Below, piece after piece: positions 1-64,000 of a stretch of 64,000 nucleotides of DNA (positions are counted from its first letter, which is position 1; each line of letters opens with the position of its first letter). The notes under the pieces are model-generated. The model had not been told where the DNA came from. It searched no databases and saw nothing but the letters and a program-made list of their open reading frames with translations. Both the position numbers and the translations under genes were made by a program. Source of the stretch: Gloeobacter violaceus PCC 7421 (GTDB lineage: Bacteria; Cyanobacteriota; Cyanobacteriia; Gloeobacterales; Gloeobacteraceae); assembly GCF_000011385.1 (NCBI RefSeq), contig NC_005125.1, positions 1,922,001 through 1,986,000 on the forward strand, written 5' to 3'.

Positions 1-1128
1 GCGATTGCCGACCCGTCAATTGCCGCCAACCGCGCCATCGTGCGCAAATTGCCCCATTTGCTTTTGCGGGAAGCCCGTAACCGCGTCGATACCTTGCGCT
101 GGGTCGGAGAAGACGACTTTGGGGGCAAAAAACAGCAGGTGATCACCTACGCCCGCGACGACGGCCGCCAGCTTGCCCTCTACTTCGATGCTCAGACCCG
201 TTTGCTCACCAAGAGCGATTTTTTGTATACCGACCCGGCGGTGGGCGACTCGCGCTCCGAATTCGTCTATCCGGGCTACCGGGAGGTAGAAGGCGTCAAA
301 GTGCCCACCGGCCGTTCCTTCTATAACGCCGGCGAGCCGATTCAAACGACCGAGTACACCCAGGTGCAATTCGGCCAGGCGGTGAGCGACGCCCAGGTGG
401 CGATCCCGGCAAATTTCAATAAGGCCCCCGCCCCGACCCCCGACGGTGAGAAGCTGACCCAACTGGGCGATGGCGTGTATCTTCTCGAAAACGCGGCCCT
501 CAACTACAACACCCTGTTCGTCGCTTTCGAGGAGTACGTTCTGGTGGTGGACGCCCCCGAGCCGCTGCCCTACTCGGCCCACACCAGCAGGGTCATCGAG
601 CGGATCAAAAAGACCGTTCCGGGCAAACCAATCCAATATCTGGTGCTTACCCACCACCACGCCGATCATACCGGGGGCGTGCGGACCTATATTGCCGAGG
701 GCACCACGGTCGTCACCACTCCGGGTAACCGGGGGGCGATCGAAAAGCTGATGGCCGGCCGCTACACCATTGCACCGGATGAGTTTGCCAGGAAGCCCCA
801 ACCGCTCAAACTCGAAACGATCGAAGGCAAAAAGCGGGTATTCCGAGACGGCAAGCGCATCGTCGAATTCTACGACATCGGTCCCAACCCCCATGCCCAG
901 GAGATGGTCGTAGCCTGGCTACCCAAAGAAAAAATTCTCTTTCAGGCCGATCTCATCAACGTCAATGCGGGGGGCACCGTTCCCCCCGCCCAGGAGGCGA
1001 CCATCAGCCTTGCCCAGAGGCTGGCACAGTTGGGGATCACCCCAGAGCGCATCGCCTGTGTGCATGGGCGGACGATCACCGCCCAGGAACTGCGCGCTTC
1101 CCTTGTCCAGGCGCGTGACGACGGTTGA
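1..1128 (+). CDS. MBL-fold metallo-hydrolase, 5' end outside window
   Basis: The reading frame is open to the left edge, so the true start lies upstream; the GTG at 40 is only an internal start-like codon. The metal-binding signature HHHADH (about 652-669) sits in the context LTHHHADHTGG. Further candidate ligands follow: a His in PNPHAQ, an Asp in FQADLIN and a His in CVHGRT. This spacing is typical of glyoxalase II-like metallo-beta-lactamase-fold enzymes with two metals. The N-terminal part describes a beta-rich region (YTDPAVG, YREVEGV) seen in long hydrolases of this group. Substrate cannot be told from sequence. Confidence 0.85.
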   Translation, partial: AIADPSIAANRAIVRKLPHLLLREARNRVDTLRWVGEDDFGGKKQQVITYARDDGRQLALYFDAQTRLLTKSDFLYTDPAVGDSRSEFVYPGYREVEGVKVPTGRSFYNAGEPIQTTEYTQVQFGQAVSDAQVAIPANFNKAPAPTPDGEKLTQLGDGVYLLENAALNYNTLFVAFEEYVLVVDAPEPLPYSAHTSRVIERIKKTVPGKPIQYLVLTHHHADHTGGVRTYIAEGTTVVTTPGNRGAIEKLMAGRYTIAPDEFARKPQPLKLETIEGKKRVFRDGKRIVEFYDIGPNPHAQEMVVAWLPKEKILFQADLINVNAGGTVPPAQEATISLAQRLAQLGITPERIACVHGRTITAQELRASLVQARDDG

Positions 1129-1222
1129 AGGCCGCCCCTTGCGCGTTATCGAGCGCATAAGCTTGCAGGCAGTCGGAGCGCAGGCTTAGAAAAGCCTGCG
1201 ATTCCTGCGCGCTGCCTCTCCA

Positions 1223-1636
1223 TCAAGATCCCTGCTCCTCTCCGAACAATCGGCGCAGAATATGCCCTTGGGCTCTGTAGAGATCCTCAATACGTTCTTG
1301 ATGGCGCTGCAGTTGTTCTTGCTGGGCGAAGATCTGACCCTGCTGGGTGAGCATCTGGTCCTGTTGGGTGAGCATTTGGTCCTGTTGGGTAAGCATCTGC
1401 TGTTGCATGTTTTGCATGACCGGCAGGATTTGGCCGAGGATGTTGGCCATCTGCTCAACGACCGAGCCGGTAGCAGCCAAATGCTGCAGCGTTTGGGTAA
1501 GCTGCTGGTTGAGCACCACTTGACCGGTGCGCAGTTCGGCAAGGAGGTCGAGCTGGTTGCCGAACTGTTGGACCAAAGCTTCCAGAACACGCTCGACACG
1601 CTCGATTCGATCGGGAGGTTGGCCGTTGGTGTTCAT
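1223..1636 (-). CDS. Hypothetical coiled-coil protein with Gln-rich repeats
   Basis: This is a 137-residue protein starting at the ATG at 1636. It is predicted to be almost entirely helical. A heptad-like unit LTQQDQM is repeated three times in tandem near residues 85-105 and drifts into LTQQGQI and FAQQEQL, giving a long Gln-rich coiled coil. The N-terminus has RIERVERVLEAL, also amphipathic. No signal peptide, membrane segment or enzyme motif is visible. The repeat is visible in the DNA as tandem near-copies around 1330-1400. Function unknown; a structural or adaptor role is possible but unproven. Confidence 0.7.
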   Translation of the reverse strand: MNTNGQPPDRIERVERVLEALVQQFGNQLDLLAELRTGQVVLNQQLTQTLQHLAATGSVVEQMANILGQILPVMQNMQQQMLTQQDQMLTQQDQMLTQQGQIFAQQEQLQRHQERIEDLYRAQGHILRRLFGEEQGS

Positions 1637-1691
1637 GGGTTGCCCGGGTTAGAAGTGCACGGCGATACTCTATTCAATCACTGCTGAATCT

Positions 1692-2330
1692 TTACTGTGC
1701 TTGCCCGTAAATTGCTGTCGGGTGCTGCTGGTAAAAAGCCCAGAGCTGATCGCCATAAGAAAAATGCCACCACTCCCCAGGATGTTGCTGAAAACCGGCT
1801 TCCTCCATGGCCGTGCGCAGTCTGGCGCGGTAGTAGTGAAATCGCCGCCCGATCTCAGTCGGGTCTTCAAAGTAGTGGTCAGGAGAAGAGCGCTCGGAAA
1901 TCTCGTCGATTTCTCCACCCATGGCCACGGGTTTTCCAGACGTATCGGCCAGGGTCAGATCCACCGCAGCTCCGGTGCTATGGGGCGGGGGAGTGGCCGG
2001 ATCGAGGCTCGGTTCGGCCCAGAAGCGGTGCACTTGCTCGACAAGTTCCGAGCGCTGTTGAGCAGTCAGCCTTTGCGCGTCCAATCCGAAATGGGACAGC
2101 AGATCCGCGAAAGTCCAATCGACCATGAACTGCTGCACAGCGATGGGCCGGTAGGCATCGAAGATGATCAACCACAGGTCCGAATCGTTTGTCTGCAAAA
2201 TGCGCTGCGCCTCCAGCAAACGCTCGACCACACCCGATCGCAGACAAAACGGCGAAATCCGGCCGTAGGGAGCACCGAGGGCGATGTAGGGGTGAGGCTC
2301 GAAGCGCAGCAGAGCGGGCGGCAACTCCAC
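1692..2330 (-). CDS. ddpX: D-alanyl-D-alanine dipeptidase (VanX/DdpX family, peptidase M15D)
   Basis: The protein is about 212 residues and shows the M15D zinc-peptidase signature: FDAYRP near residue 58, the HSTGAAVDL block with the first His and Asp ligands near 116-124, and EWWHF near 187-191 with the catalytic Glu and third His ligand. Such enzymes hydrolyse D-Ala-D-Ala in peptidoglycan turnover; without vanH/vanA neighbours a resistance role is unlikely. The only ordinary in-frame start is the GTG at 2330. The frame continues upstream as YRQVPIVESGEPL, which matches the usual family N-terminus, so translation may begin at a non-standard codon such as CTG at 2381, overlapping the panC-cmk stop. 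Confidence 0.82.
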   Translation of the reverse strand: MELPPALLRFEPHPYIALGAPYGRISPFCLRSGVVERLLEAQRILQTNDSDLWLIIFDAYRPIAVQQFMVDWTFADLLSHFGLDAQRLTAQQRSELVEQVHRFWAEPSLDPATPPPHSTGAAVDLTLADTSGKPVAMGGEIDEISERSSPDHYFEDPTEIGRRFHYYRARLRTAMEEAGFQQHPGEWWHFSYGDQLWAFYQQHPTAIYGQAQ

Positions 2331-2377
2331 CAGCGGCTCGCCGGATTCGACAATCGGTACTTGCCGGTACGCCCGAT

Positions 2378-3925
2378 TCAGACGCTGCCTCCCACTTTGT
2401 CGCGGTAGAGGGCGAGCAAACGGTCGAGGGTGTCCTGGACTGTGAAGGTGTCGGTGTTGACCTCGATGGCGTCGTCTGCCTTGCGCAAGGGGGCGTAGGC
2501 GCGGCTCATATCCTGGTTGTCGCGGCTGCGGATCTGCTCTTTGAGCACTTCGATATCGGGTACCGGCAAACCTTTGGCCTTCAGGTCGTCCGCGCGGCGC
2601 AGCGCCCGCTCCTCGACGGAGGCGGTCAGATAAATTTTCAGTTCCGCCCGGGAAAAGACGTGGGTGCCGATGTCGCGGCCGTCAAGGATGACCCCCCCCG
2701 CTTCGCCGATGCGGCGCTGCTGGGCAACCAGTTCGCTGCGCACCCCCGGATGGGAAGACACGGCGCTCACGTGCAGCGACACCGCCTCATCGCGCACCGC
2801 CCGGGTCACTTCTTCGCCATCCACCCACACCCGGGTGGGAAAGGCACTCTGGTAGCCGGGGGCAAGCCGGATGCGCACCGCCCGGGTCAGGGCGCTGAGC
2901 CGCTCCCCATCGAGGGGATCGATTCGCTCCTGCATGGCCCTCCAGGTGACCGCCCGGTACATCGCCCCCGTGTCGATATAGAGAAACCCGAGCCGCTGGG
3001 CCAGGCGGCGGGCGAGCGTCGATTTGCCCGCTCCGGCGGGTCCGTCGATGGCGATAATCGGCCGGCGCTCGTGGTGCTGACCCAGCACGACGTTGTCGAT
3101 CAGACGCGTGGATCCGACCCGCACCGCCGCCGCCACCAGCACCGGTCCCGCGTTGTCCTGACGGGGAGCGAGCCGCTCGGGATCCACCGCCGCCACGTAT
3201 TCGATCTCCAGGCCCGGTTCGCTTGCGAGCACCGAACGGACGGCGCGCTCCAGTTCGCTCGCCTGCCGCTCGCCCCCTGCCCACAGATGGGCCGCTTTGT
3301 CGAGGGCGCGGGGCAAAGCGAGGGCGGTGCTCCGTTGCGCAGAACTCAAATAGACATTGCGGGAACTCAGGGCAAGGCCATCCGGATCGTGCACGGTCGG
3401 GCAGACGACGATGCGACCGCCGATATTGAGATCGCAGCAGACGGACTTGATCACCGCCACCTGCTGGGCGTCTTTCTGGCCGAAGTAGGCGCGCACCGGC
3501 TGCACCAAGTTCATCACCTTGGCCACGACGGTGGCCACACCGCTGAAGTGGCCTGGGCGCGAGAGTCCGCACATCACCTCGGTGAGGGCCGGATCCGGTA
3601 CTACTTTGGTGCCGGAACCCAGCGGGTAGAGTTCGGACTCCGGCGGCGCAAAGACGAGATCCACCCCTTCGTGGCGGCAGAGTTCAAGATCGGCTTCCAG
3701 GGGCCGCGGGTAGCGGCTCAGGTCTTCGCTCGACCCGAACTGGGTGGGATTGACAAAGATACTGACCACCAGCACAGTGTTCTCACGGCGAGCGCGGGCG
3801 ATCAAGCTGCGGTGGCCTTCGTGCAACGCCCCCATCGTCATCACCAGCCCCATCTCCACGCCGGCGACCGGGGCGCGCGCCCGCCGGAACGCTTCGAGCC
3901 TGGCCACGGTTTCGACGACTTTCAC
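2378..3925 (-). CDS. panC/cmk: Bifunctional pantoate--beta-alanine ligase / cytidylate kinase
   Basis: A 515-residue fusion. The N-terminal half (about residues 1-275) is PanC: the ATP-binding MGALHEGH motif near 24-31, FVNPTQFG, and SSRNVYLS. It joins pantoate to beta-alanine in coenzyme A synthesis. The C-terminal half (about 280-515) is cytidylate kinase: P-loop GPAGAGKST, DGRDIGT, and the DNQDMSRAYAPL region, which phosphorylates CMP/dCMP. This fusion is known from cyanobacteria and is not a frameshift artefact. The GTG at 3925 is preferred because the sequence from there matches the PanC N-terminus; the open frame upstream overlaps thiG and is spurious. It lies 35 bases downstream of thiG. 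Confidence 0.93.
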   Translation of the reverse strand: MKVVETVARLEAFRRARAPVAGVEMGLVMTMGALHEGHRSLIARARRENTVLVVSIFVNPTQFGSSEDLSRYPRPLEADLELCRHEGVDLVFAPPESELYPLGSGTKVVPDPALTEVMCGLSRPGHFSGVATVVAKVMNLVQPVRAYFGQKDAQQVAVIKSVCCDLNIGGRIVVCPTVHDPDGLALSSRNVYLSSAQRSTALALPRALDKAAHLWAGGERQASELERAVRSVLASEPGLEIEYVAAVDPERLAPRQDNAGPVLVAAAVRVGSTRLIDNVVLGQHHERRPIIAIDGPAGAGKSTLARRLAQRLGFLYIDTGAMYRAVTWRAMQERIDPLDGERLSALTRAVRIRLAPGYQSAFPTRVWVDGEEVTRAVRDEAVSLHVSAVSSHPGVRSELVAQQRRIGEAGGVILDGRDIGTHVFSRAELKIYLTASVEERALRRADDLKAKGLPVPDIEVLKEQIRSRDNQDMSRAYAPLRKADDAIEVNTDTFTVQDTLDRLLALYRDKVGGSV

Positions 3926-3960
3926 AGCGTTCCCCCCCGACCCGACGGCATCCGTGGGCT

Positions 3961-4785
3961 TCAACTGCCGACAGCGCTCCCCACCAGTCCCGTAAGCGGC
4001 GAACTGGCGCTGGCGTAGGTTTTGACCGGGATGGCCCCCGCCTGATGGGCAAGCCGGCCCGCCTCGGTGGCCAGGCCCATCGCACGGCCCATGGCGATGG
4101 GCTCTTCGGCCTGGGCGATGGCGGTGTTGATCAGCAGCGCCGCCGCTCCCATCTCCATCGCCCGGCAAGCCTCCGAAGGTGTGCGGATGCCCGCGTCCAC
4201 CACCACCGGCACCGGCGATTCGGCAATAATGAGCGCAATGGCCGCCGCGTTTTGAAGGCCCTGGCCGGAGCCGATGGGAGAACCCAAAGGCATCACCGTG
4301 GCGCAGCCCATCTCCCAGAGCCGCCGGGCCAGGTGAAAATCGGCGTTGATATAGGGCAGCACCGTGAAGCCCTGTTTGATGAGCGTCTCCGCCGCCTGCA
4401 AGGTGCCGAGGGGGTCGGGCAGCAGGTACTTGGTCTCGGGGATCACCTCGAGCTTCACCCAGTGGTTGTCCTCCTGGCCCAGGATCTTCGCCATCTCGCG
4501 GCCGAAGTGGGCGTAGCGCACCGCTTCTTCGGCGCTCTTCGCCCCGGCGGTGTTGGGCAGCATCCAGAGTTTTTGCCAATTGAGTTCCTGGCCGAGGCCG
4601 CCGTGGCCCGGCACACCCTCCTGCACCCGCCGCACAGCGACGGTGACAATTTCGCTTCCAGAAGCGGCGACGGCGGCGCGCATCACCTCGAAGGAGCGAT
4701 ATTTGCCGGTGCCGGTCATCAGCCGCGAGCGGAAGGAGCGATTGGCAATCTGCAGCGCATCGGGCGGCGATTGGGTCTGGATCAC
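3961..4785 (-). CDS. thiG: Thiazole synthase ThiG
   Basis: A 274-residue TIM-barrel enzyme that builds the thiazole phosphate half of thiamine from 1-deoxyxylulose 5-phosphate, dehydroglycine and ThiS-thiocarboxylate. Visible landmarks are SRLMTGTGKY at the N-terminus, VTVAVRR, the Schiff-base lysine in VKLEVI, VLPYINAD, CATVMPLGSPIGSGQG, and the phosphate-binding DAGIRTPSEA. It starts with GTG at 4785, which overlaps the stop of the upstream HTH gene (GTGA), so the two are probably translationally coupled. The panC-cmk gene follows closely, making a vitamin/cofactor run. No TPP riboswitch was seen ahead of it. Confidence 0.95.
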   Translation of the reverse strand: MIQTQSPPDALQIANRSFRSRLMTGTGKYRSFEVMRAAVAASGSEIVTVAVRRVQEGVPGHGGLGQELNWQKLWMLPNTAGAKSAEEAVRYAHFGREMAKILGQEDNHWVKLEVIPETKYLLPDPLGTLQAAETLIKQGFTVLPYINADFHLARRLWEMGCATVMPLGSPIGSGQGLQNAAAIALIIAESPVPVVVDAGIRTPSEACRAMEMGAAALLINTAIAQAEEPIAMGRAMGLATEAGRLAHQAGAIPVKTYASASSPLTGLVGSAVGS

Positions 4786-6149
4786 AGCAGATCCTCCGTG
4801 TCGGGGTGATAGTGGTCGTCCCCGTTTGCCGGCGCCTCTTCTCCCTGCACCAACGAGTAGACCTGCTTGCCGACCAGCAGGCGGGTGATCCCCTTGCGCA
4901 GCAAGTAAAGGCGCGTCGAGAGAATCAGGTGCGCGGGCAGACGCAGCGGGCGGTGGTAGTGGCTCGAATAGCGCCGCGCCACCCGCTGGTTTTCAAAGAT
5001 CGGAAGCGTTATTTCCTCGCGCTCGCCGTCGGGGATGGTGCCAATGTTGAAATCGCGCAAAGGCCGGGTCATCAGTTCAGAGGCGCGGTCCACCACCACC
5101 CAGCAGGTGCGCGGAAATTCGGCTTCTGCAAACGGCAAAACCTCGATAGGCAGCGACGATTCGGCAGTGAGGGTTTCCGGCTCCAAAGGCAACCCGTCTT
5201 CATCCTCTTCTTCGTCAAAATCGTCTTCTTCGTCGAATTCTTCGCCCGCGAAGCGCCCCGCGGACTGGGCAAATTCCGCCTCCAGTTCGGCAAACTGAGA
5301 CGGTACCGCGGCAGAAGCTTCAGAAGATTCACCCGTCGACATCCGAGCTGGATCGGAGCGCTTGAGGATGCGGCTGCGCACTGGGGGGGGGTCCGCCGAT
5401 TCGCCCTCCGGGCGGGCCGGGGCGGGCGGCGCCTCGGAGGCAACGGGCTCAAACTCCGCAATGGCAGGCAGGACTACCTCAACCGGCGGTTCTGGCGCCG
5501 GGGCTACAATCGGGGGGCTCTCGGGCTCCGGCTCCGGTTCTGCGGCAGCGGCTCTACGGCGGCGGCGGCGGGGCGGCTCTGCGGCAGGAGCCGATTCCAC
5601 AGCAGCAGATGCTTCGAAAGCAGGCGTCGGTTCCACCTCCTCAGAAGTCTCAGAAGCTGGAACAGGTTCTGTCTCGGCTGAAATCTCAAAAATGGAGGCT
5701 GGATCGGGTGCTTCCGGGGCCTGGGAAGCAGCAGTCGGTTCGGGCTCGACGCCGACCTGGGGCGGCAACTCAGAGGCGAGCTCCAGCTCCTGCGACTCCG
5801 GAAGAACCGTCGGAGCGAGGGCTTCAAGATCCACCTCGCCGGCCAGTTCGCCCTCAACGATGGGTTGCAGCGCAGACGGTTCCTCCTGCAGGGCGACCGG
5901 CGCCACGGCGGGCAATTCCTCCTGCACCACCTCGGCAGGGGCGCTCGCTTCGGATGGGCCACGGGCAGCGCGGCGCATGGCGCTTAAGCCCGTATATTCC
6001 TGCTCGCTCAGCTCGCTTTTGAGCAGGCGGCTGATGGTACTTACACTGACCCCAAATTGCTCGGCAAGCCGGGTGGTCGAGGTGTGGGTTTCGCGGTAAA
6101 GCCGCGCAATGTCTTGCTTTTCTTGATCGCTCAGTTTGGCTCGGGCCAT
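4782..6149 (-). CDS. HTH protein with long acidic/proline-rich linker
   Basis: A 455-residue protein from the ATG at 6149. Residues 1-50 (KLSDQEKQDIARLYR, then TTRLAEQFGVS and STISRLL) form a transposase/resolvase-like helix-turn-helix. Residues about 60-330 are low complexity, rich in Glu, Pro, Ala and Ser, with Arg-rich RRRRRRA in the middle and an acidic run near EEDDFDEEEDED. The last 120 residues are conserved-looking and ordered (CWVVVDRASELMTR, HYHRPLRLPAH, RKGITRLLVGKQVY). Its stop overlaps the thiG start by four bases. It may be a DNA-binding regulator tied to thiG, but the coupling alone does not prove it. Confidence 0.75.
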   Translation of the reverse strand: MARAKLSDQEKQDIARLYRETHTSTTRLAEQFGVSVSTISRLLKSELSEQEYTGLSAMRRAARGPSEASAPAEVVQEELPAVAPVALQEEPSALQPIVEGELAGEVDLEALAPTVLPESQELELASELPPQVGVEPEPTAASQAPEAPDPASIFEISAETEPVPASETSEEVEPTPAFEASAAVESAPAAEPPRRRRRRAAAAEPEPEPESPPIVAPAPEPPVEVVLPAIAEFEPVASEAPPAPARPEGESADPPPVRSRILKRSDPARMSTGESSEASAAVPSQFAELEAEFAQSAGRFAGEEFDEEDDFDEEEDEDGLPLEPETLTAESSLPIEVLPFAEAEFPRTCWVVVDRASELMTRPLRDFNIGTIPDGEREEITLPIFENQRVARRYSSHYHRPLRLPAHLILSTRLYLLRKGITRLLVGKQVYSLVQGEEAPANGDDHYHPDTEDLL

Positions 6150-6238
6150 GGCGGATACTTGCCTGGGGTGATTGCTGATCAACCTCACTATCATAGCGAC
6201 AAGCTCGAAACCTGAGCCTGGAGGCCACTTGCCTTAAG

Positions 6239-7270
6239 ATGAAGCAGACAGAAGGCATCGGGATCATGGAAAACACCCAGGCCAAGGACACGCGCAAGAC
6301 CCGCAGCCTGTTGGGGATGCGGGGGGCGGACACCAACGCGCAGCGCCCGCTGTGGCAGATCCGGTTGCAGTTGATGAAGCCCGTCACCTGGATTCCGTTG
6401 ATGTGGGGGGTGCTCTGCGGCACCGCCTCCGCAGGTATGTTCAATTGGGCGGGTTACTTCCAGTGGAACGGTACCTATGTGCTGGCCGGCGTCGCCTGCA
6501 TGGTGCTGAGCGGACCGCTTTTGGCCGGTTATACCCAGACGCTCAACGACTATTACGACCGCGAACTCGATGCCATCAACGAGCCCTACCGGCCCATCCC
6601 CTCAGGAGCGATCGCGATCGCTCAGGTGGTGGCCCAGATTCTCGGTCTGCTGGGACTGGGGCTGGCCCTGGCGGTGGGTCTCGATCTGTGGGCGGCGGCC
6701 GAGTTCGGGGCGCGGCACACGCCTTGGGTGCTCACGGGGCTGACGCTTTTCGGCGCTTTTCTGGCCTATATCTACTCGGCACCGCCTCTCAAGCTCAAGC
6801 AGAACGGCTGGCTGGGCAACTACGCCCTGGGAGCGAGCTACATCGCTCTGCCCTGGTGCGCAGGCCACGCCCTGTTCGGCTCCCTCAGTCCAACGATCGT
6901 CGTGCTCACACTCTTCTATTCGTTCTCCGGCCTCGGGATCGCCATCGTCAACGACTTCAAGAGCATCGAGGGCGACCGCAAACTGGGCCTGCGCTCGCTG
7001 CCGGTGATCTTCGGCGTCGATCGGGCCGCCTGGATCTGCGTGCTGATGATCGATGTGTTTCAAATCGGCGTGCTGGGCTATTTGCTCTATCTGCAAAGTT
7101 GGGTCTACGCGGCCGTTCTGGCGGCGCTAATCGTACCGCAGATCGTTTTTCAGCGGCGATTTCTGGCGGACCCGGTGGCCAACGATGTGCGCTATCAGGC
7201 GAGTTCCCAACCGTTTCTGGTCTTTGGGATGCTGGTGACGGGTCTGGCGCTCGGTTGGGGGAGCCTCTAG
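6239..7270 (+). CDS. chlG: Chlorophyll synthase ChlG (UbiA prenyltransferase family)
   Basis: A membrane protein of 343 residues from the ATG at 6239; the ATG at 6266 is an alternative start. It esterifies chlorophyllide a with phytyl or geranylgeranyl diphosphate. The first Asp-rich prenyl-diphosphate motif is NDYYDRELDAINEPYRPIPSG and the second is NDFKSIEGDRKLGLRSL. About eight to nine hydrophobic helices are visible, starting at WIPLMWGVLCGTAS. The N-terminal RLLxQMRGADTN-like stretch seen in cyanobacterial ChlG appears here as LLGMRGADTNAQ. The coding sequence contains two overlapping HIP1 octamers (18-bp palindrome at 6606-6623). The permease gene begins 3 bases downstream. Confidence 0.95.
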   Translation: MKQTEGIGIMENTQAKDTRKTRSLLGMRGADTNAQRPLWQIRLQLMKPVTWIPLMWGVLCGTASAGMFNWAGYFQWNGTYVLAGVACMVLSGPLLAGYTQTLNDYYDRELDAINEPYRPIPSGAIAIAQVVAQILGLLGLGLALAVGLDLWAAAEFGARHTPWVLTGLTLFGAFLAYIYSAPPLKLKQNGWLGNYALGASYIALPWCAGHALFGSLSPTIVVLTLFYSFSGLGIAIVNDFKSIEGDRKLGLRSLPVIFGVDRAAWICVLMIDVFQIGVLGYLLYLQSWVYAAVLAALIVPQIVFQRRFLADPVANDVRYQASSQPFLVFGMLVTGLALGWGSL

Positions 7271-7273
7271 CCC

Positions 7274-8041
7274 ATGGAATGGATCCAGAGGCTGATCTCG
7301 GCCGGATTGCTGGCGGGTCAAGTGCTCATTCATCTGCTGCGCGGGCGCATTCACTGGCGCAACACGGTCGATCAACTCTCGGTGGTCGGCACCGAATCGG
7401 TACTGGTGGCCGTGATCACCGCCATCACGATCGGCATGGTCTTCACGATCCAGGTGGCGCGTGAATTCATTTCTTTCGGTGCTTCCTCCGCCATCGGCGG
7501 TGTGCTTGCCATCGCCCTCACCCGCGAACTGGCCCCGGTGCTCACCGCCGTGATCATCGCCGGGCGGGTGGGTTCGGCTTTTGCGGCCGAGGTAGGCACG
7601 ATGCGCGTCACCGAGCAAATCGACGCGCTGGAGGTGCTGCGCACCGATCCGATCGACTATTTGGTCACCCCACGGGTGATTGCCTGCGCGGTGATGCTGC
7701 CGGTACTCACCATCGTGGCGGACGTCACGGGATTGGCGGGCGGATTATTCATCACTACCCAGCTTTACGGCATCTCGGCCACGCTCTACCTTGATTCGGC
7801 CCGCAACTTGCTGGAGAGCTGGGACATGATTAGCGGCCTGATCAAGGCGGGCATTTTCGGGGTGCTCATCGCCCTCATCGGCACCAATTGGGGACTGACC
7901 ACCACCGGCGGCGCCCGGGGGGTGGGCAACTCCACCACCCAGTCGGTGGTGACGGCCCTTTTGACGATTTTTATCGTCAATTTCATCCTCTCGGCCTTGA
8001 TGTTTCGGGGAGCGGGCGAGGCCCTGCAAAGGGGGTTCTAG
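7274..8041 (+). CDS. MlaE/TGD1-family ABC transporter permease
   Basis: A 255-residue integral membrane protein of the MlaE/YrbE family, the permease of lipid-transport ABC systems (TGD1 in plastids, Mla in proteobacteria). Typical features are VGTESVLVAVITAIT, GMVFTIQVAREF, the hallmark LTRELAPVLTAVIIAGRVGSA with FAAEVGTMRVTEQIDAL just after, and VTPRVIACAVMLP. It starts three bases after chlG and its stop overlaps the start of the response regulator, so the three genes may be cotranscribed. Partner ATPase and MCE genes are not in this window. A role in lipid movement between envelope membranes is inferred from the family. Confidence 0.9.
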   Translation: MEWIQRLISAGLLAGQVLIHLLRGRIHWRNTVDQLSVVGTESVLVAVITAITIGMVFTIQVAREFISFGASSAIGGVLAIALTRELAPVLTAVIIAGRVGSAFAAEVGTMRVTEQIDALEVLRTDPIDYLVTPRVIACAVMLPVLTIVADVTGLAGGLFITTQLYGISATLYLDSARNLLESWDMISGLIKAGIFGVLIALIGTNWGLTTTGGARGVGNSTTQSVVTALLTIFIVNFILSALMFRGAGEALQRGF

Positions 8042-8712
8042 TGCACCTGCTGTTGGTCGAGGACGAAGCGGAACTGGCCGATCCCCTGGCTGCGATGCTG
8101 AAACGCGAAGGCCACGTGGTCGAAACAAGCTACGACGGGGAGCACGCCTGGGATCTGCTTTCAAGCCAGAGCTTCGATTTGGTCATCCTCGATTGGATGC
8201 TGCCTGGTCACTCGGGACTGGATTTGTGCCGCCGGCTGCGCGCCGGGGGGCGCTCGGTACCGGTGTTGATGCTCACCGCCCGCGACACGATCGACAGCAA
8301 ACTCGCCGGTTTTGAGGCCGGCGCGGACGATTATTTGGTCAAACCCTTCGAGCTGCGCGAGTTGCTTGCCCGGGTGCGGGCCTTGTTGCGCCGTCCTCCC
8401 GAGCGACAGTCCGACGAGTTGCGTCTGGGTGATCTGGTGCTCGATGTCAGCAACAAGCTTGTCCGCCGCGCCGGTCGTCCCATCGATCTGTCGGCCAAAG
8501 AATATCAGTTGCTCGAATACTTCATGCGCCATCCCGGCCAGTTGCTCACCCATGAGCAGATCCTGGAGCACGTTTGGGACTCGGGGGCCGAACCGAACAG
8601 CAACGTGGTGGCAGCCCAGGTTAAACTGCTGCGTCGCAAAATCGACAAAGACGCCGGCACTGCCCTGATTCACACAGTCTACGGGCAGGGTTACCGCTTC
8701 GGGATGCCGTAA
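8041..8712 (+). CDS. OmpR/PhoB-family response regulator
   Basis: A 223-residue two-domain regulator. The receiver (1-118) has the acidic pocket in LLVEDEAE, the phosphoacceptor Asp in VILDWMLPG, the switch Thr in LMLTARD and the Lys in DDYLVKPFE. The C-terminal winged helix (about 125-222) has LSAKEYQLLEYFM and GYRFGMP. It starts with GTG at 8041, overlapping the TAG of the permease by one base. It resembles cyanobacterial RppA/NrsR-type regulators. No histidine kinase is adjacent; the nearest, at 14112-15458, is on the other strand, so this is an orphan locally. Confidence 0.92.
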   Translation: MHLLLVEDEAELADPLAAMLKREGHVVETSYDGEHAWDLLSSQSFDLVILDWMLPGHSGLDLCRRLRAGGRSVPVLMLTARDTIDSKLAGFEAGADDYLVKPFELRELLARVRALLRRPPERQSDELRLGDLVLDVSNKLVRRAGRPIDLSAKEYQLLEYFMRHPGQLLTHEQILEHVWDSGAEPNSNVVAAQVKLLRRKIDKDAGTALIHTVYGQGYRFGMP

Positions 8713-8717
8713 GACTA

Positions 8718-9893
8718 TCAAAATACAAAAGTGAGCAAAGCCACCAGCACGATCGAAAAAATAATGGCGATACTGTAGCCGATTATGAGCAGTGAATATT
8801 TAATCAACGTCTTCAGCCATCCCTGCTGGTATACCATCATCATCGCGACGAACAGATATAGAAGATGGACAACGGGTGTCCAGGGTAACAGCAGATTGCT
8901 GTTCACCAGCGTGGCCAGGCCCAACGTCAGAAAAATAAAGGCATGGAAGTGGAGCGAGAAGATTAGATGCTCGGCGTAGTAGCGCCCGCTGCGCCAGTAG
9001 AAGACCTTCAGCAGAAAAGCGAACACAGGCAGAAGGGTGAAGACTGCGATCGGCAAATTGTCCTCAATGTCGCGAATGAGACGCTCCTGTCCGCCCGGGG
9101 CTGTGTAGTCGTCGACTTTGGCACGAATTTGCCTGTCAAGAAAGCGATCGAGGTCCGGGTTTCCAGTATCAACCTCGATATCCTCGGGCTTGATGTCTAG
9201 CGGCAGGCTGCCGTCGTCGCCAATGCGAACACTGACGCCTTTTTGATCGGCGCCGGGGGGATCAAGCTTTGGATTTGGCGGTTTGAGCGCGTTGTCGATC
9301 TTCCGAGTGGCTTTGGAATTATCCAGAACCTTTGCAGGAGCGTCGGCTCCTGCGTCCGTCTGCACTGTGAAATCATTTGAGTTGTCGAAAAGGGTGTTGC
9401 TGAAAAACCCTAAAATCACAAAATAAAGAACGCTCACAAACAAATACATGCGCAGGGGAGCGATGTAGCGTGCTCTACGGCCTGCGATGTATTCGTTGGT
9501 CAAAAAACCGGGTTTGAACAAGAGCGGCAGAACACTTTTGGGAAATTTAAGATCGACGGTGAAATAGTCGTTGATGAAATCGGCGACCAACTTCCGGGTC
9601 GAGACCCGGTACGTTTCGTTAAGTTGCCCGCAGTTGATGCAGTAGTTGCCGGGGGTCAGTTCGCCGCAGTTGAGGCAAACGGGCGAGCGGCGGGCGGCGC
9701 GGACCTGTTCGCGCTTCTGGGCGCGCGTGAGTTTGGCTGGTACAGGAGAGTCGACAGGCAGCGGCTGGGGCACTCTCGCATCGGCTTCGGCCATCGTCCG
9801 TACCGTCTGGTGATTGAAAAAACTGAACATCCTGTTCACCGCATATGCTAGCAACGAATCTTTCCCCTCGGACTGTACCTGCTCACCCTCCAT
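8718..9893 (-). CDS. DUF3667-type membrane protein with N-terminal zinc ribbon
   Basis: About 391 residues from the ATG at 9893; an internal ATG at 9794 is possible. A CxxC-x8-CxxC zinc ribbon (CLNCGE, CINCGQ) is followed by the DUF3667 signature: VADFINDYF, LKFPKSVLPLLFKPGFL, EYIAGRRARYIAPLRMYLF, then a membrane helix. A hydrophilic, Asp/Lys-rich stretch of about 120 residues separates this from three or four C-terminal hydrophobic helices (FTLLPVFAFLLKVFYWRSGRYY). The start at 9893 is preferred because a strong minus-strand terminator ends at 9917, so longer versions would begin inside it. Function of the family is unknown. Confidence 0.82.
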   Translation of the reverse strand: MEGEQVQSEGKDSLLAYAVNRMFSFFNHQTVRTMAEADARVPQPLPVDSPVPAKLTRAQKREQVRAARRSPVCLNCGELTPGNYCINCGQLNETYRVSTRKLVADFINDYFTVDLKFPKSVLPLLFKPGFLTNEYIAGRRARYIAPLRMYLFVSVLYFVILGFFSNTLFDNSNDFTVQTDAGADAPAKVLDNSKATRKIDNALKPPNPKLDPPGADQKGVSVRIGDDGSLPLDIKPEDIEVDTGNPDLDRFLDRQIRAKVDDYTAPGGQERLIRDIEDNLPIAVFTLLPVFAFLLKVFYWRSGRYYAEHLIFSLHFHAFIFLTLGLATLVNSNLLLPWTPVVHLLYLFVAMMMVYQQGWLKTLIKYSLLIIGYSIAIIFSIVLVALLTFVF

Positions 9894-9916
9894 GGGCAAG
9901 CTCCCCTGATTTGTTG

Positions 9917-9943
9917 CAAAAAACCCGCCGGCAGAGCGGCGGG
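9917..9943 (-). terminator. Rho-independent terminator
   Basis: On the minus strand a perfect 7-bp stem (CGGCGGG... form at 9937-9943 with 9924-9930), 6-base loop and a run of six T (9918-9923) make a textbook terminator. It ends transcription of the acidic-protein gene at 10111-10689 and separates it from the DUF3667 gene. Confidence 0.82.
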
Positions 9944-10110
9944 TAAGGAGCATTTCAGACGTGGATTCACGATCGCAAGGCAAGGAATGGAGGTACCGGC
10001 TCAACAGAGAAATATCTGGCGCACATCACCATGGGTTGCAGTAAAGACAAGGATCCAAAATATTGTTCGGTGCATCGACACCCCCGGTACCCGACTCTCA
10101 ACTGACTTCG

Positions 10111-10689
10111 CTACGCTGTGGCCTGCTCCGTGCGCGTTTCGTCGGTATCGGCATCCACGACGGAGGCCGTTTGCTCGACTGCCTGCTCGCCGGGCACGTG
10201 TTCTTCAGCAGTATCCTCGGCGGCCTCAGTCGGCTCGACGATAGCTTCCTCTTCGGTAGTCTCTTCCAGCGGGGTCTCAGAAACTGCCTCTGCAGCGGCA
10301 ACCTCGGAATCCTCTGCAACGGGCTCTTCAACCACGGCAGCCTCCTCTTCGGTGACTTCCGCCTCGGCAGGCTCCCCAACCATTTCTTCAGGGGCGGCGT
10401 GCTCGGAAATGCTCTCCTCTTCGACGGCCGTCTCCTCCACAGCGGTGGGTGCCTCTAAAGTCGGCTCCTCCAGAAGCTCTTCAGCAACGATGGTTTCCTC
10501 TTCCACCGGCTCGGCTGCTGTCGTTTCCTCTAGATGTGGCTCCTCGGCGGTCGCTTCTTGATCGAGCACTTGCTCGACAACGGGCTCATCTTCTGAAGTG
10601 GCTTCGACACTCTCGGCAACAACCGGTTTTTCCTCAACTTCAAGCGGCGCCTCCGTCGACGGAGGCGCAGTATTCATATTCTCATCCAT
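10111..10689 (-). CDS. Highly acidic Glu/Ala/Val/Thr low-complexity protein
   Basis: A 192-residue protein from the ATG at 10689, with a GGAG ribosome site 8-12 bases upstream. Nearly all of it is short imperfect repeats such as VEEPVAE, EETTEEEA, EEEAAVVEEP and PTEAAED, with very few Lys or Arg. There is no signal peptide, Cys or aromatic-rich segment. It is expected to be disordered and strongly negative. A clear terminator follows at 9917-9943, supporting real expression as a single-gene unit. Function unknown. Its opposite strand has a long Ser-rich frame that is a shadow of the repeat composition. Confidence 0.7.
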   Translation of the reverse strand: MDENMNTAPPSTEAPLEVEEKPVVAESVEATSEDEPVVEQVLDQEATAEEPHLEETTAAEPVEEETIVAEELLEEPTLEAPTAVEETAVEEESISEHAAPEEMVGEPAEAEVTEEEAAVVEEPVAEDSEVAAAEAVSETPLEETTEEEAIVEPTEAAEDTAEEHVPGEQAVEQTASVVDADTDETRTEQATA

Positions 10690-11238
10690 CAATGATCTCC
10701 TTGCCCGGCGATCCCGGGGAGGTGGTTGCAAGACATTTGTAGCTGGCGTCCAGGCATGTCGCCACGACTTGTAACATTCCTTCGTCATCGTGTCCTAGGC
10801 GACAATCTCGGGGATTTTGCTGAGGGGAATTTACCAACGACTGACGCAGCAATCTCTCAGCGCAGCTGGGATCACCCTCTCGCAAGCTTCCTCGGACTTA
10901 AGCCGTTGTAGGGCGGTGTGATTTTCTTTTTGCGATCCCCGGTCAGCAATTTTGCAAGAGTTCACGGTGTAGAATTTGATAGGCCAGAAATGGTCGTGGC
11001 GCGCTCGTAAAAAAACTTCCAAATAAGATATACTATACTAAGTCCAGCAATTTAGGGCAACTATTCCAATTTGTCTGTTTGATTTTGAGTAGAGTGCAGA
11101 TTGTCGTTTGCCGTCTGAAACCGGGGTAGGCCCGAAGGCTGTCGCGAAGGTACAACCCACACACCAGCGAGGCGGGGAGCGGTTACAGCTGTGGGAGCGG
11201 TCTTGCTATTGTGATAACTGAGCGTTCTGGTTACATCG
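10690..11238. other. 549-bp divergent intergenic region before htpG
   Basis: This gap separates the acidic-protein gene (minus) from htpG (plus). No convincing gene was found. Possible plus-strand promoter elements are TTGCAA (10952-10957) with TTTGAT 17 bases on, and two overlapping TATACT hexamers at 11029-11039 in an AT-rich patch, but neither has both strong boxes. No CIRCE inverted repeat (HrcA site) was seen ahead of htpG. Confidence 0.4.
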
Positions 11239-13083
11239 ATGCAAGAGAGAGGCAGTATCACCGTCCACACCGAGAACATCTTCCCGATCATCAAGCGTTG
11301 GCTGTACTCCGACAAAGACATCTTTCTGCGCGAGCTTATCTCCAACGCCGCCGACGCGATCAGCAAGCTTAAGATGCTCGGCTACTCCGGGGAATTTCAC
11401 AATAGCGGCGAGGAATTCGAGATCCACGTCACCCTCGATAAAGAGGCTAAAACGCTGAGTGTGACCGACAACGGCATCGGCATGACCGCCGAGGAAGTCA
11501 AAAAGTATATCAACCAGGTGGCTTTTTCGAGCGCCGAAGAATTCTTGCAAAAGTACCAGGGCGATGATGTCAAGCAGCAGATCATCGGCCACTTCGGCCT
11601 GGGCTTCTACTCGGCGTTCATGGTGGCAGGCAAAGTCGAGATCGACACGCTCTCCTATAAAAGTGGCGCCGAGGCGGTGCTGTGGAGTTGCGACGGCACT
11701 ACCGCCTTCGAACTCACCTCTTCCGGGCGTACCGAGCGGGGCACGACCGTCCGGCTCTTGATCGACACCGAGAACGAAGAGTTTCTCGATGAGGTCAAGG
11801 TCCGGCAACTTATCCGCAACTACTGCGACTTTCTACCGGTACCCATCAAATTCAACGGTGAGGCGGCCAACCGCCAAAAGCCGCTTTGGACCCAATCGCC
11901 GAGCAGTCTCAAAGACGAGGATTACAAGGAATTCTACAGTTACTTGTATCCCCTGGATGACGAGCCGCTCTTCTGGATCCACCTCAATACCGATTATCCC
12001 TTCAACCTGCAGGGCATTCTCTATTTTCCGCGCCTACGCTCCGACATCGATTGGACCAAGGGACAGATTCGCCTTTTTTGCAATCAGGTGTTCGTGAGCA
12101 ACAACGTCGAGGAAATTATTCCCCAGTTTCTAACACCATTGCAAGGAGCGGTCGACAGCCCCGACATTCCGCTCAACGTCTCGCGCTCCTTTTTGCAGAA
12201 CGACCGCACCGTGCGCCGCATCGCCGATTACATCACCAAAAAAGTCGGCGATCGCCTCAAGGAACTGCACCGCGACGACTACGAGCGCTATGTGCAGTGC
12301 TGGAAAGACATCAACATGTTCATCAAGTACGGCGTGATGAACTCCGACAAATTTTATGAGCAGGTCAAGGACATCTTGATCTTCCCGGTGGCCCTGGGTG
12401 AGAGCTACACCACCCTCAAAGACTACCTGGAGCACAACAAAGAAAAGACCGGGGGCAAAGTCTACTACGCCAGCGACACCGGTGCCCAAGCGCCTTACAT
12501 CGAACTGCTCAAAAGCCAGGATATCGAAGTGCTGTTGCTCGATGCCTACATCGACACCCACTTCGTCTCGTTCCTGGAGCGGCACAACAGCGAGGCGCGC
12601 TTCGCCCGGGTCGACTCCGACCTGGACGAAAACGTCCTGAGCAAAGACAAAGCCGCCGAACTGGTGGACCCGGCCACCAACAAGACCCGCAGTGAGCAAC
12701 TGGTGGAATTATTTCAGCGGCAGCTCGGCCAGGCCAAGCTCAAAGTGCGCGCCGAGGCGCTCAAAAGCGAGGCCACCCCGGCGGTGCTGTTGCTCCCGGA
12801 GTCGCTTCGGCGCATCAAGGAGATGACCGCCCTGGTGCAGCAAAAACCGATGGAGTTCTTGGACGACCATACCCTGGTGCTCAACACCAGCAATCCCCTC
12901 ATCCAGAACGTCCAGCGGCTGGCGGATACCGGCCGCGACGACGCGCTGGTGACGCTCGTTTGCCAACATGTCTACGATCTGGCGCTGCTGTCACAAAAGA
13001 GCTTCGATGCGGCGGCGATGGGTCAGTTCATCCAGCGCTCCAACGACGTGCTGACCCGCCTGTCGAACCGGGCGGTGGAGTAA
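11239..13083 (+). CDS. htpG: Molecular chaperone HtpG (Hsp90)
   Basis: A 614-residue cytosolic Hsp90. The N-terminal GHKL ATPase domain shows LRELISNAADAISK, DNGIGMT, GHFGLGFYSAFM and the GTTVRL end of the ATP lid. The middle domain includes YPFNLQGILYFPR and NVSRSFLQNDRTVRRI. The C-terminal dimerisation domain lacks an MEEVD tail, as in bacteria. Near residue 430 the sequence reads VYYASD where the family usually has IYY-type residues. The ATG at 11239 gives an N-terminus (ITVHTENIFPIIK) matching the family. It appears monocistronic. Confidence 0.96.
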   Translation: MQERGSITVHTENIFPIIKRWLYSDKDIFLRELISNAADAISKLKMLGYSGEFHNSGEEFEIHVTLDKEAKTLSVTDNGIGMTAEEVKKYINQVAFSSAEEFLQKYQGDDVKQQIIGHFGLGFYSAFMVAGKVEIDTLSYKSGAEAVLWSCDGTTAFELTSSGRTERGTTVRLLIDTENEEFLDEVKVRQLIRNYCDFLPVPIKFNGEAANRQKPLWTQSPSSLKDEDYKEFYSYLYPLDDEPLFWIHLNTDYPFNLQGILYFPRLRSDIDWTKGQIRLFCNQVFVSNNVEEIIPQFLTPLQGAVDSPDIPLNVSRSFLQNDRTVRRIADYITKKVGDRLKELHRDDYERYVQCWKDINMFIKYGVMNSDKFYEQVKDILIFPVALGESYTTLKDYLEHNKEKTGGKVYYASDTGAQAPYIELLKSQDIEVLLLDAYIDTHFVSFLERHNSEARFARVDSDLDENVLSKDKAAELVDPATNKTRSEQLVELFQRQLGQAKLKVRAEALKSEATPAVLLLPESLRRIKEMTALVQQKPMEFLDDHTLVLNTSNPLIQNVQRLADTGRDDALVTLVCQHVYDLALLSQKSFDAAAMGQFIQRSNDVLTRLSNRAVE

Positions 13084-13096
13084 GGCACCGACTCAC

Positions 13097-13126
13097 GGCC
13101 GGGACGCCCGTACTCAGCTCCCGGCC
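13097..13126 (+). terminator. Possible hairpin terminator after htpG
   Basis: An 8-bp inverted repeat (GGCCGGGA with TCCCGGCC) around a 14-base loop lies 14 bases after the htpG stop. There is no T-run behind it, so intrinsic termination is doubtful. Confidence 0.3.
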
Positions 13127-13290
13127 GCCCCCCCAATATGAACTAGTAAATTTATAGCAAATTTCTGTCAATTTGCAGGATATCTGTCCAAGGGTAGATA
13201 TCTGAGAAAAGCTCTACATAGCAGTCTGGTGGAATAGGGTATACCCGGCTTCGCTCCGGGAAAGTCCGGCTGTTTAGCAGTGAATTTGCT

Positions 13291-14076
13291 ATGGATTCCA
13301 ATACAGAACCGTTTACGCCGTTTGAACCGACTTCCTCGGGAACTGCAAGTGGCTGGATTATTGCGCTGAGTGTAATCGGATCGGCGGTGTTGCACGGGGG
13401 AGTGATGCTCTTGAACCTGCCGGAGCCCAAAGCTCCCGAGCCGCCGCCCGTGCAGAAGATGGTGATGGTGCAGACCGCACCTCCTAAGCCGCCCGAGATT
13501 AAGCAGCCCGCTCCCCCCAAGCCGAAGCCCAAGCCGCCCGAGCCGGTACAAACGAAGCCCAAGTCCAAGTCGGTGGCGAAGCGAAGCGCGCCGCAAAAAG
13601 CCAAAGCCTCGCGCCCGATCCTGAGCAGCAAAGCTCCGGTTCAATCTGAGACCACCGTTTCGGAAAACATGCTGTCCGGTTCGCGCGGCACCGGCTACGG
13701 TACCGAAAAGGGCGAAGATTTCGGGAGTACTTCGCCGGTGGGTGTGGACGGTGGCACCGGCGGTACCGAGGCGGTGGAAGCACCGCCGCCCCCACCGCCG
13801 CCGCCCCTGGTCAACGCCCGGCCGAAGGGCAACGTCCAGCCCGACTATCCGGAAATTGCCCAGCAGAACAACTGGGAAGGGCGGGTGATTGTCAAAGCTT
13901 TTGTCAATCCCGACGGCACGGTAGCCGAGGTGCAGGTGGCCAAATCCTCTGGCCATGTGGAACTGGACAACGCGGCGATGGAAGCGGTGAAACGCACTAC
14001 CTTCGAACCTGCCCGCCGCGGCGAAGAAGTGGTCTCCGCCTGGGTACGGGTACCGATCACTTTCTCGTTGCAGTAG
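13291..14076 (+). CDS. TonB-family energy transducer-like protein
   Basis: A 261-residue protein with a short cytosolic N-terminus, one membrane anchor (WIIALSVIGSAVLHGGVMLL, about residues 22-41), a long periplasmic Pro/Lys-rich linker with PKPKPKPPEP, a Gly-rich stretch, then a TonB C-terminal domain (about 175-260: PDYPEIAQQNNWEG, VIVKAFVNPDGTV, FEPARRGEEV). TonB proteins pass proton-motive energy from ExbBD to outer-membrane receptors. No exbB, exbD or TonB-dependent receptor is adjacent. A polyproline run of 10 or so residues (about 168-177) precedes the C-terminal domain. Confidence 0.88.
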   Translation: MDSNTEPFTPFEPTSSGTASGWIIALSVIGSAVLHGGVMLLNLPEPKAPEPPPVQKMVMVQTAPPKPPEIKQPAPPKPKPKPPEPVQTKPKSKSVAKRSAPQKAKASRPILSSKAPVQSETTVSENMLSGSRGTGYGTEKGEDFGSTSPVGVDGGTGGTEAVEAPPPPPPPPLVNARPKGNVQPDYPEIAQQNNWEGRVIVKAFVNPDGTVAEVQVAKSSGHVELDNAAMEAVKRTTFEPARRGEEVVSAWVRVPITFSLQ

Positions 14077-14111
14077 GCGGGTTTCACGCTACTGACTCGC
14101 TGTGCTCACCT

Positions 14112-15458
14112 TCAGGGTTCCGCCGCCAAGACGGAGTCGGAAGCATTCGCACGGCACTCGCACAGGGGCAGTTCGACGGTAAAAACTGCCCCCTTGCCTT
14201 GCCCATCGCTCTTGGCCCAAACCCGACCGCCGTGCAGTTCGACGATGTAGCGCACGATAAACAGGCCCAATCCCAGGCCCCCTTGCCTGCGCGTGCCCGC
14301 GTCTCCCGCCTGGCGAAAGCGCTCGAACAGATGCGGGATAAACGCAGGCGAGATGCCTGTCCCGCTGTCAGATACCACCAGGCACAGGCAGTCGGCCGCC
14401 TCCACCAAGTGCAGCTGCACCCAGCCGCCGGACGGGGTGAACTTGATGGCATTGGTAAGCAAGTTCCAGACCACCTGTTGCATGCGGGTGGGATCGACCA
14501 TCACCTCCGGCAACCGCTCGGCCACTTCGACTTCCAAGGCCACCCCGGCGTCCTTGGCCAGGGTGCGCACCGCCTCCACCGCCGCCTGCACCACCCCGCT
14601 CAGAATCACCGGCTGGGGCCGGTGGCTGAACTTTCCCTGCTCGATGCGCGCGACATCGAGCAGGTCCTGGATGAGCTGGTTTTGCAGCTTGGCGTTGCGC
14701 TCGATGATCTCGAGCACCTCCACCTGCTTGTCGGCGGCCACCGAGCCGCGCTTGAGCATCTGGGTCCAGCCGATGATCGGGTTGAGCGGTGTGCGCAACT
14801 CGTGACTGAGCAGGGCCAAAAACTCGTCCTTGGCGCGATTGGCGGCTTCGGCCGCCAATCGCGACTGCTCGGCACTCTCCAGTGACAGCCGCAATTCCAG
14901 TTCGTCGACGACAATGGCCGCCAGGTCTGCGAGTGTCCGGCGCTGCGGTTCGTCGAAGGTCGCGTGCGGTTGGGTGTCGATCAGACAAAGGGTACCCAGG
15001 TTGAAACCGTCCGGGCTGGTCAGTGGTGCCCCCGCGTAGAAGCGAATGCCGGGTTCAGCCTGGACCCACGGGTTGCACGCCAACCGCCCGTCGAACCGGG
15101 CGTCGTGGATCACCATCAGTTCTTTCTGCAAGATCGCCCAGCTGCACAATGACTCGTCGCGCTGAACTTGTTCGCCGCTCCAGCCGACCTTGGACTTAAA
15201 CCAGACACGGCATTCGTCCACCAACGAGATGACACAGACTGGCACCGCGAAAAGCCGAACCGCGAGGGCCGTTATCCGCTCAAAGCCGGGCTCGGGGGGA
15301 GTATCGAGGACCTTGTAGCGCCGCAAAGCCGCCAGGCGTTCGTCCTCGTTCGCGGGAAAACCCACCCCCCCCTCGCCTGGGCAGGAACTTGCCTCTGCCC
15401 GACTAGCGGGGATTTGACGGCCGTTTTGCGGTTCGCGCTGTTGATCTTGGCTATTCAC
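14112..15458 (-). CDS. GAF-domain sensor histidine kinase
   Basis: 448 residues starting at GTG 15458. Residues about 35-200 form a GAF domain of the type common in cyanobacterial kinases (RLAALRRYKVLDTPPEPGFE, then VCVISLVDE and FYAGAPLTSPDG). A short coiled coil leads to the HisKA dimerisation domain with phosphoacceptor His in SHELRTPLNPIIGW (near 237) and an HATPase domain with N box VVWNLLTNAIKF, G1 DSGTGISP, F box LFERFRQAG and G2 GGLGLGLFIV. No membrane segment, so it is soluble. The cognate regulator is not adjacent. Its kinase core strongly resembles that of the CheB-CheR hybrid at 50641-54366. Confidence 0.92.
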   Translation of the reverse strand: MNSQDQQREPQNGRQIPASRAEASSCPGEGGVGFPANEDERLAALRRYKVLDTPPEPGFERITALAVRLFAVPVCVISLVDECRVWFKSKVGWSGEQVQRDESLCSWAILQKELMVIHDARFDGRLACNPWVQAEPGIRFYAGAPLTSPDGFNLGTLCLIDTQPHATFDEPQRRTLADLAAIVVDELELRLSLESAEQSRLAAEAANRAKDEFLALLSHELRTPLNPIIGWTQMLKRGSVAADKQVEVLEIIERNAKLQNQLIQDLLDVARIEQGKFSHRPQPVILSGVVQAAVEAVRTLAKDAGVALEVEVAERLPEVMVDPTRMQQVVWNLLTNAIKFTPSGGWVQLHLVEAADCLCLVVSDSGTGISPAFIPHLFERFRQAGDAGTRRQGGLGLGLFIVRYIVELHGGRVWAKSDGQGKGAVFTVELPLCECRANASDSVLAAEP

Positions 15459-15697
15459 GGTCCAGTTGTGCCTCCCACCGCCAACGGTGCCCGATTGGGC
15501 GACAGATACGAGTGTTCGTCACCCCGTAACGCAAGAATACCAGGGAACTTTTTGCCATCCTTCCTGCGTTGGTTTGATGTGCCCAAAGGAGTAGAGATGG
15601 CCGTCTGGAGCCTATCGGCAGTGTCGGCACCTGTTTTGTGCGCCTACCCGGACGCAAGACAGGCTAGGTTGGCAATGCCTGCTCCGGGAGTCTCTTC

Positions 15698-16531
15698 ATG
15701 AAGCTCAGCGATCTCACCGCCATTGGCCGCCCGGTGGACCCCTCCTACCCGACCAACCGGACCATCGCCTTGATCGCAGGCATCACCGCAGTGGGGGGAA
15801 GCGTTATTCAGTTGTTCCTGGGCGCGCCGTGGTTGCAGAGTGCGCTCTGGGGGTTCACTGCGGGGATTTCAGTGTTTTTGGCCTGGGCCATCGCCCGGGA
15901 GTTAGATCCGGATAGGGATCTGTCCGCATTTGTGGCGGCGGGGCTTGCGATCGTGGGCACAGGCATCTGGGGGCTTCCAAATCTGGGGATATTGCTCTGG
16001 CTGATGCTGGTGGTGCGGGTGGTAAACCGGACCACCGGGCTATCTGTGAAATGGAGCGATTCGCTGGCGGTGTTGGCTTTGGGAGGCTGGCTGGCGTTTC
16101 AGGGAAATTGGGCCTACGCAGCACTGACGGCGGTGGCGCTCTGGCTCGACAGCCGGTTGCCGCCGGCTAATCGGCCCCAGGTTGTCTTTGCGGGCCTGGG
16201 TGTTGTGCTCACGCTGGTCGTGCTGGCCTGGGGAGAAGCCGCCCCGGCCGCAGGGGTCTCCTTCGCGGCCGGGGCACTGGCGGTCGGACTGGCGGCGGTG
16301 TTTCTGCCGGTGGGCATTGGGTCGGGACGGCTGGTAAGCGTCGGCGACGAGGACGGCGAAGCGCTCGTGCCGATCCGGGTCCAGGCTGCCCAGGCTTTGG
16401 CGCTGTCGGTTGGAATCGAAACTGCCCTTTGGGGCGGAGCCGCGGGGCTCTCGGCACTGACCCCCTTTTGGGCGGCGGTGGTCGGAACGGCGGCTTACCG
16501 ATGGTTGCGGGCTTTTACCGCTTCAAGATGA
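15698..16531 (+). CDS. Hypothetical multi-pass membrane protein
   Basis: 277 residues with about eight hydrophobic helices arranged in pairs (for example IALIAGITAVGGSVIQLFL, FTAGISVFLAWAIA, LGILLWLMLVVRVV). No known transporter or enzyme motif is evident. ATG at 15698 follows a weak purine-rich stretch. It is divergent from the GAF kinase gene with a 239-bp gap and lies 24 bases ahead of the acetyltransferase gene, so the two may be cotranscribed. Function unknown. Confidence 0.75.
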   Translation: MKLSDLTAIGRPVDPSYPTNRTIALIAGITAVGGSVIQLFLGAPWLQSALWGFTAGISVFLAWAIARELDPDRDLSAFVAAGLAIVGTGIWGLPNLGILLWLMLVVRVVNRTTGLSVKWSDSLAVLALGGWLAFQGNWAYAALTAVALWLDSRLPPANRPQVVFAGLGVVLTLVVLAWGEAAPAAGVSFAAGALAVGLAAVFLPVGIGSGRLVSVGDEDGEALVPIRVQAAQALALSVGIETALWGGAAGLSALTPFWAAVVGTAAYRWLRAFTASR

Positions 16532-16555
16532 ATCGAGCAGCACACTGGGGAGCCG

Positions 16556-17116
16556 ATGGCGCGAAGCGAAAAAGAAAAGATGCTCGCCGGTGAACTCTAT
16601 CGTGCGAGCGATCCCGAACTGGTGGCCCTGCGGGTGAGCGCGCGCGGACTGCTCGCCCTCTACAACGCCACCGAACCCGGACCAGGGGAGCGGCGGCAAC
16701 AATTGCTGCGCGAGCTGTTGGGCGCCGTCGGAACGATGGTGGAAATCGAGCCGCCCTTTTTCTGCGACTACGGCAGTCAGATCTATGCCGGGGAAGGATT
16801 CTACCTGAATACCGGCTGCGTTATCCTCGACTGCGCCCCGGTCACTATCGGCACCAATGTGCTGTGCGCTCCTGGGGTGCATATCTACACCGCCACGCAC
16901 CCCACCGAGCCTGCCCTGCGCCGGTCGGGCCTTGAATTGGCCGCCCCGGTAACCATTGGCGACAACGTCTGGCTCGGGGGCAAGGCAATCGTCTGTCCGG
17001 GGGTGACGATCGGCCAGAACACCACCATCGGCGCGGGCAGCGTCGTAGTCAAAAGTATCCCCGCCAACGTCATCGCCGCCGGCAATCCGTGCCGGGTGCT
17101 GCGCCATCTCGATTGA
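16556..17116 (+). CDS. Maltose/galactoside O-acetyltransferase-like (hexapeptide repeat)
   Basis: 186 residues matching the maltose acetyltransferase group: N-terminal EKEKMLAGELYRASDPEL, the conserved PPFFCDYG region, and left-handed beta-helix hexapeptides (VTIGTNVLCAPGVHIY, VTIGDNVWLGGKAIVCPGVTIG, TTIGAGSVV). The catalytic His is in YTATHP. Such enzymes transfer acetyl from acetyl-CoA to sugars. Substrate is not certain. It converges with msrA, 10 bases away. Confidence 0.92.
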   Translation: MARSEKEKMLAGELYRASDPELVALRVSARGLLALYNATEPGPGERRQQLLRELLGAVGTMVEIEPPFFCDYGSQIYAGEGFYLNTGCVILDCAPVTIGTNVLCAPGVHIYTATHPTEPALRRSGLELAAPVTIGDNVWLGGKAIVCPGVTIGQNTTIGAGSVVVKSIPANVIAAGNPCRVLRHLD

Positions 17117-17126
17117 GCCCTGGGCT

Positions 17127-17813
17127 TCAGCTTTGGTCTTGGTACAGATTGGAAAATTGTTTGCGCAGTTGGGCGAGCTTGGGCAGATCGTGGAAGACCA
17201 CGTAGGGATGGGCAGGGTTGAGCTTGACGAAGTCCTGGTGATAGGGCTCGGCTAGATAGAACTTCTGCAGGGGCGCCAGTTGGGTGACAATCGGTTGCGG
17301 GAAAACGCGCGCTTTGTCGAGCTGTTCGATGTACGTTTGAGCAATGCGCTGCTGTTCGCCATCGGTAAAAAAGATGGCCGAGCGGTACTGGGTACCCTGG
17401 TCCGGTCCCTGTCGGTTGAGCTGGGTCGGGTCGTGGGCCACCTGAAAGAACACCTTCAACAATTGACCGTAGGTGATTTTGGACGGGTCGTAGGTGATGC
17501 GCACCGCTTCGGCGTGGCCCGACCGGCCGGAGCCCACCGCTGCGTATTTGGCGGTGGAGGCGTCACCTCCGGCGTAGCCGGAGACCGCATCTTCGACGCC
17601 TTTGAGGTGCTCGAAGACCGCCTCGACCCCCCAAAAGCATCCCCCGGCAAACACCGCAGTCTGGGGGCCGACGGCACTGGTCAAGGCCGCATCCGTGGCC
17701 GGATCGGGAGTGGTCGCGGAGGAAGCGCTGCAAGCGAGCGTTCCGGCGCTCAATGCCACAATCGGCAAAGCGCGGCCCAGGAAGCGGACGAAGGCTAAAC
17801 GGCGTAGTGGCAT
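17127..17813 (-). CDS. msrA: Peptide methionine sulfoxide reductase MsrA, exported form
   Basis: Catalytic motif GCFWG (Cys about residue 59 from the 17813 start) plus EAVFEHLKGV, GYAGG and GHAEAVRITYDP identify MsrA, which reduces methionine-S-sulfoxide. An N-terminal hydrophobic segment (FLGRALPIVALSAGTLACS) looks like a Sec signal or lipoprotein-like signal, so it probably acts outside the cytoplasm. The C-terminus has YQDQS but no obvious recycling CxxxxC pair. The ATG at 17813 is chosen because it leaves a basic n-region; an ATG at 17840 would add nine residues. Confidence 0.93.
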   Translation of the reverse strand: MPLRRLAFVRFLGRALPIVALSAGTLACSASSATTPDPATDAALTSAVGPQTAVFAGGCFWGVEAVFEHLKGVEDAVSGYAGGDASTAKYAAVGSGRSGHAEAVRITYDPSKITYGQLLKVFFQVAHDPTQLNRQGPDQGTQYRSAIFFTDGEQQRIAQTYIEQLDKARVFPQPIVTQLAPLQKFYLAEPYHQDFVKLNPAHPYVVFHDLPKLAQLRKQFSNLYQDQS

Positions 17814-17840
17814 GGTGTGGCAAAATCCTTTAAAAATCAT

Positions 17841-18142
17841 CTGACTGGGATACGAAGCCGCCCCTCTATCAGATTGGATCGCCCCGCTACGATTGTCACC
17901 TTTTTGCGCGGCGCCTACCCGGCTGGTGATTTGCGTGCCTTCAGGCGGCGCATTTCCCTACAGCGACAGAGGAAAACTCCTTCCGGGGGCCGACTCGGTA
18001 TGAGCGTCCGCTCGCAACAATGGATGCTTGAACTCCAAAGGCCTAAATTTCAGCCCTTGGAGCTTGCGCCGACCTTGACGGCAAATCCGTCCAAAGGCGG
18101 GCTCGAACCCTTCACAAACGCGCTTGCGTAGGAGCACTTTCA
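17841..18142. other. Intergenic region between msrA and the 18143 gene
   Basis: About 300 bases with no convincing gene. Small hairpins are possible: GACGG/CCGTC around 18077-18092, and CTCCAAAGG with CCTTGGAG around 18033-18062. A GGTTCGAGCC string on the minus strand resembles a tRNA T-loop but the flanking stem does not pair. Promoters for both divergent genes should lie here. Confidence 0.35.
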
Positions 18143-18574
18143 ATGTCGGATAAATTGGACACAACGCTAAATGCTTTTCGCGAAAACATCGCCACTTTTG
18201 CCGTGGGCAAGGCGGTTCGCAACATCGAGGCCTGGCGCAAGGATCTGCTTGAAGCCGGTCCCGAGTTTGAAGAGATTGCAGGAGAGCTGGAGAAGCTCGA
18301 AGGCTTGCTCAAGGAAGAACAGGTCGATGGCAAATCGGTCGGCAAACTCCTTGGCAAACTGAGTAAAGGCGTCAAAAAGGTGGCCAAGGGCGCTGAATCC
18401 GGCCTTGGCGACAAGCTCGAAGAGCTCAGCCAACTGATGGACAAGGCGGCCAAGGAAGACATCGAGGACGGCGGCAAAGCCGGAAAATCCGACCGCGATG
18501 GCGGTAAGAAAGCCGACGCCAAAGCCGACGAAGAAGACAAAACCAGCACCAAAAAGGCCGGCACCAAAAAGTAA
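18143..18574 (+). CDS. Hypothetical helical protein with Lys/Asp-rich tail
   Basis: 143 residues from ATG 18143, preceded by AGGAG at 18129-18134. The first 110 residues are amphipathic helix (LDTTLNAFRENIATFAVGKAV, GELEKLEGLLKEEQ, KLEELSQLMDKAA). The last 35 residues are a low-complexity tail of Lys, Asp, Ala and Gly with KKADAKADEEDK and TKKAGTKK. No signal peptide or known domain. The basic/acidic tail recalls some nucleic-acid or membrane-associated proteins but function cannot be assigned. Confidence 0.72.
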   Translation: MSDKLDTTLNAFRENIATFAVGKAVRNIEAWRKDLLEAGPEFEEIAGELEKLEGLLKEEQVDGKSVGKLLGKLSKGVKKVAKGAESGLGDKLEELSQLMDKAAKEDIEDGGKAGKSDRDGGKKADAKADEEDKTSTKKAGTKK

Positions 18575-18665
18575 CTTACGACCTGCGATGATGCACCGGG
18601 CGGCTGCGGGGTTCTCCTGGCAGCCGCCCGGTGTCTTCGCCGCGACTTACGGACATCGGCCGGCT

Positions 18666-19328
18666 TCAGCGTTTGCGGGCCGTCGGCTCCTGGCCGTAGG
18701 CGCACCAGGGGCGAACCGGGCAGCGGCTGCACAGGGGCGGAGCGCCGCTCAGGCAGATTGCCCGGCCGTGCTGCAAAAACAGTCGGTTGCTCCCGGCCCA
18801 CAGATCGCGCGGCATCACGACTTCGAGCGCTTTTTCGGTCTGCTCGGGGGTCTTCGTTGTCACCCAGCCCAGTCGATTGGCGATTTTGTGCATGTGGGTA
18901 TCGACGCAGATGGCCTCGCGGTTGAAGGCATAGATGAGCACACAGTTGGCCGTCTTGCGACCAATGCCCGGTAGAGCAAGCAGTGCGTCGATATCGTCAG
19001 GAACCCGGCCGCCGTACTTTTCAAGCAGGATTGTCGCCATGGCAATCAGGCGCGGCCCTTTGGCCTCCCGGTACTCGCTGCCGGCAAGCAGCACGAGCAA
19101 TTCTTTTTCATCGGCCGCAGCCAGTGAAGCCATGTCCGGATAGCGCGCGAAGACGCGCTGCGAGACCGCTGTGGTCTGCTCTTCGCGGGTGCGCTGGGAA
19201 ATCACCGTCGAGACCAACACCCGGTAAGGCTCGCCCAATTCCACCGAGCCCCGGCCGCGGTAGGTGGCCGCCAGACCCTCCATCACCGCCCGCACCCCCC
19301 CGGGAGTCACCATTGTCTCGATTGCCAT
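18666..19328 (-). CDS. nth: Endonuclease III (DNA glycosylase/AP lyase)
   Basis: 220 residues. The helix-hairpin-helix LPGIGRKTANCVL carries the catalytic Lys, and the catalytic Asp is in CVDTHMHKIANRLGW. A C-terminal iron-sulfur cluster motif follows (CLSGAPPLCSRCPVRPWC). The first Cys spacing is x7, not the x6 of E. coli Nth, then x2 and x5. The enzyme removes oxidised pyrimidines in base-excision repair. ATG at 19328 is used; an ATG at 19313 is possible. It is divergent from the MarR gene. Confidence 0.94.
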   Translation of the reverse strand: MAIETMVTPGGVRAVMEGLAATYRGRGSVELGEPYRVLVSTVISQRTREEQTTAVSQRVFARYPDMASLAAADEKELLVLLAGSEYREAKGPRLIAMATILLEKYGGRVPDDIDALLALPGIGRKTANCVLIYAFNREAICVDTHMHKIANRLGWVTTKTPEQTEKALEVVMPRDLWAGSNRLFLQHGRAICLSGAPPLCSRCPVRPWCAYGQEPTARKR

Positions 19329-19425
19329 CGCCCTCTCGCCATCGGTACTCTCCAGACTAAATGTCCGCTCCGCCGGTGCCTATCTCTCCGCCGACGGAAG
19401 GGAAACAGCGGCTAGATGCATTAAC

Positions 19426-19440
19426 ATCAAACAGTTTGAT
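19426..19440. promoter_or_regulatory. Perfect 15-bp palindrome, candidate MarR operator
   Basis: ATCAAACAGTTTGAT is a perfect 7-1-7 inverted repeat, 12 bases before the MarR gene start. Position, length and AT-content fit an autoregulatory operator for a MarR dimer. It also lies between divergent nth and the marR-like gene. Binding is inferred. Confidence 0.5.
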
Positions 19441-19451
19441 CAACAAAGACC

Positions 19452-19919
19452 ATGGGAACGAAGTATCGGGGCACCCCGGCGGAGGTCCGGGCACTGGACG
19501 CCTATATCAAACTGACGCGGGCCAGCGATGCGGTGAGTGGCCGCATCCACGCGCATCTTGCCGGTGCCAACCTCACCGTCAGCCAGTTTGGCGTCCTCGA
19601 AGCGCTGTTGCACCTGGGGCCGCTCTGTCAGAGTGCTCTGGCGGGGAAATTGCTCAAAAGCGGCGGCAATATGACCCTGGTGATCGACAACCTTGAAAAG
19701 CGGGGACTGGTAGAACGGGTCCGCTCCGTCACCGACCGCCGCTATATCACGGTGCACCTCACCGAGGCCGGGCGGGAACTGGTCGAGCGGCTGCTCAAGC
19801 CCCACGTCCAGGGGGTGGTCGCGGCGATGGACGCCCTCACCCCCGACGAGCAAGAGACCCTCGGCACCCTGTGCCGCAAACTCGGCACGGCTCAACTGGG
19901 GACACCGGCAGACAAGTAG
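19452..19919 (+). CDS. MarR-family transcriptional regulator
   Basis: 155 residues with the winged-helix core of the family: LTVSQFGVLEALLHLGPLCQSALAGKLLKSGGNMTLVIDNLEKRGLVERV, then the wing SVTDRRYITVHLTEAGREL. Dimerisation helices are at both ends. It starts at the ATG at 19452. The pirin gene follows 81 bases downstream in the same direction, so this regulator likely controls pirin, itself, or both. No redox-active Cys pattern of OhrR type is evident at the N-terminus, so the inducer is unknown. Confidence 0.9.
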   Translation: MGTKYRGTPAEVRALDAYIKLTRASDAVSGRIHAHLAGANLTVSQFGVLEALLHLGPLCQSALAGKLLKSGGNMTLVIDNLEKRGLVERVRSVTDRRYITVHLTEAGRELVERLLKPHVQGVVAAMDALTPDEQETLGTLCRKLGTAQLGTPADK

Positions 19920-19943
19920 TTTAATATTAAAGTATTCGATGTA
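19920..19943. promoter_or_regulatory. AT-rich palindromic region between marR-like and pirin genes
   Basis: A 12-bp perfect palindrome TTTAATATTAAA (19920-19931) directly follows the marR-like stop, and AGTAT...ATACT half-sites follow to about 19953. This AT-rich island in a GC-rich genome is a plausible pirin promoter/operator. It differs in sequence from the palindrome upstream of the regulator gene. Confidence 0.35.
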
Positions 19944-20000
19944 TTATTATACTAGGACGAATTGAAGCCGGTAACCTTGCCGGCATTCCGGGAGACAGAC

Positions 20001-20699
20001 ATGATCACATTGCGAGCGAGCGAGAAGCGCGGCCGTGCCGAGCACGGCTGGTTGGACAGCCGCCACACTTTTTCTTTTGCCGACTACTACGACCCCCAGC
20101 ACATGGGTTTTCGGTCCCTGCGGGTGATCAACGAGGACCGGGTGGCCCCCGGACAAGGCTTTGGCACCCATTCCCACCGCGACATGGAGATTATCACCTA
20201 CGTGCTCGAAGGCGCCCTGGAGCACAAAGACAGCCTGGGCAACGGCTCGGTGATGCGTCCCGGCGACGTGCAGCGCATGAGTGCCGGTACCGGAGTGGCC
20301 CACAGCGAGTTCAACCACAGCAAGGGTGAGCCGGTCCATTTTCTGCAGATCTGGATCCTGCCGTCCGAGCGGGGAGTGATCCCCGGCTACGAGCAAAGCC
20401 ACTTCGACGCGGCCAGTAAGCAAGGCCGGTTGGTGCCGGTGGTGGCGGGCGACGGCCGCGAAGGGGCGCTGGCAGTCCACCAGGACATGGTGCTCTATGC
20501 CGGTTTGTTGGGCGCGGGTGAGCGGGCGGAGCACACCCTTGCCCCGGGCCGCCAGGCCTGGGTGCAGGTGGCACGCGGTGCAATCACCCTGAACGGCAAA
20601 ACCCTGACAGCGGGCGACGGCGCGGCGGTAACCGACGAGTCGCTTGTCGAACTGGTAGGGGTCGAACCGTCCGAAGTTCTGCTGTTCGATCTGGCGTAA
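20001..20699 (+). CDS. Pirin-family cupin protein (YhaK-like)
   Basis: 232 residues from the ATG at 20001 (the frame opens earlier at 19962 but the [22 protein letters not shown] start matches the family). The pirin signature with metal ligands is seen in [22 protein letters not shown] and [12 protein letters not shown]. The second cupin domain is at about residues 130-230. Some pirins have quercetinase activity or act as redox-sensing cofactors; which applies here is unknown. A MarR-type gene precedes it. Confidence 0.92.
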
Positions 20700-20881
20700 C
20701 CCACAAGGCCGGTTGCCGGAGAGCGCTTCCGGGGTCCACGTAGCAACGGAACAGTAAACCGGGTTAGGGCTGAAAGGCTTGCCACGAGAATTTCTTAGAA
20801 ATGCTGCTCACAGAAAATAACCGGTAGTGTGAGGGGCAGGTTCAAGAGCAGTGCTCACACCAGTATTTCTCATTCTGGTTA

Positions 20882-20974
20882 AGATCAATACTTGTCGTCG
20901 CAAAGTTCTCACGACAAACTGGTACCCACTGCTTAACCCGGTTTTCTGTTCGCCTGCGACTCAAACCCCGAGTC
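20882..20974. repeat. 93-bp direct repeat, copy A
   Basis: This stretch recurs at 21808-21900 with only two mismatches in 93 bases. It contains an internal inverted repeat TTGTCGT...ACGACAA. One edge abuts the broken resolvase at 20975. The two copies bracket the toxin-antitoxin genes, 926 bases apart. Confidence 0.9.
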
Positions 20975-21090
20975 TGCCACATAGCCCGCCCGGTCAGCGT
21001 TGTCGTGTCAATAGCCTCGATGAGGAATTGAAACTTTACCCCGCGCTGTTTCAGGTCGTCCGTAGATACCCACGCATACCCGATTTTCAT
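20975..21090 (-). pseudogene. Serine resolvase (TnpR-like) remnant with internal deletion
   Basis: From the ATG at 21090 the frame reads MKIGYAWVSTDD, the start of a Tn3-type serine resolvase including the catalytic-Ser strand, and then jumps directly to LKQRGVKFQFLIEAIDTTT, which normally lies about 80 residues further on. The homology stops at TLTGRAMWQ, exactly where direct repeat copy A begins; the frame runs on to 20842 through repeat sequence. Both the central catalytic part and the DNA-binding domain are missing, so it is not functional. Confidence 0.75.
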
Positions 21091-21105
21091 GGGCTCATGA
21101 AACCA

Positions 21106-21381
21106 TTACCGATCTTCGCGGGCATGCCATAAACGCAAGATAAATACAGCATCGTCCTTCAACTCATAGCGCATTTCATAGTCCACAATGATCAGTCGTC
21201 GGACATCACGCGGGGCAAATTCCGGCAAAGCTGTACCGAGTTGCGGAAATCGTTCAAGCCGCTTGGCCCCTGCGGTCAGGTTTCTGACCACAGCGGCGGC
21301 GGCTTGTGAATTAACCGGTCTCAGAAAGGCATGAAGTCGTGCCAAGTCCTCAAGGGACTTGCTTGTCCACGTTACCTGCAT
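21106..21381 (-). CDS. ParE/RelE-superfamily toxin
   Basis: 91 residues with the family pattern: WTSKSLEDLARLHAFL at the N-terminus, RLERFPQLGTALPEF, RRLIIVDYEMRYEL, and the C-terminal ILRLWHAREDR (typical IxxLxHxRE ending). It overlaps the antitoxin gene by 10 bases. RelE members cleave mRNA on ribosomes and ParE members poison gyrase; the RLWHAR ending fits ParE-like members slightly better, but this is not decisive. It sits inside a mobile remnant. Confidence 0.85.
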   Translation of the reverse strand: MQVTWTSKSLEDLARLHAFLRPVNSQAAAAVVRNLTAGAKRLERFPQLGTALPEFAPRDVRRLIIVDYEMRYELKDDAVFILRLWHAREDR

Positions 21382-21647
21382 GCTGGCGGGGGTAAAGGCA
21401 TATCGCCATCAAGACTGGCTGCCCATGCTTCAACGGTGATATGGTCAATGGTGCGCCCGGCATCAACGTCGGCTAAGCCTTCCAGGGTCAGGCGGTAGCG
21501 ATGCTCTTCCTGTTCAACAAACGCAGACAGGGCTTGCTTTACAATCCAGCCCCGCGAACGCTCAAGACGTGCTGCGAGCAGATCGACCTGATCGGCTAAA
21601 AGAATCGGAACGTGTGCAGTCATGACGCGGGTTTCTGGCGTAGTCAT
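21372..21647 (-). CDS. Ribbon-helix-helix antitoxin (CopG/ParD-like)
   Basis: 91 residues starting at the ATG at 21647. The N-terminal TAHVPILLADQVDLLAARLERSRGWIVKQALSAFVEQEE has the beta-strand and two helices of a ribbon-helix-helix DNA-binding domain. The C-terminal half (EGLADVDAGRTIDHITVEAWAASL) would bind the toxin. It is the first gene of a two-gene operon and overlaps the toxin start. An inverted repeat just upstream is the likely autoregulatory operator. Confidence 0.85.
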   Translation of the reverse strand: MTTPETRVMTAHVPILLADQVDLLAARLERSRGWIVKQALSAFVEQEEHRYRLTLEGLADVDAGRTIDHITVEAWAASLDGDMPLPPPACR

Positions 21648-21676
21648 GTGATTAACTCCTAATCATTGTTAATCAC
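21648..21676. promoter_or_regulatory. Inverted repeat upstream of the toxin-antitoxin operon
   Basis: GTGATTAAC (21648-21656) and GTTAATCAC (21668-21676) form a perfect 9-bp inverted repeat around 11 bases, immediately before the antitoxin ATG, with another TAATCA half-site in the spacer. This arrangement is typical of operators bound by ribbon-helix-helix antitoxins. Confidence 0.55.
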
Positions 21677-21745
21677 TATCACAAAACGGGCATGACATGC
21701 AAGATATTCTTGCTCTGACGATACCCGCGCATACCCGATTTTCAT
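21659..21745 (-). pseudogene. Second 5' fragment of a serine resolvase gene
   Basis: From ATG 21745 the frame reads MKIGYARVSSEQE and hits a stop after 28 residues, overlapping the toxin-antitoxin operator. The first 28 bases (21720-21747) match 21065-21092 at the start of the other resolvase remnant with one mismatch. Only the N-terminal strand survives. Together the two fragments suggest the toxin-antitoxin pair arrived with or inserted at a tnpR gene. Confidence 0.65.
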
Positions 21746-21807
21746 GGCTGCATTTTGCAACAGTCATATGCAACATGGCAAGCCTTGATTTCATTGGGTT
21801 TCAGCCG

Positions 21808-21900
21808 AGATCAATACTTGTCGTCGCAAAGTTCTCACGACAAACTGGTACCCACTGCTTAACCCGGTTTTCTGTTCGCCTGCTACTCAAACCTCGAGTC
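21808..21900. repeat. 93-bp direct repeat, copy B
   Basis: Matches 20882-20974 at 91 of 93 positions in the same orientation. It ends 40 bases before the stop of the GlxA-type regulator gene. No transposon terminal repeat of a known family was recognised within it. Confidence 0.9.
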
Positions 21901-21939
21901 CCAAGGCATTGAGATCGAACATCCGTTTCGACCATGTTT

Positions 21940-22950
21940 TCACCTGGAGAATCGCCTGCGATAATCTGTCGGCGATATTGCAAGATGGCGCTGAAAAGTG
22001 ACCCGCATTCTCTCCTCGTCGCCAAAGCCGCACTGGCGGCCGATCTGATCGGCATTGCGCTCTGAATCCTCCAACAACCGTCGCGCCGCTTCCAGCCGAA
22101 AAATTTCGACTGCCTTTGCCGGTGTCCGGCCAGTTCTTTGTTTGTAGACGCGCGCGAAATTGCGCGGGCTCATACCGACTCTTTCGGCCAAAAGGTCTAC
22201 CGTTAAATTCTCGTTGCCGATATGGTCGGCGAGCCAGAGATGCAAGCCGTCGAAGGCTGCGCTGCCCTGTACTTGCGATTGCAGTAGTTCGCTGAATTGG
22301 GACTGTCCGCCAGGCCGCTTCAAAAAGACGACCAGCTCCCGTGCAACCTTCATGGCGATGTCACGTCCGCAGTCGGCCTCTACGAGGGCCAGTGCGAGAT
22401 CGATTCCGGCGCTGACGCCGGCTGAGGTCCAGACCGAATCTTCCTGAACAAAGATCGCATCGCGTTCGATCTCAATCGAGGGAAAATGTTTTTTCAGCAG
22501 ATCGCACATCGCCCAGTGCGTGGCGGCACGCTTGCCGTCGAGTAGCCCTGCCTGCGCCAGCAGGAAGGCACCGCTGCATACGGATGCAATACGGCGCGCT
22601 TTGCCGGATATCTGGTGCAGCCATTCCACCAGTTGCATGGAGTTGTCCAATACCTGCTCGATATCGGGGGAGCCGGGGACAATGACGGTATCGACCGCAA
22701 CGTCTGCGAACTCGACCAGTACCAACGTTGCCAATGCCACGCCTTCAGCACTGTGCACCAGCCCGCCATTCAAACTGATAGTATGGCGACTGTATCCTGG
22801 TAATCCACGTTGTTCCATGTATCTTGATGCCGCCCAGAACACCGTTTGCGCTACTGTCAGGTCAAGCAAACTCATGTCAGGAAACGCTACGAAGAGAACA
22901 CATCGTTCCTGGTGAAGGGGAAGTGGCGGAAATTCTGGGATATATGTCAT
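21940..22950 (-). CDS. GlxA-family regulator (DJ-1/PfpI domain plus AraC HTH)
   Basis: 336 residues. The N-terminal domain (about 15-190) is a DJ-1/PfpI fold with the nucleophile-elbow ASVCSGAFLLAQAGLLDGKRAATHW and TSAGVSAGIDLALALVE. The C-terminal AraC domain (about 235-334) has two helix-turn-helix motifs: LTVDLLAERVGMSPRNFAR and ADQIGRQCGFGDEERMRVTFQ, ending in PTDYRRRF. Members activate nearby or distant catabolic genes; the target is unknown. It lies beside the mobile remnant and may have been acquired with it. Confidence 0.92.
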   Translation of the reverse strand: MTYIPEFPPLPLHQERCVLFVAFPDMSLLDLTVAQTVFWAASRYMEQRGLPGYSRHTISLNGGLVHSAEGVALATLVLVEFADVAVDTVIVPGSPDIEQVLDNSMQLVEWLHQISGKARRIASVCSGAFLLAQAGLLDGKRAATHWAMCDLLKKHFPSIEIERDAIFVQEDSVWTSAGVSAGIDLALALVEADCGRDIAMKVARELVVFLKRPGGQSQFSELLQSQVQGSAAFDGLHLWLADHIGNENLTVDLLAERVGMSPRNFARVYKQRTGRTPAKAVEIFRLEAARRLLEDSERNADQIGRQCGFGDEERMRVTFQRHLAISPTDYRRRFSR

Positions 22951-23126
22951 TTACGCTAAATGCTTTTATGGCTAATATCAAGATGTCAAGTGGAAACGAC
23001 GCAGCGATACACAGATATATCTAGACATCAATAGCCCGCGATTTGCGATGAGCTGCCCGTCACCCATGGCATGCTATCCCTAAGTTGAGTGTGGCCGACC
23101 CTTCATCGACAGGCAGGGACAGGGCG

Positions 23127-25022
23127 ATGGCAGAAGAAATGAACCGACGGGAGAGCGGGTACTGCAGGTGTGGTGCTCGCCGCTACAGCTTTGTAGGGTT
23201 TGCAGCGTCGCTTGCGGCGTTGCTTGCAGCCTGTGGAGGCACTGAGCGATCCGAGTTGCAGCCGCTGGCGGTCGAGCCGAACGGGACGAGCGTTTACGTG
23301 CAATCGATCGAGGCCAAGGGCGATCTCGTTACCCTCGGCGTGCTTGCGATCAACGGCAGGAACGAGCCTGTCAAGCTCTCCGAAACGACCGACCCGGTGA
23401 TGCTGCAGGACGAGGCGGGCAGCCAGTACTTCGCAGCCAAAGAGGACGTGGAAGTGCCGCCCCATACCGCCGCCGTGCTCAAAATTCCTTTTGCCGGACC
23501 ACTGAGCCGCAATAGCAACAACTTGACGGTGCGCTTCAACCCCAGGTACGGAAACCGCTTCAACCGGCCTCAGCTGATGGTTCAGGGTCTTCCCGGCAAG
23601 CAGGGCACGCTCATCGACTTTGCCACCCCCATTAACCGCGAAGGCCCCCTGGAACTCTCCGCACACCACGCCAACGGCCTGACCCTGGCGCTGGGAGGCG
23701 TTCGCTTTACCGAACGCGACACGCGCGTGGCTTTCGAGGCGATCAACGGCAACGATCGCGAGATCTCCCTGTCCCGGCGCAGCGATTTACCCTATCTCGA
23801 AGACGGCCGCGCCAACCGCTACTATCTGGTGCCCCCGGCGAGCAATCCCCAGCTTCTGGTCTCAGGCAAGCAGAAGCTGGCGGGCGTGCTGCACTTTGCC
23901 GGCCGGGTACCCCAGGACGTGGGACCGCTGACGCTGCACATCAACGAACGCTTCGGCAATCCCGACTGGAAAGAAGCGCGCGATCCGAAGCTGCAGATAG
24001 CCGGCATCGCTCCGGCCCAGACAAGCGAAGTCGCTATCCCCGCCGAGGGGAGCAAACCTGCCCCAGTAGCCTTTAGCGCACCGAAACTGCCGGAAATCCA
24101 GCCGGTCTCGTTGCAGGTCAACCATCCAAACGGCACCGTGCTGCGGGTGAGCAGCGTCACCTTTGCTCCCGACGCGGTGGTGCTCGACATGGCGGTGACC
24201 AATGGTCTGAAAGAACCGATTCAACTGAGTGGGGCCGGGGACATGCTGCTCACCGACGATCTGGGCAACCCCTACTTGCCTACTCCGCCTCCCGACAACC
24301 AGGCGCTCAACGTCGCCCCAGGCGCGACGCTCAAGGGCCGCTTCACCTTCTTAGGGCGCGTTGCCCCCGGCGCTTCCCGGCTTACCCTCACCACCAACAG
24401 CGTCTACGGCAGCGACGACTGGAGCCGCTCCACCAAGCCCAAGATGATTGTGGGAGGCATTTCCATAGGGCAGTCGCAGGCCGTGGCAAGCACCCCGCTG
24501 GCGGCCGGCGCTGCGCAATCCGGTGCGTCCGCTGTACCGGGGCCCGACAGTGCTGCAGCACCGTCTACTCCCGCCGAGAGCATGCCGCAGGCAGCCGCTC
24601 CCGCTGGGCCGACACCCCCCCAGCCTCCGGCCGGCGGCAACACGATCGAGGTCAATTTACAGACCAACCACCCGAACGGCTCGGTGATGCGTCTCAGCAA
24701 AGTCACTTACAACGAAGACAACATTGCCCTGGAGATGACCGTCACCAACGGCCACAACGAACAGATTCAGCTCAACTTCAGAGACGACATGCTGGTGAAG
24801 GACGATCTGGGCAACCGCTACAACCCGGCCCCGCCCCCCAGCAATCCGAAAGTGACCGTCAACCCCGGCGCTACGATCAAAGGCCAGTTCGTCTTCATCG
24901 GCCGCATCGCTCCGGGGGCGCGCAACATCACCCTCACCACCAACAGTGTTCTAGGCAGCGACTGGAAGCGCTCCGACAGGCCCAAGATGATCATCTCGGG
25001 CATTCCCGTGGGAGGGTCATAA
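23127..25022 (+). CDS. Lipoprotein with four tandem beta-domain repeats
   Basis: About 631 residues from the ATG at 23127; ATG 23139 is an alternative. The signal sequence ends with lipobox LAAC, so the mature protein starts at a lipidated Cys. The rest holds four copies of a roughly 110-residue unit, each with a pattern of hydrophobic strand VxLxVTNGxxEPIQL, then DMLLxDDLGNxY, PPPxNP, PGATLKGxFxFxGRxAPGA and LTLTTNSxxGSD. Copies 3 and 4 are the most alike. A Pro/Ala-rich linker (about 455-505) separates copies 3 and 4. The pattern resembles DUF4352-like immunoglobulin-type domains. The OmpA-like gene starts two bases after its stop. Confidence 0.8.
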   Translation: MAEEMNRRESGYCRCGARRYSFVGFAASLAALLAACGGTERSELQPLAVEPNGTSVYVQSIEAKGDLVTLGVLAINGRNEPVKLSETTDPVMLQDEAGSQYFAAKEDVEVPPHTAAVLKIPFAGPLSRNSNNLTVRFNPRYGNRFNRPQLMVQGLPGKQGTLIDFATPINREGPLELSAHHANGLTLALGGVRFTERDTRVAFEAINGNDREISLSRRSDLPYLEDGRANRYYLVPPASNPQLLVSGKQKLAGVLHFAGRVPQDVGPLTLHINERFGNPDWKEARDPKLQIAGIAPAQTSEVAIPAEGSKPAPVAFSAPKLPEIQPVSLQVNHPNGTVLRVSSVTFAPDAVVLDMAVTNGLKEPIQLSGAGDMLLTDDLGNPYLPTPPPDNQALNVAPGATLKGRFTFLGRVAPGASRLTLTTNSVYGSDDWSRSTKPKMIVGGISIGQSQAVASTPLAAGAAQSGASAVPGPDSAAAPSTPAESMPQAAAPAGPTPPQPPAGGNTIEVNLQTNHPNGSVMRLSKVTYNEDNIALEMTVTNGHNEQIQLNFRDDMLVKDDLGNRYNPAPPPSNPKVTVNPGATIKGQFVFIGRIAPGARNITLTTNSVLGSDWKRSDRPKMIISGIPVGGS

Positions 25023-25024
25023 AC

Positions 25025-25708
25025 ATGCGGACTGTCTTTGTGCTTCGAGCAACGCTCCCGGCCCTGGTACTGCTGTTGGTGGCTTGCGGCAACAATCCCG
25101 CTCCAACCACCGCCTCGCGCTCAGGGGAGCCCGCCGTCTCCACCCAGCCCATCGGTCGTTCGTTGGTCGCCCTCGACCCGAGCGAAGTGGCCCTCATGTC
25201 CCCCACCGGCTCTGAGACCGCCGCGGACAGTGCCGGTGGTTCCGCCACCCGCAGCACCCAGATCGCGGCCTCCGAAACGCAGGTGGTCAACCAGATCCTC
25301 TCCGACTTCAACGCCCAACGCACCGCCTCGGGAATCGTGGTCACCCTGCCGGAGGATATTCTCTTTGATTTCGACAAGGCCGATTTGCGCCCGAGCGCTC
25401 AGGTAGCCCTCCAGAAGATGGCCCAGGTGATCAATTTCTACAAAAATGCCCCTATCGAGATCTCGGGCCACACCGACAGCAAGGGCGCCGACGGCTACAA
25501 CCGGAGCCTCTCCGAGCGGCGGGCCGAAGCGGTGCGCTCCTATCTGGCGAACAATTTCAGCGTCACGACGGGTCGCCTCACAGCCCGCGGCCTGGGCGAG
25601 GGTAAGCCCGTCGCCCCCAACACCAAACCCGACGGCTCCGACGACCCGGCAGGCCGCCAGAAAAACCGCCGCGTCGAAATCTTGATCAAAAATCAGCCGG
25701 GCCAATAA
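25025..25708 (+). CDS. OmpA-family peptidoglycan-binding lipoprotein
   Basis: 227 residues: signal peptide with lipobox LVAC near residue 20, a Ser/Thr/Ala-rich spacer, then an OmpA C-terminal domain (about 105-225). The domain shows LPEDILFDFDKADLRPSAQ, ISGHTDSKGADGYNRSLSERRAEAVR and the terminal QKNRRVEILI, with the Asp and Arg that bind diaminopimelate. It should tether the outer membrane or its partner lipoprotein to peptidoglycan. It is coupled to the four-repeat lipoprotein upstream. Confidence 0.93.
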   Translation: MRTVFVLRATLPALVLLLVACGNNPAPTTASRSGEPAVSTQPIGRSLVALDPSEVALMSPTGSETAADSAGGSATRSTQIAASETQVVNQILSDFNAQRTASGIVVTLPEDILFDFDKADLRPSAQVALQKMAQVINFYKNAPIEISGHTDSKGADGYNRSLSERRAEAVRSYLANNFSVTTGRLTARGLGEGKPVAPNTKPDGSDDPAGRQKNRRVEILIKNQPGQ

Positions 25709-25736
25709 AAAAGCCCGCAGCTTTCGCCTCGGGCTT
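25707..25736 (-). terminator. Rho-independent terminator of rpsB-tsf
   Basis: AAGCCCG (25711-25717) pairs with CGGGCTT (25730-25736). On the minus strand the hairpin is followed by six T, 20 bases after the tsf stop. The opposite strand, after the OmpA-like gene, has only a short T stretch, so it may act weakly there too. Confidence 0.78.
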
Positions 25737-25755
25737 GTTGAAAATTGAAGCCGGA

Positions 25756-26415
25756 TCAGACGCTGCCGGTCTGGGCAGCCACTTCCTCAGCGAAGTTCTT
25801 CTCTTCTTTTTCGAGGCCCTCGCCCAGTACAAAGCGCGCGAAGCGGCGCACCTTGATATTTTCGCCAATCTTGGCGATCTTCTGGGTGATCAGTTCGCCG
25901 ACGCTGATCGACTGGTCCTTGATAAAAGGCTGCTCCAACAGCGCCCGCTCTTTGAAGAGCTTGTCGACCCGGCCCTGGGCAATCTGGGCGCGGATCTTTT
26001 CGGGCTTGCTGAGCAAGTCTTCGCGCTGCACCTCGATGGCCAGTTCGCGGTCTTTGACTTCTTGATCGACATCGTCGACCGAGACGAACTCGACATTCGG
26101 GCTTGCCGCGATCTGCATGGCGATGTCGCGCACCAGCTGCTGGAACTCCTCGCCCTTGGCGACGAAGTCGGTCTGGCAGTTGACCTCCACCAGCACGCCG
26201 ATACGACCGCCGGTATGGATGTAGGAACCGACCAGTCCCTCGGTGGCGACTTTGTCCTTGACCTTGCCGGCCTTCATGATGCCCTTCTTGCGCAACAGCT
26301 CGATCGCTTTTTCGAGATCGCCTTCGGCTTCAGCCAGCGCCTTTTTGCAGTCTAGTACGCCGACCTGGGTCTTCTCGCGCAGTTGCATGACCATTTGGGA
26401 TGTGATTTCAGCCAT
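25756..26415 (-). CDS. tsf: Translation elongation factor Ts
   Basis: 219 residues, the short EF-Ts form usual in cyanobacteria. Signatures are LREKTQVGVLDCKKAL with the UBA-like N-terminal domain and the core VEVNCQTDFVAKGEEF, which contacts EF-Tu to exchange GDP. It follows rpsB by 17 bases, the common rpsB-tsf order, and ends before a strong terminator. Confidence 0.96.
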   Translation of the reverse strand: MAEITSQMVMQLREKTQVGVLDCKKALAEAEGDLEKAIELLRKKGIMKAGKVKDKVATEGLVGSYIHTGGRIGVLVEVNCQTDFVAKGEEFQQLVRDIAMQIAASPNVEFVSVDDVDQEVKDRELAIEVQREDLLSKPEKIRAQIAQGRVDKLFKERALLEQPFIKDQSISVGELITQKIAKIGENIKVRRFARFVLGEGLEKEEKNFAEEVAAQTGSV

Positions 26416-26432
26416 GGTGTTTGCCTCGCCAG

Positions 26433-27257
26433 TTATTCTTCTTCGTCGTCGAACGAGTAGAGCACTTCGCCTTTATCTTCCGATTCCGCCTCGGCGGGAG
26501 CGGCCACCGCCACCGCCACCGCCGCCACAGGGGCGGCGGCCGGCACCGGCTCCTCCTCGGAGAAATCTTCGAGCTGCCCGTGGCGACCTTCGTAGATGGC
26601 ATCCGCCAACTTGCCCACGATGAGCCGGATCGAACGAATGGCGTCGTCGTTGGCCGGGATGCCCACGTCGGTCAGATCCGGGTCGCAATTGGTATCGAGA
26701 AGCGAGACGATCGGGATGTTGAGCCGGCGCGCTTCCATGACGGCGTTCTGCTCGCGGCGCTGATCGACCACCAGCAGAATATCAGGCTTGCGGCGCATAT
26801 TTTTGAGGCCGCCCAGGTACTTGGTGAGCCGCTCCAGTTTCTTGCGCGTCACCGACGCTTCTTTTTTGGGCAGCAGATCAAGGGTGCCGTTGGCCTCCAT
26901 AGTTTCGAGTTCTTTGAGCTGGTCGACCGAGGTGCGGATCGTATCCCAGTTGGTGAGCATGCCGCCCAACCAGCGCTGGTTGACCCAGAACATACCGCAG
27001 CGCTTGGCCTCCTGGGCGATGACGGGAGCCGCCTGGCGCTTGGTGCCCACGAAGAGGATTTTCTTGCCCTGGTCCGAAGCTTCGCGCAGATAGCTGTAGG
27101 CCTCGTCGAGCAGGTGGGCGGTCTGGGTGAGATCGATGATGTGAATGCCGTTGCGGTCGGTGAAGATATAGCGCCGCATCTTGGGATTCCAGCGGCGGGT
27201 TTGGTGTCCAAAATGGACACCGGCTTCCAGCATTTGCGGCAGCGAGACAACGCTCAT
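26433..27257 (-). CDS. rpsB: 30S ribosomal protein S2
   Basis: 274 residues from ATG 27257. S2 signatures are [39 protein letters not shown] and [13 protein letters not shown]. Compared with the usual ~240 residues it carries an extra C-terminal tail of about 35 residues, alternating Ala/Val and then acidic (ending FDDEEE). The start at 27257 is preceded by a GGAG-like stretch; the longer frame to 27344 overlaps the divergent fmt leader. First gene of the rpsB-tsf operon. Confidence 0.96.
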
Positions 27258-27428
27258 ATTGTTCTCCAATCGGGTTGAACTTCCACCCCGAAGACACGCC
27301 CGAAGGCGCACCCGAATTTCAGGGTGTGCAGTGTAGTTGGCCAACCTAGTCTATCGGATAAGCGCCGCGCCCCGCCAGGGCGGCTCCCGCCGGGGCGATA
27401 CTGGAAGGCGTTGCTGCCGGGCCGTTCT

Positions 27429-28361
27429 ATGCGCGTCGTCTACTTCGGCACCGCCGAATTTGCCGTTCCGACTCTCGAAGCGCTCCTCGCCGCCCGCGAG
27501 ATCGAGGTGGTCGCCGCCGTCAGCCAACCCGACCGCCCCCAGGGCCGCGGCAACAGGCTCACCCCCCCGCCGGTCAAAGCGATTGCCCAGAGCCGGGGCA
27601 TCCCGGTATTTCAACCCGACCGTCTGCGCAAAGACCTTGAGGTCCTGGCCCACCTCGAAGCGCTCCAGGCCGACTTTTTTGTGGTGGCCGCCTACGGCCA
27701 GATCCTGCCGCAGCGCGTACTCGATATGCCCGGGCGCGGTTGCATCAACGTGCACGGATCGCTGCTTCCCAAGTACCGGGGGGCCGCCCCCGTGCAGTGG
27801 GCCATCTACCACGGCGAACCCGAGACCGGCATCACCACCATGCTCATGGAGGCGGGCCTCGACACCGGTCCGATGCTCAAAAAAATCGCCGTACCCATCG
27901 ACGAGGACATCACTGGCGAACAACTGCTCGCCCAACTGGCCCACCTCGGCGCCGGGCTGCTGCTGGAGACGCTGCGCGAATTCGACCGCATCACCCCCGA
28001 ACCCCAGGACGACAGCCTGAGTTCCTATGCTCCTCTCATCGACAAAGGCCAGTACCTCGTCGATTGGGGCCAGTCCGCCCGCCAGATCCGCAACCAGATC
28101 CGGGCGTTCTATCCTTACACCCATACATTCCACCGCGGCAGCCGCCTGCGGCTGCTCGCCGCTGAATTGACAAGCACTGGTTCAGAACAATTTCAGCCTT
28201 CCGCAATCATTCATGTCATCAAATCTAAGGGATTCGAGGTCGTGACGGGCGATGGCGCACTCTTACTCACCAGGGTGCAGCCGGCCGGCGGCAAGGAGCA
28301 ACCGGCCTGGGACTACGCCAACGGCTGCCGCCTGATGCCTGGGGAGAGCCTGGGCCTCTAG
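27429..28361 (+). CDS. fmt: Methionyl-tRNA formyltransferase
   Basis: 310 residues from ATG 27429. The formyltransferase domain has [13 protein letters not shown], the catalytic region [15 protein letters not shown] with the His and SLLPKYRG loop, and [19 protein letters not shown] with catalytic Asp. The C-terminal OB-like domain (about 205-310) recognises tRNA. It formylates Met-tRNAi using 10-formyl-tetrahydrofolate. It is divergent from rpsB across 171 bases. Confidence 0.96.
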
Positions 28362-28472
28362 AGGTATCCCCCGAGTCGGTGCATTCTCAAGAAAAGGTGC
28401 CATGTCTTTGGCGCCCGGTGGCGCGTGCAAACAAGCCTGCTACACTGCTGAATGTGTATCCCAGAGCACGCC

Positions 28473-29336
28473 ATGCCGCTGCTAAAAAACATCTTGCTTG
28501 CGATCGAAGAGTCCCCGGCGCCGGTGCAGATGCTCAAGGCGCTATTGGAGCTTCCCGGCAGCCGCGGGGCGCGGATCACCGCACTGCACGTGGCGAAGAA
28601 CACCCCGTCCGCCCAGAAGCACGGCGACGATCTGGCCCGGGGTCGGCAGTTGCTCGAGAAGGCGGTGGCTGAGCTGGCCCTGGGTTCCGAGTACGAAATG
28701 CGCACGATCTTGCGCACGGGCGACCCGAAGGACGTGGTCTGCCTGGTGGCCGAGGAAGTGGACGCTTCGCTGCTGTTGATGGGTTCGCGCGGTCTCAATA
28801 GTCTGGTGGCCATTCTCAAAAACTCGGTGAGCCAGTACGTCTTCCAGCGGGCTTCCTGTCCGATGCTGCTGTTGCGCGACGGCTACTACGCCAACCGGAT
28901 CAACCGCGTCGCTGTAGCCATTAGCGACACGATGGCCTCCAAGTACGCCCTGCAGACTGCCATCGAGCTGGTGCGCCAGGTGGATGGCGGCGAATTGTTG
29001 CTCATCCGCGTGCGCACCCGGCCGCTCGATCCGCGCGAGACGGGCAAGCTCGTCCAACCTGAAGAAGAAAGTTTGTTGCTGGCCACCGCCGCCGGGGTCG
29101 CCCGCCAGCAGGGGGTCTCCTGCCGTTCGATCTACGGCGTCGGCAGCCCCGGAGCCGAAATTTGCCGTCTGGCCGAAGAAAACGGCGCCGACTTGCTGGT
29201 GCTGGGCTGCCAGGACCGCCGTCCGACCATCGCCAAGAACCTGCCCGACCTCGACCGGCTGCTGGGCAACTCGGTCTCCGATTACGTGCGCACCAACGCG
29301 AACTGCCCGGTGCTGCTGCAAAAGACCGCCGAGTAA
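28473..29336 (+). CDS. Tandem universal stress protein
   Basis: 287 residues from ATG 28473 (an upstream in-frame start at 28452 would add seven). Two UspA domains are fused: domain 1 (1-140) has LLKNILLAIEESPAPVQM and LLMGSRGLNSLVAILKNSVSQYV; domain 2 (about 147-285) has VAVAISDTMASKYAL and LVLGCQDRR ... GNSVSDYVRTNANCPVLL. The ATP-binding GxxGx9GS pattern is better kept in domain 1. Role: stress-related, mechanism unknown. Confidence 0.9.
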   Translation: MPLLKNILLAIEESPAPVQMLKALLELPGSRGARITALHVAKNTPSAQKHGDDLARGRQLLEKAVAELALGSEYEMRTILRTGDPKDVVCLVAEEVDASLLLMGSRGLNSLVAILKNSVSQYVFQRASCPMLLLRDGYYANRINRVAVAISDTMASKYALQTAIELVRQVDGGELLLIRVRTRPLDPRETGKLVQPEEESLLLATAAGVARQQGVSCRSIYGVGSPGAEICRLAEENGADLLVLGCQDRRPTIAKNLPDLDRLLGNSVSDYVRTNANCPVLLQKTAE

Positions 29337-29405
29337 ATTCACCCGCTCCGCGACCGCTGCGCTAAGCGCCTATGATCAGAACAGGCCCCACTTCGTTGCC
29401 TTTTG

Positions 29406-30704
29406 ATGGACTCGCTGGCAGTACAGCTCGGCCTGGTTTTTTTACTCATTGCAGCCAACGCCTTTTTTGCTGCGGCGGAGATCGCCCTGGTGTCGATCAA
29501 CCGGGCACGGCTGCAGGTGCTCATCGACGCGGGCAACCGCCGCGCCCGCCTGGTCGAGAAGCTCAGCGACGACAGCACCCGCTTTTTGGCCACCATCCAG
29601 GTCGGGGTGACTTTTGCGAGTTTTTTCACCTCCGCGACCGCCGCGGTGCAGCTGTCTGCACCCCTCGCCGCACTGCTGGTGCCACGGGTCGGTCCCTGGG
29701 GCGAGCAGCTGGCGTTTTTTGTGGTGACGGCGGCGGTTTCACTGCTGAGCTTGATTTTGGGCGAGCTTGTCCCCAAGCGCATCGCCTTGGGGTCGGCGGA
29801 GGCGGTGGCCCTCGCCGTCGCCTACCCGATCGACTGGTTGGCTCGGGTCAGCTCGCCGCTGGTGCGCTTGCTGAGCGGGGTAACGGATCTGATCGTGCGC
29901 CTGAGCGGCCAGAACAAGTTGCCGTCGGAGGTGGGCATCACCCTGGCTGAGATCAAAAGCACCATCGACCTGGCGGAGGAGTCCGGGACGGTGGGCGAGC
30001 AGGAGCGGCGGATCATCTACGGCGCGGTGGCGCTCAACACCCGGCCGGTGCGCACGCTGATGGTGCCGCGCGTGCAACTGGTGAGCATTTCGGCAAACGC
30101 CAGCATCCCGGAGGCGCGTTCGATTGCCGCCCAGTCGGGTCACACCCGTCTGCCGGTCTATATCGAGACCATCGACACGATCATCGGCATCTTGCACGCC
30201 AAGGATTTGCTCGCCCTCAACCCGCAGCAGGAGGCGACCCTCGCCGTGCGCGAAATCGCCCGACCGGTGCAGTTCGTACCCGACAGCAAGCTCGCAGGCG
30301 GTCTGCTGCGGGAGATGCAGTTGCAGCGCACCCATCTGGTGGTGGTGGTGGACGAGTACGGCGGCACGGCGGGGGTGGTCACCCTCGAAGATTTGCTCGA
30401 AGAAATCGTGGGCGAAATCCGCGACGAGTACGACGCCGAGGAAGAAACGGAGTACGAGCGACTTGAGGACGGTTCGGGGATCTTTCTGGCGCGCACGAGC
30501 ATCGCCACGGTCAACAATGTCCTCGACTTCGAACTGCCGCGCGACAGCGCCCTCACCCTGCGCGGTCTGATGGAGGCGGCGTTGGAACGCGCCCCCAAAG
30601 AGGGCGAGCGCGTCGAAGTCGACCGCTTCGAACTGGAATTATTGCCCGACGGCCAGCGCATCACCGTGCGCGCCCTGCCGGAACCCGAGCAAGAAGAAGC
30701 ATAA
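29406..30704 (+). CDS. CNNM/CorC-type membrane protein (DUF21-CBS-CorC_HlyC)
   Basis: 432 residues from ATG 29406. An N-terminal DUF21 membrane domain of three to four helices (LVFLLIAANAFFAAAEIALVSINRARL, SLILGELVPKRIAL) is followed by a CBS pair (about 205-325, with RTLMVPRVQLVSI and LPVYIETIDTIIGILHAKDL) and a CorC_HlyC domain near 345-428. The motif VVVVDEYGGTAGVVTLEDLLEEIVGEI is diagnostic. Relatives are implicated in magnesium efflux, though often labelled hemolysins. Confidence 0.93.
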   Translation: MDSLAVQLGLVFLLIAANAFFAAAEIALVSINRARLQVLIDAGNRRARLVEKLSDDSTRFLATIQVGVTFASFFTSATAAVQLSAPLAALLVPRVGPWGEQLAFFVVTAAVSLLSLILGELVPKRIALGSAEAVALAVAYPIDWLARVSSPLVRLLSGVTDLIVRLSGQNKLPSEVGITLAEIKSTIDLAEESGTVGEQERRIIYGAVALNTRPVRTLMVPRVQLVSISANASIPEARSIAAQSGHTRLPVYIETIDTIIGILHAKDLLALNPQQEATLAVREIARPVQFVPDSKLAGGLLREMQLQRTHLVVVVDEYGGTAGVVTLEDLLEEIVGEIRDEYDAEEETEYERLEDGSGIFLARTSIATVNNVLDFELPRDSALTLRGLMEAALERAPKEGERVEVDRFELELLPDGQRITVRALPEPEQEEA

Positions 30705-30861
30705 AAGCCCCGATCGATGCCATCCGAACCGGCCGCCAGACCCGTACACCAACTGCCGCGGAGAGAGGCAACCCGATTGCTGCTCCCGACTCGCAGCAGG
30801 GCATTGATTGCGGATGCGGCTCTGTTAAACTGAGCCCGACCCGACGACACCCGCGATTCCG

Positions 30862-31134
30862 ATGCAAAGACTGGACGTGGACGATTTACAGATCATCGGC
30901 CGCGAGCAAACGACCGCAATTTTTTGGAAAGCCACTGAACTTTACAACAATCCCGGCGATGCGATTGGCACCTTGAGCTTTGACGCCGCCGCCGGTCCGC
31001 TTGCAACCCTGGCCCAGTACCGCAAGGCCGGGTATACGGCCGGGTCGGTTTTCGAATCGCTCGAACCGGGGCAGGTCGTGCAATTGATGGAAGGGTATTT
31101 CGTTCTTGACGATGAAGATTTTCCGCTGTCCTGA
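30862..31134 (+). CDS. Hypothetical protein, 90 residues
   Basis: Starts at ATG 30862. Acidic, no Cys, no signal peptide, no membrane segment. Recognisable stretches are LDVDDLQIIGREQTTAIFW and LEPGQVVQLMEGYFVLDDEDF, compatible with a small alpha/beta fold. No known family was recognised. It is followed 79 bases on by another small gene on the same strand. Coding is supported by high GC at third positions like its neighbours. Confidence 0.6.
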   Translation: MQRLDVDDLQIIGREQTTAIFWKATELYNNPGDAIGTLSFDAAAGPLATLAQYRKAGYTAGSVFESLEPGQVVQLMEGYFVLDDEDFPLS

Positions 31135-31213
31135 ATTTTGCACCTTCAGGAGGAAGGAGCCGGAGGATGGGGTTTTTACAATGAAGCGTCCACAAGCATT
31201 CTACGGATAAGCT

Positions 31214-31492
31214 ATGAGCGACGAAATGCACGCCGATCGCATCGAAGGTATGCCCGAACCGGTCTACAGCGAACTCGACCGCTGCGGCGAAGTCGATGTG
31301 CTCGAAGCGGCCATTACCCTCAAGCGCAAGCTCAAAATGGTGCTCAAAGGTTCCGACGAGCACTTTATTGTGATGCCAATCGACCTTGAGACCCGCGACG
31401 GCACCGAGTTTTTGCACTACGAGGCGGATCTGGAGCGCCGCTCAGTAGACATCAACACGATCGCCACCGTCGAGGTCTTCGAGGTGGAGTAG
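31214..31492 (+). CDS. Hypothetical protein, 92 residues
   Basis: Starts at ATG 31214. Residues 25-90 look like a small beta-rich domain (VDVLEAAITLKRKLKMVLKG, HFIVMPIDLETRDGTEF, VDINTIATVEVFEVE). No motif or targeting signal. Its stop lies three bases from the convergent secA stop, so the two 3' ends nearly touch with no terminator space. Function unknown. Confidence 0.6.
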   Translation: MSDEMHADRIEGMPEPVYSELDRCGEVDVLEAAITLKRKLKMVLKGSDEHFIVMPIDLETRDGTEFLHYEADLERRSVDINTIATVEVFEVE

Positions 31493-31495
31493 CCC

Positions 31496-34354
31496 CTAGA
31501 CGTACTCGCTATCGACGTAGTCCGGATCGATGGGCGGGTTGTACTGGGGCTGGAAATGGTACAGCGCGAAGACGACGTTGCGGCGCACCTCGACGAGCAT
31601 CTGCAGAAACAGCTCGTAGCCCTCGTTTTTGTACTCGATGAGCGGATCTTTCTGGCCGTAGCCCCTGAGACCAATCATCTCGCGCAGGCTGTCCATCTGC
31701 TGCAGGTGCTCGCGCCAGAGGGTGTCGATCTGGTTGAGGATAAAGTAGCGCTCGGCTTCGCGCATCAGATCGGGCTGGATGGCGTTGATATATTCTTCAC
31801 GTGTCTCGTAGGCGAGCAGGGCCTGGCTTTTGAGATCTTCCTCCAGTTCGACCGCCGAGAATTCACCCAGCTTGACCGCGTCGAGCTGGTTTTCGAGCAG
31901 CGGAATGAGTTGCTGCAGGTCCTGGATGAGAGCAGGCAGCTCCCACTCTTCGGGGGGACGTTCGGCATTGACGTGGGCGCGGACGATCTCATCGACGGTC
32001 TGATCGATGTATTCGCGCACGACGGCGCTCAGGTCCTGGCCTTCGAGCGCCCGGCGACGCTCGGCGTAGATCGCCTTGCGCTGGTTGTTCATGACCTCGT
32101 CGTACTCGAAGACCTGCTTGCGCTGATCGTAGTAGAACGTTTCCACCTTGCGCTGGGCGTTCTCCAGGCTCTTGGTGAGCAGGCCCGATTCGATGGGCAT
32201 GTCCTCTTCGACTTTAAATGCTTCCATCAGACCCGCCACCCGCTCCCCGCCAAAGATGCGCAGGAGGTTGTCGCCCAGCGAGAGGAAAAAGCGCGTCGAA
32301 CCGGGGTCACCCTGGCGGCCGGAACGGCCGCGCAACTGGTTATCCACCCGCCGCGCTTCGTGGCGCTCGGTGCCGATCACGTGCAGGCCGCCCAGTTTGA
32401 CGACTTCGTCGTGCTCGCGGTCGGTGACGACCTGATATTCCTTGTAGATGGCGCGGTAGATCTCGCGCAGGTGCTGAATGACCGGGTCGTCGGTGGGGCC
32501 TTTCTCCGAGGCGACAGCGATCAATTCTTCCACCTGCAAAGCCGGTTGCGAATCGGCCCCCAGCATCGCGACGGCATAATCGACGGCCGCTTTGAGTTGT
32601 TGTTTGGTAGACTCGCTCAACTCGCAAGGAAAGATCTCCGCCTTCGGCAGAGCTTTTTTCTTGCTCGTCGCCGCAAAACCGGTGCCGCGGCTGTTGCCGT
32701 TGTTCAGCAAACGCATCATCGGCGAGAAGGCATCCTCATCGTCGATCACAAGAGCCGGAAAGAGCACCTCCTTGAGCTTGAGGCGCGCCATGTATTCGGG
32801 ATTGCCCCCAAGCAAAATGTCGGTACCGCGACCGGCCATATTGGTGGCGATTGTCACCCCGCCTTTGCGTCCGGCCTGGGCGACGATTTCCGATTCGCGC
32901 TCGACGTTCTCGGGCTTGGCGTTGAGCAGGTTGTGGGCGATACCCTTTTCTTTGAGCAGGGCCGAGAGCACTTCGGATTTTTCGACCGAGGTGGTGCCCA
33001 CCAGTACCGGGCGCCCGTTCTTGTTCATCTCGGCAATCTCAGCAGCCACCGACTGCCACTTGCCGTTTTCGGTCTTGTAGACTTGATCGGACATATCCGT
33101 GCGGACAACTTTGCGGTTGGTGGGGATGGCCGTGACTTCGAGGCTGTAGATCTTGCCGAACTCGGCCTCTTCGGTGAGGGCGGTGCCGGTCATGCCCGCA
33201 AGCTTTGGGTAGAGCAAGAAAAAATTCTGATAGGTGATCGAGGCCATTGTCTGGGTCTCGTTCTGGATGGTCACCATTTCTTTGGCCTCCACCGCCTGGT
33301 GGAGCCCCTCCGACCAGCGCCTGCCCGGCATGACGCGGCCGGTAAATTCGTCGACGATCACCACTTCGTCGTTGCGGACGATGTACTGCACGTCCTTGTT
33401 AAAGAGTTCCTTGGCCTTCACGGCATTGAAGACAAAGTGCGCCCACGGATCGCGGGGGCTGAACAGATCTTCGGTGCTCAGCATCTGCTCGGCGGCGATG
33501 AACCCCTCGTCGGTGAGGGTAACGTTGCGTTGCTTCTCGTCCACTTCGTAGTGGGTGTTGCGCTCCAGAGCCGTTGCCACTTCGTTGGCACGCATATACT
33601 TCTCGGCGGGCTTGGCCACCATCCCCGAGATGATCAGCGGCGTGCGCGCCTCATCGACGAGGATCGAATCGACTTCGTCGATGATGCAGTAGTTAAAGGA
33701 ACGCTGCACCAACTCGCCGGCGTTGGTGGCCATGTTGTCGCGCAGGTAGTCGAAGCCCAGTTCGGAGTTGGTGCCGTAGGTGATGTCGGCGGCGTAGTTT
33801 TGGGCGCGTTCGCTCGGGGTCATACTTTGCTGGATGAGCCCGACGCTGAGCCCCAAGAAGCGGTGCACCTGCCCCATCCACTCCGAGTCGCGGCGGGCGA
33901 GGTAGTCGTTGACCGTGACGATATGGACACCCCGGCCGGTGAGCGCGTTGAGGTAGGCGGGCAGGGTGGCCACCAGCGTCTTGCCTTCGCCGGTCTTCAT
34001 TTCGGCAATCTGACCTTCGTGGAGCACCAGGCCGCCGATCAGCTGCACGTCGTAATGGCGCAGACCGATGACCCGTTTGGCCGCCTCGCGCACGACGGCG
34101 AACGCTTCGCTGATCACCCCGTCGAGGGCCACGTCGATCCGGCGCCGCCGCTCGCGGATCTCAAGCGCGTCGAGGTCCACACCCTGAAGCTGGTCGGCAA
34201 CGCGTTTTTGAAACACGGCGGTCTTGGCGCGCAGTTGGTCGTCGCTCAAGGCGGCAACCTCGGCTTCGAGGGCATTCATTTCGGCCACCCTCGGCTGATA
34301 CTTTTTGACCTTGCGCTCCTGCGGATCGCCGAAGAGTTTGTTCCACCAAGCCAT
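31496..34354 (-). CDS. secA: Preprotein translocase ATPase SecA
   Basis: 952 residues from the ATG at 34354 ([15 protein letters not shown], typical of cyanobacterial SecA). Walker A is [20 protein letters not shown]-like motif [19 protein letters not shown]; motif [10 protein letters not shown]; and [15 protein letters not shown]. The C-terminus ([21 protein letters not shown]) lacks the Cys-rich zinc tail of E. coli SecA. It drives protein export through SecYEG. The longer frame to 34510 is not supported. A TAAGAT hexamer upstream (about 34392-34397, minus) may be its -10 element. Confidence 0.96.
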
Positions 34355-34754
34355 ACTGTCTACCAGATTCCGGATACCACCGATCTTACCCCAATGCCAC
34401 CGCCCACCCTGGGTGACGATGACGCCTAAAGTGGCCAAGCAGGCTCTGCTCGATCCCGCAGCAAAAACCTTCAGGCACCCGAACCAGACTGACCCGGCGG
34501 CGGTGCGCAAAGCGAGTCGTTACAAGAGTGTCTCCAGACCTTACCGCAGTTGAACTCCGGCAGCCGCGACAGGCTGCCGGTGGTTGGAACATTCAGGAGA
34601 GCCGCCACAGTGGGGGCTGCGCCGTGGATTTGCTACGACTGTCAAGGGACGAATATTACCCTTTGCGATACATGTGGCAAGCCGTCACAAAATGCATAAC
34701 TCCGTCCATAGGAATGTAAGATGAGGGCGATTCTACATACTTATGAGGAGACTG
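34355..34754. other. 400-bp intergenic region left of the ISL3 element
   Basis: Divergent spacer between secA and the interrupted gene at 34755. It holds a perfect 9-bp stem hairpin (34557-34565 with 34572-34580, 6-base loop) with no T-run on either strand. No gene was recognised; short open frames here have no ribosome site or family resemblance. Confidence 0.35.
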
Positions 34755-34850
34755 ATGGAACCCTCCACTGCTCTAGCTATGGCTGCCGCCAAGCTGCTCT
34801 TTGACGAGGCCGTTAAAGAAACAGGTGGCTCTCCTGAGTCGATGGTGTAA
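34755..34850 (+). pseudogene. 5' end of a small gene cut by the ISL3 element
   Basis: A strong GAGGAG ribosome site precedes ATG 34755. The frame reads MEPSTALAMAAAKLLFDEAVKETG and then crosses the IS left end at 34827, stopping inside it after 31 residues. The start resembles short N-terminal segments (M-[DE]-P-x-x-L-A-x-A-A-A) seen ahead of cyanobacterial effector-like proteins; that likeness is from memory and uncertain. No continuation of this frame was recognised right of the IS. Confidence 0.45.
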
Positions 34851-36070
34851 GCTGTATAGCAGCGCACATTTGTCCTATGAGCATTGAACTGACTCAGTTA
34901 CTCGATCTGCCCAACGTTTATGTCGAGCGACAGTCAATTAATGAACTGGGCATTTTCTTCTACTTGCAACCTCTAGCCCAAGAAATTCTCTGCCCGGGCT
35001 GCGGACAACTCACTGATATTCAGCATCAGGCACGTCCATTACAAGTCAGAGATTTGATGATGCGCAAGAAGCCTGTGTTTCTAAGGATTCCTCGGCGGCA
35101 GTTCTATTGCAAAGCTTGTCAACGCTACTGTACCGAGAAACTCGAGTTTCTGGATTGGCGTCGGCGACACACCCGCCGTTTTGAAGAAGATGTTTACGAG
35201 CGTGTTCAGCACTCCAGCCTCGAACAAATTGCCCGCGAAGAAGGAATCAGCCCGGAGGCAGTGCGGGGAATATTTGAGCATGTGGCAGTCGAGTCAAAAA
35301 AAAGACTGGGGCGAAGTAAAGCGCATCAGCATCGATGAGTTTAGTATGCGTCGTGGCCATGATTTCAAGACGGTAGTCAGCGACATCGAGACTGGAGAAC
35401 TGCTGGAAGTTGTGGACAGTCATAAACAAAAAGGAATTATTGAAAGCTTGTCACAGCAGCCTTTTAAGGTTCGTCAAGCAGTGAGGGAGGTCAGCATTGA
35501 TATGTGGGGCGGCTTCACAAAAGTGGTGCAGCAAGTATTTCCCAAAGCCGTGATCGTCTACGACCGTTTCCATGGGACGCGGATGGTGGTCGAGGCGGTG
35601 AAGAAGATTGCTAAACAGTGCGGCTTTAGAAAGTGCAAAGAGCAAGCCTGCCTACTCAAAAACGGGGTGGATTTAAGTATCGAAGAGCAGGAGGAGTTAG
35701 AAACACGCCTGAAGAGCAGCCGGCGGCTGCGCAAAGCCTATGCATACAAAGAAGAGTTCCGTTCGATTTAAGAGACAAGCCGGACGCTGGAGGAAGGTCA
35801 GCAGCGATTGGAAGTGTGGCTGTTAAAAGTTTGGGTTAAAAGTTTGGAAGGTATATGGGCGGGTAGTGCAAACAATAACGGAGCACTTCGAGAGGATATG
35901 CAACTACTTCTTAAGCCGTTCAAGTAGCGGAGTGATGGAGGGGATCAACAACCGTATTAAGCTAATTAAGCGTCAGGGCTACGGCTTCACGAATTTCAGG
36001 AATCTGCGATTACGGTTGCTCGCTTGCTTTGCCAAGAAAGGTTGCGCCTCACCTTAAACTCAGGAGAGCC
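34827..36070 (+). mobile_element. Decayed ISL3-family insertion sequence
   Basis: Terminal inverted repeats start GGCTCTCCTGAGT at the left (34827-34839) and the exact complement ends the element at 36058-36070; matching continues imperfectly for about 8 more bases (G-rich GGTG). Length is 1244 bp. GGCTCT ends and a transposase with an N-terminal zinc-finger fit the ISL3 family. No 8-bp target duplication was found: flanks read AAACAGGT left and TGTGCCGT right. GC is lower than in the core genome. Confidence 0.8.
34877..36057 (+). pseudogene. ISL3-family transposase, broken by three lesions
   Basis: The N-terminal part (34877-) has a CPGC...CKAC zinc finger and the HTH segment LEQIAREEGISPEAVRGIFEHV. 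Lesion 1: a run of eight A at 35296-35303 where seven would keep the frame; the true frame continues as KKDWGEVKRISIDEFSMRRGH with the catalytic Asp. The second catalytic Asp is in VIVYDRFHG. Lesion 2: an in-frame TAA at 35769-35771. Lesion 3: a 13-bp tandem duplication (35822-35834 repeated at 35835-35847) shifts the frame before ITEHFERICNYFLSR and the Glu-bearing GVMEGINNRIKLIKRQGYGF. Not functional as read. Confidence 0.85.
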
Positions 36071-36250
36071 TGTGCCGTTGGCCACGCTTGATCAGGAATT
36101 GCGTAGCGCAGGCAGTGCCCTCGGCCTTGTCCTGCTCGGCAGTTGAGCCCTGGAGGGGGCTCCGTTGCAAAGACCGGACATGCTGAAGCGCACACCTTCT
36201 GGTCGCCTTTCTCTATATCAAGTGGCGACATTTTCAGGCGGATCTGAATC

Positions 36251-36535
36251 GTGCTGTGCGTGCGCTGGTACCTACGCAACCCGCTCGACCACCGGCAGAT
36301 GTCCATGGGCGCTGCCCTCGAGTATTGCCGGGCGAGCGGCCACCGCCGGGTGCACCTTTGGGCCTTCGCGGGTCTCGCAGCAGCCCGGCAGCCCTACGAC
36401 CGGGCGGGTTTTCGCCTTGCGGAGCAGCACGAAGACGGCCACTGGGGGCGCCCCTTCACTCTCCAAGCTTCGAACTGGAAGTCGCCGAGTAAACCACTCC
36501 CGCTATACCGCCTGCCGATTGGTGGGAGTATTTGA
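36251..36535 (+). pseudogene. C-terminal fragment of a GNAT acetyltransferase
   Basis: The frame contains GAALEYCRASGHRRVHLWAFAGLAAARQPYDRAGFRLAEQHEDGHWG, the distal half of a GNAT acetyltransferase of the type often fused to or near MarR regulators. The N-terminal strands and the acetyl-CoA loop (usually R/Q-x-x-G-x-G/A) are absent or degraded to HRQMSMGAA. There is no convincing start. It lies 180 bases right of the IS and probably represents a decayed gene. Confidence 0.55.
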
Positions 36536-36736
36536 CTGGGGGAGGGGAAATGTGTCGGCTTCGCCGTGCCGGTAGGCAGCGGTATCGATACCCTGTTCTA
36601 TGTCAGGTGCTGCTTGAATGCTGAATTCGGGTGGACAACCCGCACGCCCTGGACAATGTCGGGTTCGGCACAGCGTTTTCCTCCTGCGTCCGCTACTGTG
36701 AGGCGGTCCCTTTCCAACGAAAGCGAGAGGACGAGT

Positions 36737-38458
36737 ATGAAAACAACGATTCTGTCGTTCTTGGTCGGCGGTCGAACGGCCCGCCCGCGTGCGCCGCGCC
36801 GTTGGCAAGGGTGGTTGAGCGCGTCGTTGGGGGTGTGGTGGTGGGCAGTTGCCCTATCACCGGTGGGGGCGCAGGTGCCGCCGGGGGCCGTGGAGACCCG
36901 GGTGGGCGGGAGCCTGGGTTTTGTCCTCAACGGCAGCAATGTCTTCGATCACTCCGGCTTTTCTGTCAGCGGGGCGGGGGACGTCAACGGCGACGGACTG
37001 GACGACCTTATTGTCGGGGCTACTGGTGCCAACACGGACGGTCTGTCTTATGCCGGTCGCAGCTACGTGGTGTTCGGCAAGCGCAACGGACAGCCGGTCG
37101 AACTGGCGGTAATAGAAAGCGGCACGAGCCGGACGGGCTTTGCCATCAACGGCAGCAACGAGTACGATCGCTCCGGCTTTTCTGTCAGCGGGGCGGGGGA
37201 CGTCAACGGCGACGGACTGGACGACCTTATCGTCGGGGCTACTGGTGCCAACACGGACGGTCTGTCTTCTAATATCGGTCGCAGCTACGTGGTGTTCGGC
37301 AAGCGCGACAACCGACCGGTCGAGTTGGTGGTAATCGAAAGCGGCACCGGCCGGGACGGCTTTGCCATCAACGGCAACAATGTCTTCGATGACTCCGGCT
37401 TTTCTGTCAGCGGGGCGGGGGACGTCAACGGCGACGGACTGGACGACCTTATCGTCGGGGCTTCCGGTGCCGACCCGGACGGACGATCTACTGCTGGTCG
37501 CAGCTACGTGGTGTTCGGCAAGCGCAACGGCCAACCGGTCGAGTTGGCAGACATCGAAAGCGGCACCGGCCGCCACGGCTTCGTGATCAACGGCGCCAAT
37601 GAGACCGATCGCTCCGGCTTTTCTGTCAGCGGGGCGGGGGACGTCAACGGCGACGGACTAGACGATGTCATCGTCGGGGCTACTGGTGCCAACACGGACG
37701 GACCGTCTTCTAATATCGGTCGCAGCTACGTGGTGTTCGGCAAGCACGACAACCGACCGGTCGAGTTGACGGCAATCGAAAGCGGCACCAGTCGGGACGG
37801 CTTTGCCATCAACGGCAGGAATGACTACGATTTCTCCGGCTTTTCTGTCAGCGGAGCGGGGGACGTCAACGGCGACGGACTCGATGATGTCATCATCGGG
37901 GCTCCTTTTTCCGACCCGGACGGTCGGTACAATGCCGGTCGCGGCTACGTGGTGTTCGGCAAGCGCAACGGCCAACCGGTCGAGTTGGCGGCAATCGAAA
38001 GCGGCACCGGCCGGGACGGCTTTGCCATCAACGGCAGCAATGACTACGATTCCTCCGGCCGTTCTGTCAGCGGAGCGGGGGACGTCGACGGCGACGGACT
38101 CGATGATGTCATCATCGGGGCTCCTTTTTCCGACCCGGACGGTCTGTCTTATGCCGGTCGCGGCTACGTGGTGTTCGGCAAGCGCAACGGCCAACCGGTC
38201 GAGTTGGCGGCAATCGAAAGCGGCACCGGCCGGGACGGCTTTGCCATCAACGGCAGCAATGACTACGATTCCTCCGGCTATTCTGTCAGCGGGGCGGGGG
38301 ACGTCGACGGCGACGGACTAGACGATGTCATCGTCGGAGCTTCCCGTGCCGACCCGGACGGTCTGTCTTATGCCGGTCGCAGCTACGTGGTGTTCGGCAA
38401 GCGCAACGGCCAACCGGTGGAACTGGCGGACCTGGAAGCTGCCGGGCACACCCCTTAG
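36737..38458 (+). CDS. Secreted FG-GAP (integrin alpha-like) repeat protein
   Basis: 573 residues from ATG 36737, preceded by GAGAGG. An Arg-rich n-region and hydrophobic core (WLSASLGVWWWAVALSPVGAQ) form a signal peptide. The rest is seven tandem FG-GAP units of 73-74 residues, each with GFAINGSN, SGFSVSGAGDVNGDGLDDLIVGA and GRSYVVFGKRNGQPVEL. The DVNGDGLDD loops are calcium-binding DxDG-type sites. Seven blades could close into a beta-propeller by themselves. No C-terminal sorting or anchor domain follows; the protein ends LEAAGHTP. Confidence 0.88.
   Translation: MKTTILSFLVGGRTARPRAPRRWQGWLSASLGVWWWAVALSPVGAQVPPGAVETRVGGSLGFVLNGSNVFDHSGFSVSGAGDVNGDGLDDLIVGATGANTDGLSYAGRSYVVFGKRNGQPVELAVIESGTSRTGFAINGSNEYDRSGFSVSGAGDVNGDGLDDLIVGATGANTDGLSSNIGRSYVVFGKRDNRPVELVVIESGTGRDGFAINGNNVFDDSGFSVSGAGDVNGDGLDDLIVGASGADPDGRSTAGRSYVVFGKRNGQPVELADIESGTGRHGFVINGANETDRSGFSVSGAGDVNGDGLDDVIVGATGANTDGPSSNIGRSYVVFGKHDNRPVELTAIESGTSRDGFAINGRNDYDFSGFSVSGAGDVNGDGLDDVIIGAPFSDPDGRYNAGRGYVVFGKRNGQPVELAAIESGTGRDGFAINGSNDYDSSGRSVSGAGDVDGDGLDDVIIGAPFSDPDGLSYAGRGYVVFGKRNGQPVELAAIESGTGRDGFAINGSNDYDSSGYSVSGAGDVDGDGLDDVIVGASRADPDGLSYAGRSYVVFGKRNGQPVELADLEAAGHTP
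36928..38440 (+). repeat. Seven tandem repeats of about 219-222 bp
   Basis: Direct DNA-level repeats inside the FG-GAP gene. Unit length is 219 bp, or 222 bp in units 2 and 4, which carry an extra codon (SSNIG). Stretches of dozens of bases are identical between units, for example around DVNGDGLDD and SYVVFGK, which points to recent duplication or gene conversion. Confidence 0.9.
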
Positions 38459-38583
38459 CTGCGGTTGATCGGGGGGCAACGCCGCCTGCGCTCCCCACCC
38501 AGCTTCACCCTTGACGGGCGGTCCCGGCCGGTACCATCCTGCCATCGGTACCCCGCCTACCCTCCCGGTGCCATCAGGACCGC

Positions 38584-39648
38584 ATGACCCAGCCCGATAC
38601 CCCTGCCCGCCTGGAATTCGCCCCCTCCCGCCAGTTCCCCAACTGGCTCGCCGAACAACAACTCGCCCTCGCCTTCACCACCTACCAGGCCGGCAAGCTC
38701 TTCCTCATCGGTCTCCAGCCCGACGGCCGACTGTCGCTGTTCGAGCGCACCCTCAACCGCTGCCTCGGGCTGTGGACCGACGCCCAAAGCCTCTGTCTCG
38801 GCACCCTCTACCAGATCTGGCGCTTCGAGAACGTCCTGGAGCAGGGCGAGACCCACCAGGGCTACGACCGCTGCTTCGTGCCGCGCGTCGGCTGGGTCAC
38901 AGGCGACATCGACGCCCACGACCTGGCCGTCGACGCCACAAGCCGCCCGGTCTTCGTCAACACGCTCTTCTCCTGCCTGGCCACCGTCAGCCCCACCCAC
39001 AGCTTCGCCCCCCTCTGGCAACCGCCTTTCATCAGCCGCCTGGCCGCCGAGGACCGCTGCCACCTCAATGGCCTCGCGATGCGCGACGACGGCAAGCCGG
39101 GCTGGGTGACGGCGGTCTCGCGCACGGACGTGGGCGACGGCTGGCGCGAACACCGCAGGACGGGCGGTTGCGCAGTGGAGGTGGCAAGCGGCGAAGTGGT
39201 GGTGGCGGGCCTGTCGATGCCCCACTCGCCGCGGTGGTACCGGGGAAGGCTCTGGTTGCACAACTCGGGCAGCGGCGAATTCGGCTATGTGGACACCAAA
39301 GCAGGCAAGTTCGTGGCGGTGGCGTTTTGTCCGGGGTACCTGCGGGGATTGGCCTTCTGGGGCGATTTCGCGGTGGCGGGGCTCTCGAAGCCGCGGCGGG
39401 ACCGGGCGTTTTCGGGACTGCAGTTGCAGGAGCGTTTGAACAAAGAAGGGGTGGGGGCGCGCTGCGGGCTGGTGGTCATCGACCTCAGGCGCGGGGACAC
39501 GGTGCACTGGCTGCGCATCGAGGGGGAGATGATCGAAGAGTTGTACGATGTGGCAGTCCTTCCGGGAGTGCGTCGGCCGATGGCGATCGGTTTTGTCAGC
39601 GATGAGATCCGGCGGTTGCTGTCGGTGGGTGAGCCGCAATCGCTGTGA
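38584..39648 (+). CDS. TIGR03032-family protein
   Basis: 354 residues. Family-like stretches: WLAEQQLALAFTTYQAGKLFLIGLQPDGRLSLFERTLNRCLGL near the N-terminus, DIDAHDLAVDATSRPVFVNTLFSCLATV, WLTAVS-like GWVTAVSRTD, and MPHSPRWYRGRLWLHNSGSGEFGYVD. The alternating beta pattern suggests a propeller-type fold. Proteins of this kind turn up in cyanobacteria near sulfotransferase or TPR proteins, but their role is not established. No signal peptide. It lies 125 bases after the FG-GAP gene on the same strand. Confidence 0.8.
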   Translation: MTQPDTPARLEFAPSRQFPNWLAEQQLALAFTTYQAGKLFLIGLQPDGRLSLFERTLNRCLGLWTDAQSLCLGTLYQIWRFENVLEQGETHQGYDRCFVPRVGWVTGDIDAHDLAVDATSRPVFVNTLFSCLATVSPTHSFAPLWQPPFISRLAAEDRCHLNGLAMRDDGKPGWVTAVSRTDVGDGWREHRRTGGCAVEVASGEVVVAGLSMPHSPRWYRGRLWLHNSGSGEFGYVDTKAGKFVAVAFCPGYLRGLAFWGDFAVAGLSKPRRDRAFSGLQLQERLNKEGVGARCGLVVIDLRRGDTVHWLRIEGEMIEELYDVAVLPGVRRPMAIGFVSDEIRRLLSVGEPQSL

Positions 39649-39825
39649 GGGCCACACCAATGACGAGTTGCATAAGGTAAACGCCCCCAGCGGCCTCGGC
39701 AGCGCTTGGAACGGTCTGTTTCCTCAGAATGTGTCAACTCCTGTAACTACATGGAGGCACGCATGCCCATGTTAACCGTAGTGCTTACAAGCGGACAATA
39801 CAGTATCAGCAATCGAGGTGATTGT

Positions 39826-40518
39826 CTATCTCAAGCAAGTTTCCAGTTGCCCCAGCCATTGTTTAAAATGCGGGCACTCTTCACGGATGGCATCGAGACC
39901 AATTTCCAAGATGGCTAATTTTCCGAATAGAATCTTGCTGTAGCCAGGCATCAGTGTTTTCAGACGTTGTGATGGCGCCGTCTGCGGAGAATCATTGATT
40001 TCCTCTGGAGTAGCAAACTGCAGGCGAATTTCCTGCAGGTTTTGAACTAAATCGGGACGTTCAATTCCTCGTGCAAACTTCTCGCAGTCACTGAACAGCA
40101 ATGCTTCAAACTCATGCATCATTATGTATGGTATGAAGCGCTTTGGGTCAAAATGATCTCCAAGCTGATTACAAACATCGACAGTCATTGCTGATTCAAC
40201 TTTCTTTGCGTTCTCAGGAAACGGCAGCAAAGCAGCTTGATCACAGCCTGGCCACGCATTATTTCCGGTGCGCGGGAGTGCGTAGTAATCAACCATCGTC
40301 GTTGACAAACAATTGGGATCTCCTTGAAGATGATTGATTATATCTTTGCGAACTGCCTGCCAAGCACGAATGCCGCCGCGGCGAAGGCGGTTACGAGAAT
40401 TACCTAATAGGCGAGCGCTGATACTGGTATAGCCATGACTGAGAAGATGTGGACCGAGTATTTCATTGACAAAGGTTTCCTCCGTTTGTCCTTCAACATG
40501 TACCAGTAGTCTGGACAT
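39826..40518 (-). CDS. DUF4276 family protein (TOPRIM-like)
   Basis: 230 residues from ATG 40518. The N-terminus VHVEGQTEETFVNEILGPHL matches the EGxTE motif of DUF4276 and TOPRIM-like nucleases; later come TTMVDYYALP (a D-containing second motif) and MHEFEALLFSD. It starts four bases after the stop of the AAA ATPase gene, so the two form an operon. In OLD, PARIS, AbiL-type and related systems an ATPase is paired with a TOPRIM-like effector, which is the likely model. GC is clearly below the surroundings, suggesting transfer. Confidence 0.82.
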   Translation of the reverse strand: MSRLLVHVEGQTEETFVNEILGPHLLSHGYTSISARLLGNSRNRLRRGGIRAWQAVRKDIINHLQGDPNCLSTTMVDYYALPRTGNNAWPGCDQAALLPFPENAKKVESAMTVDVCNQLGDHFDPKRFIPYIMMHEFEALLFSDCEKFARGIERPDLVQNLQEIRLQFATPEEINDSPQTAPSQRLKTLMPGYSKILFGKLAILEIGLDAIREECPHFKQWLGQLETCLR

Positions 40519-40522
40519 CCGG

Positions 40523-41629
40523 TCATTCTCTCCTAGGACGTCCACCAAATTCATTCTTCTCCCAAAGCTGGCCAAGACTATAGTCCTGCAGCATGGCTGC
40601 AAGTTTTTCCGGCTCCAATCTAGAAAATTGTGTGCTGCCATCAACGCGCTCAGCAACCAGTACGTCTTCCGCTTCAAATTGATCTAGAAGAAGAGACGAT
40701 TGGGTTGAAAGAATAACTTGCGTTTCAACAGCCGCTTTCTTGACAATTGATGCAAGAAGATTGATTGCATAGGGATGTAGGCCAAGTTCAGGTTCGTCTA
40801 CCAAAATGACCGAAGGGCGAGAGACTGCAGGCTGCAAGAAAAGTGTGGCCAGTGCAATGAATCGCAGCGTACCGTCTGACAGGGATGCAGCATCAAAGTA
40901 AGCGTCGGAGCCTTTATGCAACCATTGCAGTTGGATCTTTTTATCATTCAATTTTAATGGTTCGAGTATGAAGTCATCGAAAAATGGAGCAACGAGCTTA
41001 ACAGTGCGAAGGATAAGGCTGTAGGAGGTTTCGTGTTTTTCACGTAAGTAGTAGAGATAGGCAGCGAGATTTGAACCATCGGGCCGCAAGTAGCGATTAT
41101 CGTTGATATCAGCTGTCTTTTTCATGGGTGAAGTCAAGCCGGTATCATGAAAATGATAGAGCCTCCAACTATCAAGCCTCGTGCGAACATAGGTGACAAT
41201 TTCTTGAGTCTTTGGGTCGCTTATTGCGGCCTCTCTCCCAAATGGCAGGAGCGATCTTATGGTTTTGGAGTCAGAGGCCGATTTATCCGAAGAATAAATA
41301 AACTCAGATTGTACAATCAGCTCATCAGCAACCGTCGGCTGGAGTTCAATCTCATACCGATTCCGACCGCCCCGAAAGGAAATGTCAATTTGAATTTTAT
41401 CCGTCACTTTAGAACCGTAATGAAGGATTTTCTCAGCCCCGCCAGCCTTAATCACATAATCTTGAAGACGCCCTTCTCTGAGCGCATGCAGGAAGGTGAA
41501 AACATCAATAAAGTTGGACTTTCCTGAACCGTTCGGGCCGATAATCACGTTGATCGGCTTTAGCTTTAATTGCTCGATAGAAGCAATACTCTTGAAGCCT
41601 TTAACAGTAATAGTTTCAAGTTCAACCAT
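40523..41629 (-). CDS. AAA family ATPase (SMC/OLD-like, AAA_21 type)
   Basis: 368 residues. Walker A IIGPNGSGKSNFIDVF near residues 30-45, ABC-type signature-like SLSDGTLRFIALATLFL near 250-266, Walker B SVILVDEPELGLHPYAI near 275-291, and ILSTQSSLLLDQF with the sensor region. Between them is a divergent insertion of about 150 residues. ATPases of this class partner nucleases in anti-phage systems. The next gene (DUF4276) is four bases away. Two sampled 60-base lines here are about 42% GC against about 62% in the SPFH genes next door. Confidence 0.88.
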   Translation of the reverse strand: MVELETITVKGFKSIASIEQLKLKPINVIIGPNGSGKSNFIDVFTFLHALREGRLQDYVIKAGGAEKILHYGSKVTDKIQIDISFRGGRNRYEIELQPTVADELIVQSEFIYSSDKSASDSKTIRSLLPFGREAAISDPKTQEIVTYVRTRLDSWRLYHFHDTGLTSPMKKTADINDNRYLRPDGSNLAAYLYYLREKHETSYSLILRTVKLVAPFFDDFILEPLKLNDKKIQLQWLHKGSDAYFDAASLSDGTLRFIALATLFLQPAVSRPSVILVDEPELGLHPYAINLLASIVKKAAVETQVILSTQSSLLLDQFEAEDVLVAERVDGSTQFSRLEPEKLAAMLQDYSLGQLWEKNEFGGRPRRE

Positions 41630-41672
41630 TGGATAACCCTTACATTTGCAACTATCTTCAACAATGCAGAAC

Positions 41673-42638
41673 TTACGGAGCGGAAGTTGCCGCGGCGCGT
41701 TGGGGATCGATATTCAAGAACACCGTTGACTTTTCGGCCCCCTCGACGCGGATCACTTTTACCGGGATATCGGCGCCTTTTTCGCGGGCGGCGTCGATGC
41801 GCTCCTTGAGCTTTTCGTAAAAGAGCAAATCCGCCAGTTTGGCATTTCTGGCCGCCGCCTGGCCCTGCAGTTCGATCGCCTTGCGGTTGGCGTCCGCCAG
41901 GATCAGCTTGCGGGTGGTCTCTTTTTGCTGAATCTGGGCTTTGACCGCCGCGGTTTGGGCAGTGATCGACGCCACCTGTTTTTGCTCAAGCGACGCTTTG
42001 AGGGCCTCTGGAAATTCGGCGGTGCCCAGGTAGACATCTTCGATAAACAACAGTGATACTTTCTTGCCCTCCAGCACGCCCTGGGGCATGTCCCGGCCGA
42101 TCAGGGCGGTCATCTTCTGCTCCATCTCGGCGCGACGGGCTTTGTTGTAAAAATCGCCGGAGGTGTAGTTGGCCGCCACGTCGCGCACTTTCGAGCGCAC
42201 CGTCGGCACGACGATATTTTCCATATAGCGGGTGCCGACATTCGCGTGCAACTGGTCGAGGACCGCCTGGTTGGGGCGCAGGGCGACGAAGACGTCGGTT
42301 GAAAAGGCCTGGCCGTCGGCGGTGTTGATGGTGATGGCGTTGCCTGCCTGGTTAGGGACCGGGGTGCTGTTGGTGAACTGGAAGACCCGCGTGCGGACGT
42401 TGTAGGTAATCGGACCGTCGACCCCAGGCACCACGAAAGTCGCCCCCGGCCGCTCGATACGGCCCTTCTCGATGCCGGTAAACGTGTTGAACATCACCGT
42501 CGCGTTACCCGGTTCGGTGACGTACAAAAACGGATGAAACAACAACAAAAATACGGCAACGATACCCGCCACGAGTAGGCCGCCCGCGAGCAGGCGAAGG
42601 GGAAGTTGCTTGTCTTCTACCGTGGTCACATCGAACAC
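41673..42638 (-). CDS. SPFH/prohibitin-family membrane protein (b)
   Basis: 321 residues from GTG 42638. One membrane helix near the N-terminus (LLAGGLLVAGIVAVFLLLF, about 16-36) is followed by an SPFH/prohibitin domain: GNATVMFNTFTGIEKGRIERPGATFVVPGV, YNVRTRVFQFTNSTPVPN, and TADGQAFSTDVFVALRPN. The second half is helical (LEQKQVASITAQTAAVKAQIQQKETTRKLI), which drives ring oligomers. Homologues HflK/HflC and prohibitins cage and restrain membrane proteases. It follows the other SPFH gene by 21 bases. Confidence 0.88.
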   Translation of the reverse strand: MFDVTTVEDKQLPLRLLAGGLLVAGIVAVFLLLFHPFLYVTEPGNATVMFNTFTGIEKGRIERPGATFVVPGVDGPITYNVRTRVFQFTNSTPVPNQAGNAITINTADGQAFSTDVFVALRPNQAVLDQLHANVGTRYMENIVVPTVRSKVRDVAANYTSGDFYNKARRAEMEQKMTALIGRDMPQGVLEGKKVSLLFIEDVYLGTAEFPEALKASLEQKQVASITAQTAAVKAQIQQKETTRKLILADANRKAIELQGQAAARNAKLADLLFYEKLKERIDAAREKGADIPVKVIRVEGAEKSTVFLNIDPQRAAATSAP

Positions 42639-42659
42639 CTGCTACGAAAAATAAGCGCC

Positions 42660-43454
42660 CTAGCGGTTGATCAGCGTGTCGAGGGTCTCGCCCAATACCC
42701 CCGACTGCACCACCCGCAGGTACTCGGGATTTTTGGTAAGGGCGTCGGCCTTGGCACCGAGGCGGCCCGCCTCCGCCTGGGCTTCGGAAATCAGCGTCTT
42801 GGCGTCCTGGGTGGCCTGGTCGATTTCGTAGGCCTTGCGGGCCAGTTGATTTTCGGAGATGGTCTTCGCTTCGATGGCGGCGACGAAATCTTTGCTGAAA
42901 TTGACATCGCGCAGCAACAGATCGAGCACGTTGATGCCGTACTGGCTCAGATCCCCCGCCACCCGCTCGCGGATCTGCGCCTGCAGGACCGGCCGCTTGG
43001 TGGAATAAAGATCCTGCGCCGAGAAGCCGCTGGTCTGCGAAGAGATCACCGAGCGGACAATCGGGGCGATGCGATCGATATATTCGGTCCCCAGGGTCTC
43101 GTAGACCTTGGGCGGATCGGCCACCACGAACTGCATCGTCACCTCCGCACCGATTTCCTGGCCGTCGCGGGTCAGAGCGACGATGCGCGGCCCGTAACTG
43201 TCGCCGCCGTCCTTCCAGGTGAGCGCCTGCGTCTTGACGTCAAAGGGAATCGTCTCGCTCACCACCGGCAAGATCAAATGGCCGCCCGGTTGCAAGGGCT
43301 CCTTCTGGATGCCGCCGAACCAGGAGAAGACCACCAGGTTTTCGCCGTTGCCCACGAAGCGCACCGGATTGAGACTGATCAGCAAAAACCCCAAAATCAG
43401 CACCCCTACCAGTTGGGGTGCCCAGGAGAGCCAGGCTTGCCGTTCAGCGGACAT
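42660..43454 (-). CDS. SPFH/prohibitin-family membrane protein (a)
   Basis: 264 residues from ATG 43454 (a GTG at 43460 would add two). A single N-terminal helix (LVGVLILGFLLISLNPV, about 15-31) leads to an SPFH domain: GNGENLVVFSWFGGIQKEPLQPGGHLILPVV, FDVKTQALTW, LTRDGQEIGAEVTMQFVV. The rest (LLLRDVNFSKDFVAAIEAKTISENQLARKAYEI) is coiled coil. It likely forms a heteromeric ring with the next gene product, as HflK with HflC. The serpin gene ends 73 bases upstream. Confidence 0.88.
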   Translation of the reverse strand: MSAERQAWLSWAPQLVGVLILGFLLISLNPVRFVGNGENLVVFSWFGGIQKEPLQPGGHLILPVVSETIPFDVKTQALTWKDGGDSYGPRIVALTRDGQEIGAEVTMQFVVADPPKVYETLGTEYIDRIAPIVRSVISSQTSGFSAQDLYSTKRPVLQAQIRERVAGDLSQYGINVLDLLLRDVNFSKDFVAAIEAKTISENQLARKAYEIDQATQDAKTLISEAQAEAGRLGAKADALTKNPEYLRVVQSGVLGETLDTLINR

Positions 43455-43527
43455 AGGCACCTGTCGCGTTTATTCCATTGTGCAGGGGAGGCGTCCCGAG
43501 CCTAGCCACAATTAAGCAATTCTTTGC

Positions 43528-44790
43528 TCAGGGCTGGGTCGGATCGATGACGGTGCCCAGCATCGCCACGAAGCCGGAGTAAGTGTTGACCACGGCGAAC
43601 ATAAACGGCCGATCGGCGCTGAAGGTAAAAGGTGTCTCGCCCGGACGCAGGGGCAGCGCGAACCGCTCGCCGCCCGTGGCGGCGCTCGGGCGGGTGAGCC
43701 CCGTTTCAGAGACCGTAAAAGCGGTCTGGTGATCGACCGCGTCGATGAGCAACCCCGCTTCACCGAGGCTCTCCTCGCCCTCCGAGCGGGTAAAGGCGGA
43801 CCGCATCCCGAGGGCTCGAAGCGCCCGGCGCAAATCCTGGCCGTAGCGCAGGCGCAGGCGAGGAAGGGTCACGCTCCCGTCGCGCATCCGAAATTGCTCG
43901 AACCACAGACGCCATTTCTCGTCGCTCAAGTTGCGCACAAACGACCGCAAAGGCACCCCGGCCGCGGGCACAAACACCGCCATGCTCCACTCGCCGTCGC
44001 CGCCGAAGGGCAACTGGACCGCCTGAAAACCAGGAGTCTCGTAGTAGCGAAAACTGCCCGTCCGGCTCATCTGCCAGACAGTTGTCTGCTTGCCGTCCAG
44101 GAGGGTGAAAGGAGCCTGGAGACTGCTCTGGGGGTTAAAAGCCCGACTCCAGATCCCTTCGAAGACGGTCGCATCGACCACCACCAGCGGGCCAGGCCGG
44201 CGGGGGCCGGGGATGAGCGCTTCGCCAATCTGGCCGCCGGTGGCGGCGGCGATCCAGCGGTTGATTTCGGGGGGAGCCGCTCCGTCTTGAAAAGCGCTCT
44301 CCAGCACCCGGTTGCCGCTGAGATCCCGTCCCAGCTTCACGGGCGTGCCCGGCTCCACCCAGTACAATCCGGCGTGCACCGGCTGCACCTGGGGATCGGC
44401 CCCCGTCAACTGGGCGGCCAGTAGCGCCGTCGCCGACTGCGGCTCGATCAACCCGTCGTTGGGCCATTCGAGGGAACTGGCCACCGCCCGCTGCGCGGTC
44501 TCGGACAAACTGGGCAGCAGCCGGCCCAGGGTGATCCCCAACCCCAGGGGTGAAAGGAGTACGTTGCGTTCGACCGCGAGCGGGGAGCGCTCCCGATTCG
44601 CCCGCAGGGGCGCTTCGTTGATCAGACTGAGCAATTTAAAGCCGAAGCGCCAATTCGCCTCGCGCATCTGGATGAATGTCGGCACCTCCACCCGATCGGC
44701 CACCGGTGCGGCCCCGATGGGCGCCGCGGCGGCCCTTACCGAACCCCCCAAGCAGACCAGCGCCACCGCCAGCCACCAGACTTTCTGCAT
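43528..44790 (-). CDS. Serpin-family protein, exported
   Basis: 420 residues with a signal peptide (VWWLAVALVCLGGSVRAAA). Serpin landmarks: NVLLSPLGLGITLGRLLPSLSETAQRAV, VVDATVFEGIWSRAFNP, MSRTGSFRYYETPGFQAVQLPF, and a C-terminal FSADRPFMFAVVNTYSGFVAMLGTVIDP. The reactive-centre hinge reads SETGLTRPSAAT (about 361-372): canonical inhibitory hinges have small residues at P12-P9, but here Arg and Pro occupy P12-P11. It may therefore be a poor inhibitor or a non-inhibitory serpin. It starts 21 bases after the HtrA-like gene, on the same strand. Confidence 0.85.
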   Translation of the reverse strand: MQKVWWLAVALVCLGGSVRAAAAPIGAAPVADRVEVPTFIQMREANWRFGFKLLSLINEAPLRANRERSPLAVERNVLLSPLGLGITLGRLLPSLSETAQRAVASSLEWPNDGLIEPQSATALLAAQLTGADPQVQPVHAGLYWVEPGTPVKLGRDLSGNRVLESAFQDGAAPPEINRWIAAATGGQIGEALIPGPRRPGPLVVVDATVFEGIWSRAFNPQSSLQAPFTLLDGKQTTVWQMSRTGSFRYYETPGFQAVQLPFGGDGEWSMAVFVPAAGVPLRSFVRNLSDEKWRLWFEQFRMRDGSVTLPRLRLRYGQDLRRALRALGMRSAFTRSEGEESLGEAGLLIDAVDHQTAFTVSETGLTRPSAATGGERFALPLRPGETPFTFSADRPFMFAVVNTYSGFVAMLGTVIDPTQP

Positions 44791-44811
44791 CGCGTTCGAC
44801 AGACCACGGCA

Positions 44812-45717
44812 CTACAACTCGACCCGGATCCTGCCGACCTGACGGTCGCGGACAACGGTCAGTACCAGTGTGCCCGGATTGCGCTGCAGAATCTGCTGCA
44901 GTTGGGCAGAGTTTTCGAGGCCGGCATCGCCCACCCCGAGCAGTTGATCTCCCGGAAGCAGCCCGGCGCGCTCGGCGGCGGAACCCGGCTGGACCTCGAG
45001 CACCGTCAAAGAGCGGGCGTCGAGCACCACGCCCAGGCCGCGCTGCGGCCCCGGCCGGACGGCCACCCGACCGCTGTCCGGGTTTGGACTGGCTGCCACC
45101 AACGAGCGCACCGCACCGGTGGGGGTGGCGAAACCAATGCCGACGTTGCCGCCGGTGCGGCTTAAAATCGCTTTGTTGATGCCGATGATTTCGCCGTCGG
45201 AATTGAGCAACGGCCCCCCGGAGTTGCCCGGGTTGAGGGCGGCGTCGGTCTGCAGGTCGCCGTTGGGGGCGATGCGGCTCAAAATGCCCACCGTCAAAGT
45301 GCGATCGAGGCCGAAGGGGTTGCCGATGGCGTAGACGCGCTGGCCGACCCTGGCCGAGGAGCGCGCCAGATCGATGCTCGGCAAAGGCCGCTCCGGACGG
45401 ATGTCGACAATCGCCAGGTCGTTGCGCCGGTCGAGGGCGCGCACCGCCCCCGGATACACCCGCCCGTCGGCGGTCTGCACCTGCACCCGGGTGCTGCCGC
45501 GCACCACGTGGTTGTTGGTAATCACCACCCCGCGCGGGTCGATAATCGCCCCGGCGCCGATGCCGCCGGAAGTGCGGATACTGACCACGGCCCGACTCGT
45601 CCGGTCGTAGACGTCGATGGTCGTCGTCTCCTCCGGGTCGAAGGCGAGGAGGGCAGCAGGAAAATTCAACGGGAGCGCGGCTACAGCCAAGGCGGCAAGG
45701 GCAGACTGGATCTTCAT
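44812..45717 (-). CDS. HtrA/DegP-like trypsin-type protease with PDZ domain
   Basis: 301 residues from ATG 45717, with a signal peptide (IQSALAALAVAALPLNFPAALLA). The catalytic triad is complete: His70 in ITNNHVV, Asp100 in RRNDLAI and Ser166 in NPGNSGGPLL. One PDZ domain covers about 215-301 (GLGVVLDARSLTVLEVQPGSAAERAGLLPGDQLL). It is short compared with DegP (about 450, two PDZ) and nearer to DegS in size. It acts in the periplasm. The serpin gene follows in the same operon. Confidence 0.9.
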   Translation of the reverse strand: MKIQSALAALAVAALPLNFPAALLAFDPEETTTIDVYDRTSRAVVSIRTSGGIGAGAIIDPRGVVITNNHVVRGSTRVQVQTADGRVYPGAVRALDRRNDLAIVDIRPERPLPSIDLARSSARVGQRVYAIGNPFGLDRTLTVGILSRIAPNGDLQTDAALNPGNSGGPLLNSDGEIIGINKAILSRTGGNVGIGFATPTGAVRSLVAASPNPDSGRVAVRPGPQRGLGVVLDARSLTVLEVQPGSAAERAGLLPGDQLLGVGDAGLENSAQLQQILQRNPGTLVLTVVRDRQVGRIRVEL

Positions 45718-45805
45718 CGTGGTTGTCGCAGGGGTGAGATACCAGATAAAGACGCCGGAAACGCCACAACGTTCCGCCCAAGGCTTATCCTGTTTTTGCA
45801 TGGGG

Positions 45806-45821
45806 TGTGAGCAGCTTCACA
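45806..45821. promoter_or_regulatory. Perfect CRP-type site TGTGA-N6-TCACA
   Basis: TGTGAGCAGCTTCACA is a perfect match to the CRP/SyCRP1 consensus TGTGA-N6-TCACA. It lies 52 bases before the sulfite reductase start and 88 bases before the divergent htrA-like start, so it could act on either. Binding is inferred. Confidence 0.55.
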
Positions 45822-45873
45822 TGACAAACGCTCGAATAATTGCTAAATCTCGATAGAGATACCGGGCAAGGCG

Positions 45874-47556
45874 ATGACCGATACGATGCGGCGCTCGAAA
45901 GTCGAGCAAATCAAAGAGAACAGCCACAATCTGCGCGGCCGGCTGCGCGAAGAGTTGCAGCAGCCCGAGACGACGCACTTTGCCGAGGAGTCGGTGCAGC
46001 TGCTCAAATTCCACGGCATCTACCAGCAGGACGACCGCGACGAGCGCAAGGCGCGCAAGGACGCGGGCCTGGAGCCCGATTACGCGTTCATGGTACGCAC
46101 CAAAAATCCGGGCGGCTACGCCCCGGCAGCCTTTTACCTGGCGATGGACCGGTTGGCCGACGCCCTCGGCAGCGGCACCCTGCGGGTGACCACCCGCCAG
46201 GGCCTGCAGTTGCACGGCATCCGCAAACACAACCTGCGCGAGGCGATTGCCACGATTAGCACCCAACTCGGTTCGACCCTGGGAGCCTGCGGCGACATCA
46301 ACCGCAACGTCATGGCCCCCCCGGCGCCCTTCACCGCCCGCCCCTACGCCGTGGCGCGCGAGGCGGCGGCGGCGATCGCCGATATGCTCACCCCGCACAC
46401 GGGCGCCTACTTTGAGGTGTGGCAGGACGAAGCGCTGGTCTATTCGGGAGAGCCCGAGGTCGAGCCGATTTACGGCGAGACTTACCTGCCGCGCAAGTTC
46501 AAAATTGCCGTCGCCGTCGAAGGCGACAACTCCGTGGACATCTACACCCAGGATCTGGGGGTGATCCCGGTGTTCGAGGACGGCGAGCGCTTGTTGGGCT
46601 ACAACCTCACCGTCGGGGGCGGCCTCGGCATGACCCACGCTAAACCCGAGACCTTTCCGCGCCAGGCGGACCACCTGGGTTTTGTTTCCTCCGAGGACAT
46701 GCTGGAGGCGGTCAAAGCGGTGGTGCTGGTGCAGCGCGACCACGGCGACCGCTACAACCGTCGCCACGCCCGGCTGAAATATCTCATCCACGACCGCGGC
46801 CTGGGCTGGTTCCGCGCCCAGGTGGAAACTTACCTGGGCAAACCCCTGCAACCGTGGCGGACCGTGGCGCCGTGGGTCTTTCACGATTATTTGGGCTGGC
46901 AGCCCCAGGGGGACGGCCGCTACTGCCTGGGGATCTGGATCGAGAATGGCCGCATCAAAGACGAGGGAGCCTTTCGCCTCAAATCGGCCCTGCGCGAGAT
47001 CGTCGAGCGCTTTGAGGTGGATTTGATCTTGACCCCGACCCAGAATGCGCTGCTGGTGGATGTCGCCCCGGAGGTACGTGCACCCATCGACGCGATTTTG
47101 CAAAGCGCCGGGGTGCGGCCGGTTCAGGCCGTCTCCAACGCCGAGCGCTACGCGATGGCCTGTCCCGCCTGGCCCACCTGCGGTCTGGCCCTCACCGAGT
47201 CGGAGCGCGCCCTGCCCGGGATCATCGCCGAGCTCGAGGCGAAACTCACCGAGCTGGACCTCGCGCAGGAGCAGATTTCGATTCGCATGACCGGCTGCCC
47301 GAACGGTTGCGCCCGCCCCTACATGGGCGAAATTGGTTTCGTGGGCAGCGCCCCCGGTGCCTATAACCTCTACCTGGGGGGCAACCTCGCCTCGACGCGG
47401 CTCAACTGGGTCTTCCGCGAGCGGGTCAAGCGCGAGGATATCCTGGCGGTGCTCGGGCCGCTGTTCAGCTACTTCAAGCGCGAGCGCGCCCCGGGGGAAA
47501 GCTTCGGCGATTTTTGCCTGCGCAAGGGCCGGGCGGACCTCGAAGCGCATCTCTAG
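45874..47556 (+). CDS. sir: Assimilatory sulfite reductase hemoprotein
   Basis: 560 residues with the sulfite/nitrite reductase fold. The two half-domains have GTLRVTTRQGLQLHGI and YKDVLIV-like VDLILTPTQNALLVDV regions. The siroheme and 4Fe-4S ligands are in ACPAWPTCGLALTESER and RMTGCPNGCARPYMGEIGF. It reduces sulfite to sulfide. The protein is the CysI-like long form; in cyanobacteria the electron donor is usually ferredoxin, but this cannot be told from sequence alone. A CRP-type site lies upstream. Confidence 0.92.
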   Translation: MTDTMRRSKVEQIKENSHNLRGRLREELQQPETTHFAEESVQLLKFHGIYQQDDRDERKARKDAGLEPDYAFMVRTKNPGGYAPAAFYLAMDRLADALGSGTLRVTTRQGLQLHGIRKHNLREAIATISTQLGSTLGACGDINRNVMAPPAPFTARPYAVAREAAAAIADMLTPHTGAYFEVWQDEALVYSGEPEVEPIYGETYLPRKFKIAVAVEGDNSVDIYTQDLGVIPVFEDGERLLGYNLTVGGGLGMTHAKPETFPRQADHLGFVSSEDMLEAVKAVVLVQRDHGDRYNRRHARLKYLIHDRGLGWFRAQVETYLGKPLQPWRTVAPWVFHDYLGWQPQGDGRYCLGIWIENGRIKDEGAFRLKSALREIVERFEVDLILTPTQNALLVDVAPEVRAPIDAILQSAGVRPVQAVSNAERYAMACPAWPTCGLALTESERALPGIIAELEAKLTELDLAQEQISIRMTGCPNGCARPYMGEIGFVGSAPGAYNLYLGGNLASTRLNWVFRERVKREDILAVLGPLFSYFKRERAPGESFGDFCLRKGRADLEAHL

Positions 47557-47565
47557 GTCGGCGCT

Positions 47566-48372
47566 TTGGCTTTGACGCCGCCCCTGGTGCTTGCTCTGTT
47601 TGCCCTCGGCTGCATTTTGCTGTGGCTGCCGGTGGCGATCCCACAGCTGCTGCGCATCGGCTGGCGACCGGGGCGGCCCCTGGTCTTCTCGGGCAAACTC
47701 CAGCTCATCTTGAGCCTGTACCTGGTCATTGCCCTGGTGCTCTGGGCGACGAGCGCCTGGCTTGGGGTGCCCTTCGGGCGCTGGGGCCTGCGGGGCGGCT
47801 TGGCAGGTTGGGGGCAATTGGCGGCCGGCCTCGGTCTGGGAGCCCTTGGCCTCGCGATCCTTTTCGCTGTCGAGATGCGGGCAGGATGGCTGCGCCTGCA
47901 ACCCGTCCGCCTCAGCAGCGGGGCGCTCTTCGCACCGCTTGCGGTCGGCTTGTTTGTGGGCGCGGTGGAGGAGGTGCTTTTTCGGGGCTTCGTCTACGAA
48001 ACACTTCTGCCCTATGGCCCGGGCTGGGCGGCGGTGGTAAGCAGCCTCATCTTTGCTGCCTTGCACCTCATTTGGCAGCTCGACGACTGGCAGGGGGGGG
48101 CGCGAGAACTGCCCGGCCTGTTTGCCATGGGCCTGGTGTTGGTGCTCGCCCGGCTGCTCAGCGGCGGCAGCATCCATCTGGCCTGGGGTCTGCACGCCGG
48201 CTGGGTCTGGGGAATCACCCTCATCGATACCCATACCCTGGCGGTGCCCACCGGCAAAACCGCCACCTGGGTGACCGGCTTCGGAGGCAAACCCCTGGCA
48301 GGAGCGATGGGTCTCGCTTTTCTGGGTGCTACCGCTCTGGTACTGTGGGGTTTGGGGCCGCCGCCCGGCTGA
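47566..48372 (+). CDS. CPBP-family intramembrane metalloprotease
   Basis: 268 residues with seven or so membrane helices, starting at TTG 47566, nine bases after the sulfite reductase stop. The signature motif 1 AVEEVLFRGFVYETLL (catalytic Glu-Glu and Arg) is near 142-157, motif 2 is FAALHLIW (His) and motif 3 HLAWGLHAGWVWG (His). Family members include CAAX-prenyl endopeptidase-like enzymes and bacteriocin immunity proteins. Substrate unknown. The close spacing suggests cotranscription with sir. Confidence 0.88.
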   Translation: MALTPPLVLALFALGCILLWLPVAIPQLLRIGWRPGRPLVFSGKLQLILSLYLVIALVLWATSAWLGVPFGRWGLRGGLAGWGQLAAGLGLGALGLAILFAVEMRAGWLRLQPVRLSSGALFAPLAVGLFVGAVEEVLFRGFVYETLLPYGPGWAAVVSSLIFAALHLIWQLDDWQGGARELPGLFAMGLVLVLARLLSGGSIHLAWGLHAGWVWGITLIDTHTLAVPTGKTATWVTGFGGKPLAGAMGLAFLGATALVLWGLGPPPG

Positions 48373-48611
48373 GCGTAAACTTGCATTTTCGTGGTGGTTG
48401 TGCAACTATCAGGAGCAACCAAGTACGACAAGCCGAGTAGTTTACCGGATAATTGGCCTTGGTTTTCGACGCGGCGGCGAGCCCCTTCCGTTGATTTTGT
48501 GTTCCTGCTGCATTGCAACACCCTGCACGGGGGATTTTTTGGTGCGAGCCAGCGAGCGAAAATCGCGATTGCAGGCCGCCTTGTCCGCACCGACATACCA
48601 GGTTTCAAGAT

Positions 48612-48911
48612 GTGTCAGCTAATCCATACGAATCTGAAAACCATGCACGCGACGAAGACAAGCCGCCCTCCGCTCCCGGCGGTCTTGGGCCTTTAGACCC
48701 GGTGGAGCCGCCCGAGACGCCGCCGCGGGGTACAGCACGCAAACGGGGCCGACCGCAGGGCAAGCGTTCAGACCCCACCTACGTACTTGCCTCCGCCTAC
48801 ATTCCGGCTCAGCTGCACCAGCAAGTCAAAATCGCGCTCATCAAAGCGGATCTTGAGTATTCCGAATTGGTGGCACAGTTGCTGCGCGAATGGCTCGAGC
48901 ACCAGCCATGA
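48612..48911 (+). CDS. Small ribbon-helix-helix-like protein
   Basis: 99 residues from GTG 48612, followed downstream by the long inverted repeat at 48951. The N-terminal half is Pro/Asp/Glu-rich and likely disordered. The C-terminal half (GRPQGKRSDPTYVLASAYIPAQLHQQVKIALIKADLEYSELVAQLLREWLEHQ) has a basic patch, a short beta strand and two helices like CopG/ParD-type ribbon-helix-helix proteins. No toxin gene is adjacent. Plasmid-partition-like or regulatory roles are possible. The frame extends upstream but without a good start. Confidence 0.65.
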   Translation: MSANPYESENHARDEDKPPSAPGGLGPLDPVEPPETPPRGTARKRGRPQGKRSDPTYVLASAYIPAQLHQQVKIALIKADLEYSELVAQLLREWLEHQP

Positions 48912-48950
48912 GTAAGGGGTCCGCATCGGCTTTGTTTGCATCGTCGTAAG

Positions 48951-49002
48951 CGTGCGAGAGCCAGGCGTCACTCGTCGCTGACCGACGCCTGGCTCTCGCA
49001 CG
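48951..49002. repeat. 19-bp perfect inverted repeat between convergent genes
   Basis: Arms 48951-48969 and 48984-49002 are exact reverse complements around a 14-base loop. It lies between the 3' ends of the small ribbon-helix-helix-like gene (plus) and the esterase gene (minus), where a bidirectional terminator would be expected, but there is no T-run on either side. Confidence 0.8.
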
Positions 49003-49037
49003 GAGAGGCCGTTTACGAATGCGATTTTGAGCTTGAT

Positions 49038-49943
49038 TCAGTTGCGATCGCTGAGCGTCAGGCGGCTAAAAAATTCGTCCCAGATCTCGCTGCTGTAATC
49101 GTCGTCGTTGAGGTGGCCCGCTCCGGTGACCTCCGTAAAGCGCACCTCTGCATTGCCGCCGGTGAATACATCGGTGACGTACGAGCCGCTGACCGTCCTC
49201 TGGGATTGGTCGGTCTGGTTGTACTGGATCCAAAATTGCTTCTGGTCCTCGTCCTGGACGTCCCGTGGGATCGTGCCGGTAATCTGGTCTTCTTCTTCGC
49301 CGCGCCAGATCCAGACTGGAATCGGCCCACCGGGCTCCATCAACGATTCGGACTTGCGAAAGGTGGTGATCCAGGGGCCGGAGACCGGGGCTGAGGCGGC
49401 GATCAGCGAAGCGTGACCGTTGCCGATGAAGGTGTTGACCATCGCCCCGCCACTGGAATGCCCAGTCATATAGATCCGGTTGGGGTCGATGCGGTAGGTG
49501 CTTTTGAGTTGATTAATCAGCGCGAGCAGATAGCCGACGTCGTCCGGGGACTCACCGTTGAACACGTAGGTGTTCCATTTGTAGCCGGGGGAACTGGTGC
49601 CGTTGGCGACGACGATGCCCCCGACCGGATAAACGGCGATGAAGCCTTTTTCGTCGGAACGGGTGGTCCAGCCGGCGAGTTTGGCGGCCCCTTCCACCGT
49701 GGCGGTGCGGCCGTTGACCGAACCGTGCAGGAAGATGACCAGCGGAACGCTGCTGGAAGCACTGCTGTAGGAGGATGGAACGTGCTCGTAATAACTGCGT
49801 TCGGTTCCGTTGTAGTCCAGTTGTTTTAAAGTCACATCGCCGGTCTGGCTGAACGCCGGTGCGCAAAGTGCCATCCAGAAAAGCACGCACACCAGTGACC
49901 ATCGCAAACCCGTGCGCCGCAAAAATTCTCGAACCGTTCCCAT
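49038..49943 (-). CDS. Secreted esterase, PHB depolymerase/LpqC-like
   Basis: 301 residues with a signal peptide (LVCVLFWMALCAPAFSQ). The alpha/beta-hydrolase nucleophile elbow is GHSSGGAMV (Ser about residue 160). Other family features are VPLVIFLHGSVNG, and a late GAGHLNDDDY with the catalytic His. A catalytic Asp may be in EEEDQIT. The exact substrate (polyester, feruloyl ester or other) is not clear. It is divergent from an uncharted 450-bp region. Confidence 0.85.
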   Translation of the reverse strand: MGTVREFLRRTGLRWSLVCVLFWMALCAPAFSQTGDVTLKQLDYNGTERSYYEHVPSSYSSASSSVPLVIFLHGSVNGRTATVEGAAKLAGWTTRSDEKGFIAVYPVGGIVVANGTSSPGYKWNTYVFNGESPDDVGYLLALINQLKSTYRIDPNRIYMTGHSSGGAMVNTFIGNGHASLIAASAPVSGPWITTFRKSESLMEPGGPIPVWIWRGEEEDQITGTIPRDVQDEDQKQFWIQYNQTDQSQRTVSGSYVTDVFTGGNAEVRFTEVTGAGHLNDDDYSSEIWDEFFSRLTLSDRN

Positions 49944-50401
49944 GGCTAGATCCTCAGTGTAGTAATGCGGTTAAGCGAAATTGGCGCTCCGGGGCGGAGG
50001 CCGGGTGCACCACAAATTAGGCCGACGGGGGCAAAGATCACCGCCGCCTGCCCAAAAAAATCCACGCGTCCCCACAAAGCCGGAACGCCTCGATAAATCC
50101 TTGATGGGTATAAGGTGGGCGGGCCGACTCGCCAAAGCGCAGCGGAAATCGGTGCGAACCCTGGGTAGCCGGTCGGCCGGTGGAGGGATGCGGGTGCAGC
50201 ATAGCGCCCGATCGTCGGGCCACTCTTCCACCATATTGGTGAAGTGACCGTCTGCCCCGCCGAAAAATCGGCGTTTTCAGGGCTGGCCGCTATTGATAAG
50301 ATCTATATCTGAAGAGAATCTTGGCCGTCCGCCCACCCGAAGAAGACTGTGCCGTTTCGGACGGGGGCGCAGGGGCGATCCGGTCGAAAAAATTGCGAAA
50401 T
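49944..50401. other. Gene-poor 458-bp region upstream of the esterase gene
   Basis: No gene with known relatives was recognised. It contains several stem-loop-prone stretches (about 50110-50220) and a plus-strand terminator at 50258-50277 with no plus-strand gene ahead of it. A minus-strand frame of about 60 codons (to 50038) has no convincing start or family. A small RNA is one explanation, not shown. Confidence 0.35.
50258..50277 (+). terminator. Short rho-independent terminator, no gene ahead of it
   Basis: CGCCGA and TCGGCG form a 6-bp stem around AAAA (50258-50273), followed by TTTT (50274-50277). The nearest plus-strand gene upstream ends at 48911, with a minus-strand gene between. Confidence 0.5.
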
Positions 50402-50617
50402 CTACCCAGCAGGTGTATTTCCGCAATACCGTAATTTACGCGCCCCGGCGTTGTGATTGCTCAAGCATTTTGAAAATGAGAGGGCCTTTCGCACTAATCG
50501 CCCAACCCGCTGACGCACCGTGTTGTTGAATCGCTCAATACAGCTGGTCGTGCCCGTTGCTTTACCTGCAGCTCGATGCCGTTTGCTGGCCAACACCTGG
50601 CCATAATTTTTTAACAT
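50402..50617 (-). pseudogene. IS1-family transposase fragment
   Basis: The frame contains RHRAAGKATGTTSCIERFNNTVRQRVGRLVRKALSFSK, matching the C-terminal part of IS1-type transposases (normally HRAVGKETGKTxYIERFNNTLRQRxSRLVRKTLSFSK). The tail after SFSKCLSNHNAGA has decayed. The remainder of the transposase and the IS ends were not found, so it is a relic. Confidence 0.75.
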
Positions 50618-50640
50618 TACTATGCATGACTACCCTTGAA

Positions 50641-53600
50641 TCAAGACCCGAGGTTCCGATCCGGGTGTTCAGGCTGCGGCGGAGCGGCGGGCAATGCGAC
50701 GGTGAAGACACTGCCCCGGCCTTCTCCCGCGCTGTGGGCGTCGACGGTGCCGCCGTGCAGTTCGATCAGGCTGCGCACCAGATACAGGCCCAATCCCAGT
50801 CCGCCCTGGGTGCGGGTGCGGGAGCCGTCTCCCTGGGCGAAGCGATCGAACATTTTCGGTAAGAACTCCGGCGCGATGCCCATACCCGTGTCGGACACCG
50901 TCAGGCGCACGCCCGCGGCGGTACCCTCCAGCCGCACCCCCACCCGCCCGCCTTCGGGGGTGAATTTGACGGCGTTGGTGAGCAGGTTCCACACCACCTG
51001 CTGCATCCGGGTGGAATCGGCCATCACCGGCGGGGCCGGGGCGCACACCGTCTCGATGCGGATCGATTTGGCCCGGCCGATCGCATCGACCGCTTCGACG
51101 GCGGCACCGACCACCGGCACCAGATCGATTCGGCGCATCACGACGTGTAGTTTGCCCGAGATGATCCGCGAGATATCGAGCATGTCGTCGATCAGTTGCG
51201 CCTGCAGCTTGCCGCAGCGCTCGATCACCTCCAGGGCCTGGGCCGTCTGGGCCGGGTCGCACTTGCCGCGCCGCAGCAGTTGCGAGAAGCCGATGATCGG
51301 GTTGAGGGGGGTGCGCAACTCGTGGCTGAGGGTGGCCAGAAATTCGTCCTTCGAGCGGTTGGCCGCCTCGGCGTCCCGCCTTGCCGCCTCGCTCTGGGCG
51401 AGCAATTCGGAGCGTTCCCCTTCCAGTAGTCTCCGGGCCGTGACATCCGAAACCGAAAGCAAGATCTGGCGCGGGCCACCGGCGTAGAACGGCATGTGGC
51501 GGGCGTTGAGCAGCAGGATCTTGCGCCCCAGCCGCTCGAAGTCGCGGTCCACCTCAAAATCCTGCACCCGGCCGTCGCCCTGGAGCACCCCTTCGAGCGC
51601 CTCCCGCAACTGGGGGAGGTTCCACTGCCCGCCGCTTACCTCGAACAGTGAGCGGCCCTCGATCTGGTCGGGATGGGTCTCGAAAAGCTCGTAAAACGCC
51701 CGGTTCGCCGTCACCGCGCTCAGTTCTGCGTCGAGCACGATGAGCGGTTCGCCCACGGTCTCGACGATCGCTTCTGCGTAGTCGCGGGCGGCTTTGACCT
51801 CCTCGACGGCGCGCTTGCTCTGGTCGATGTCCACCAGCACCAGCACCGCGCCCTCGGTCGCGCCATCCAGGGTGTGGTAGGGGCGGATGCACAGTTCGTG
51901 CCAGTGGCCGCCCCGGTCCTGCACCTCCTGGATGTGGATGCGCCGGCTGGCGATCACCTCCAGGACGCGCTCGGGCAGGTCGGGGACGCTCAACCGGTGG
52001 TTGATGTCGCGCACGGGCCGGCCGACGTCGGCGGAGACAAAATGGAGCAGTTCGCCCGCCTGGGGCGTAAAGCGCCGAATCCGCAGCTCGCTGTCGAGCA
52101 TGACGATCGGAAGCCGGGTGCTCGCAAGCAGGTTCTGCAGGTCGTTGCCGAGCCGGTCCAGTTCCCGGTTGCGCCGCTGCAGTTCGTCGTTGATCGTGTG
52201 GAGTTCTTCGTTGGTGGACTGGATCTCTTCTTTGGCGGTCTGCAGTTCTTCGTTGGTGCTCTGCAACTCTTCGTTACTTGAGAGGATCTCTTCGTTGGCG
52301 ACCCGGAGGTTCTGGTTGACGGCTTCGGACTCCTCAATCGCCGTGCGCAGGTATTCCTCCTTGGCCGTCAACTCCTGCTGCAATTCCAGGAGTCTTTGCT
52401 GTTGGGCGCTTTGCCTGTCGGCCGCGGCGGAACGGGGTCCGGGAAGCGGCGCGCTCACCTCGACCATCGGGGTGTCGGCAAACAACACCAGAAAGTGGGT
52501 CTGCCCGGAGGCGGATCTGAAGGGGGCGACGTCGATGCGCACCCGCCGCTCCCGATCGCCGTCGTAGAGCCGGATATCTTGCTGGCACTGGGCAAGCGAC
52601 TGCTTGGCGGCCAGCTGCAGCGCCGAGCGCAGCTGTGAACGCAAGCCGGGGTGCACCATCTTGAGCAGGTTGAGGCTGGCACGGCCAGGGGACGGCTGGA
52701 GATAGGGACCGGTCTGGCCCCGAAAGTGCAGTACCTCCGCGTCGGCGCCCACGACCACGCCGACCGGGGCGTACCGGTCCAGAACGAGCCGGTCGGCCTC
52801 TTTTTGCAGATCGGGAGCGTTCCCCGCCCCGCCCGCGGCGGGCTGTTTGGGGTTGAGCGGGTCCGCCGCAACGGGCCCGGCGGCGTACTCCAGGAGCAGC
52901 CGGGCGGGCACCGCCTTTCGGGAGAACAGTTTGTTTTTCGAATCGACCCGGTTGAACAGCTCGGACGCCCCCCCCGGGCTCTCGGAGGTGCCCAACAGCA
53001 AAAAGCCGTCCGGCTTGAGGCTGTAGTGAAAGGTAGTGAGCACCCGCTTCTGGGCAGGCAGCGAGAAGTAAATCAACACGTTGCGGCAACTGACCAGATC
53101 CATCTGGGAAAAGGGCGGATCCGCGAGCAGGTCGTGGCGAGCAAAGACGCACAGTTCGCGCACCCGCTTGCAGACCCGGTGGCCGCCCTCGCCCTGGCTA
53201 AAGAACCGTCGCAGCCGCTCGGGGGAGAGGCCCTCGATTTGGGAGGCGTGGTAGAGACCAGTGCGGGCAAGGGCGATTGCCTCCTCGCTGATGTCAGTGC
53301 CGAAAAACTGGACGGGGGTTGGGGAGGGGTGCTCCTCCAGGAACTCCAGCACGCCAATGGCAAGGGAGTAGACCTCCTCGCCCGTGGCGCACCCCGGCAC
53401 CCAGACGCGGATGGGCAGGCCCTCGGCCCGCTGCTGGGTAATGGCGGACAGGACAGTGTTTTTCACCGCCTCGAAAGCTTCGGGGTCGCGAAAAAAGCCC
53501 GTGACGCTGATGAGCACGTCACGGTACAGGGCCTGGACTTCCTCCGGGTGGTCTTGAAGGTGGCGAACGAATTCCTGCGGGCTTTCGATCTGGTGCAGCG

Positions 53601-54366
53601 CCATGCGCCTTTGCAAGCGCCGCTCAAAGGTCGGGCGCTTGTACTGGCCGAAGTCCACCCCGGTGGCGGCGCGCAGCAGCGCGATGGCGGCACTCCTGGC
53701 CTCCTCGGCGCCGGGCGGGGTGGGCGGGGCGGTGGCGGCCGGGGGGGCGATGTAGGGATGACGGCCGACCGCGGCCAACCGCACCGCGATCTCCCGGGGC
53801 GGCAGGACAAAATCCAGCAGCCCTGTTGCCGCGGCATTGTGGGGCATGCTCGGAAACCGGGCCGATTGCTCGTCCTGGGCGAAAGCGAGGCCGCCCGCCG
53901 CCTTGATCGCCTTGAGCCCTTGCGCACCGTCGCCGTCCGCTCCCGAAAGCACCACACCGATCGCCCGGTTGCCCCAGTCTGCAGCCAGCGAATGAAAAAA
54001 GGAGTCGATGGGCATAAACTGCCCGTCGGTCTTGCGGCGCTGCGAGAGGGTGAGCACGCCGCTGGTAATCGCCATCTGCCGGTCGGGCGGGATCACGTAG
54101 ACATGGTTTGGCTCCACGACCGTGCCGTTGTGCACCTGGACAACGTCCATGCCGGTTGTTTTATCCAGGATCTCAACCAGCAAGCTCGGCTGGTCGGCTT
54201 TGAGGTGCTGGATCAACACGAACGCCATGCCGGTATCGGTTGGCAAGGCACCCAAAAACTGTGTGAAAGCTTCGAGCCCCCCTGCCGAGGCCCCGACGGC
54301 AACTATCGCAAAAGAACCTAACGACAAAGAGAATGAATCGGCTCCCCCCCCGGAATCTATCGCCAT
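50641..54366 (-). CDS. CheB-CheR-PAS-histidine kinase fusion protein
   Basis: 1241 residues from ATG 54366. Domain order: CheB methylesterase (about 15-200) with catalytic Ser in VGASAGGLEAF, His in LIQHLKADQ and Asp in VLSGADGDGAQG; CheR methyltransferase (about 235-500) with SAM site VWVPGCATGEEVYSLA and VSCRNVLIYF; a coiled coil with repeated NEELQSTNEELQTAKEEIQSTNEEL (about 670-730); PAS domains (about 745-1000); HisKA with SHELRTPLNPIIGF; HATPase with VVWNLLTNAVKF, DTGMGIAP and GGLGLGLYLV. No receiver domain. Such chemotaxis-like hybrids signal without a flagellar system. Confidence 0.92.
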   Translation of the reverse strand: MAIDSGGGADSFSLSLGSFAIVAVGASAGGLEAFTQFLGALPTDTGMAFVLIQHLKADQPSLLVEILDKTTGMDVVQVHNGTVVEPNHVYVIPPDRQMAITSGVLTLSQRRKTDGQFMPIDSFFHSLAADWGNRAIGVVLSGADGDGAQGLKAIKAAGGLAFAQDEQSARFPSMPHNAAATGLLDFVLPPREIAVRLAAVGRHPYIAPPAATAPPTPPGAEEARSAAIALLRAATGVDFGQYKRPTFERRLQRRMALHQIESPQEFVRHLQDHPEEVQALYRDVLISVTGFFRDPEAFEAVKNTVLSAITQQRAEGLPIRVWVPGCATGEEVYSLAIGVLEFLEEHPSPTPVQFFGTDISEEAIALARTGLYHASQIEGLSPERLRRFFSQGEGGHRVCKRVRELCVFARHDLLADPPFSQMDLVSCRNVLIYFSLPAQKRVLTTFHYSLKPDGFLLLGTSESPGGASELFNRVDSKNKLFSRKAVPARLLLEYAAGPVAADPLNPKQPAAGGAGNAPDLQKEADRLVLDRYAPVGVVVGADAEVLHFRGQTGPYLQPSPGRASLNLLKMVHPGLRSQLRSALQLAAKQSLAQCQQDIRLYDGDRERRVRIDVAPFRSASGQTHFLVLFADTPMVEVSAPLPGPRSAAADRQSAQQQRLLELQQELTAKEEYLRTAIEESEAVNQNLRVANEEILSSNEELQSTNEELQTAKEEIQSTNEELHTINDELQRRNRELDRLGNDLQNLLASTRLPIVMLDSELRIRRFTPQAGELLHFVSADVGRPVRDINHRLSVPDLPERVLEVIASRRIHIQEVQDRGGHWHELCIRPYHTLDGATEGAVLVLVDIDQSKRAVEEVKAARDYAEAIVETVGEPLIVLDAELSAVTANRAFYELFETHPDQIEGRSLFEVSGGQWNLPQLREALEGVLQGDGRVQDFEVDRDFERLGRKILLLNARHMPFYAGGPRQILLSVSDVTARRLLEGERSELLAQSEAARRDAEAANRSKDEFLATLSHELRTPLNPIIGFSQLLRRGKCDPAQTAQALEVIERCGKLQAQLIDDMLDISRIISGKLHVVMRRIDLVPVVGAAVEAVDAIGRAKSIRIETVCAPAPPVMADSTRMQQVVWNLLTNAVKFTPEGGRVGVRLEGTAAGVRLTVSDTGMGIAPEFLPKMFDRFAQGDGSRTRTQGGLGLGLYLVRSLIELHGGTVDAHSAGEGRGSVFTVALPAAPPQPEHPDRNLGS

Positions 54367-54500
54367 TGCAAGCTTCCCGCCTCGCTCGCTGCTTCGGCCG
54401 AAGTGCTTTCCCTTCCTGCGGGAAAGTTCAGCGGTAACTCCGGATTGACACACAACACGACATTCAGCACGAGTCAATACGAACAAAGACTTGTATCTAA

Positions 54501-54542
54501 AATAGCTGGGAAGCGGTGCGTAAGCACCGCTTCCCAGCTATT
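54501..54542 (-). terminator. 19-bp perfect hairpin after uvrB
   Basis: Arms 54501-54519 and 54524-54542 are exact complements with a GTAA loop. Read on the minus strand, the hairpin lies 127 bases after the uvrB stop and is followed by TTTTAG, so it likely terminates uvrB; the T-run is short. Confidence 0.65.
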
Positions 54543-54668
54543 CTCTGTCTTAAGGCATAGAAGTCATGGGGAAGCGCGCCCGCGAGGGAACGCTACCGAC
54601 CCGGCACGGGCTGGAAAGCGCTCAGCAACACAGATGCAGCAAGTACCCCCCGAAAATTGATGGCCTCG

Positions 54669-56711
54669 TTACTTGCCCAAAAGCCGCTCGCGCAGCTTAT
54701 GGATTTTATCGCGGTACTCGGCGGCTTTCTCGAACTCCAGCTTCTTGGCCGCATCGCGCATCTGGATCTCCAGCTGCGACACCAGTTCGGGAATATCGGC
54801 CAGGGCCACTTCCGCCGGGGCGGCGGCGGCAGCTTCGAGTTCCTGCTGGTTGAGGCGGCGGGAAACTGCCAGATAGTCGAGGATGCTGTTGGCATCCAGG
54901 CGCTTGACGATGGGTTGGGGGGTGAGGCCGTGCGCTGCGTTGTAGGCCCTCTGGATCTGGCGGCGCCGCTCGGTCTCGCTGATCGCTTTGTCCATCGAGG
55001 CGGTGAGGCGGTCGGCGTACATGATCACCTGTCCGCGCACATGGCGCGCCGCCCGGCCAATCGTCTGAATCAGCGAGCGCTCGGCGCGCAGGAACCCTTC
55101 TTTATCAGCGTCCAGAATCGCCACCAGCGACACTTCGGGCAAATCGAGCCCTTCTCTAAGTAAGTTGACGCCGATGAGCACGTCAAAATCGCCCTGGCGC
55201 AGAGCCTGCAAAATCTCGATGCGCTCGATGGCCTGAATTTCTGAGTGCAAATAGCGCACTTTAACCCCCCGCTCTTGGAAGTACTCGGTGAGATCCTCGG
55301 CCATGCGCTTGGTGAGGGTGGTGACCAATACCCGCTCGCGGCGGGCGACCCGATCGTGAATTTCGTGGAGCAAGTCGTCCACCTGACCTGCCACCGGCCG
55401 CACAAAGACCTCGGGGTCGAGCACGCCGGTGGGCCGGATAATCTGCTCGGCGACGTGCTCCCCTGCCATGCGGCCGGTCTCGGGGTCGCGACCGCCGCCC
55501 GAGAGTTCGACTTCCCAATCGCCCGGGGTGGCCGAGACGAAGATGGCCTGGCGGACTTTATCCCAGAATTCGGGCGCTTTGAGCGGGCGGTTGTCGGCGG
55601 CCGAAGGGAGCCTGAAACCGTGATCGATGAGCACTTTTTTGCGCTGGGCGTCGCCGTTGTACATGCCGCGGATCTGGGGGATGGTGACGTGGGATTCGTC
55701 GACCACCAACAGCCAGTCCTGCGGAAAATAATCGATGAGGCAAGAGGGCGCTTCACCCGGCCGGCGGGCGGCGAGGTGGCGCGAATAATTTTCGACGCCG
55801 TTGCAGTAACCCACCTCGCGCAGCATCTCCAGGTCGTAGCGGGTGCGCTGCTTGATGCGCTGGGCCTCCAGCAGCTTGTTTTCGCCCTCCAGTTCGGCCA
55901 CGCGCGCCTCCAGTTCCTGTTCGATGGCGATGCAGGCCTGCTCCAGCTGCTCCTCAGGTGTCACAAAGTGCTTGGCCGGGTAGATGTTGAGGCTGTTGAC
56001 CGAGCGGACCACCTCGCCTGTGACCGGGTCGAGCCAGCGCACCGCCTCGACTTCGTCGCCAAAAAATTCGACCCGGATGATCCGATCCTCGTAGGCGGGA
56101 CCGATCTCGACCACATCGCCGCGCACTCTGAAGCGGCCGCGGCCCAGATCGATGTCGTTGCGCTCGTACTGTACCGTGACCAACTGGCGCAGCAACTCGC
56201 GCTGATCAATGTTCGATCCGACTTTGAGGGGAATGGCGGCGCGCAGGTACTCCTCGGGCATACCCAGGCCGTAAATGCAGCTGACGGAGGCCACCACAAT
56301 CACGTCGCGCCGCTCGAAGAGCGAGCGGGTGGCCGAATGGCGCAGCATGTCGATTTCGTCGTTGATGCTCGCCGATTTTTCGATATAGGTGTCGGTCTGG
56401 GGGATGTACGCTTCGGGCTGGTAGTAGTCGTAATAAGAAACAAAGTATTCGACAGCATTGTCGGGAAAAAATTCGCGCAATTCGTTGCAAAGCTGGGCGG
56501 CGAGGGTCTTGTTGTGGGCCAGGACCAGGGTCGGTTTACCGACCTTTTCGATCACATTGGCGATCGTGAAGGTCTTGCCGGTGCCAGTCGCCCCCAACAA
56601 CGTCTGAAAAGTGACACCGCCCAGCGCTCCGGCACTGAGCTGGGCAATCGCCCGGGGCTGGTCCCCGGTCGGCCGGTATGGGGCCGAGACTACGAAGCGG
56701 TCGTCGGTCAT
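54669..56711 (-). CDS. uvrB: Excinuclease ABC subunit UvrB
   Basis: 680 residues. Walker [17 protein letters not shown], the beta-hairpin [42 protein letters not shown], helicase motifs [14 protein letters not shown] and [42 protein letters not shown], and a C-terminal UVR domain (about 640-680, [23 protein letters not shown]). It loads onto damaged DNA with UvrA and recruits UvrC. A TACAAT hexamer (minus strand, 56743-56748) is a likely -10 element. No cyanobacterial LexA box was found upstream. Confidence 0.96.
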
Positions 56712-56855
56712 TGCGTGTCCAAAAGTTCACAACCTGTTTCCTATTGTAGCCTCTGCCGCCCCCGGCCGTCCGGATCGGCGGCGGCCGTTTCCATCGCCCC
56801 CGCTTCGTGTTACCGTTTTGGGTGCTGAATCTACCCGACGGGCGCCTGGGCCGGT

Positions 56856-57053
56856 ATGAGCAATGTGTTGGACCGCCTCTTCCAGCAGGCGGTGCGCAAG
56901 TTAAAAACCAAAGGCTTCACCGTCGAAGCGGACGACAGCAATCCTTTATATTTCGCCGTACTGCGCGCGAATGGATTTCCAGTCGATTCGCCCTCGGGAA
57001 GCTGGCAGTTTTCGAAGATGGACGTCATCCAATTTTCTGAGCGCGAACTCTAG
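56856..57053 (+). CDS. Hypothetical protein, 65 residues
   Basis: Starts at ATG 56856, 59 bases before scpA. Sequence LDRLFQQAVRKLKTKGFTVEADDSNPLYFAVLRANGFPVDSPSGSWQF suggests a small alpha/beta protein. No known motif, signal peptide or membrane helix. Codon composition matches neighbouring genes. It may share a transcript with scpA-scpB. Function unknown. Confidence 0.6.
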   Translation: MSNVLDRLFQQAVRKLKTKGFTVEADDSNPLYFAVLRANGFPVDSPSGSWQFSKMDVIQFSEREL

Positions 57054-57112
57054 AGATCGGCACGGGGTTTTGCGGGTGCTATTCTTGATGGCAATCGGCC
57101 CTGGCACTCCGT

Positions 57113-57838
57113 ATGCCCAAAGACGCGATCGGTATATTGATAGACCTGGCCCGGCGGGGTGAAATCGATCCGTGGGATATCGACGTGGTGCAGTTGACCG
57201 ATCGCTTCTTGCAATCGCTCGGCAGCCTCGACGTTTCGGACCTGCCCCGCTCGGGCCAGGCGCTTTTTTATGCTTCGGTGCTGGTGCACATGAAGGCGGA
57301 GATCCTCGAAGGATCGATGCAATCGCCCGATCCGCTCGACGTGCCGGAGGATGAAGAAGAGGCGCTGTCGCACCCACTGGGCCCCAACGGACCGGCGGTG
57401 GCCCTCGAGCGCCTGATCCGCCGCCGTCCGGCGGTGCCTGCGATGGTCGATCGGCCCCTGACCCTCAATGATCTGATTGCCCATCTGCGCGAAGTCGAGC
57501 AAATGGAGGGCCACCAGGCCCAAAAGCGCACCGCCGAGCGCCGCCCACCCCTCAAAGGTCCGATGGTGCGCACCATGGAGCAAGTCGAGCATCTGGCCCA
57601 CCAGGAGAACCTCGAAGCGATCGTGACCGGATTGTGGGCGGTGCTCACCACCAAAGGCGTCACCGCCTTCGAAAAATTGTTAGAACACTACCGGGATCGC
57701 GTGGGAGCGTTTCTGGGTTTGCTGTTTCTGGCGCACCGCGACCGGGTGGTGCTCGCCCAAGCCGAATTTTACAGAGACATCGAGATCTATGCCGTCGACG
57801 AATCTCAAGACCCGCCTGGAGGCGGTGCTCTACCTTAA
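57113..57838 (+). CDS. scpA: Segregation and condensation protein A
   Basis: 241 residues. The kleisin N-terminal region AIGILIDLARRGEIDPWDIDVVQLTDRFLQSL is diagnostic for ScpA, which bridges SMC heads with ScpB. The C-terminal winged-helix part is near 165-230 (LAHQENLEAIVTGLWAVLTTKGVTAFEKLLEHYRDR, FLGLLFLAHRDRVVLAQ). Its 3' end overlaps scpB by 50 bases in another frame. ATG 57113 gives a family-like start. SMC itself is not in the window. Confidence 0.92.
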   Translation: MPKDAIGILIDLARRGEIDPWDIDVVQLTDRFLQSLGSLDVSDLPRSGQALFYASVLVHMKAEILEGSMQSPDPLDVPEDEEEALSHPLGPNGPAVALERLIRRRPAVPAMVDRPLTLNDLIAHLREVEQMEGHQAQKRTAERRPPLKGPMVRTMEQVEHLAHQENLEAIVTGLWAVLTTKGVTAFEKLLEHYRDRVGAFLGLLFLAHRDRVVLAQAEFYRDIEIYAVDESQDPPGGGALP

Positions 57839-58265
57839 AGCGCGTCCGCTGAACCTTGAACAGCTCAGCCGCTACGCGGAGTGCGATCGGGACGATTGCC
57901 GCGAGGCGTTGCTTGAGCTGCTCGAGGATTATGCCGGCCGCGACAGCGCCCTGGAGATTGCCGACACCGCCACAGGCTACGCCCTGCAACTGAGACCGCC
58001 CCTGCAAGATCTCATCCAGCGGCTGGTGCCCGCCGACCTGGGGGTGGGCGCCCAGCGCACCCTGGCGCTCATCGCCCTCAAAGGTCCCCTCCCCCAGAGC
58101 GAATTGGTGGAGTTGCGCGGTTCGGGGGCCTACGATCAGGTGCGCGACCTGGTCGGCAAGGGCTTCGTCTCCCGCTGCGCCGAGGGGCGCTCCTACAAGC
58201 TGCGCGTCACCGAGAAGTTCTTTCAGTACTTTGCCATCGAAGATGTGCGGGATCTGGTGAGGTAG
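57789..58265 (+). CDS. scpB: Segregation and condensation protein B
   Basis: 158 residues, starting inside scpA. Two winged-helix domains are visible: LKTRLEAVLYLKARPLNLEQLSRYAECDRDD and QRTLALIALKGPLPQSELVELRGSGAYDQVRDLVGKGFVSR, ending TEKFFQYFAIEDV (like the FGL-type end of the family). It dimerises and binds ScpA/SMC. The unusually long 50-base overlap with scpA implies tight translational coupling. Confidence 0.92.
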   Translation: MPSTNLKTRLEAVLYLKARPLNLEQLSRYAECDRDDCREALLELLEDYAGRDSALEIADTATGYALQLRPPLQDLIQRLVPADLGVGAQRTLALIALKGPLPQSELVELRGSGAYDQVRDLVGKGFVSRCAEGRSYKLRVTEKFFQYFAIEDVRDLVR

Positions 58266-58273
58266 GGAGTGCT

Positions 58274-59194
58274 ATGGATCTGGCCGGTTTGCGGACAAAC
58301 TTGCTGCTCTTTACGGTCGCCGCCCTGCTGGCGATGCTGGCGGTGGGCGCGCTGGTCGTCTTTCAGTGGCGGCCCGCCCCCGAGCCCCAAGCGACGGCCG
58401 CCAAGGTGCTGACGCTCCAGAAATTGATGCGGCAGTTGCCCCAGCAGATGCAGTTGGAGCAGGCCCGCGCCGTGGCGGCGGGCGGCACGAGCGCCGATTT
58501 GCTCGCCGCCGTCAACCAGGCGGGCCGCATCCCCCCCGATTCGTTCGCCCACACCGCCGCCCAGGCCGACTTGCGCCGCTGGAGCGATCAACTGCTCGAG
58601 CAGGCGCGCACCCAGGCCCAGACGGGCTCCCCACGGGCATTGCAAGCGTCGATCGCTGTGCTTGAGCGCGTCGCCCCCGGCAACCCCGTCCACACCCAGG
58701 CCCAGGCCCAGATCCGCCAGTGGCGCCAGGCGCTCGCCCCAGCCGCCAGTACCGCCCCGGCCGTCTCCTCGGCACCGCCGACCTTGCCCCCGAGTTTCGC
58801 TCCGCGCCTGCGCCCCCTGCCCAGCAAGCGCCAGACGCCCACCAGCCTCTTTGAAGACATTCAGCTCGATGTCGGTGAGACCCGGGGCGGGGTGACCCTG
58901 AGCGCTTCCTCCGTGCGGGTGCAGGGCAACGAATTTGTGATTACCGCTCACCTGGACAACAACTCCAACCAGCGCTATATCTTCTTGCCGGGACTCATCC
59001 GCCTCAACGACGCGGGTGCCGGCGACCGGCGCACCCGCATCGATTTGAGCCTGGAGCAGGGGATCATCCCGCCGGAGGGGACGGCCCGCCTGAGCATCCA
59101 CGGCCGCGGCCCCTGGGAGCCGCCCTACCGGATCGTGATCAACGAAAACCGCATCTCCGGAATGCGCGATTTCAATTTGCCGGTGATGCCCTGA
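58274..59194 (+). CDS. Hypothetical membrane-anchored protein
   Basis: 306 residues from ATG 58274, 8 bases after scpB. One N-terminal membrane helix (LLLFTVAALLAMLAVGALVVFQW) is followed by a periplasmic part with Gln/Ala-rich helical stretches, a Pro/Ala-rich linker (about 155-180) and a C-terminal beta-domain (about 205-300) with FEDIQLDVGETRGGVTLSASSVRVQGNEF and VITAHLDNNSNQRYIFLPGLI. No recognised family. Possibly cotranscribed with scpAB. Confidence 0.72.
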   Translation: MDLAGLRTNLLLFTVAALLAMLAVGALVVFQWRPAPEPQATAAKVLTLQKLMRQLPQQMQLEQARAVAAGGTSADLLAAVNQAGRIPPDSFAHTAAQADLRRWSDQLLEQARTQAQTGSPRALQASIAVLERVAPGNPVHTQAQAQIRQWRQALAPAASTAPAVSSAPPTLPPSFAPRLRPLPSKRQTPTSLFEDIQLDVGETRGGVTLSASSVRVQGNEFVITAHLDNNSNQRYIFLPGLIRLNDAGAGDRRTRIDLSLEQGIIPPEGTARLSIHGRGPWEPPYRIVINENRISGMRDFNLPVMP

Positions 59195-59248
59195 TGGGTG
59201 GAGAAGATTCGGTGGTAAAATCCTGATGTTTTGTTAAGTGGAATATCC

Positions 59249-60280
59249 ATGCTGCAAAATACGGGTGACTCCGTGCCCATCCGCGTCGGTGTCATCGGCG
59301 TGGGCAACATGGGCCAGCACCATACCCGGGTGCTGAGTCTGCTCAAGGATGTGACCCTGGTCGGCATTGCCGATGTCGACGAAGCGCGCGGCCTGGATGT
59401 AGCCAGTAAATACCGGGTGCAGTTTTTTAAAGACTACCGTGAACTGATCGAGCACGTCGAGGCCGTCTGCATCGCGGTGCCCACCCGCCTGCACTACACC
59501 GTCGGGCAGGAGTGTCTCAAATCGCGGCGGCACATTTTGATCGAAAAGCCGATTGCCGCCCACATCTCCGAGGCCGAAGAACTGGTCAACCTCGCCGCCC
59601 AAAACGGCCGCATTTTGCAAGTGGGCCACATCGAGCGCTTCAACCCGGCCTTTCGCGAGTTGCGCAACGTCCTCAAGCAAGAAGAACTGCTCGCCTTCGA
59701 AGCCCACCGCATGAGCCCCTATTCATCGCGGGCCAACGACGTTTCGGTGGTCTTCGACTTGATGATCCACGACATCGACTTGCTTTTAGAACTGGTGCCC
59801 TACCCGATGGCCAAGATGACCGCCGCCGGCAACCGCGCCACCCACTCGGGCTATCTCGACTACGTGACCGCCACGGTCGTCTTCTCCAACGGCACCGTCG
59901 CCAACCTCACCGCGAGCAAAGTCACCCACCGCAAGATCCGCACCCTCTCGGCCCACTGCAAAAACAGCCTGGTGGAGGCCGATTTTTTGAGCGGCGAAGT
60001 GCTCATCCACCGCCCCCCCGAGTCGGACTACACCACCGAGTACGGCCAGGTGCTCTACCGCCAGGCGGGCCTGATCGAGAAGGTCCAGACCAGCAATATC
60101 GAGCCATTAAGCGCCGAACTCGAACACTTTATTCACTGTGTGCGCGGTGGCAACCAGCCTTCGGTGGGGGGCGAGCAGGCCCTCAAGGCCCTGCGCCTGG
60201 CGGCCCAGATCGAGCAGGTGGCCCTCGACGGCAAAATGTGGTATGGTACCGACCCAGATTTGGCGGAGATCCTCGCTTGA
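59249..60280 (+). CDS. Gfo/Idh/MocA-family oxidoreductase
   Basis: 343 residues from ATG 59249. A Rossmann N-terminus with RVGVIGVGNMGQHHTRVLS (NAD(P)-binding GxGxxG-type), EKPIAAHISEAEEL with the catalytic-region Lys, and VGHIERFNPAFRELRNVL identify the family. It is similar to WlbA/WbpB-type UDP-sugar 3-dehydrogenases, which fits the DegT aminotransferase gene that overlaps its end. Together they would introduce an amino group at C3 of a nucleotide sugar; the exact sugar is not known. Confidence 0.9.
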   Translation: MLQNTGDSVPIRVGVIGVGNMGQHHTRVLSLLKDVTLVGIADVDEARGLDVASKYRVQFFKDYRELIEHVEAVCIAVPTRLHYTVGQECLKSRRHILIEKPIAAHISEAEELVNLAAQNGRILQVGHIERFNPAFRELRNVLKQEELLAFEAHRMSPYSSRANDVSVVFDLMIHDIDLLLELVPYPMAKMTAAGNRATHSGYLDYVTATVVFSNGTVANLTASKVTHRKIRTLSAHCKNSLVEADFLSGEVLIHRPPESDYTTEYGQVLYRQAGLIEKVQTSNIEPLSAELEHFIHCVRGGNQPSVGGEQALKALRLAAQIEQVALDGKMWYGTDPDLAEILA

Positions 60281-61386
60281 TACCGATGCTCGACCTGTCG
60301 CTACAGACAGCCCGACTGCTTCCTGAAATCGAAAAGACCCTGCACGAAATTTGCACCGGCGGCAGTTTTATCCTCGGTCGCCATGGCCGCGCCCTCGAAG
60401 CGGAGATCGCGGCTTTGAGCGGGGCGAGTTTCGGCCTCGGCGTCGCCTCGGGCACCGACGCGCTGCACCTGGTACTCAGGGCCCTGGACATCGGGCCGGG
60501 GGACGAGGTGATCACTTCGCCCTTTACGTTCATCGCCACCGCCGAGGCGATCTCCTACTGCGGGGCGACGCCGGTCTTCGTCGACATCGACCCGGAGACT
60601 TTCAACATCGACCCTGCCCAGATCGAAGCGCGTATCACCGGGCGCACCCGGGCGATTTTGCCGGTGCATCTTTTTGGTCAGGCCGCCGACATGGACCCGA
60701 TTCTGGAGATTGGCCGTCGCCGGGGCCTGCACGTCATCGAAGACAGCGCCCAGGCGATCGGCACGCTTTACAAAGACCGTCCGGTCGGTTCGCTGGGGGT
60801 GGCGGGCTGTCTGAGCTTTTATCCCACCAAGAATCTGGGAGCCTTCGGCGATGGGGGCATGGTGGTCACCTCCGACGAAGGGCTGCGCGATCGCGTCGCT
60901 GCGCTGCGGGTGCACGGCCAGACCCGGCGCTACTACCACGACGAAGTCGGTTACTGCTCGCGCCTCGACGAAATGCAGGCGGCGGTGCTGCGCATCAAAC
61001 TGCCGCATCTGGAAGGGTGGAACCGCCGCCGCGCCCAGATCGCCCAGCGCTACAACGCGCTATTCTCCGATCTGCCGCTTGCAACCCCGGCCCGCGCCGC
61101 CTATTCGACCCACACCTACCACCAGTACACCGTGCGCTCCGTCCACCGCGAGCGCTTCGTGGCGGGCCTGGGCGAGCAAAAAGTCGGGGTGGGCATCTAC
61201 TACCCGGTACCGCTGCATCTGCAAAACGCTTATGCCGCCCTGGGCTACCGACCCGGGGATCTGCCCGCAGCGGAGCAGGCGGCGGCGGAAGTCTTCTCTT
61301 TGCCAATGTTTCCGGAGTTGAGCGACGCGCAAATCGAGGGGGTGGCGCGGGCGATGCGCGCGGCGGCACCGGTGGCCTGGGTCTGA
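60277..61386 (+). CDS. DegT/DnrJ/EryC1/StrS-family sugar aminotransferase
   Basis: 369 residues if started at TTG 60277, which overlaps the stop of the oxidoreductase gene (TTGA) and gives the family-like MIPMLDLSLQ; ATG 60286 gives 366 residues. PLP enzyme with GASFGLGVASGTDALHL, the His/Asp pair in HVIEDSAQAIG, the Schiff-base Lys in SFYPTKNLGAFGDGGMV, and HQYTVRS. Aminotransferases of this group use glutamate to aminate keto-sugars. Works with the preceding gene. Confidence 0.93.
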   Translation: MIPMLDLSLQTARLLPEIEKTLHEICTGGSFILGRHGRALEAEIAALSGASFGLGVASGTDALHLVLRALDIGPGDEVITSPFTFIATAEAISYCGATPVFVDIDPETFNIDPAQIEARITGRTRAILPVHLFGQAADMDPILEIGRRRGLHVIEDSAQAIGTLYKDRPVGSLGVAGCLSFYPTKNLGAFGDGGMVVTSDEGLRDRVAALRVHGQTRRYYHDEVGYCSRLDEMQAAVLRIKLPHLEGWNRRRAQIAQRYNALFSDLPLATPARAAYSTHTYHQYTVRSVHRERFVAGLGEQKVGVGIYYPVPLHLQNAYAALGYRPGDLPAAEQAAAEVFSLPMFPELSDAQIEGVARAMRAAAPVAWV

Positions 61387-61396
61387 AGCAAAAAAT

Positions 61397-61879
61397 TCAG
61401 CCCCGGATGAAGTCGTTGGGATTGAGCGTCTGCAAAAAATCCCGGAATGCTTCGCGTTCGGCTTCGTCGGCTTCTTGATCGACCGGGATGGACGCTTCGG
61501 CGATTACTTCTTCCATCGCCCAGATGGGCGTCATCGTGCGCAACGCCAGCGCAATTGCATCGCTTGGGCGCGAGTCGATTTCTTTGCGCTGCTTGCCGCG
61601 GCGGACCGTAATAATCGCGTAGAAAGTGTTGTTTTGCAAAGAGTGAATAACGATTTTTTCGACATGAAGATCCCACTCCTTGCATAGATCGGCAAGCAGG
61701 TCGTGGGTCATCGGGCGGGGGGGGCGCTGTCCTTCGAGGGCCTGCAAGATGGCGTTCGCTTCGGCCTTGCCGATCCAGATAGGAAGGGCACGGCGGTCGT
61801 GCAGATCGCGCAGGATCACAATCGGCAGACGGCTCGCCGCGTCCAGGGCAATTGCTGCAACCTTCATCTCTACCGCCAT
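61397..61879 (-). CDS. DUF151 bifunctional nuclease family protein
   Basis: 160 residues from ATG 61879; ATG 61867 is also possible. Family motifs: LPIWIGKAEANAILQALEG, RPMTHDLLADLC, and RKEIDSRPSDAIALALR. Plant and bacterial members have been reported to have RNase and DNase activity. A C-terminal extension (QEADEAEREAFRDFLQTLNPNDF) resembles a UVR-like helical tail. It converges with the DegT gene, 10 bases apart. Confidence 0.88.
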   Translation of the reverse strand: MAVEMKVAAIALDAASRLPIVILRDLHDRRALPIWIGKAEANAILQALEGQRPPRPMTHDLLADLCKEWDLHVEKIVIHSLQNNTFYAIITVRRGKQRKEIDSRPSDAIALALRTMTPIWAMEEVIAEASIPVDQEADEAEREAFRDFLQTLNPNDFIRG

Positions 61880-62098
61880 GGGCACCCCTTGCGTTTCGAG
61901 AACTGATGCTATTTTGCGCCCGATCCTACCCGATCTGCCACTGCCTTTGACAACCGGTTCAGCTGGGGTTTTCGGGCGTTTGGCAAAGGGAGGGGTGTGG
62001 TAAGCGGCGGCAATCACGGTAAACTAAATTGACCCATCCGAGACCACCGGTCTTCGCGGATCGAGCCGCCCACTTCGCAATTTACAGGCTTTGCGCTC

Positions 62099-64000
62099 AT
62101 GCACCCACTTTTTGGACGTTCTGGTTACGGGCAGACTGCTGCCTCGGTGCTGCTTGTCGCCCAGTTGGGATTCACCCCGGCGCTTCTAGCCCAGGAGCAG
62201 GCGCCGCCGGCTGCCGCCCCGGAGGCTCCTCCCGCCGGTCCGGCACAGCCGGCCGAGACGCCGCCCGCCGCTACCCCGGCCGTCCCGGATACGCCGCCTG
62301 CCGAACCGCAGCAGGCTCCCACCGAACCGGCCGCCCCTGCCGAGCCGCAAGTGCTCGTAGCCGAAGTCCGGGTCGTAGCGAGCAAGGGCAAGCTCGGCGA
62401 CACCCTCGAAGGGCGCGTCTACAACGCCATCCGCACCCGTCCCGGCCAGACCACCACCCGCACCCAACTGCAGCAGGACATCAACGCCGTCTTTGCCACC
62501 GGCTACTTCGCCGACGTCAAAGCCACCCCGGAGGACACCCCGCTCGGTGTGCGCGTCACCTTCGACGTGTCCCCCAACCCGACTCTGGAGGCGGTGAGCA
62601 CCGAGGGGAGCACCCTGCTGCCGGAGGCCGTGGTCCAAGAAACGTTCAAAAACCAGGTGGGCCAGACGCTCAACTTTGGTGAACTGCAGCGCGGCGTCAA
62701 ATCGCTCGAAGAGTGGTACGCCGAGCGCGGCTATGTGCTCGCCAAAGTCGCCGACGTGCAATCGACCCCCGACGGCAAAGTCAAGCTCACCGTCACCGAG
62801 GGGATCATCGAGGACATCCGCGTCAAGGGCAACACCCGCACGCGCGACTTTATCGTGACCCGCGAAGTCGCCCTCAAGCCGGGGGGAGTATTCAACCGCA
62901 ACGCCATCCAGCGCGACTTGCAGCGGGTCTACGCGCTCAACATTTTCAAGGATGTGGGCCTCGACTTGGGCCAGGGGCAAGATCCCCAAAAAGTGGTCGT
63001 CAATATCAAAGTCGAAGAGAAAAGCACCGGCTCGATCGCCGCGGGTGCGGGCGTCAACTCGGCCTACGGCTTTTTTGGCACCCTGTCGCTGCAGGAGAGC
63101 AACTTGGGCGGCAACAACCAGAAGATCGGCCTTGATGTGCAGGGCGGCGGCCAGATTTTGCTGTTCAACTTGAGCTTTACCGACCCGTGGATCGCGGGCG
63201 ATCCCAACCGCACGTCGCTTTCGACCAACATCTTCAATCGCCAAGCCTTCAGCTACGTCTTCAACGGCGGCGGCGTCGGCGTGCTCAACCCGCGCACGGG
63301 CTTTGTCGAGACGCCCCGCGAAAATCGCCTCGGCCTGGGTGTCATCTTTGGCAGGCCGCTCAACAACGAATGGCGCGCCTCGGCGGGGGCACGTTTCGAG
63401 ACGGTGCAGCTGCGCGACTTTTTGGGGCGGCGCTATACCACCGACAATCTCGGCAACCCGCTTACCATCAGCGGCACCGACACCGACCGGCTCTTTTTCT
63501 TGCAGGGGGCGCTGGTGCGCGACACCCGCGACAACCCGAACACGCCGCGCTCCGGCTCGGTGTTGCGCGGTTCTTTGGACCAATCGGTGGGAGTGTTGGG
63601 GGATGTCTTTTTCACGCGGCCGACCGTCTCCTACAGCCAGTTCATCCCGATGGACATCCTCCCCTGGGGCCAGGGCAAGCAGGTGCTCGCCTTCAACAGT
63701 TCCGTGGGTACGGTCTTCGGCGCCCTGCCGCCCTACGAAGCCTTTACCCTGGGCGGCGGCAACTCGGTGCGCGGCTTTTTTGAAGGCAACCTCGGCACCG
63801 GCCGCAGCTATATGATCAACTCCGTCGAGTTTCGCGCCCCGGTCTTCGATCCGGTAGGGGCGGCGCTTTTTGTCGACTACGGCACCACCCTCGGTTCCCA
63901 GGCGGCCGTACTTGGGGCTCCGGCCATCGTGCGCGGCAAAATCGGTGCGGGCCTGGGCTTCGGCATCGGCCTGCGCGTCCAGTCGCCCCTCGGTCCCCTG
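62099..64000 (+). CDS. bamA: Outer-membrane assembly protein BamA/Omp85, 3' end outside window
   Basis: The frame opens at ATG 62099 and is still open at the right edge (over 630 residues). Signal peptide SVLLVAQLGFTPALLAQ is followed by a Pro/Ala-rich linker of about 50 residues, then three POTRA domains (about 90-165, 168-240, 243-320; for example GIIEDIRVKGNTRTRDFIVTREVALKPGGVFN) and the barrel (QESNLGGNNQKIGL, DTRDNPNTPRSGSVLRGSLD, FTLGGGNSVRGFFEG). The GGxxSVRGF motif is the lid-lock loop typical of Omp85. The N-terminal linker is a cyanobacterial trait. Confidence 0.93.
   Translation, partial: MHPLFGRSGYGQTAASVLLVAQLGFTPALLAQEQAPPAAAPEAPPAGPAQPAETPPAATPAVPDTPPAEPQQAPTEPAAPAEPQVLVAEVRVVASKGKLGDTLEGRVYNAIRTRPGQTTTRTQLQQDINAVFATGYFADVKATPEDTPLGVRVTFDVSPNPTLEAVSTEGSTLLPEAVVQETFKNQVGQTLNFGELQRGVKSLEEWYAERGYVLAKVADVQSTPDGKVKLTVTEGIIEDIRVKGNTRTRDFIVTREVALKPGGVFNRNAIQRDLQRVYALNIFKDVGLDLGQGQDPQKVVVNIKVEEKSTGSIAAGAGVNSAYGFFGTLSLQESNLGGNNQKIGLDVQGGGQILLFNLSFTDPWIAGDPNRTSLSTNIFNRQAFSYVFNGGGVGVLNPRTGFVETPRENRLGLGVIFGRPLNNEWRASAGARFETVQLRDFLGRRYTTDNLGNPLTISGTDTDRLFFLQGALVRDTRDNPNTPRSGSVLRGSLDQSVGVLGDVFFTRPTVSYSQFIPMDILPWGQGKQVLAFNSSVGTVFGALPPYEAFTLGGGNSVRGFFEGNLGTGRSYMINSVEFRAPVFDPVGAALFVDYGTTLGSQAAVLGAPAIVRGKIGAGLGFGIGLRVQSPLGPL

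Follow-up and report, generated by a model that had tools for sequence, protein, structure and literature searches.

A seven-unit FG-GAP array of Gloeobacter violaceus as a probable free-standing integrin-type propeller with a TIGR03032/DUF4915 neighbour

The gene at positions 36737-38458 (+) of the window, that is, of the whole stretch of 64,000 nucleotides analysed here (G000:C1:1922001-1986000, from a single contig of 4,659,019 bases), encodes an FG-GAP propeller protein of 573 amino acids. With a probability of roughly 60% we read it as a probably Sec-exported, free-standing seven-bladed calcium propeller of the integrin type, the units of which exchange sequence and which has the product of the neighbouring TIGR03032 gene as its probable partner. 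The protein would form a free-standing ring with the fold of an integrin alpha head, and one Dx[DN]xDG loop per unit is predicted to lie on one face of it. The Cage face, opposite the calcium loops, could bind a ligand, for which a glycan or a surface protein is the likeliest candidate, and this binding might serve attachment or recognition. Within each array the units would exchange sequence by gene conversion or by paired gain and loss, and closure of the ring would keep most arrays at seven. The propeller probably works together with the TIGR03032/DUF4915 product, the gene of which is observed as a recurrent neighbour on the same strand.

The ATG at 36737 is the probable start, the reading frame continuing open farther upstream, and the stop codon occupies 38456-38458. 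The first 60 residues (36737-36916, +) can be aligned with the leaders of the congener proteins and contain the hydrophobic stretch LSASLGVWWWAVALS, by which, on the Kyte-Doolittle scale only, they represent a putative signal sequence. They are followed on the same strand by unit 1 (36917-37135; 73 amino acids, ending in GKRNGQ), unit 2 (37136-37357; 74, GKRDNR), unit 3 (37358-37576; 73, GKRNGQ), unit 4 (37577-37798; 74, GKHDNR), unit 5 (37799-38017; 73, GKRNGQ), unit 6 (38018-38236; 73, GKRNGQ; 95.9% nucleotide identity to unit 5) and unit 7 (38237-38455; 73, GKRNGQ), which includes the C-terminal tail. An extra codon, AAT, is found in units 2 and 4 only. The number of units, their endings and the place of the extra codon are exactly those given in an earlier description made without database searches (the sequence-only reading). 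The Pfam FG-GAP model PF01839 matches in seven stretches (E 4.6e-55; 183.2 bits against a curated score of 22.1), and TRF reports a 219-bp unit in 6.9 copies as well as a 441-bp double unit in 3.4 copies, far above chance. Long antisense open frames at 36857-37576 (−) and 37658-38194 (−) recur with the units and are probably a by-product of codon composition.

As far as the sequence tells, all seven units possess a calcium-type Dx[DN]xDG motif in the 1,2-loop. Codons 14 and 34 still encode glycine, and the Cage proline (codon 36) occurs in units 5 and 6, the remaining five units having Thr or Ser there. As this proline is present in most but not all blades in the propellers described by Chouhan et al. 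(2011, PMC3192720; the parts of that paper used here), only the claim to a strict, full FG-GAP/Cage motif fails. An NGS site was considered as a sequon and this idea was dropped, the site being present in only four of the seven units and several units of the congener G002 having D instead of N.

The AlphaFold2 model, calculated from an alignment of 42 proteins, is a seven-bladed propeller (pLDDT 90, pTM 0.88) in which residues 1-57 mostly are of low confidence, the leader lying for the most part below a pLDDT of 50. Its strands repeat unit by unit, with four assigned by DSSP in most units and three runs listed in units 5-7. Integrin alpha heads match the predicted model best in VIA-align, with a Z of 36.2 and an rmsd of 2.7 over 387 aligned residues, and account for all of the best 50 rows both there and in Foldseek. 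In a PDB profile search the best 60 of the 62 matches, with E values from 7.5e-18, belong to integrin alpha chains. The sequence-only reading had proposed a self-contained secreted propeller of seven blades without an anchor, and the prediction agrees with it: a leader precedes the units, and a C-terminal anchor is not evident. In the model the seven sequential repeats are seven blades with the integrin alpha head fold, in keeping with the criteria of Chouhan et al. Blade 7 of integrins obtains its fourth strand from the sequence just before blade 1 (PMC3192720, in part). Following this closure rule the first strand of unit 1 probably completes blade 7, and a unit would correspond to a blade permuted by one strand.

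A further aspect arises from the two faces of the ring. In a four-strand meander the loops b1-b2 and b3-b4 are located on one side (face A), which is the Cage face and by topology the ligand face of integrins, and the b2-b3 calcium loop and the connection from b4 to the next b1 are located on the other (face B, the calcium face). These classes were taken from the model secondary structure of unit 1, independently of variation. In the window array (WIN) pN/pS is 1.56 in the loops of face A compared to 0.37 in those of face B and 0.37 in the strands, and pN is higher on face A than on face B in all six Gloeobacter arrays tested (permutation p 0.0002-0.021; the three-unit array K3 was left out). 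The bootstrap interval for face-A pN over overall pS in WIN reaches from 0.85 to 2.31 and spans 1, so selection above neutrality is not demonstrated on this face. Outside Gloeobacter all 81 arrays from 56 loci are more variable on face A at the protein level; for this set thirteen Gloeobacter or duplicate loci were excluded, arrays with fewer than six countable units were unscored, and a recheck found no duplicates. The variability of face A is therefore regarded as a family trait, which may reflect loose loops. A positive selection of face A peculiar to WIN was rejected, as the relatives behave alike and the bootstrap includes 1.

Within the genus one genome per species was compared. The own genome of WIN contains a second array with seven units (PAR, at 1048615; 71% identity). 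The draft genome G001 (100 contigs) has one array of five units (S1), G002 has three arrays with seven, seven and three units (K1, K2, K3), and G003 has one array (M), broken by two insertions, to which we assign five intact and two interrupted units. Seven units are found in five of these seven arrays (WIN, PAR, K1, K2 and M). A variation in length, which the sequence-only reading had considered for strains, is thus seen between species, in S1 and K3. Of the six sister arrays (L021, L022, L023, L025, L026), five contain at least one short unit of 62-70 amino acids, and these units often lack a portion of the b3-b4 loop. There are three of them in PAR (units 4, 6 and 7), in K1 and K2 it is the fifth unit, and WIN has none. 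We further report at least 140 matches to PF01839 in the own genome, where 150 out of 295 candidates were scored; the three congeners have 87-129. Judged by such domain matches Gloeobacter is a genus rich in FG-GAP-type repeats. Among 130 chains with at least four units, WIN included and seven duplicate loci excluded, exactly seven units occur in 73 (73 of 129 if one duplicate is subtracted), the shorter chains being possibly cut at contig ends or depleted by missed motifs.

The history of the units is best read as concerted evolution at a near-fixed number. In the seven Gloeobacter arrays 30-32 of the 41 units, depending on the handling of ties, are closest to another unit of the same array; 5000 label shufflings give 5.3 such units on average and never more than 18 (the incomplete units Ma_3 and Mb_3, and the fragments with which Mb and Mc begin, were set aside). 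For WIN this holds for seven out of seven units among these 41 Gloeobacter units. The median dS within an array is 0.28 for WIN, 0.45 for K1, 0.58 for PAR, 0.66 for K3, 0.79 for S1, 0.85 for M and 0.97 for K2. The TIGR03032 gene of this species has a dS of 0.21 to that of G003 and of 0.27 to that of G001, which indicates that WIN overall is about as old as the species split and that the pair of units 5 and 6 is much younger. A special conservation of the last unit was also considered, S1_5, Mc_1, WIN_7 and PAR_7 grouping together with a support of 0.99; this candidate was rejected because the grouping vanishes without codons 67-74 and hence rests on the C-terminal tail.

An alternative to exchange is a recent global amplification from one blade with subsequent point divergence, which we consider unlikely and yet worth keeping in mind. 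It would account for the observation that all seven WIN units cluster if the tail is omitted, at a support of 0.84 by themselves and of 0.92 together with their sister PAR_4, and for the first rank of WIN among the 130 chains in mean nucleotide identity of the unit core, these chains coming from 84 loci drawn by likeness to WIN's family. Single blades are also reported as the source of 92% of the set of Pereira and Lupas (2022, PMC9218822, in part). However, the dS of the unit pairs, which ranges from 0.019 to 0.35 in a hand alignment and from 0.019 to 0.38 with MAFFT, is not star-like. Endings of the NNR and DNQ type, related to DNR, are also present in the array of G003, so the ending types look old. 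Moreover, an amplification would have to arrive once again at the leader, the tail and the count of seven, which are common to PAR and most congener arrays.

The surroundings of the arrays bear on a second alternative. Upstream of PAR, 8.3 kb of DNA match the DNA upstream of the G001 array at 91%, and 6.8 kb match that upstream of the G003 array at 93%, up to the end of the G003 stretch; the 1.2 kb downstream of WIN including the TIGR03032 gene match the DNA downstream of the same two arrays, again with 91% and 93%. Sequence of the ISL3 family adjoins both G. violaceus arrays: Pfam ISL3 domains are found at 34877-35335, and 35458-36070 is 96.6% identical to sequence beside PAR (L021). The crossed matches of the flanks and the presence of ISL3 beside both arrays probably go back to an ISL3-linked rearrangement by which an ancestral locus was divided. 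The ISL3 transposase region itself (34877-36070) presents itself as several shorter overlapping frames. The segment 36071-36317 (no strand assigned) is located in G003 directly beside the homologue of 38446 onward, the homologue of 36317 being followed within 25 bp by that of 38446, and in G001 it is found near it as 36072-36148. Position 38446 onward comprises the last bases of the array and its stop codon, and the same short remnant is present in G001. The second array was probably deleted in the lineage of G001 and G003; alternatively, it may have been gained in G. violaceus. In G003 the array (L026, 7606-12690) is split by an insertion of approximately 1.1 kb and by sequence similar to the ISL3 of the window, partly in both orientations. 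A copy of the beginning of the TIGR03032-gene region, approximately 200 bp long, is located at about 7378-7575 of L026 (83% identical to that of G001); it follows the G003 array, and the full TIGR03032 gene lies farther on.

One could suspect a gene under relaxed constraint that is being lost, with the similarity of its units as a by-product of neutral tandem-repeat turnover. Between PAR and G001 the leader has a dN of 0.249 and a dS of 0.403 (dN/dS about 0.62), far above the adjacent gene of 388 amino acids (0.031 and 0.213), which is an argument that the propeller gene evolves fast. The copy in G003 is interrupted, and the place of the second array is empty in both G001 and G003. The broken array and the arrays with five and three units indicate that the gene is dispensable and that seven is not absolute. 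Such a loss is nevertheless improbable in our view: the open frame is kept in six of the seven genus arrays, pN/pS is 0.33 in the core codons (bootstrap 0.13-0.65) and 0.12 in the calcium loop, and no unit has lost its Dx[DN]xDG motif.

The sequence-only reading had described the units as near-identical and alternating, and had derived them from the duplication of a two-unit block followed by single-unit expansion. Near-identity holds for units 5 and 6 (dS 0.019) and loosely for units 2 and 4 (91% of nucleotides), but not for the whole set, the 21 pairs having a mean identity of 84% in nucleotides and 76% in amino acids with the lowest pair at 63% in amino acids. An alternation is seen in the endings, in the extra codon and in codons shared privately by units 2 and 4 (9, 12, 45-47, 58-60) or by units 1 and 3 (9, 10), but it does not extend to a whole-unit similarity of period two (permutation p 0.21; adjacent similarity p 0.06). 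The alternation in units 1-4 is local.

For a block of units 1 and 2 copied to units 3 and 4, with units 5-7 added singly afterwards, the signals are mixed. The split 13|24 is favored by codons 9 and 58 together with the indel of units 2 and 4, but codon 42 favors 12|34 (none favors 14|23; codons 43-47 were excluded), and two stretches cross the blocks: unit 4 joins units 5-7 at codons 30-31, and codons 36-40 are common to units 1, 2 and 4. Unit 3 has GAC CCG at codons 39-40 as in units 5-7 and TCC at codon 36 as in unit 7. An added single unit is conceivable at most for the pair of units 5 and 6 with its high identity, but unit 7 shares privately with unit 6 only codons 12 and 24 and is no recent copy of it (dS 0.28, tail included). 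Since seven units are present in most Gloeobacter arrays, a net single-unit expansion is doubtful and little of it is left to explain. We regard this stepwise history as quite improbable, and the mixed block signal together with the presence of NNR- and DNQ-type endings in G003 is one of the reasons why exchange is preferred.

Concerning the exchange itself, the PHI test at the nucleotide level gives p 0.001 on an alignment with a misplaced gap near codon 45. At the codon level the values for seven units are 0.30 (w 2) and 0.005 (w 4) in codons 1-66, and 0.13 (w 2) and 0.0008 (w 4) if all codons are included; for six units they are 0.30 (w 2) and 0.19 (w 4). As significance at the codon level is reached only at w 4 and if all seven units are included, gene conversion is a mechanism that we infer. 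A literature search for gene conversion together with propeller or blade yielded no title on FG-GAP arrays among the matches listed. An old array whose units have diverged independently since before the genus, for which one could cite seven as the commonest count in the fetched chains, is highly implausible, as most units have their nearest neighbour in their own array and as the synonymous divergence, which according to the sequence-only reading would be equal in an old array, is unequal (0.019-0.38).

The gene at 38584-39648 (+), 125 bp downstream of the array, encodes 354 amino acids and belongs to TIGR03032/DUF4915 (E 2.4e-157 and 6.5e-141). TIGR03032 is a recurrent same-strand neighbour of FG-GAP arrays across distant bacteria. 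In 59 genomes it is present in 13 of the 15 that are FG-GAP-positive and in 8 of the 44 that are negative (Fisher p 3.7e-6, to be taken as a guide only, as the genomes are related and four of the 13 are Gloeobacter). In ten of the 13 genomes the two genes share a strand and are no more than 1.5 kb apart; in G005, G015 and G043 they are on different contigs of drafts. Among the control genomes, that of Synechococcus elongatus has matches to both families. No TIGR03032 neighbour was found at PAR, neither in its 18-kb region nor elsewhere near, nor at K1 and K3. In the reverse direction 16 out of 79 GTDB loci fetched solely by FG-GAP likeness contain TIGR03032, 14 of them on the same strand, compared to twelve control proteins of the window, of which eleven occur in none of the 79 loci and one in a single locus. 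The 16 loci include Planctomycetota, Rhodobacterales, Methylobacter, Nitrosomonas, two cyanobacteria, Chthoniobacteraceae and Fulvivirga; among them L079 is a weak match of 72 amino acids on the opposite strand, and the matches in L047, L074 and L098 run past the end of the locus. In L029, L051, L077 and L108 the two genes touch or overlap, with mechanically set ORF limits. Past the TIGR03032 gene two overlapping genes at 39826-41629 (−) match HEC-01B (E 7e-75) and HEC-01A (E 2e-141) in PADLOC and represent a candidate anti-phage defence pair.

The TIGR03032 protein is itself predicted to fold as a propeller, with six blades as counted from the strands and the structural matches (pLDDT 88). 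Its model has its best Z of 23.1 to the propellers of megalin and nidogen, and propellers of several kinds occupy the best 50 Foldseek and the best 50 VIA rows, in which no glycosyltransferase occurs. In the PDB no sequence relative was found at E up to 1. Among the residues invariant in 27 out of 27 sequences are D95, H112, D157, C159, H160, N162, R188, H214, R217, R254 and R271. Most of the eight homologue starts inspected by eye are devoid of a signal-like stretch (L110, with a mechanically set start, has one), and the protein is for this reason taken as cytosolic. In the literature searched TIGR03032/DUF4915 is unnamed, a single paper mentions FG-GAP together with Gloeobacter, and the FG-GAP/TIGR03032 gene module looks undescribed.

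A hint towards its function comes from glycosyltransferases. TIGR03032 is fused to TPR and GT41 (L116), to GT2, TPR and a GT9-like stretch (L114, L115) and to GNAT and TPR (L117); in L113 it adjoins TPR and GT41 genes, and in L120 it lies one gene away from a TPR-GT41 gene. We compared 40 TIGR03032 regions of 3.6-13.1 kb from the phylum (the first 40 of 62 listed matches, five already known ones set aside) with 20 control regions, each of 13 kb, taken from 11 of the genomes concerned. GT41 occurs in ten of the 40 (all on the same strand), GT2 in two and a close FG-GAP array in seven (all on the same strand), and 20 contain an ORF of either orientation that has at least four DxDxDG motifs; all four counts are zero in the controls. 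The difference is significant for GT41 (Fisher p 0.023) and for the calcium-motif ORFs (p 3.5e-5). For FG-GAP it is not significant in this set alone (7 out of 40 versus 0 out of 20, p 0.084), and the claim of a neighbourhood with TIGR03032 therefore rests on the reverse test. Eighteen more TIGR03032 regions (five with FG-GAP, four with GT41, two with GT2), several of them preselected for the pairing, were kept outside all tests. GT41 adjoins three of the 79 FG-GAP loci (L031, L042, L050), all three without TIGR03032, which indicates that the triad is rare; in L161 FG-GAP, TIGR03032 and GT41 genes stand in a row.

Taken together, we tentatively propose, as a reading that has some appeal and is still more probably wrong than right, that TIGR03032/DUF4915 is a dedicated cytosolic factor for the maturation of exported propellers and adhesins with calcium repeats of the FG-GAP or cadherin kind, that it is partnered with GT41 and that the propellers are glycoproteins. 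The factor could recognise the repeats or carry out a chemical step by means of the invariant set of Asp, Cys, His, Asn and Arg, and the GT41 partner might be an O- or N-glycosyltransferase. A conserved gene module in distant bacteria would then make glycosylated integrin-like propellers.

For bacterial integrin-like propellers the paper of 2011 leaves the function open in the parts used here. TIGR03032, being fused to families of protein-glycosylating enzymes, provides a concrete handle on their role and maturation. The pairing with TIGR03032 and the ties to glycosyltransferases are the part which specialists may not expect, and the function is put forward as a hypothesis. The Gloeobacter arrays in turn represent a clean case for how ring closure limits the turnover of repeats.

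WIN is a well-formed and unusually homogeneous array of a known family. The integrin-type propellers of Chouhan et al. likewise possess seven FG-GAP repeats with one DxDxDG-type loop each, have no membrane anchor reported in the parts of the paper used here, are more regular than human integrins and include cyanobacterial members; unlike them, WIN has the Cage proline in only two of its seven units. The evolution at the level of units and the neighbourhood of TIGR03032 go beyond the points taken from that paper. The highly repetitive propellers of Pereira and Lupas have a median internal identity above 60%, as does WIN with its mean of 76%; the FG-GAP family represents 2% of their set, for which the parts of the paper used report that young copies decay and that one amplification involved two blades. 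Unlike a single amplification of this kind, WIN displays an uneven divergence of units and belongs to a genus in which seven is the prevailing count, which ongoing exchange suits better. A precedent for the proposed maturation is the HMW1C/HMW1 system (McCann and St Geme 2014, PMC3983070, in part), where an exported adhesin and its dedicated cytoplasmic GT41 enzyme are encoded in the same locus and HMW1C glycosylates the adhesin in the cytoplasm before export. In Gloeobacter, unlike in that system, the neighbour is TIGR03032, and the link to GT41 is given by fusion and neighbourhood in other cyanobacteria.
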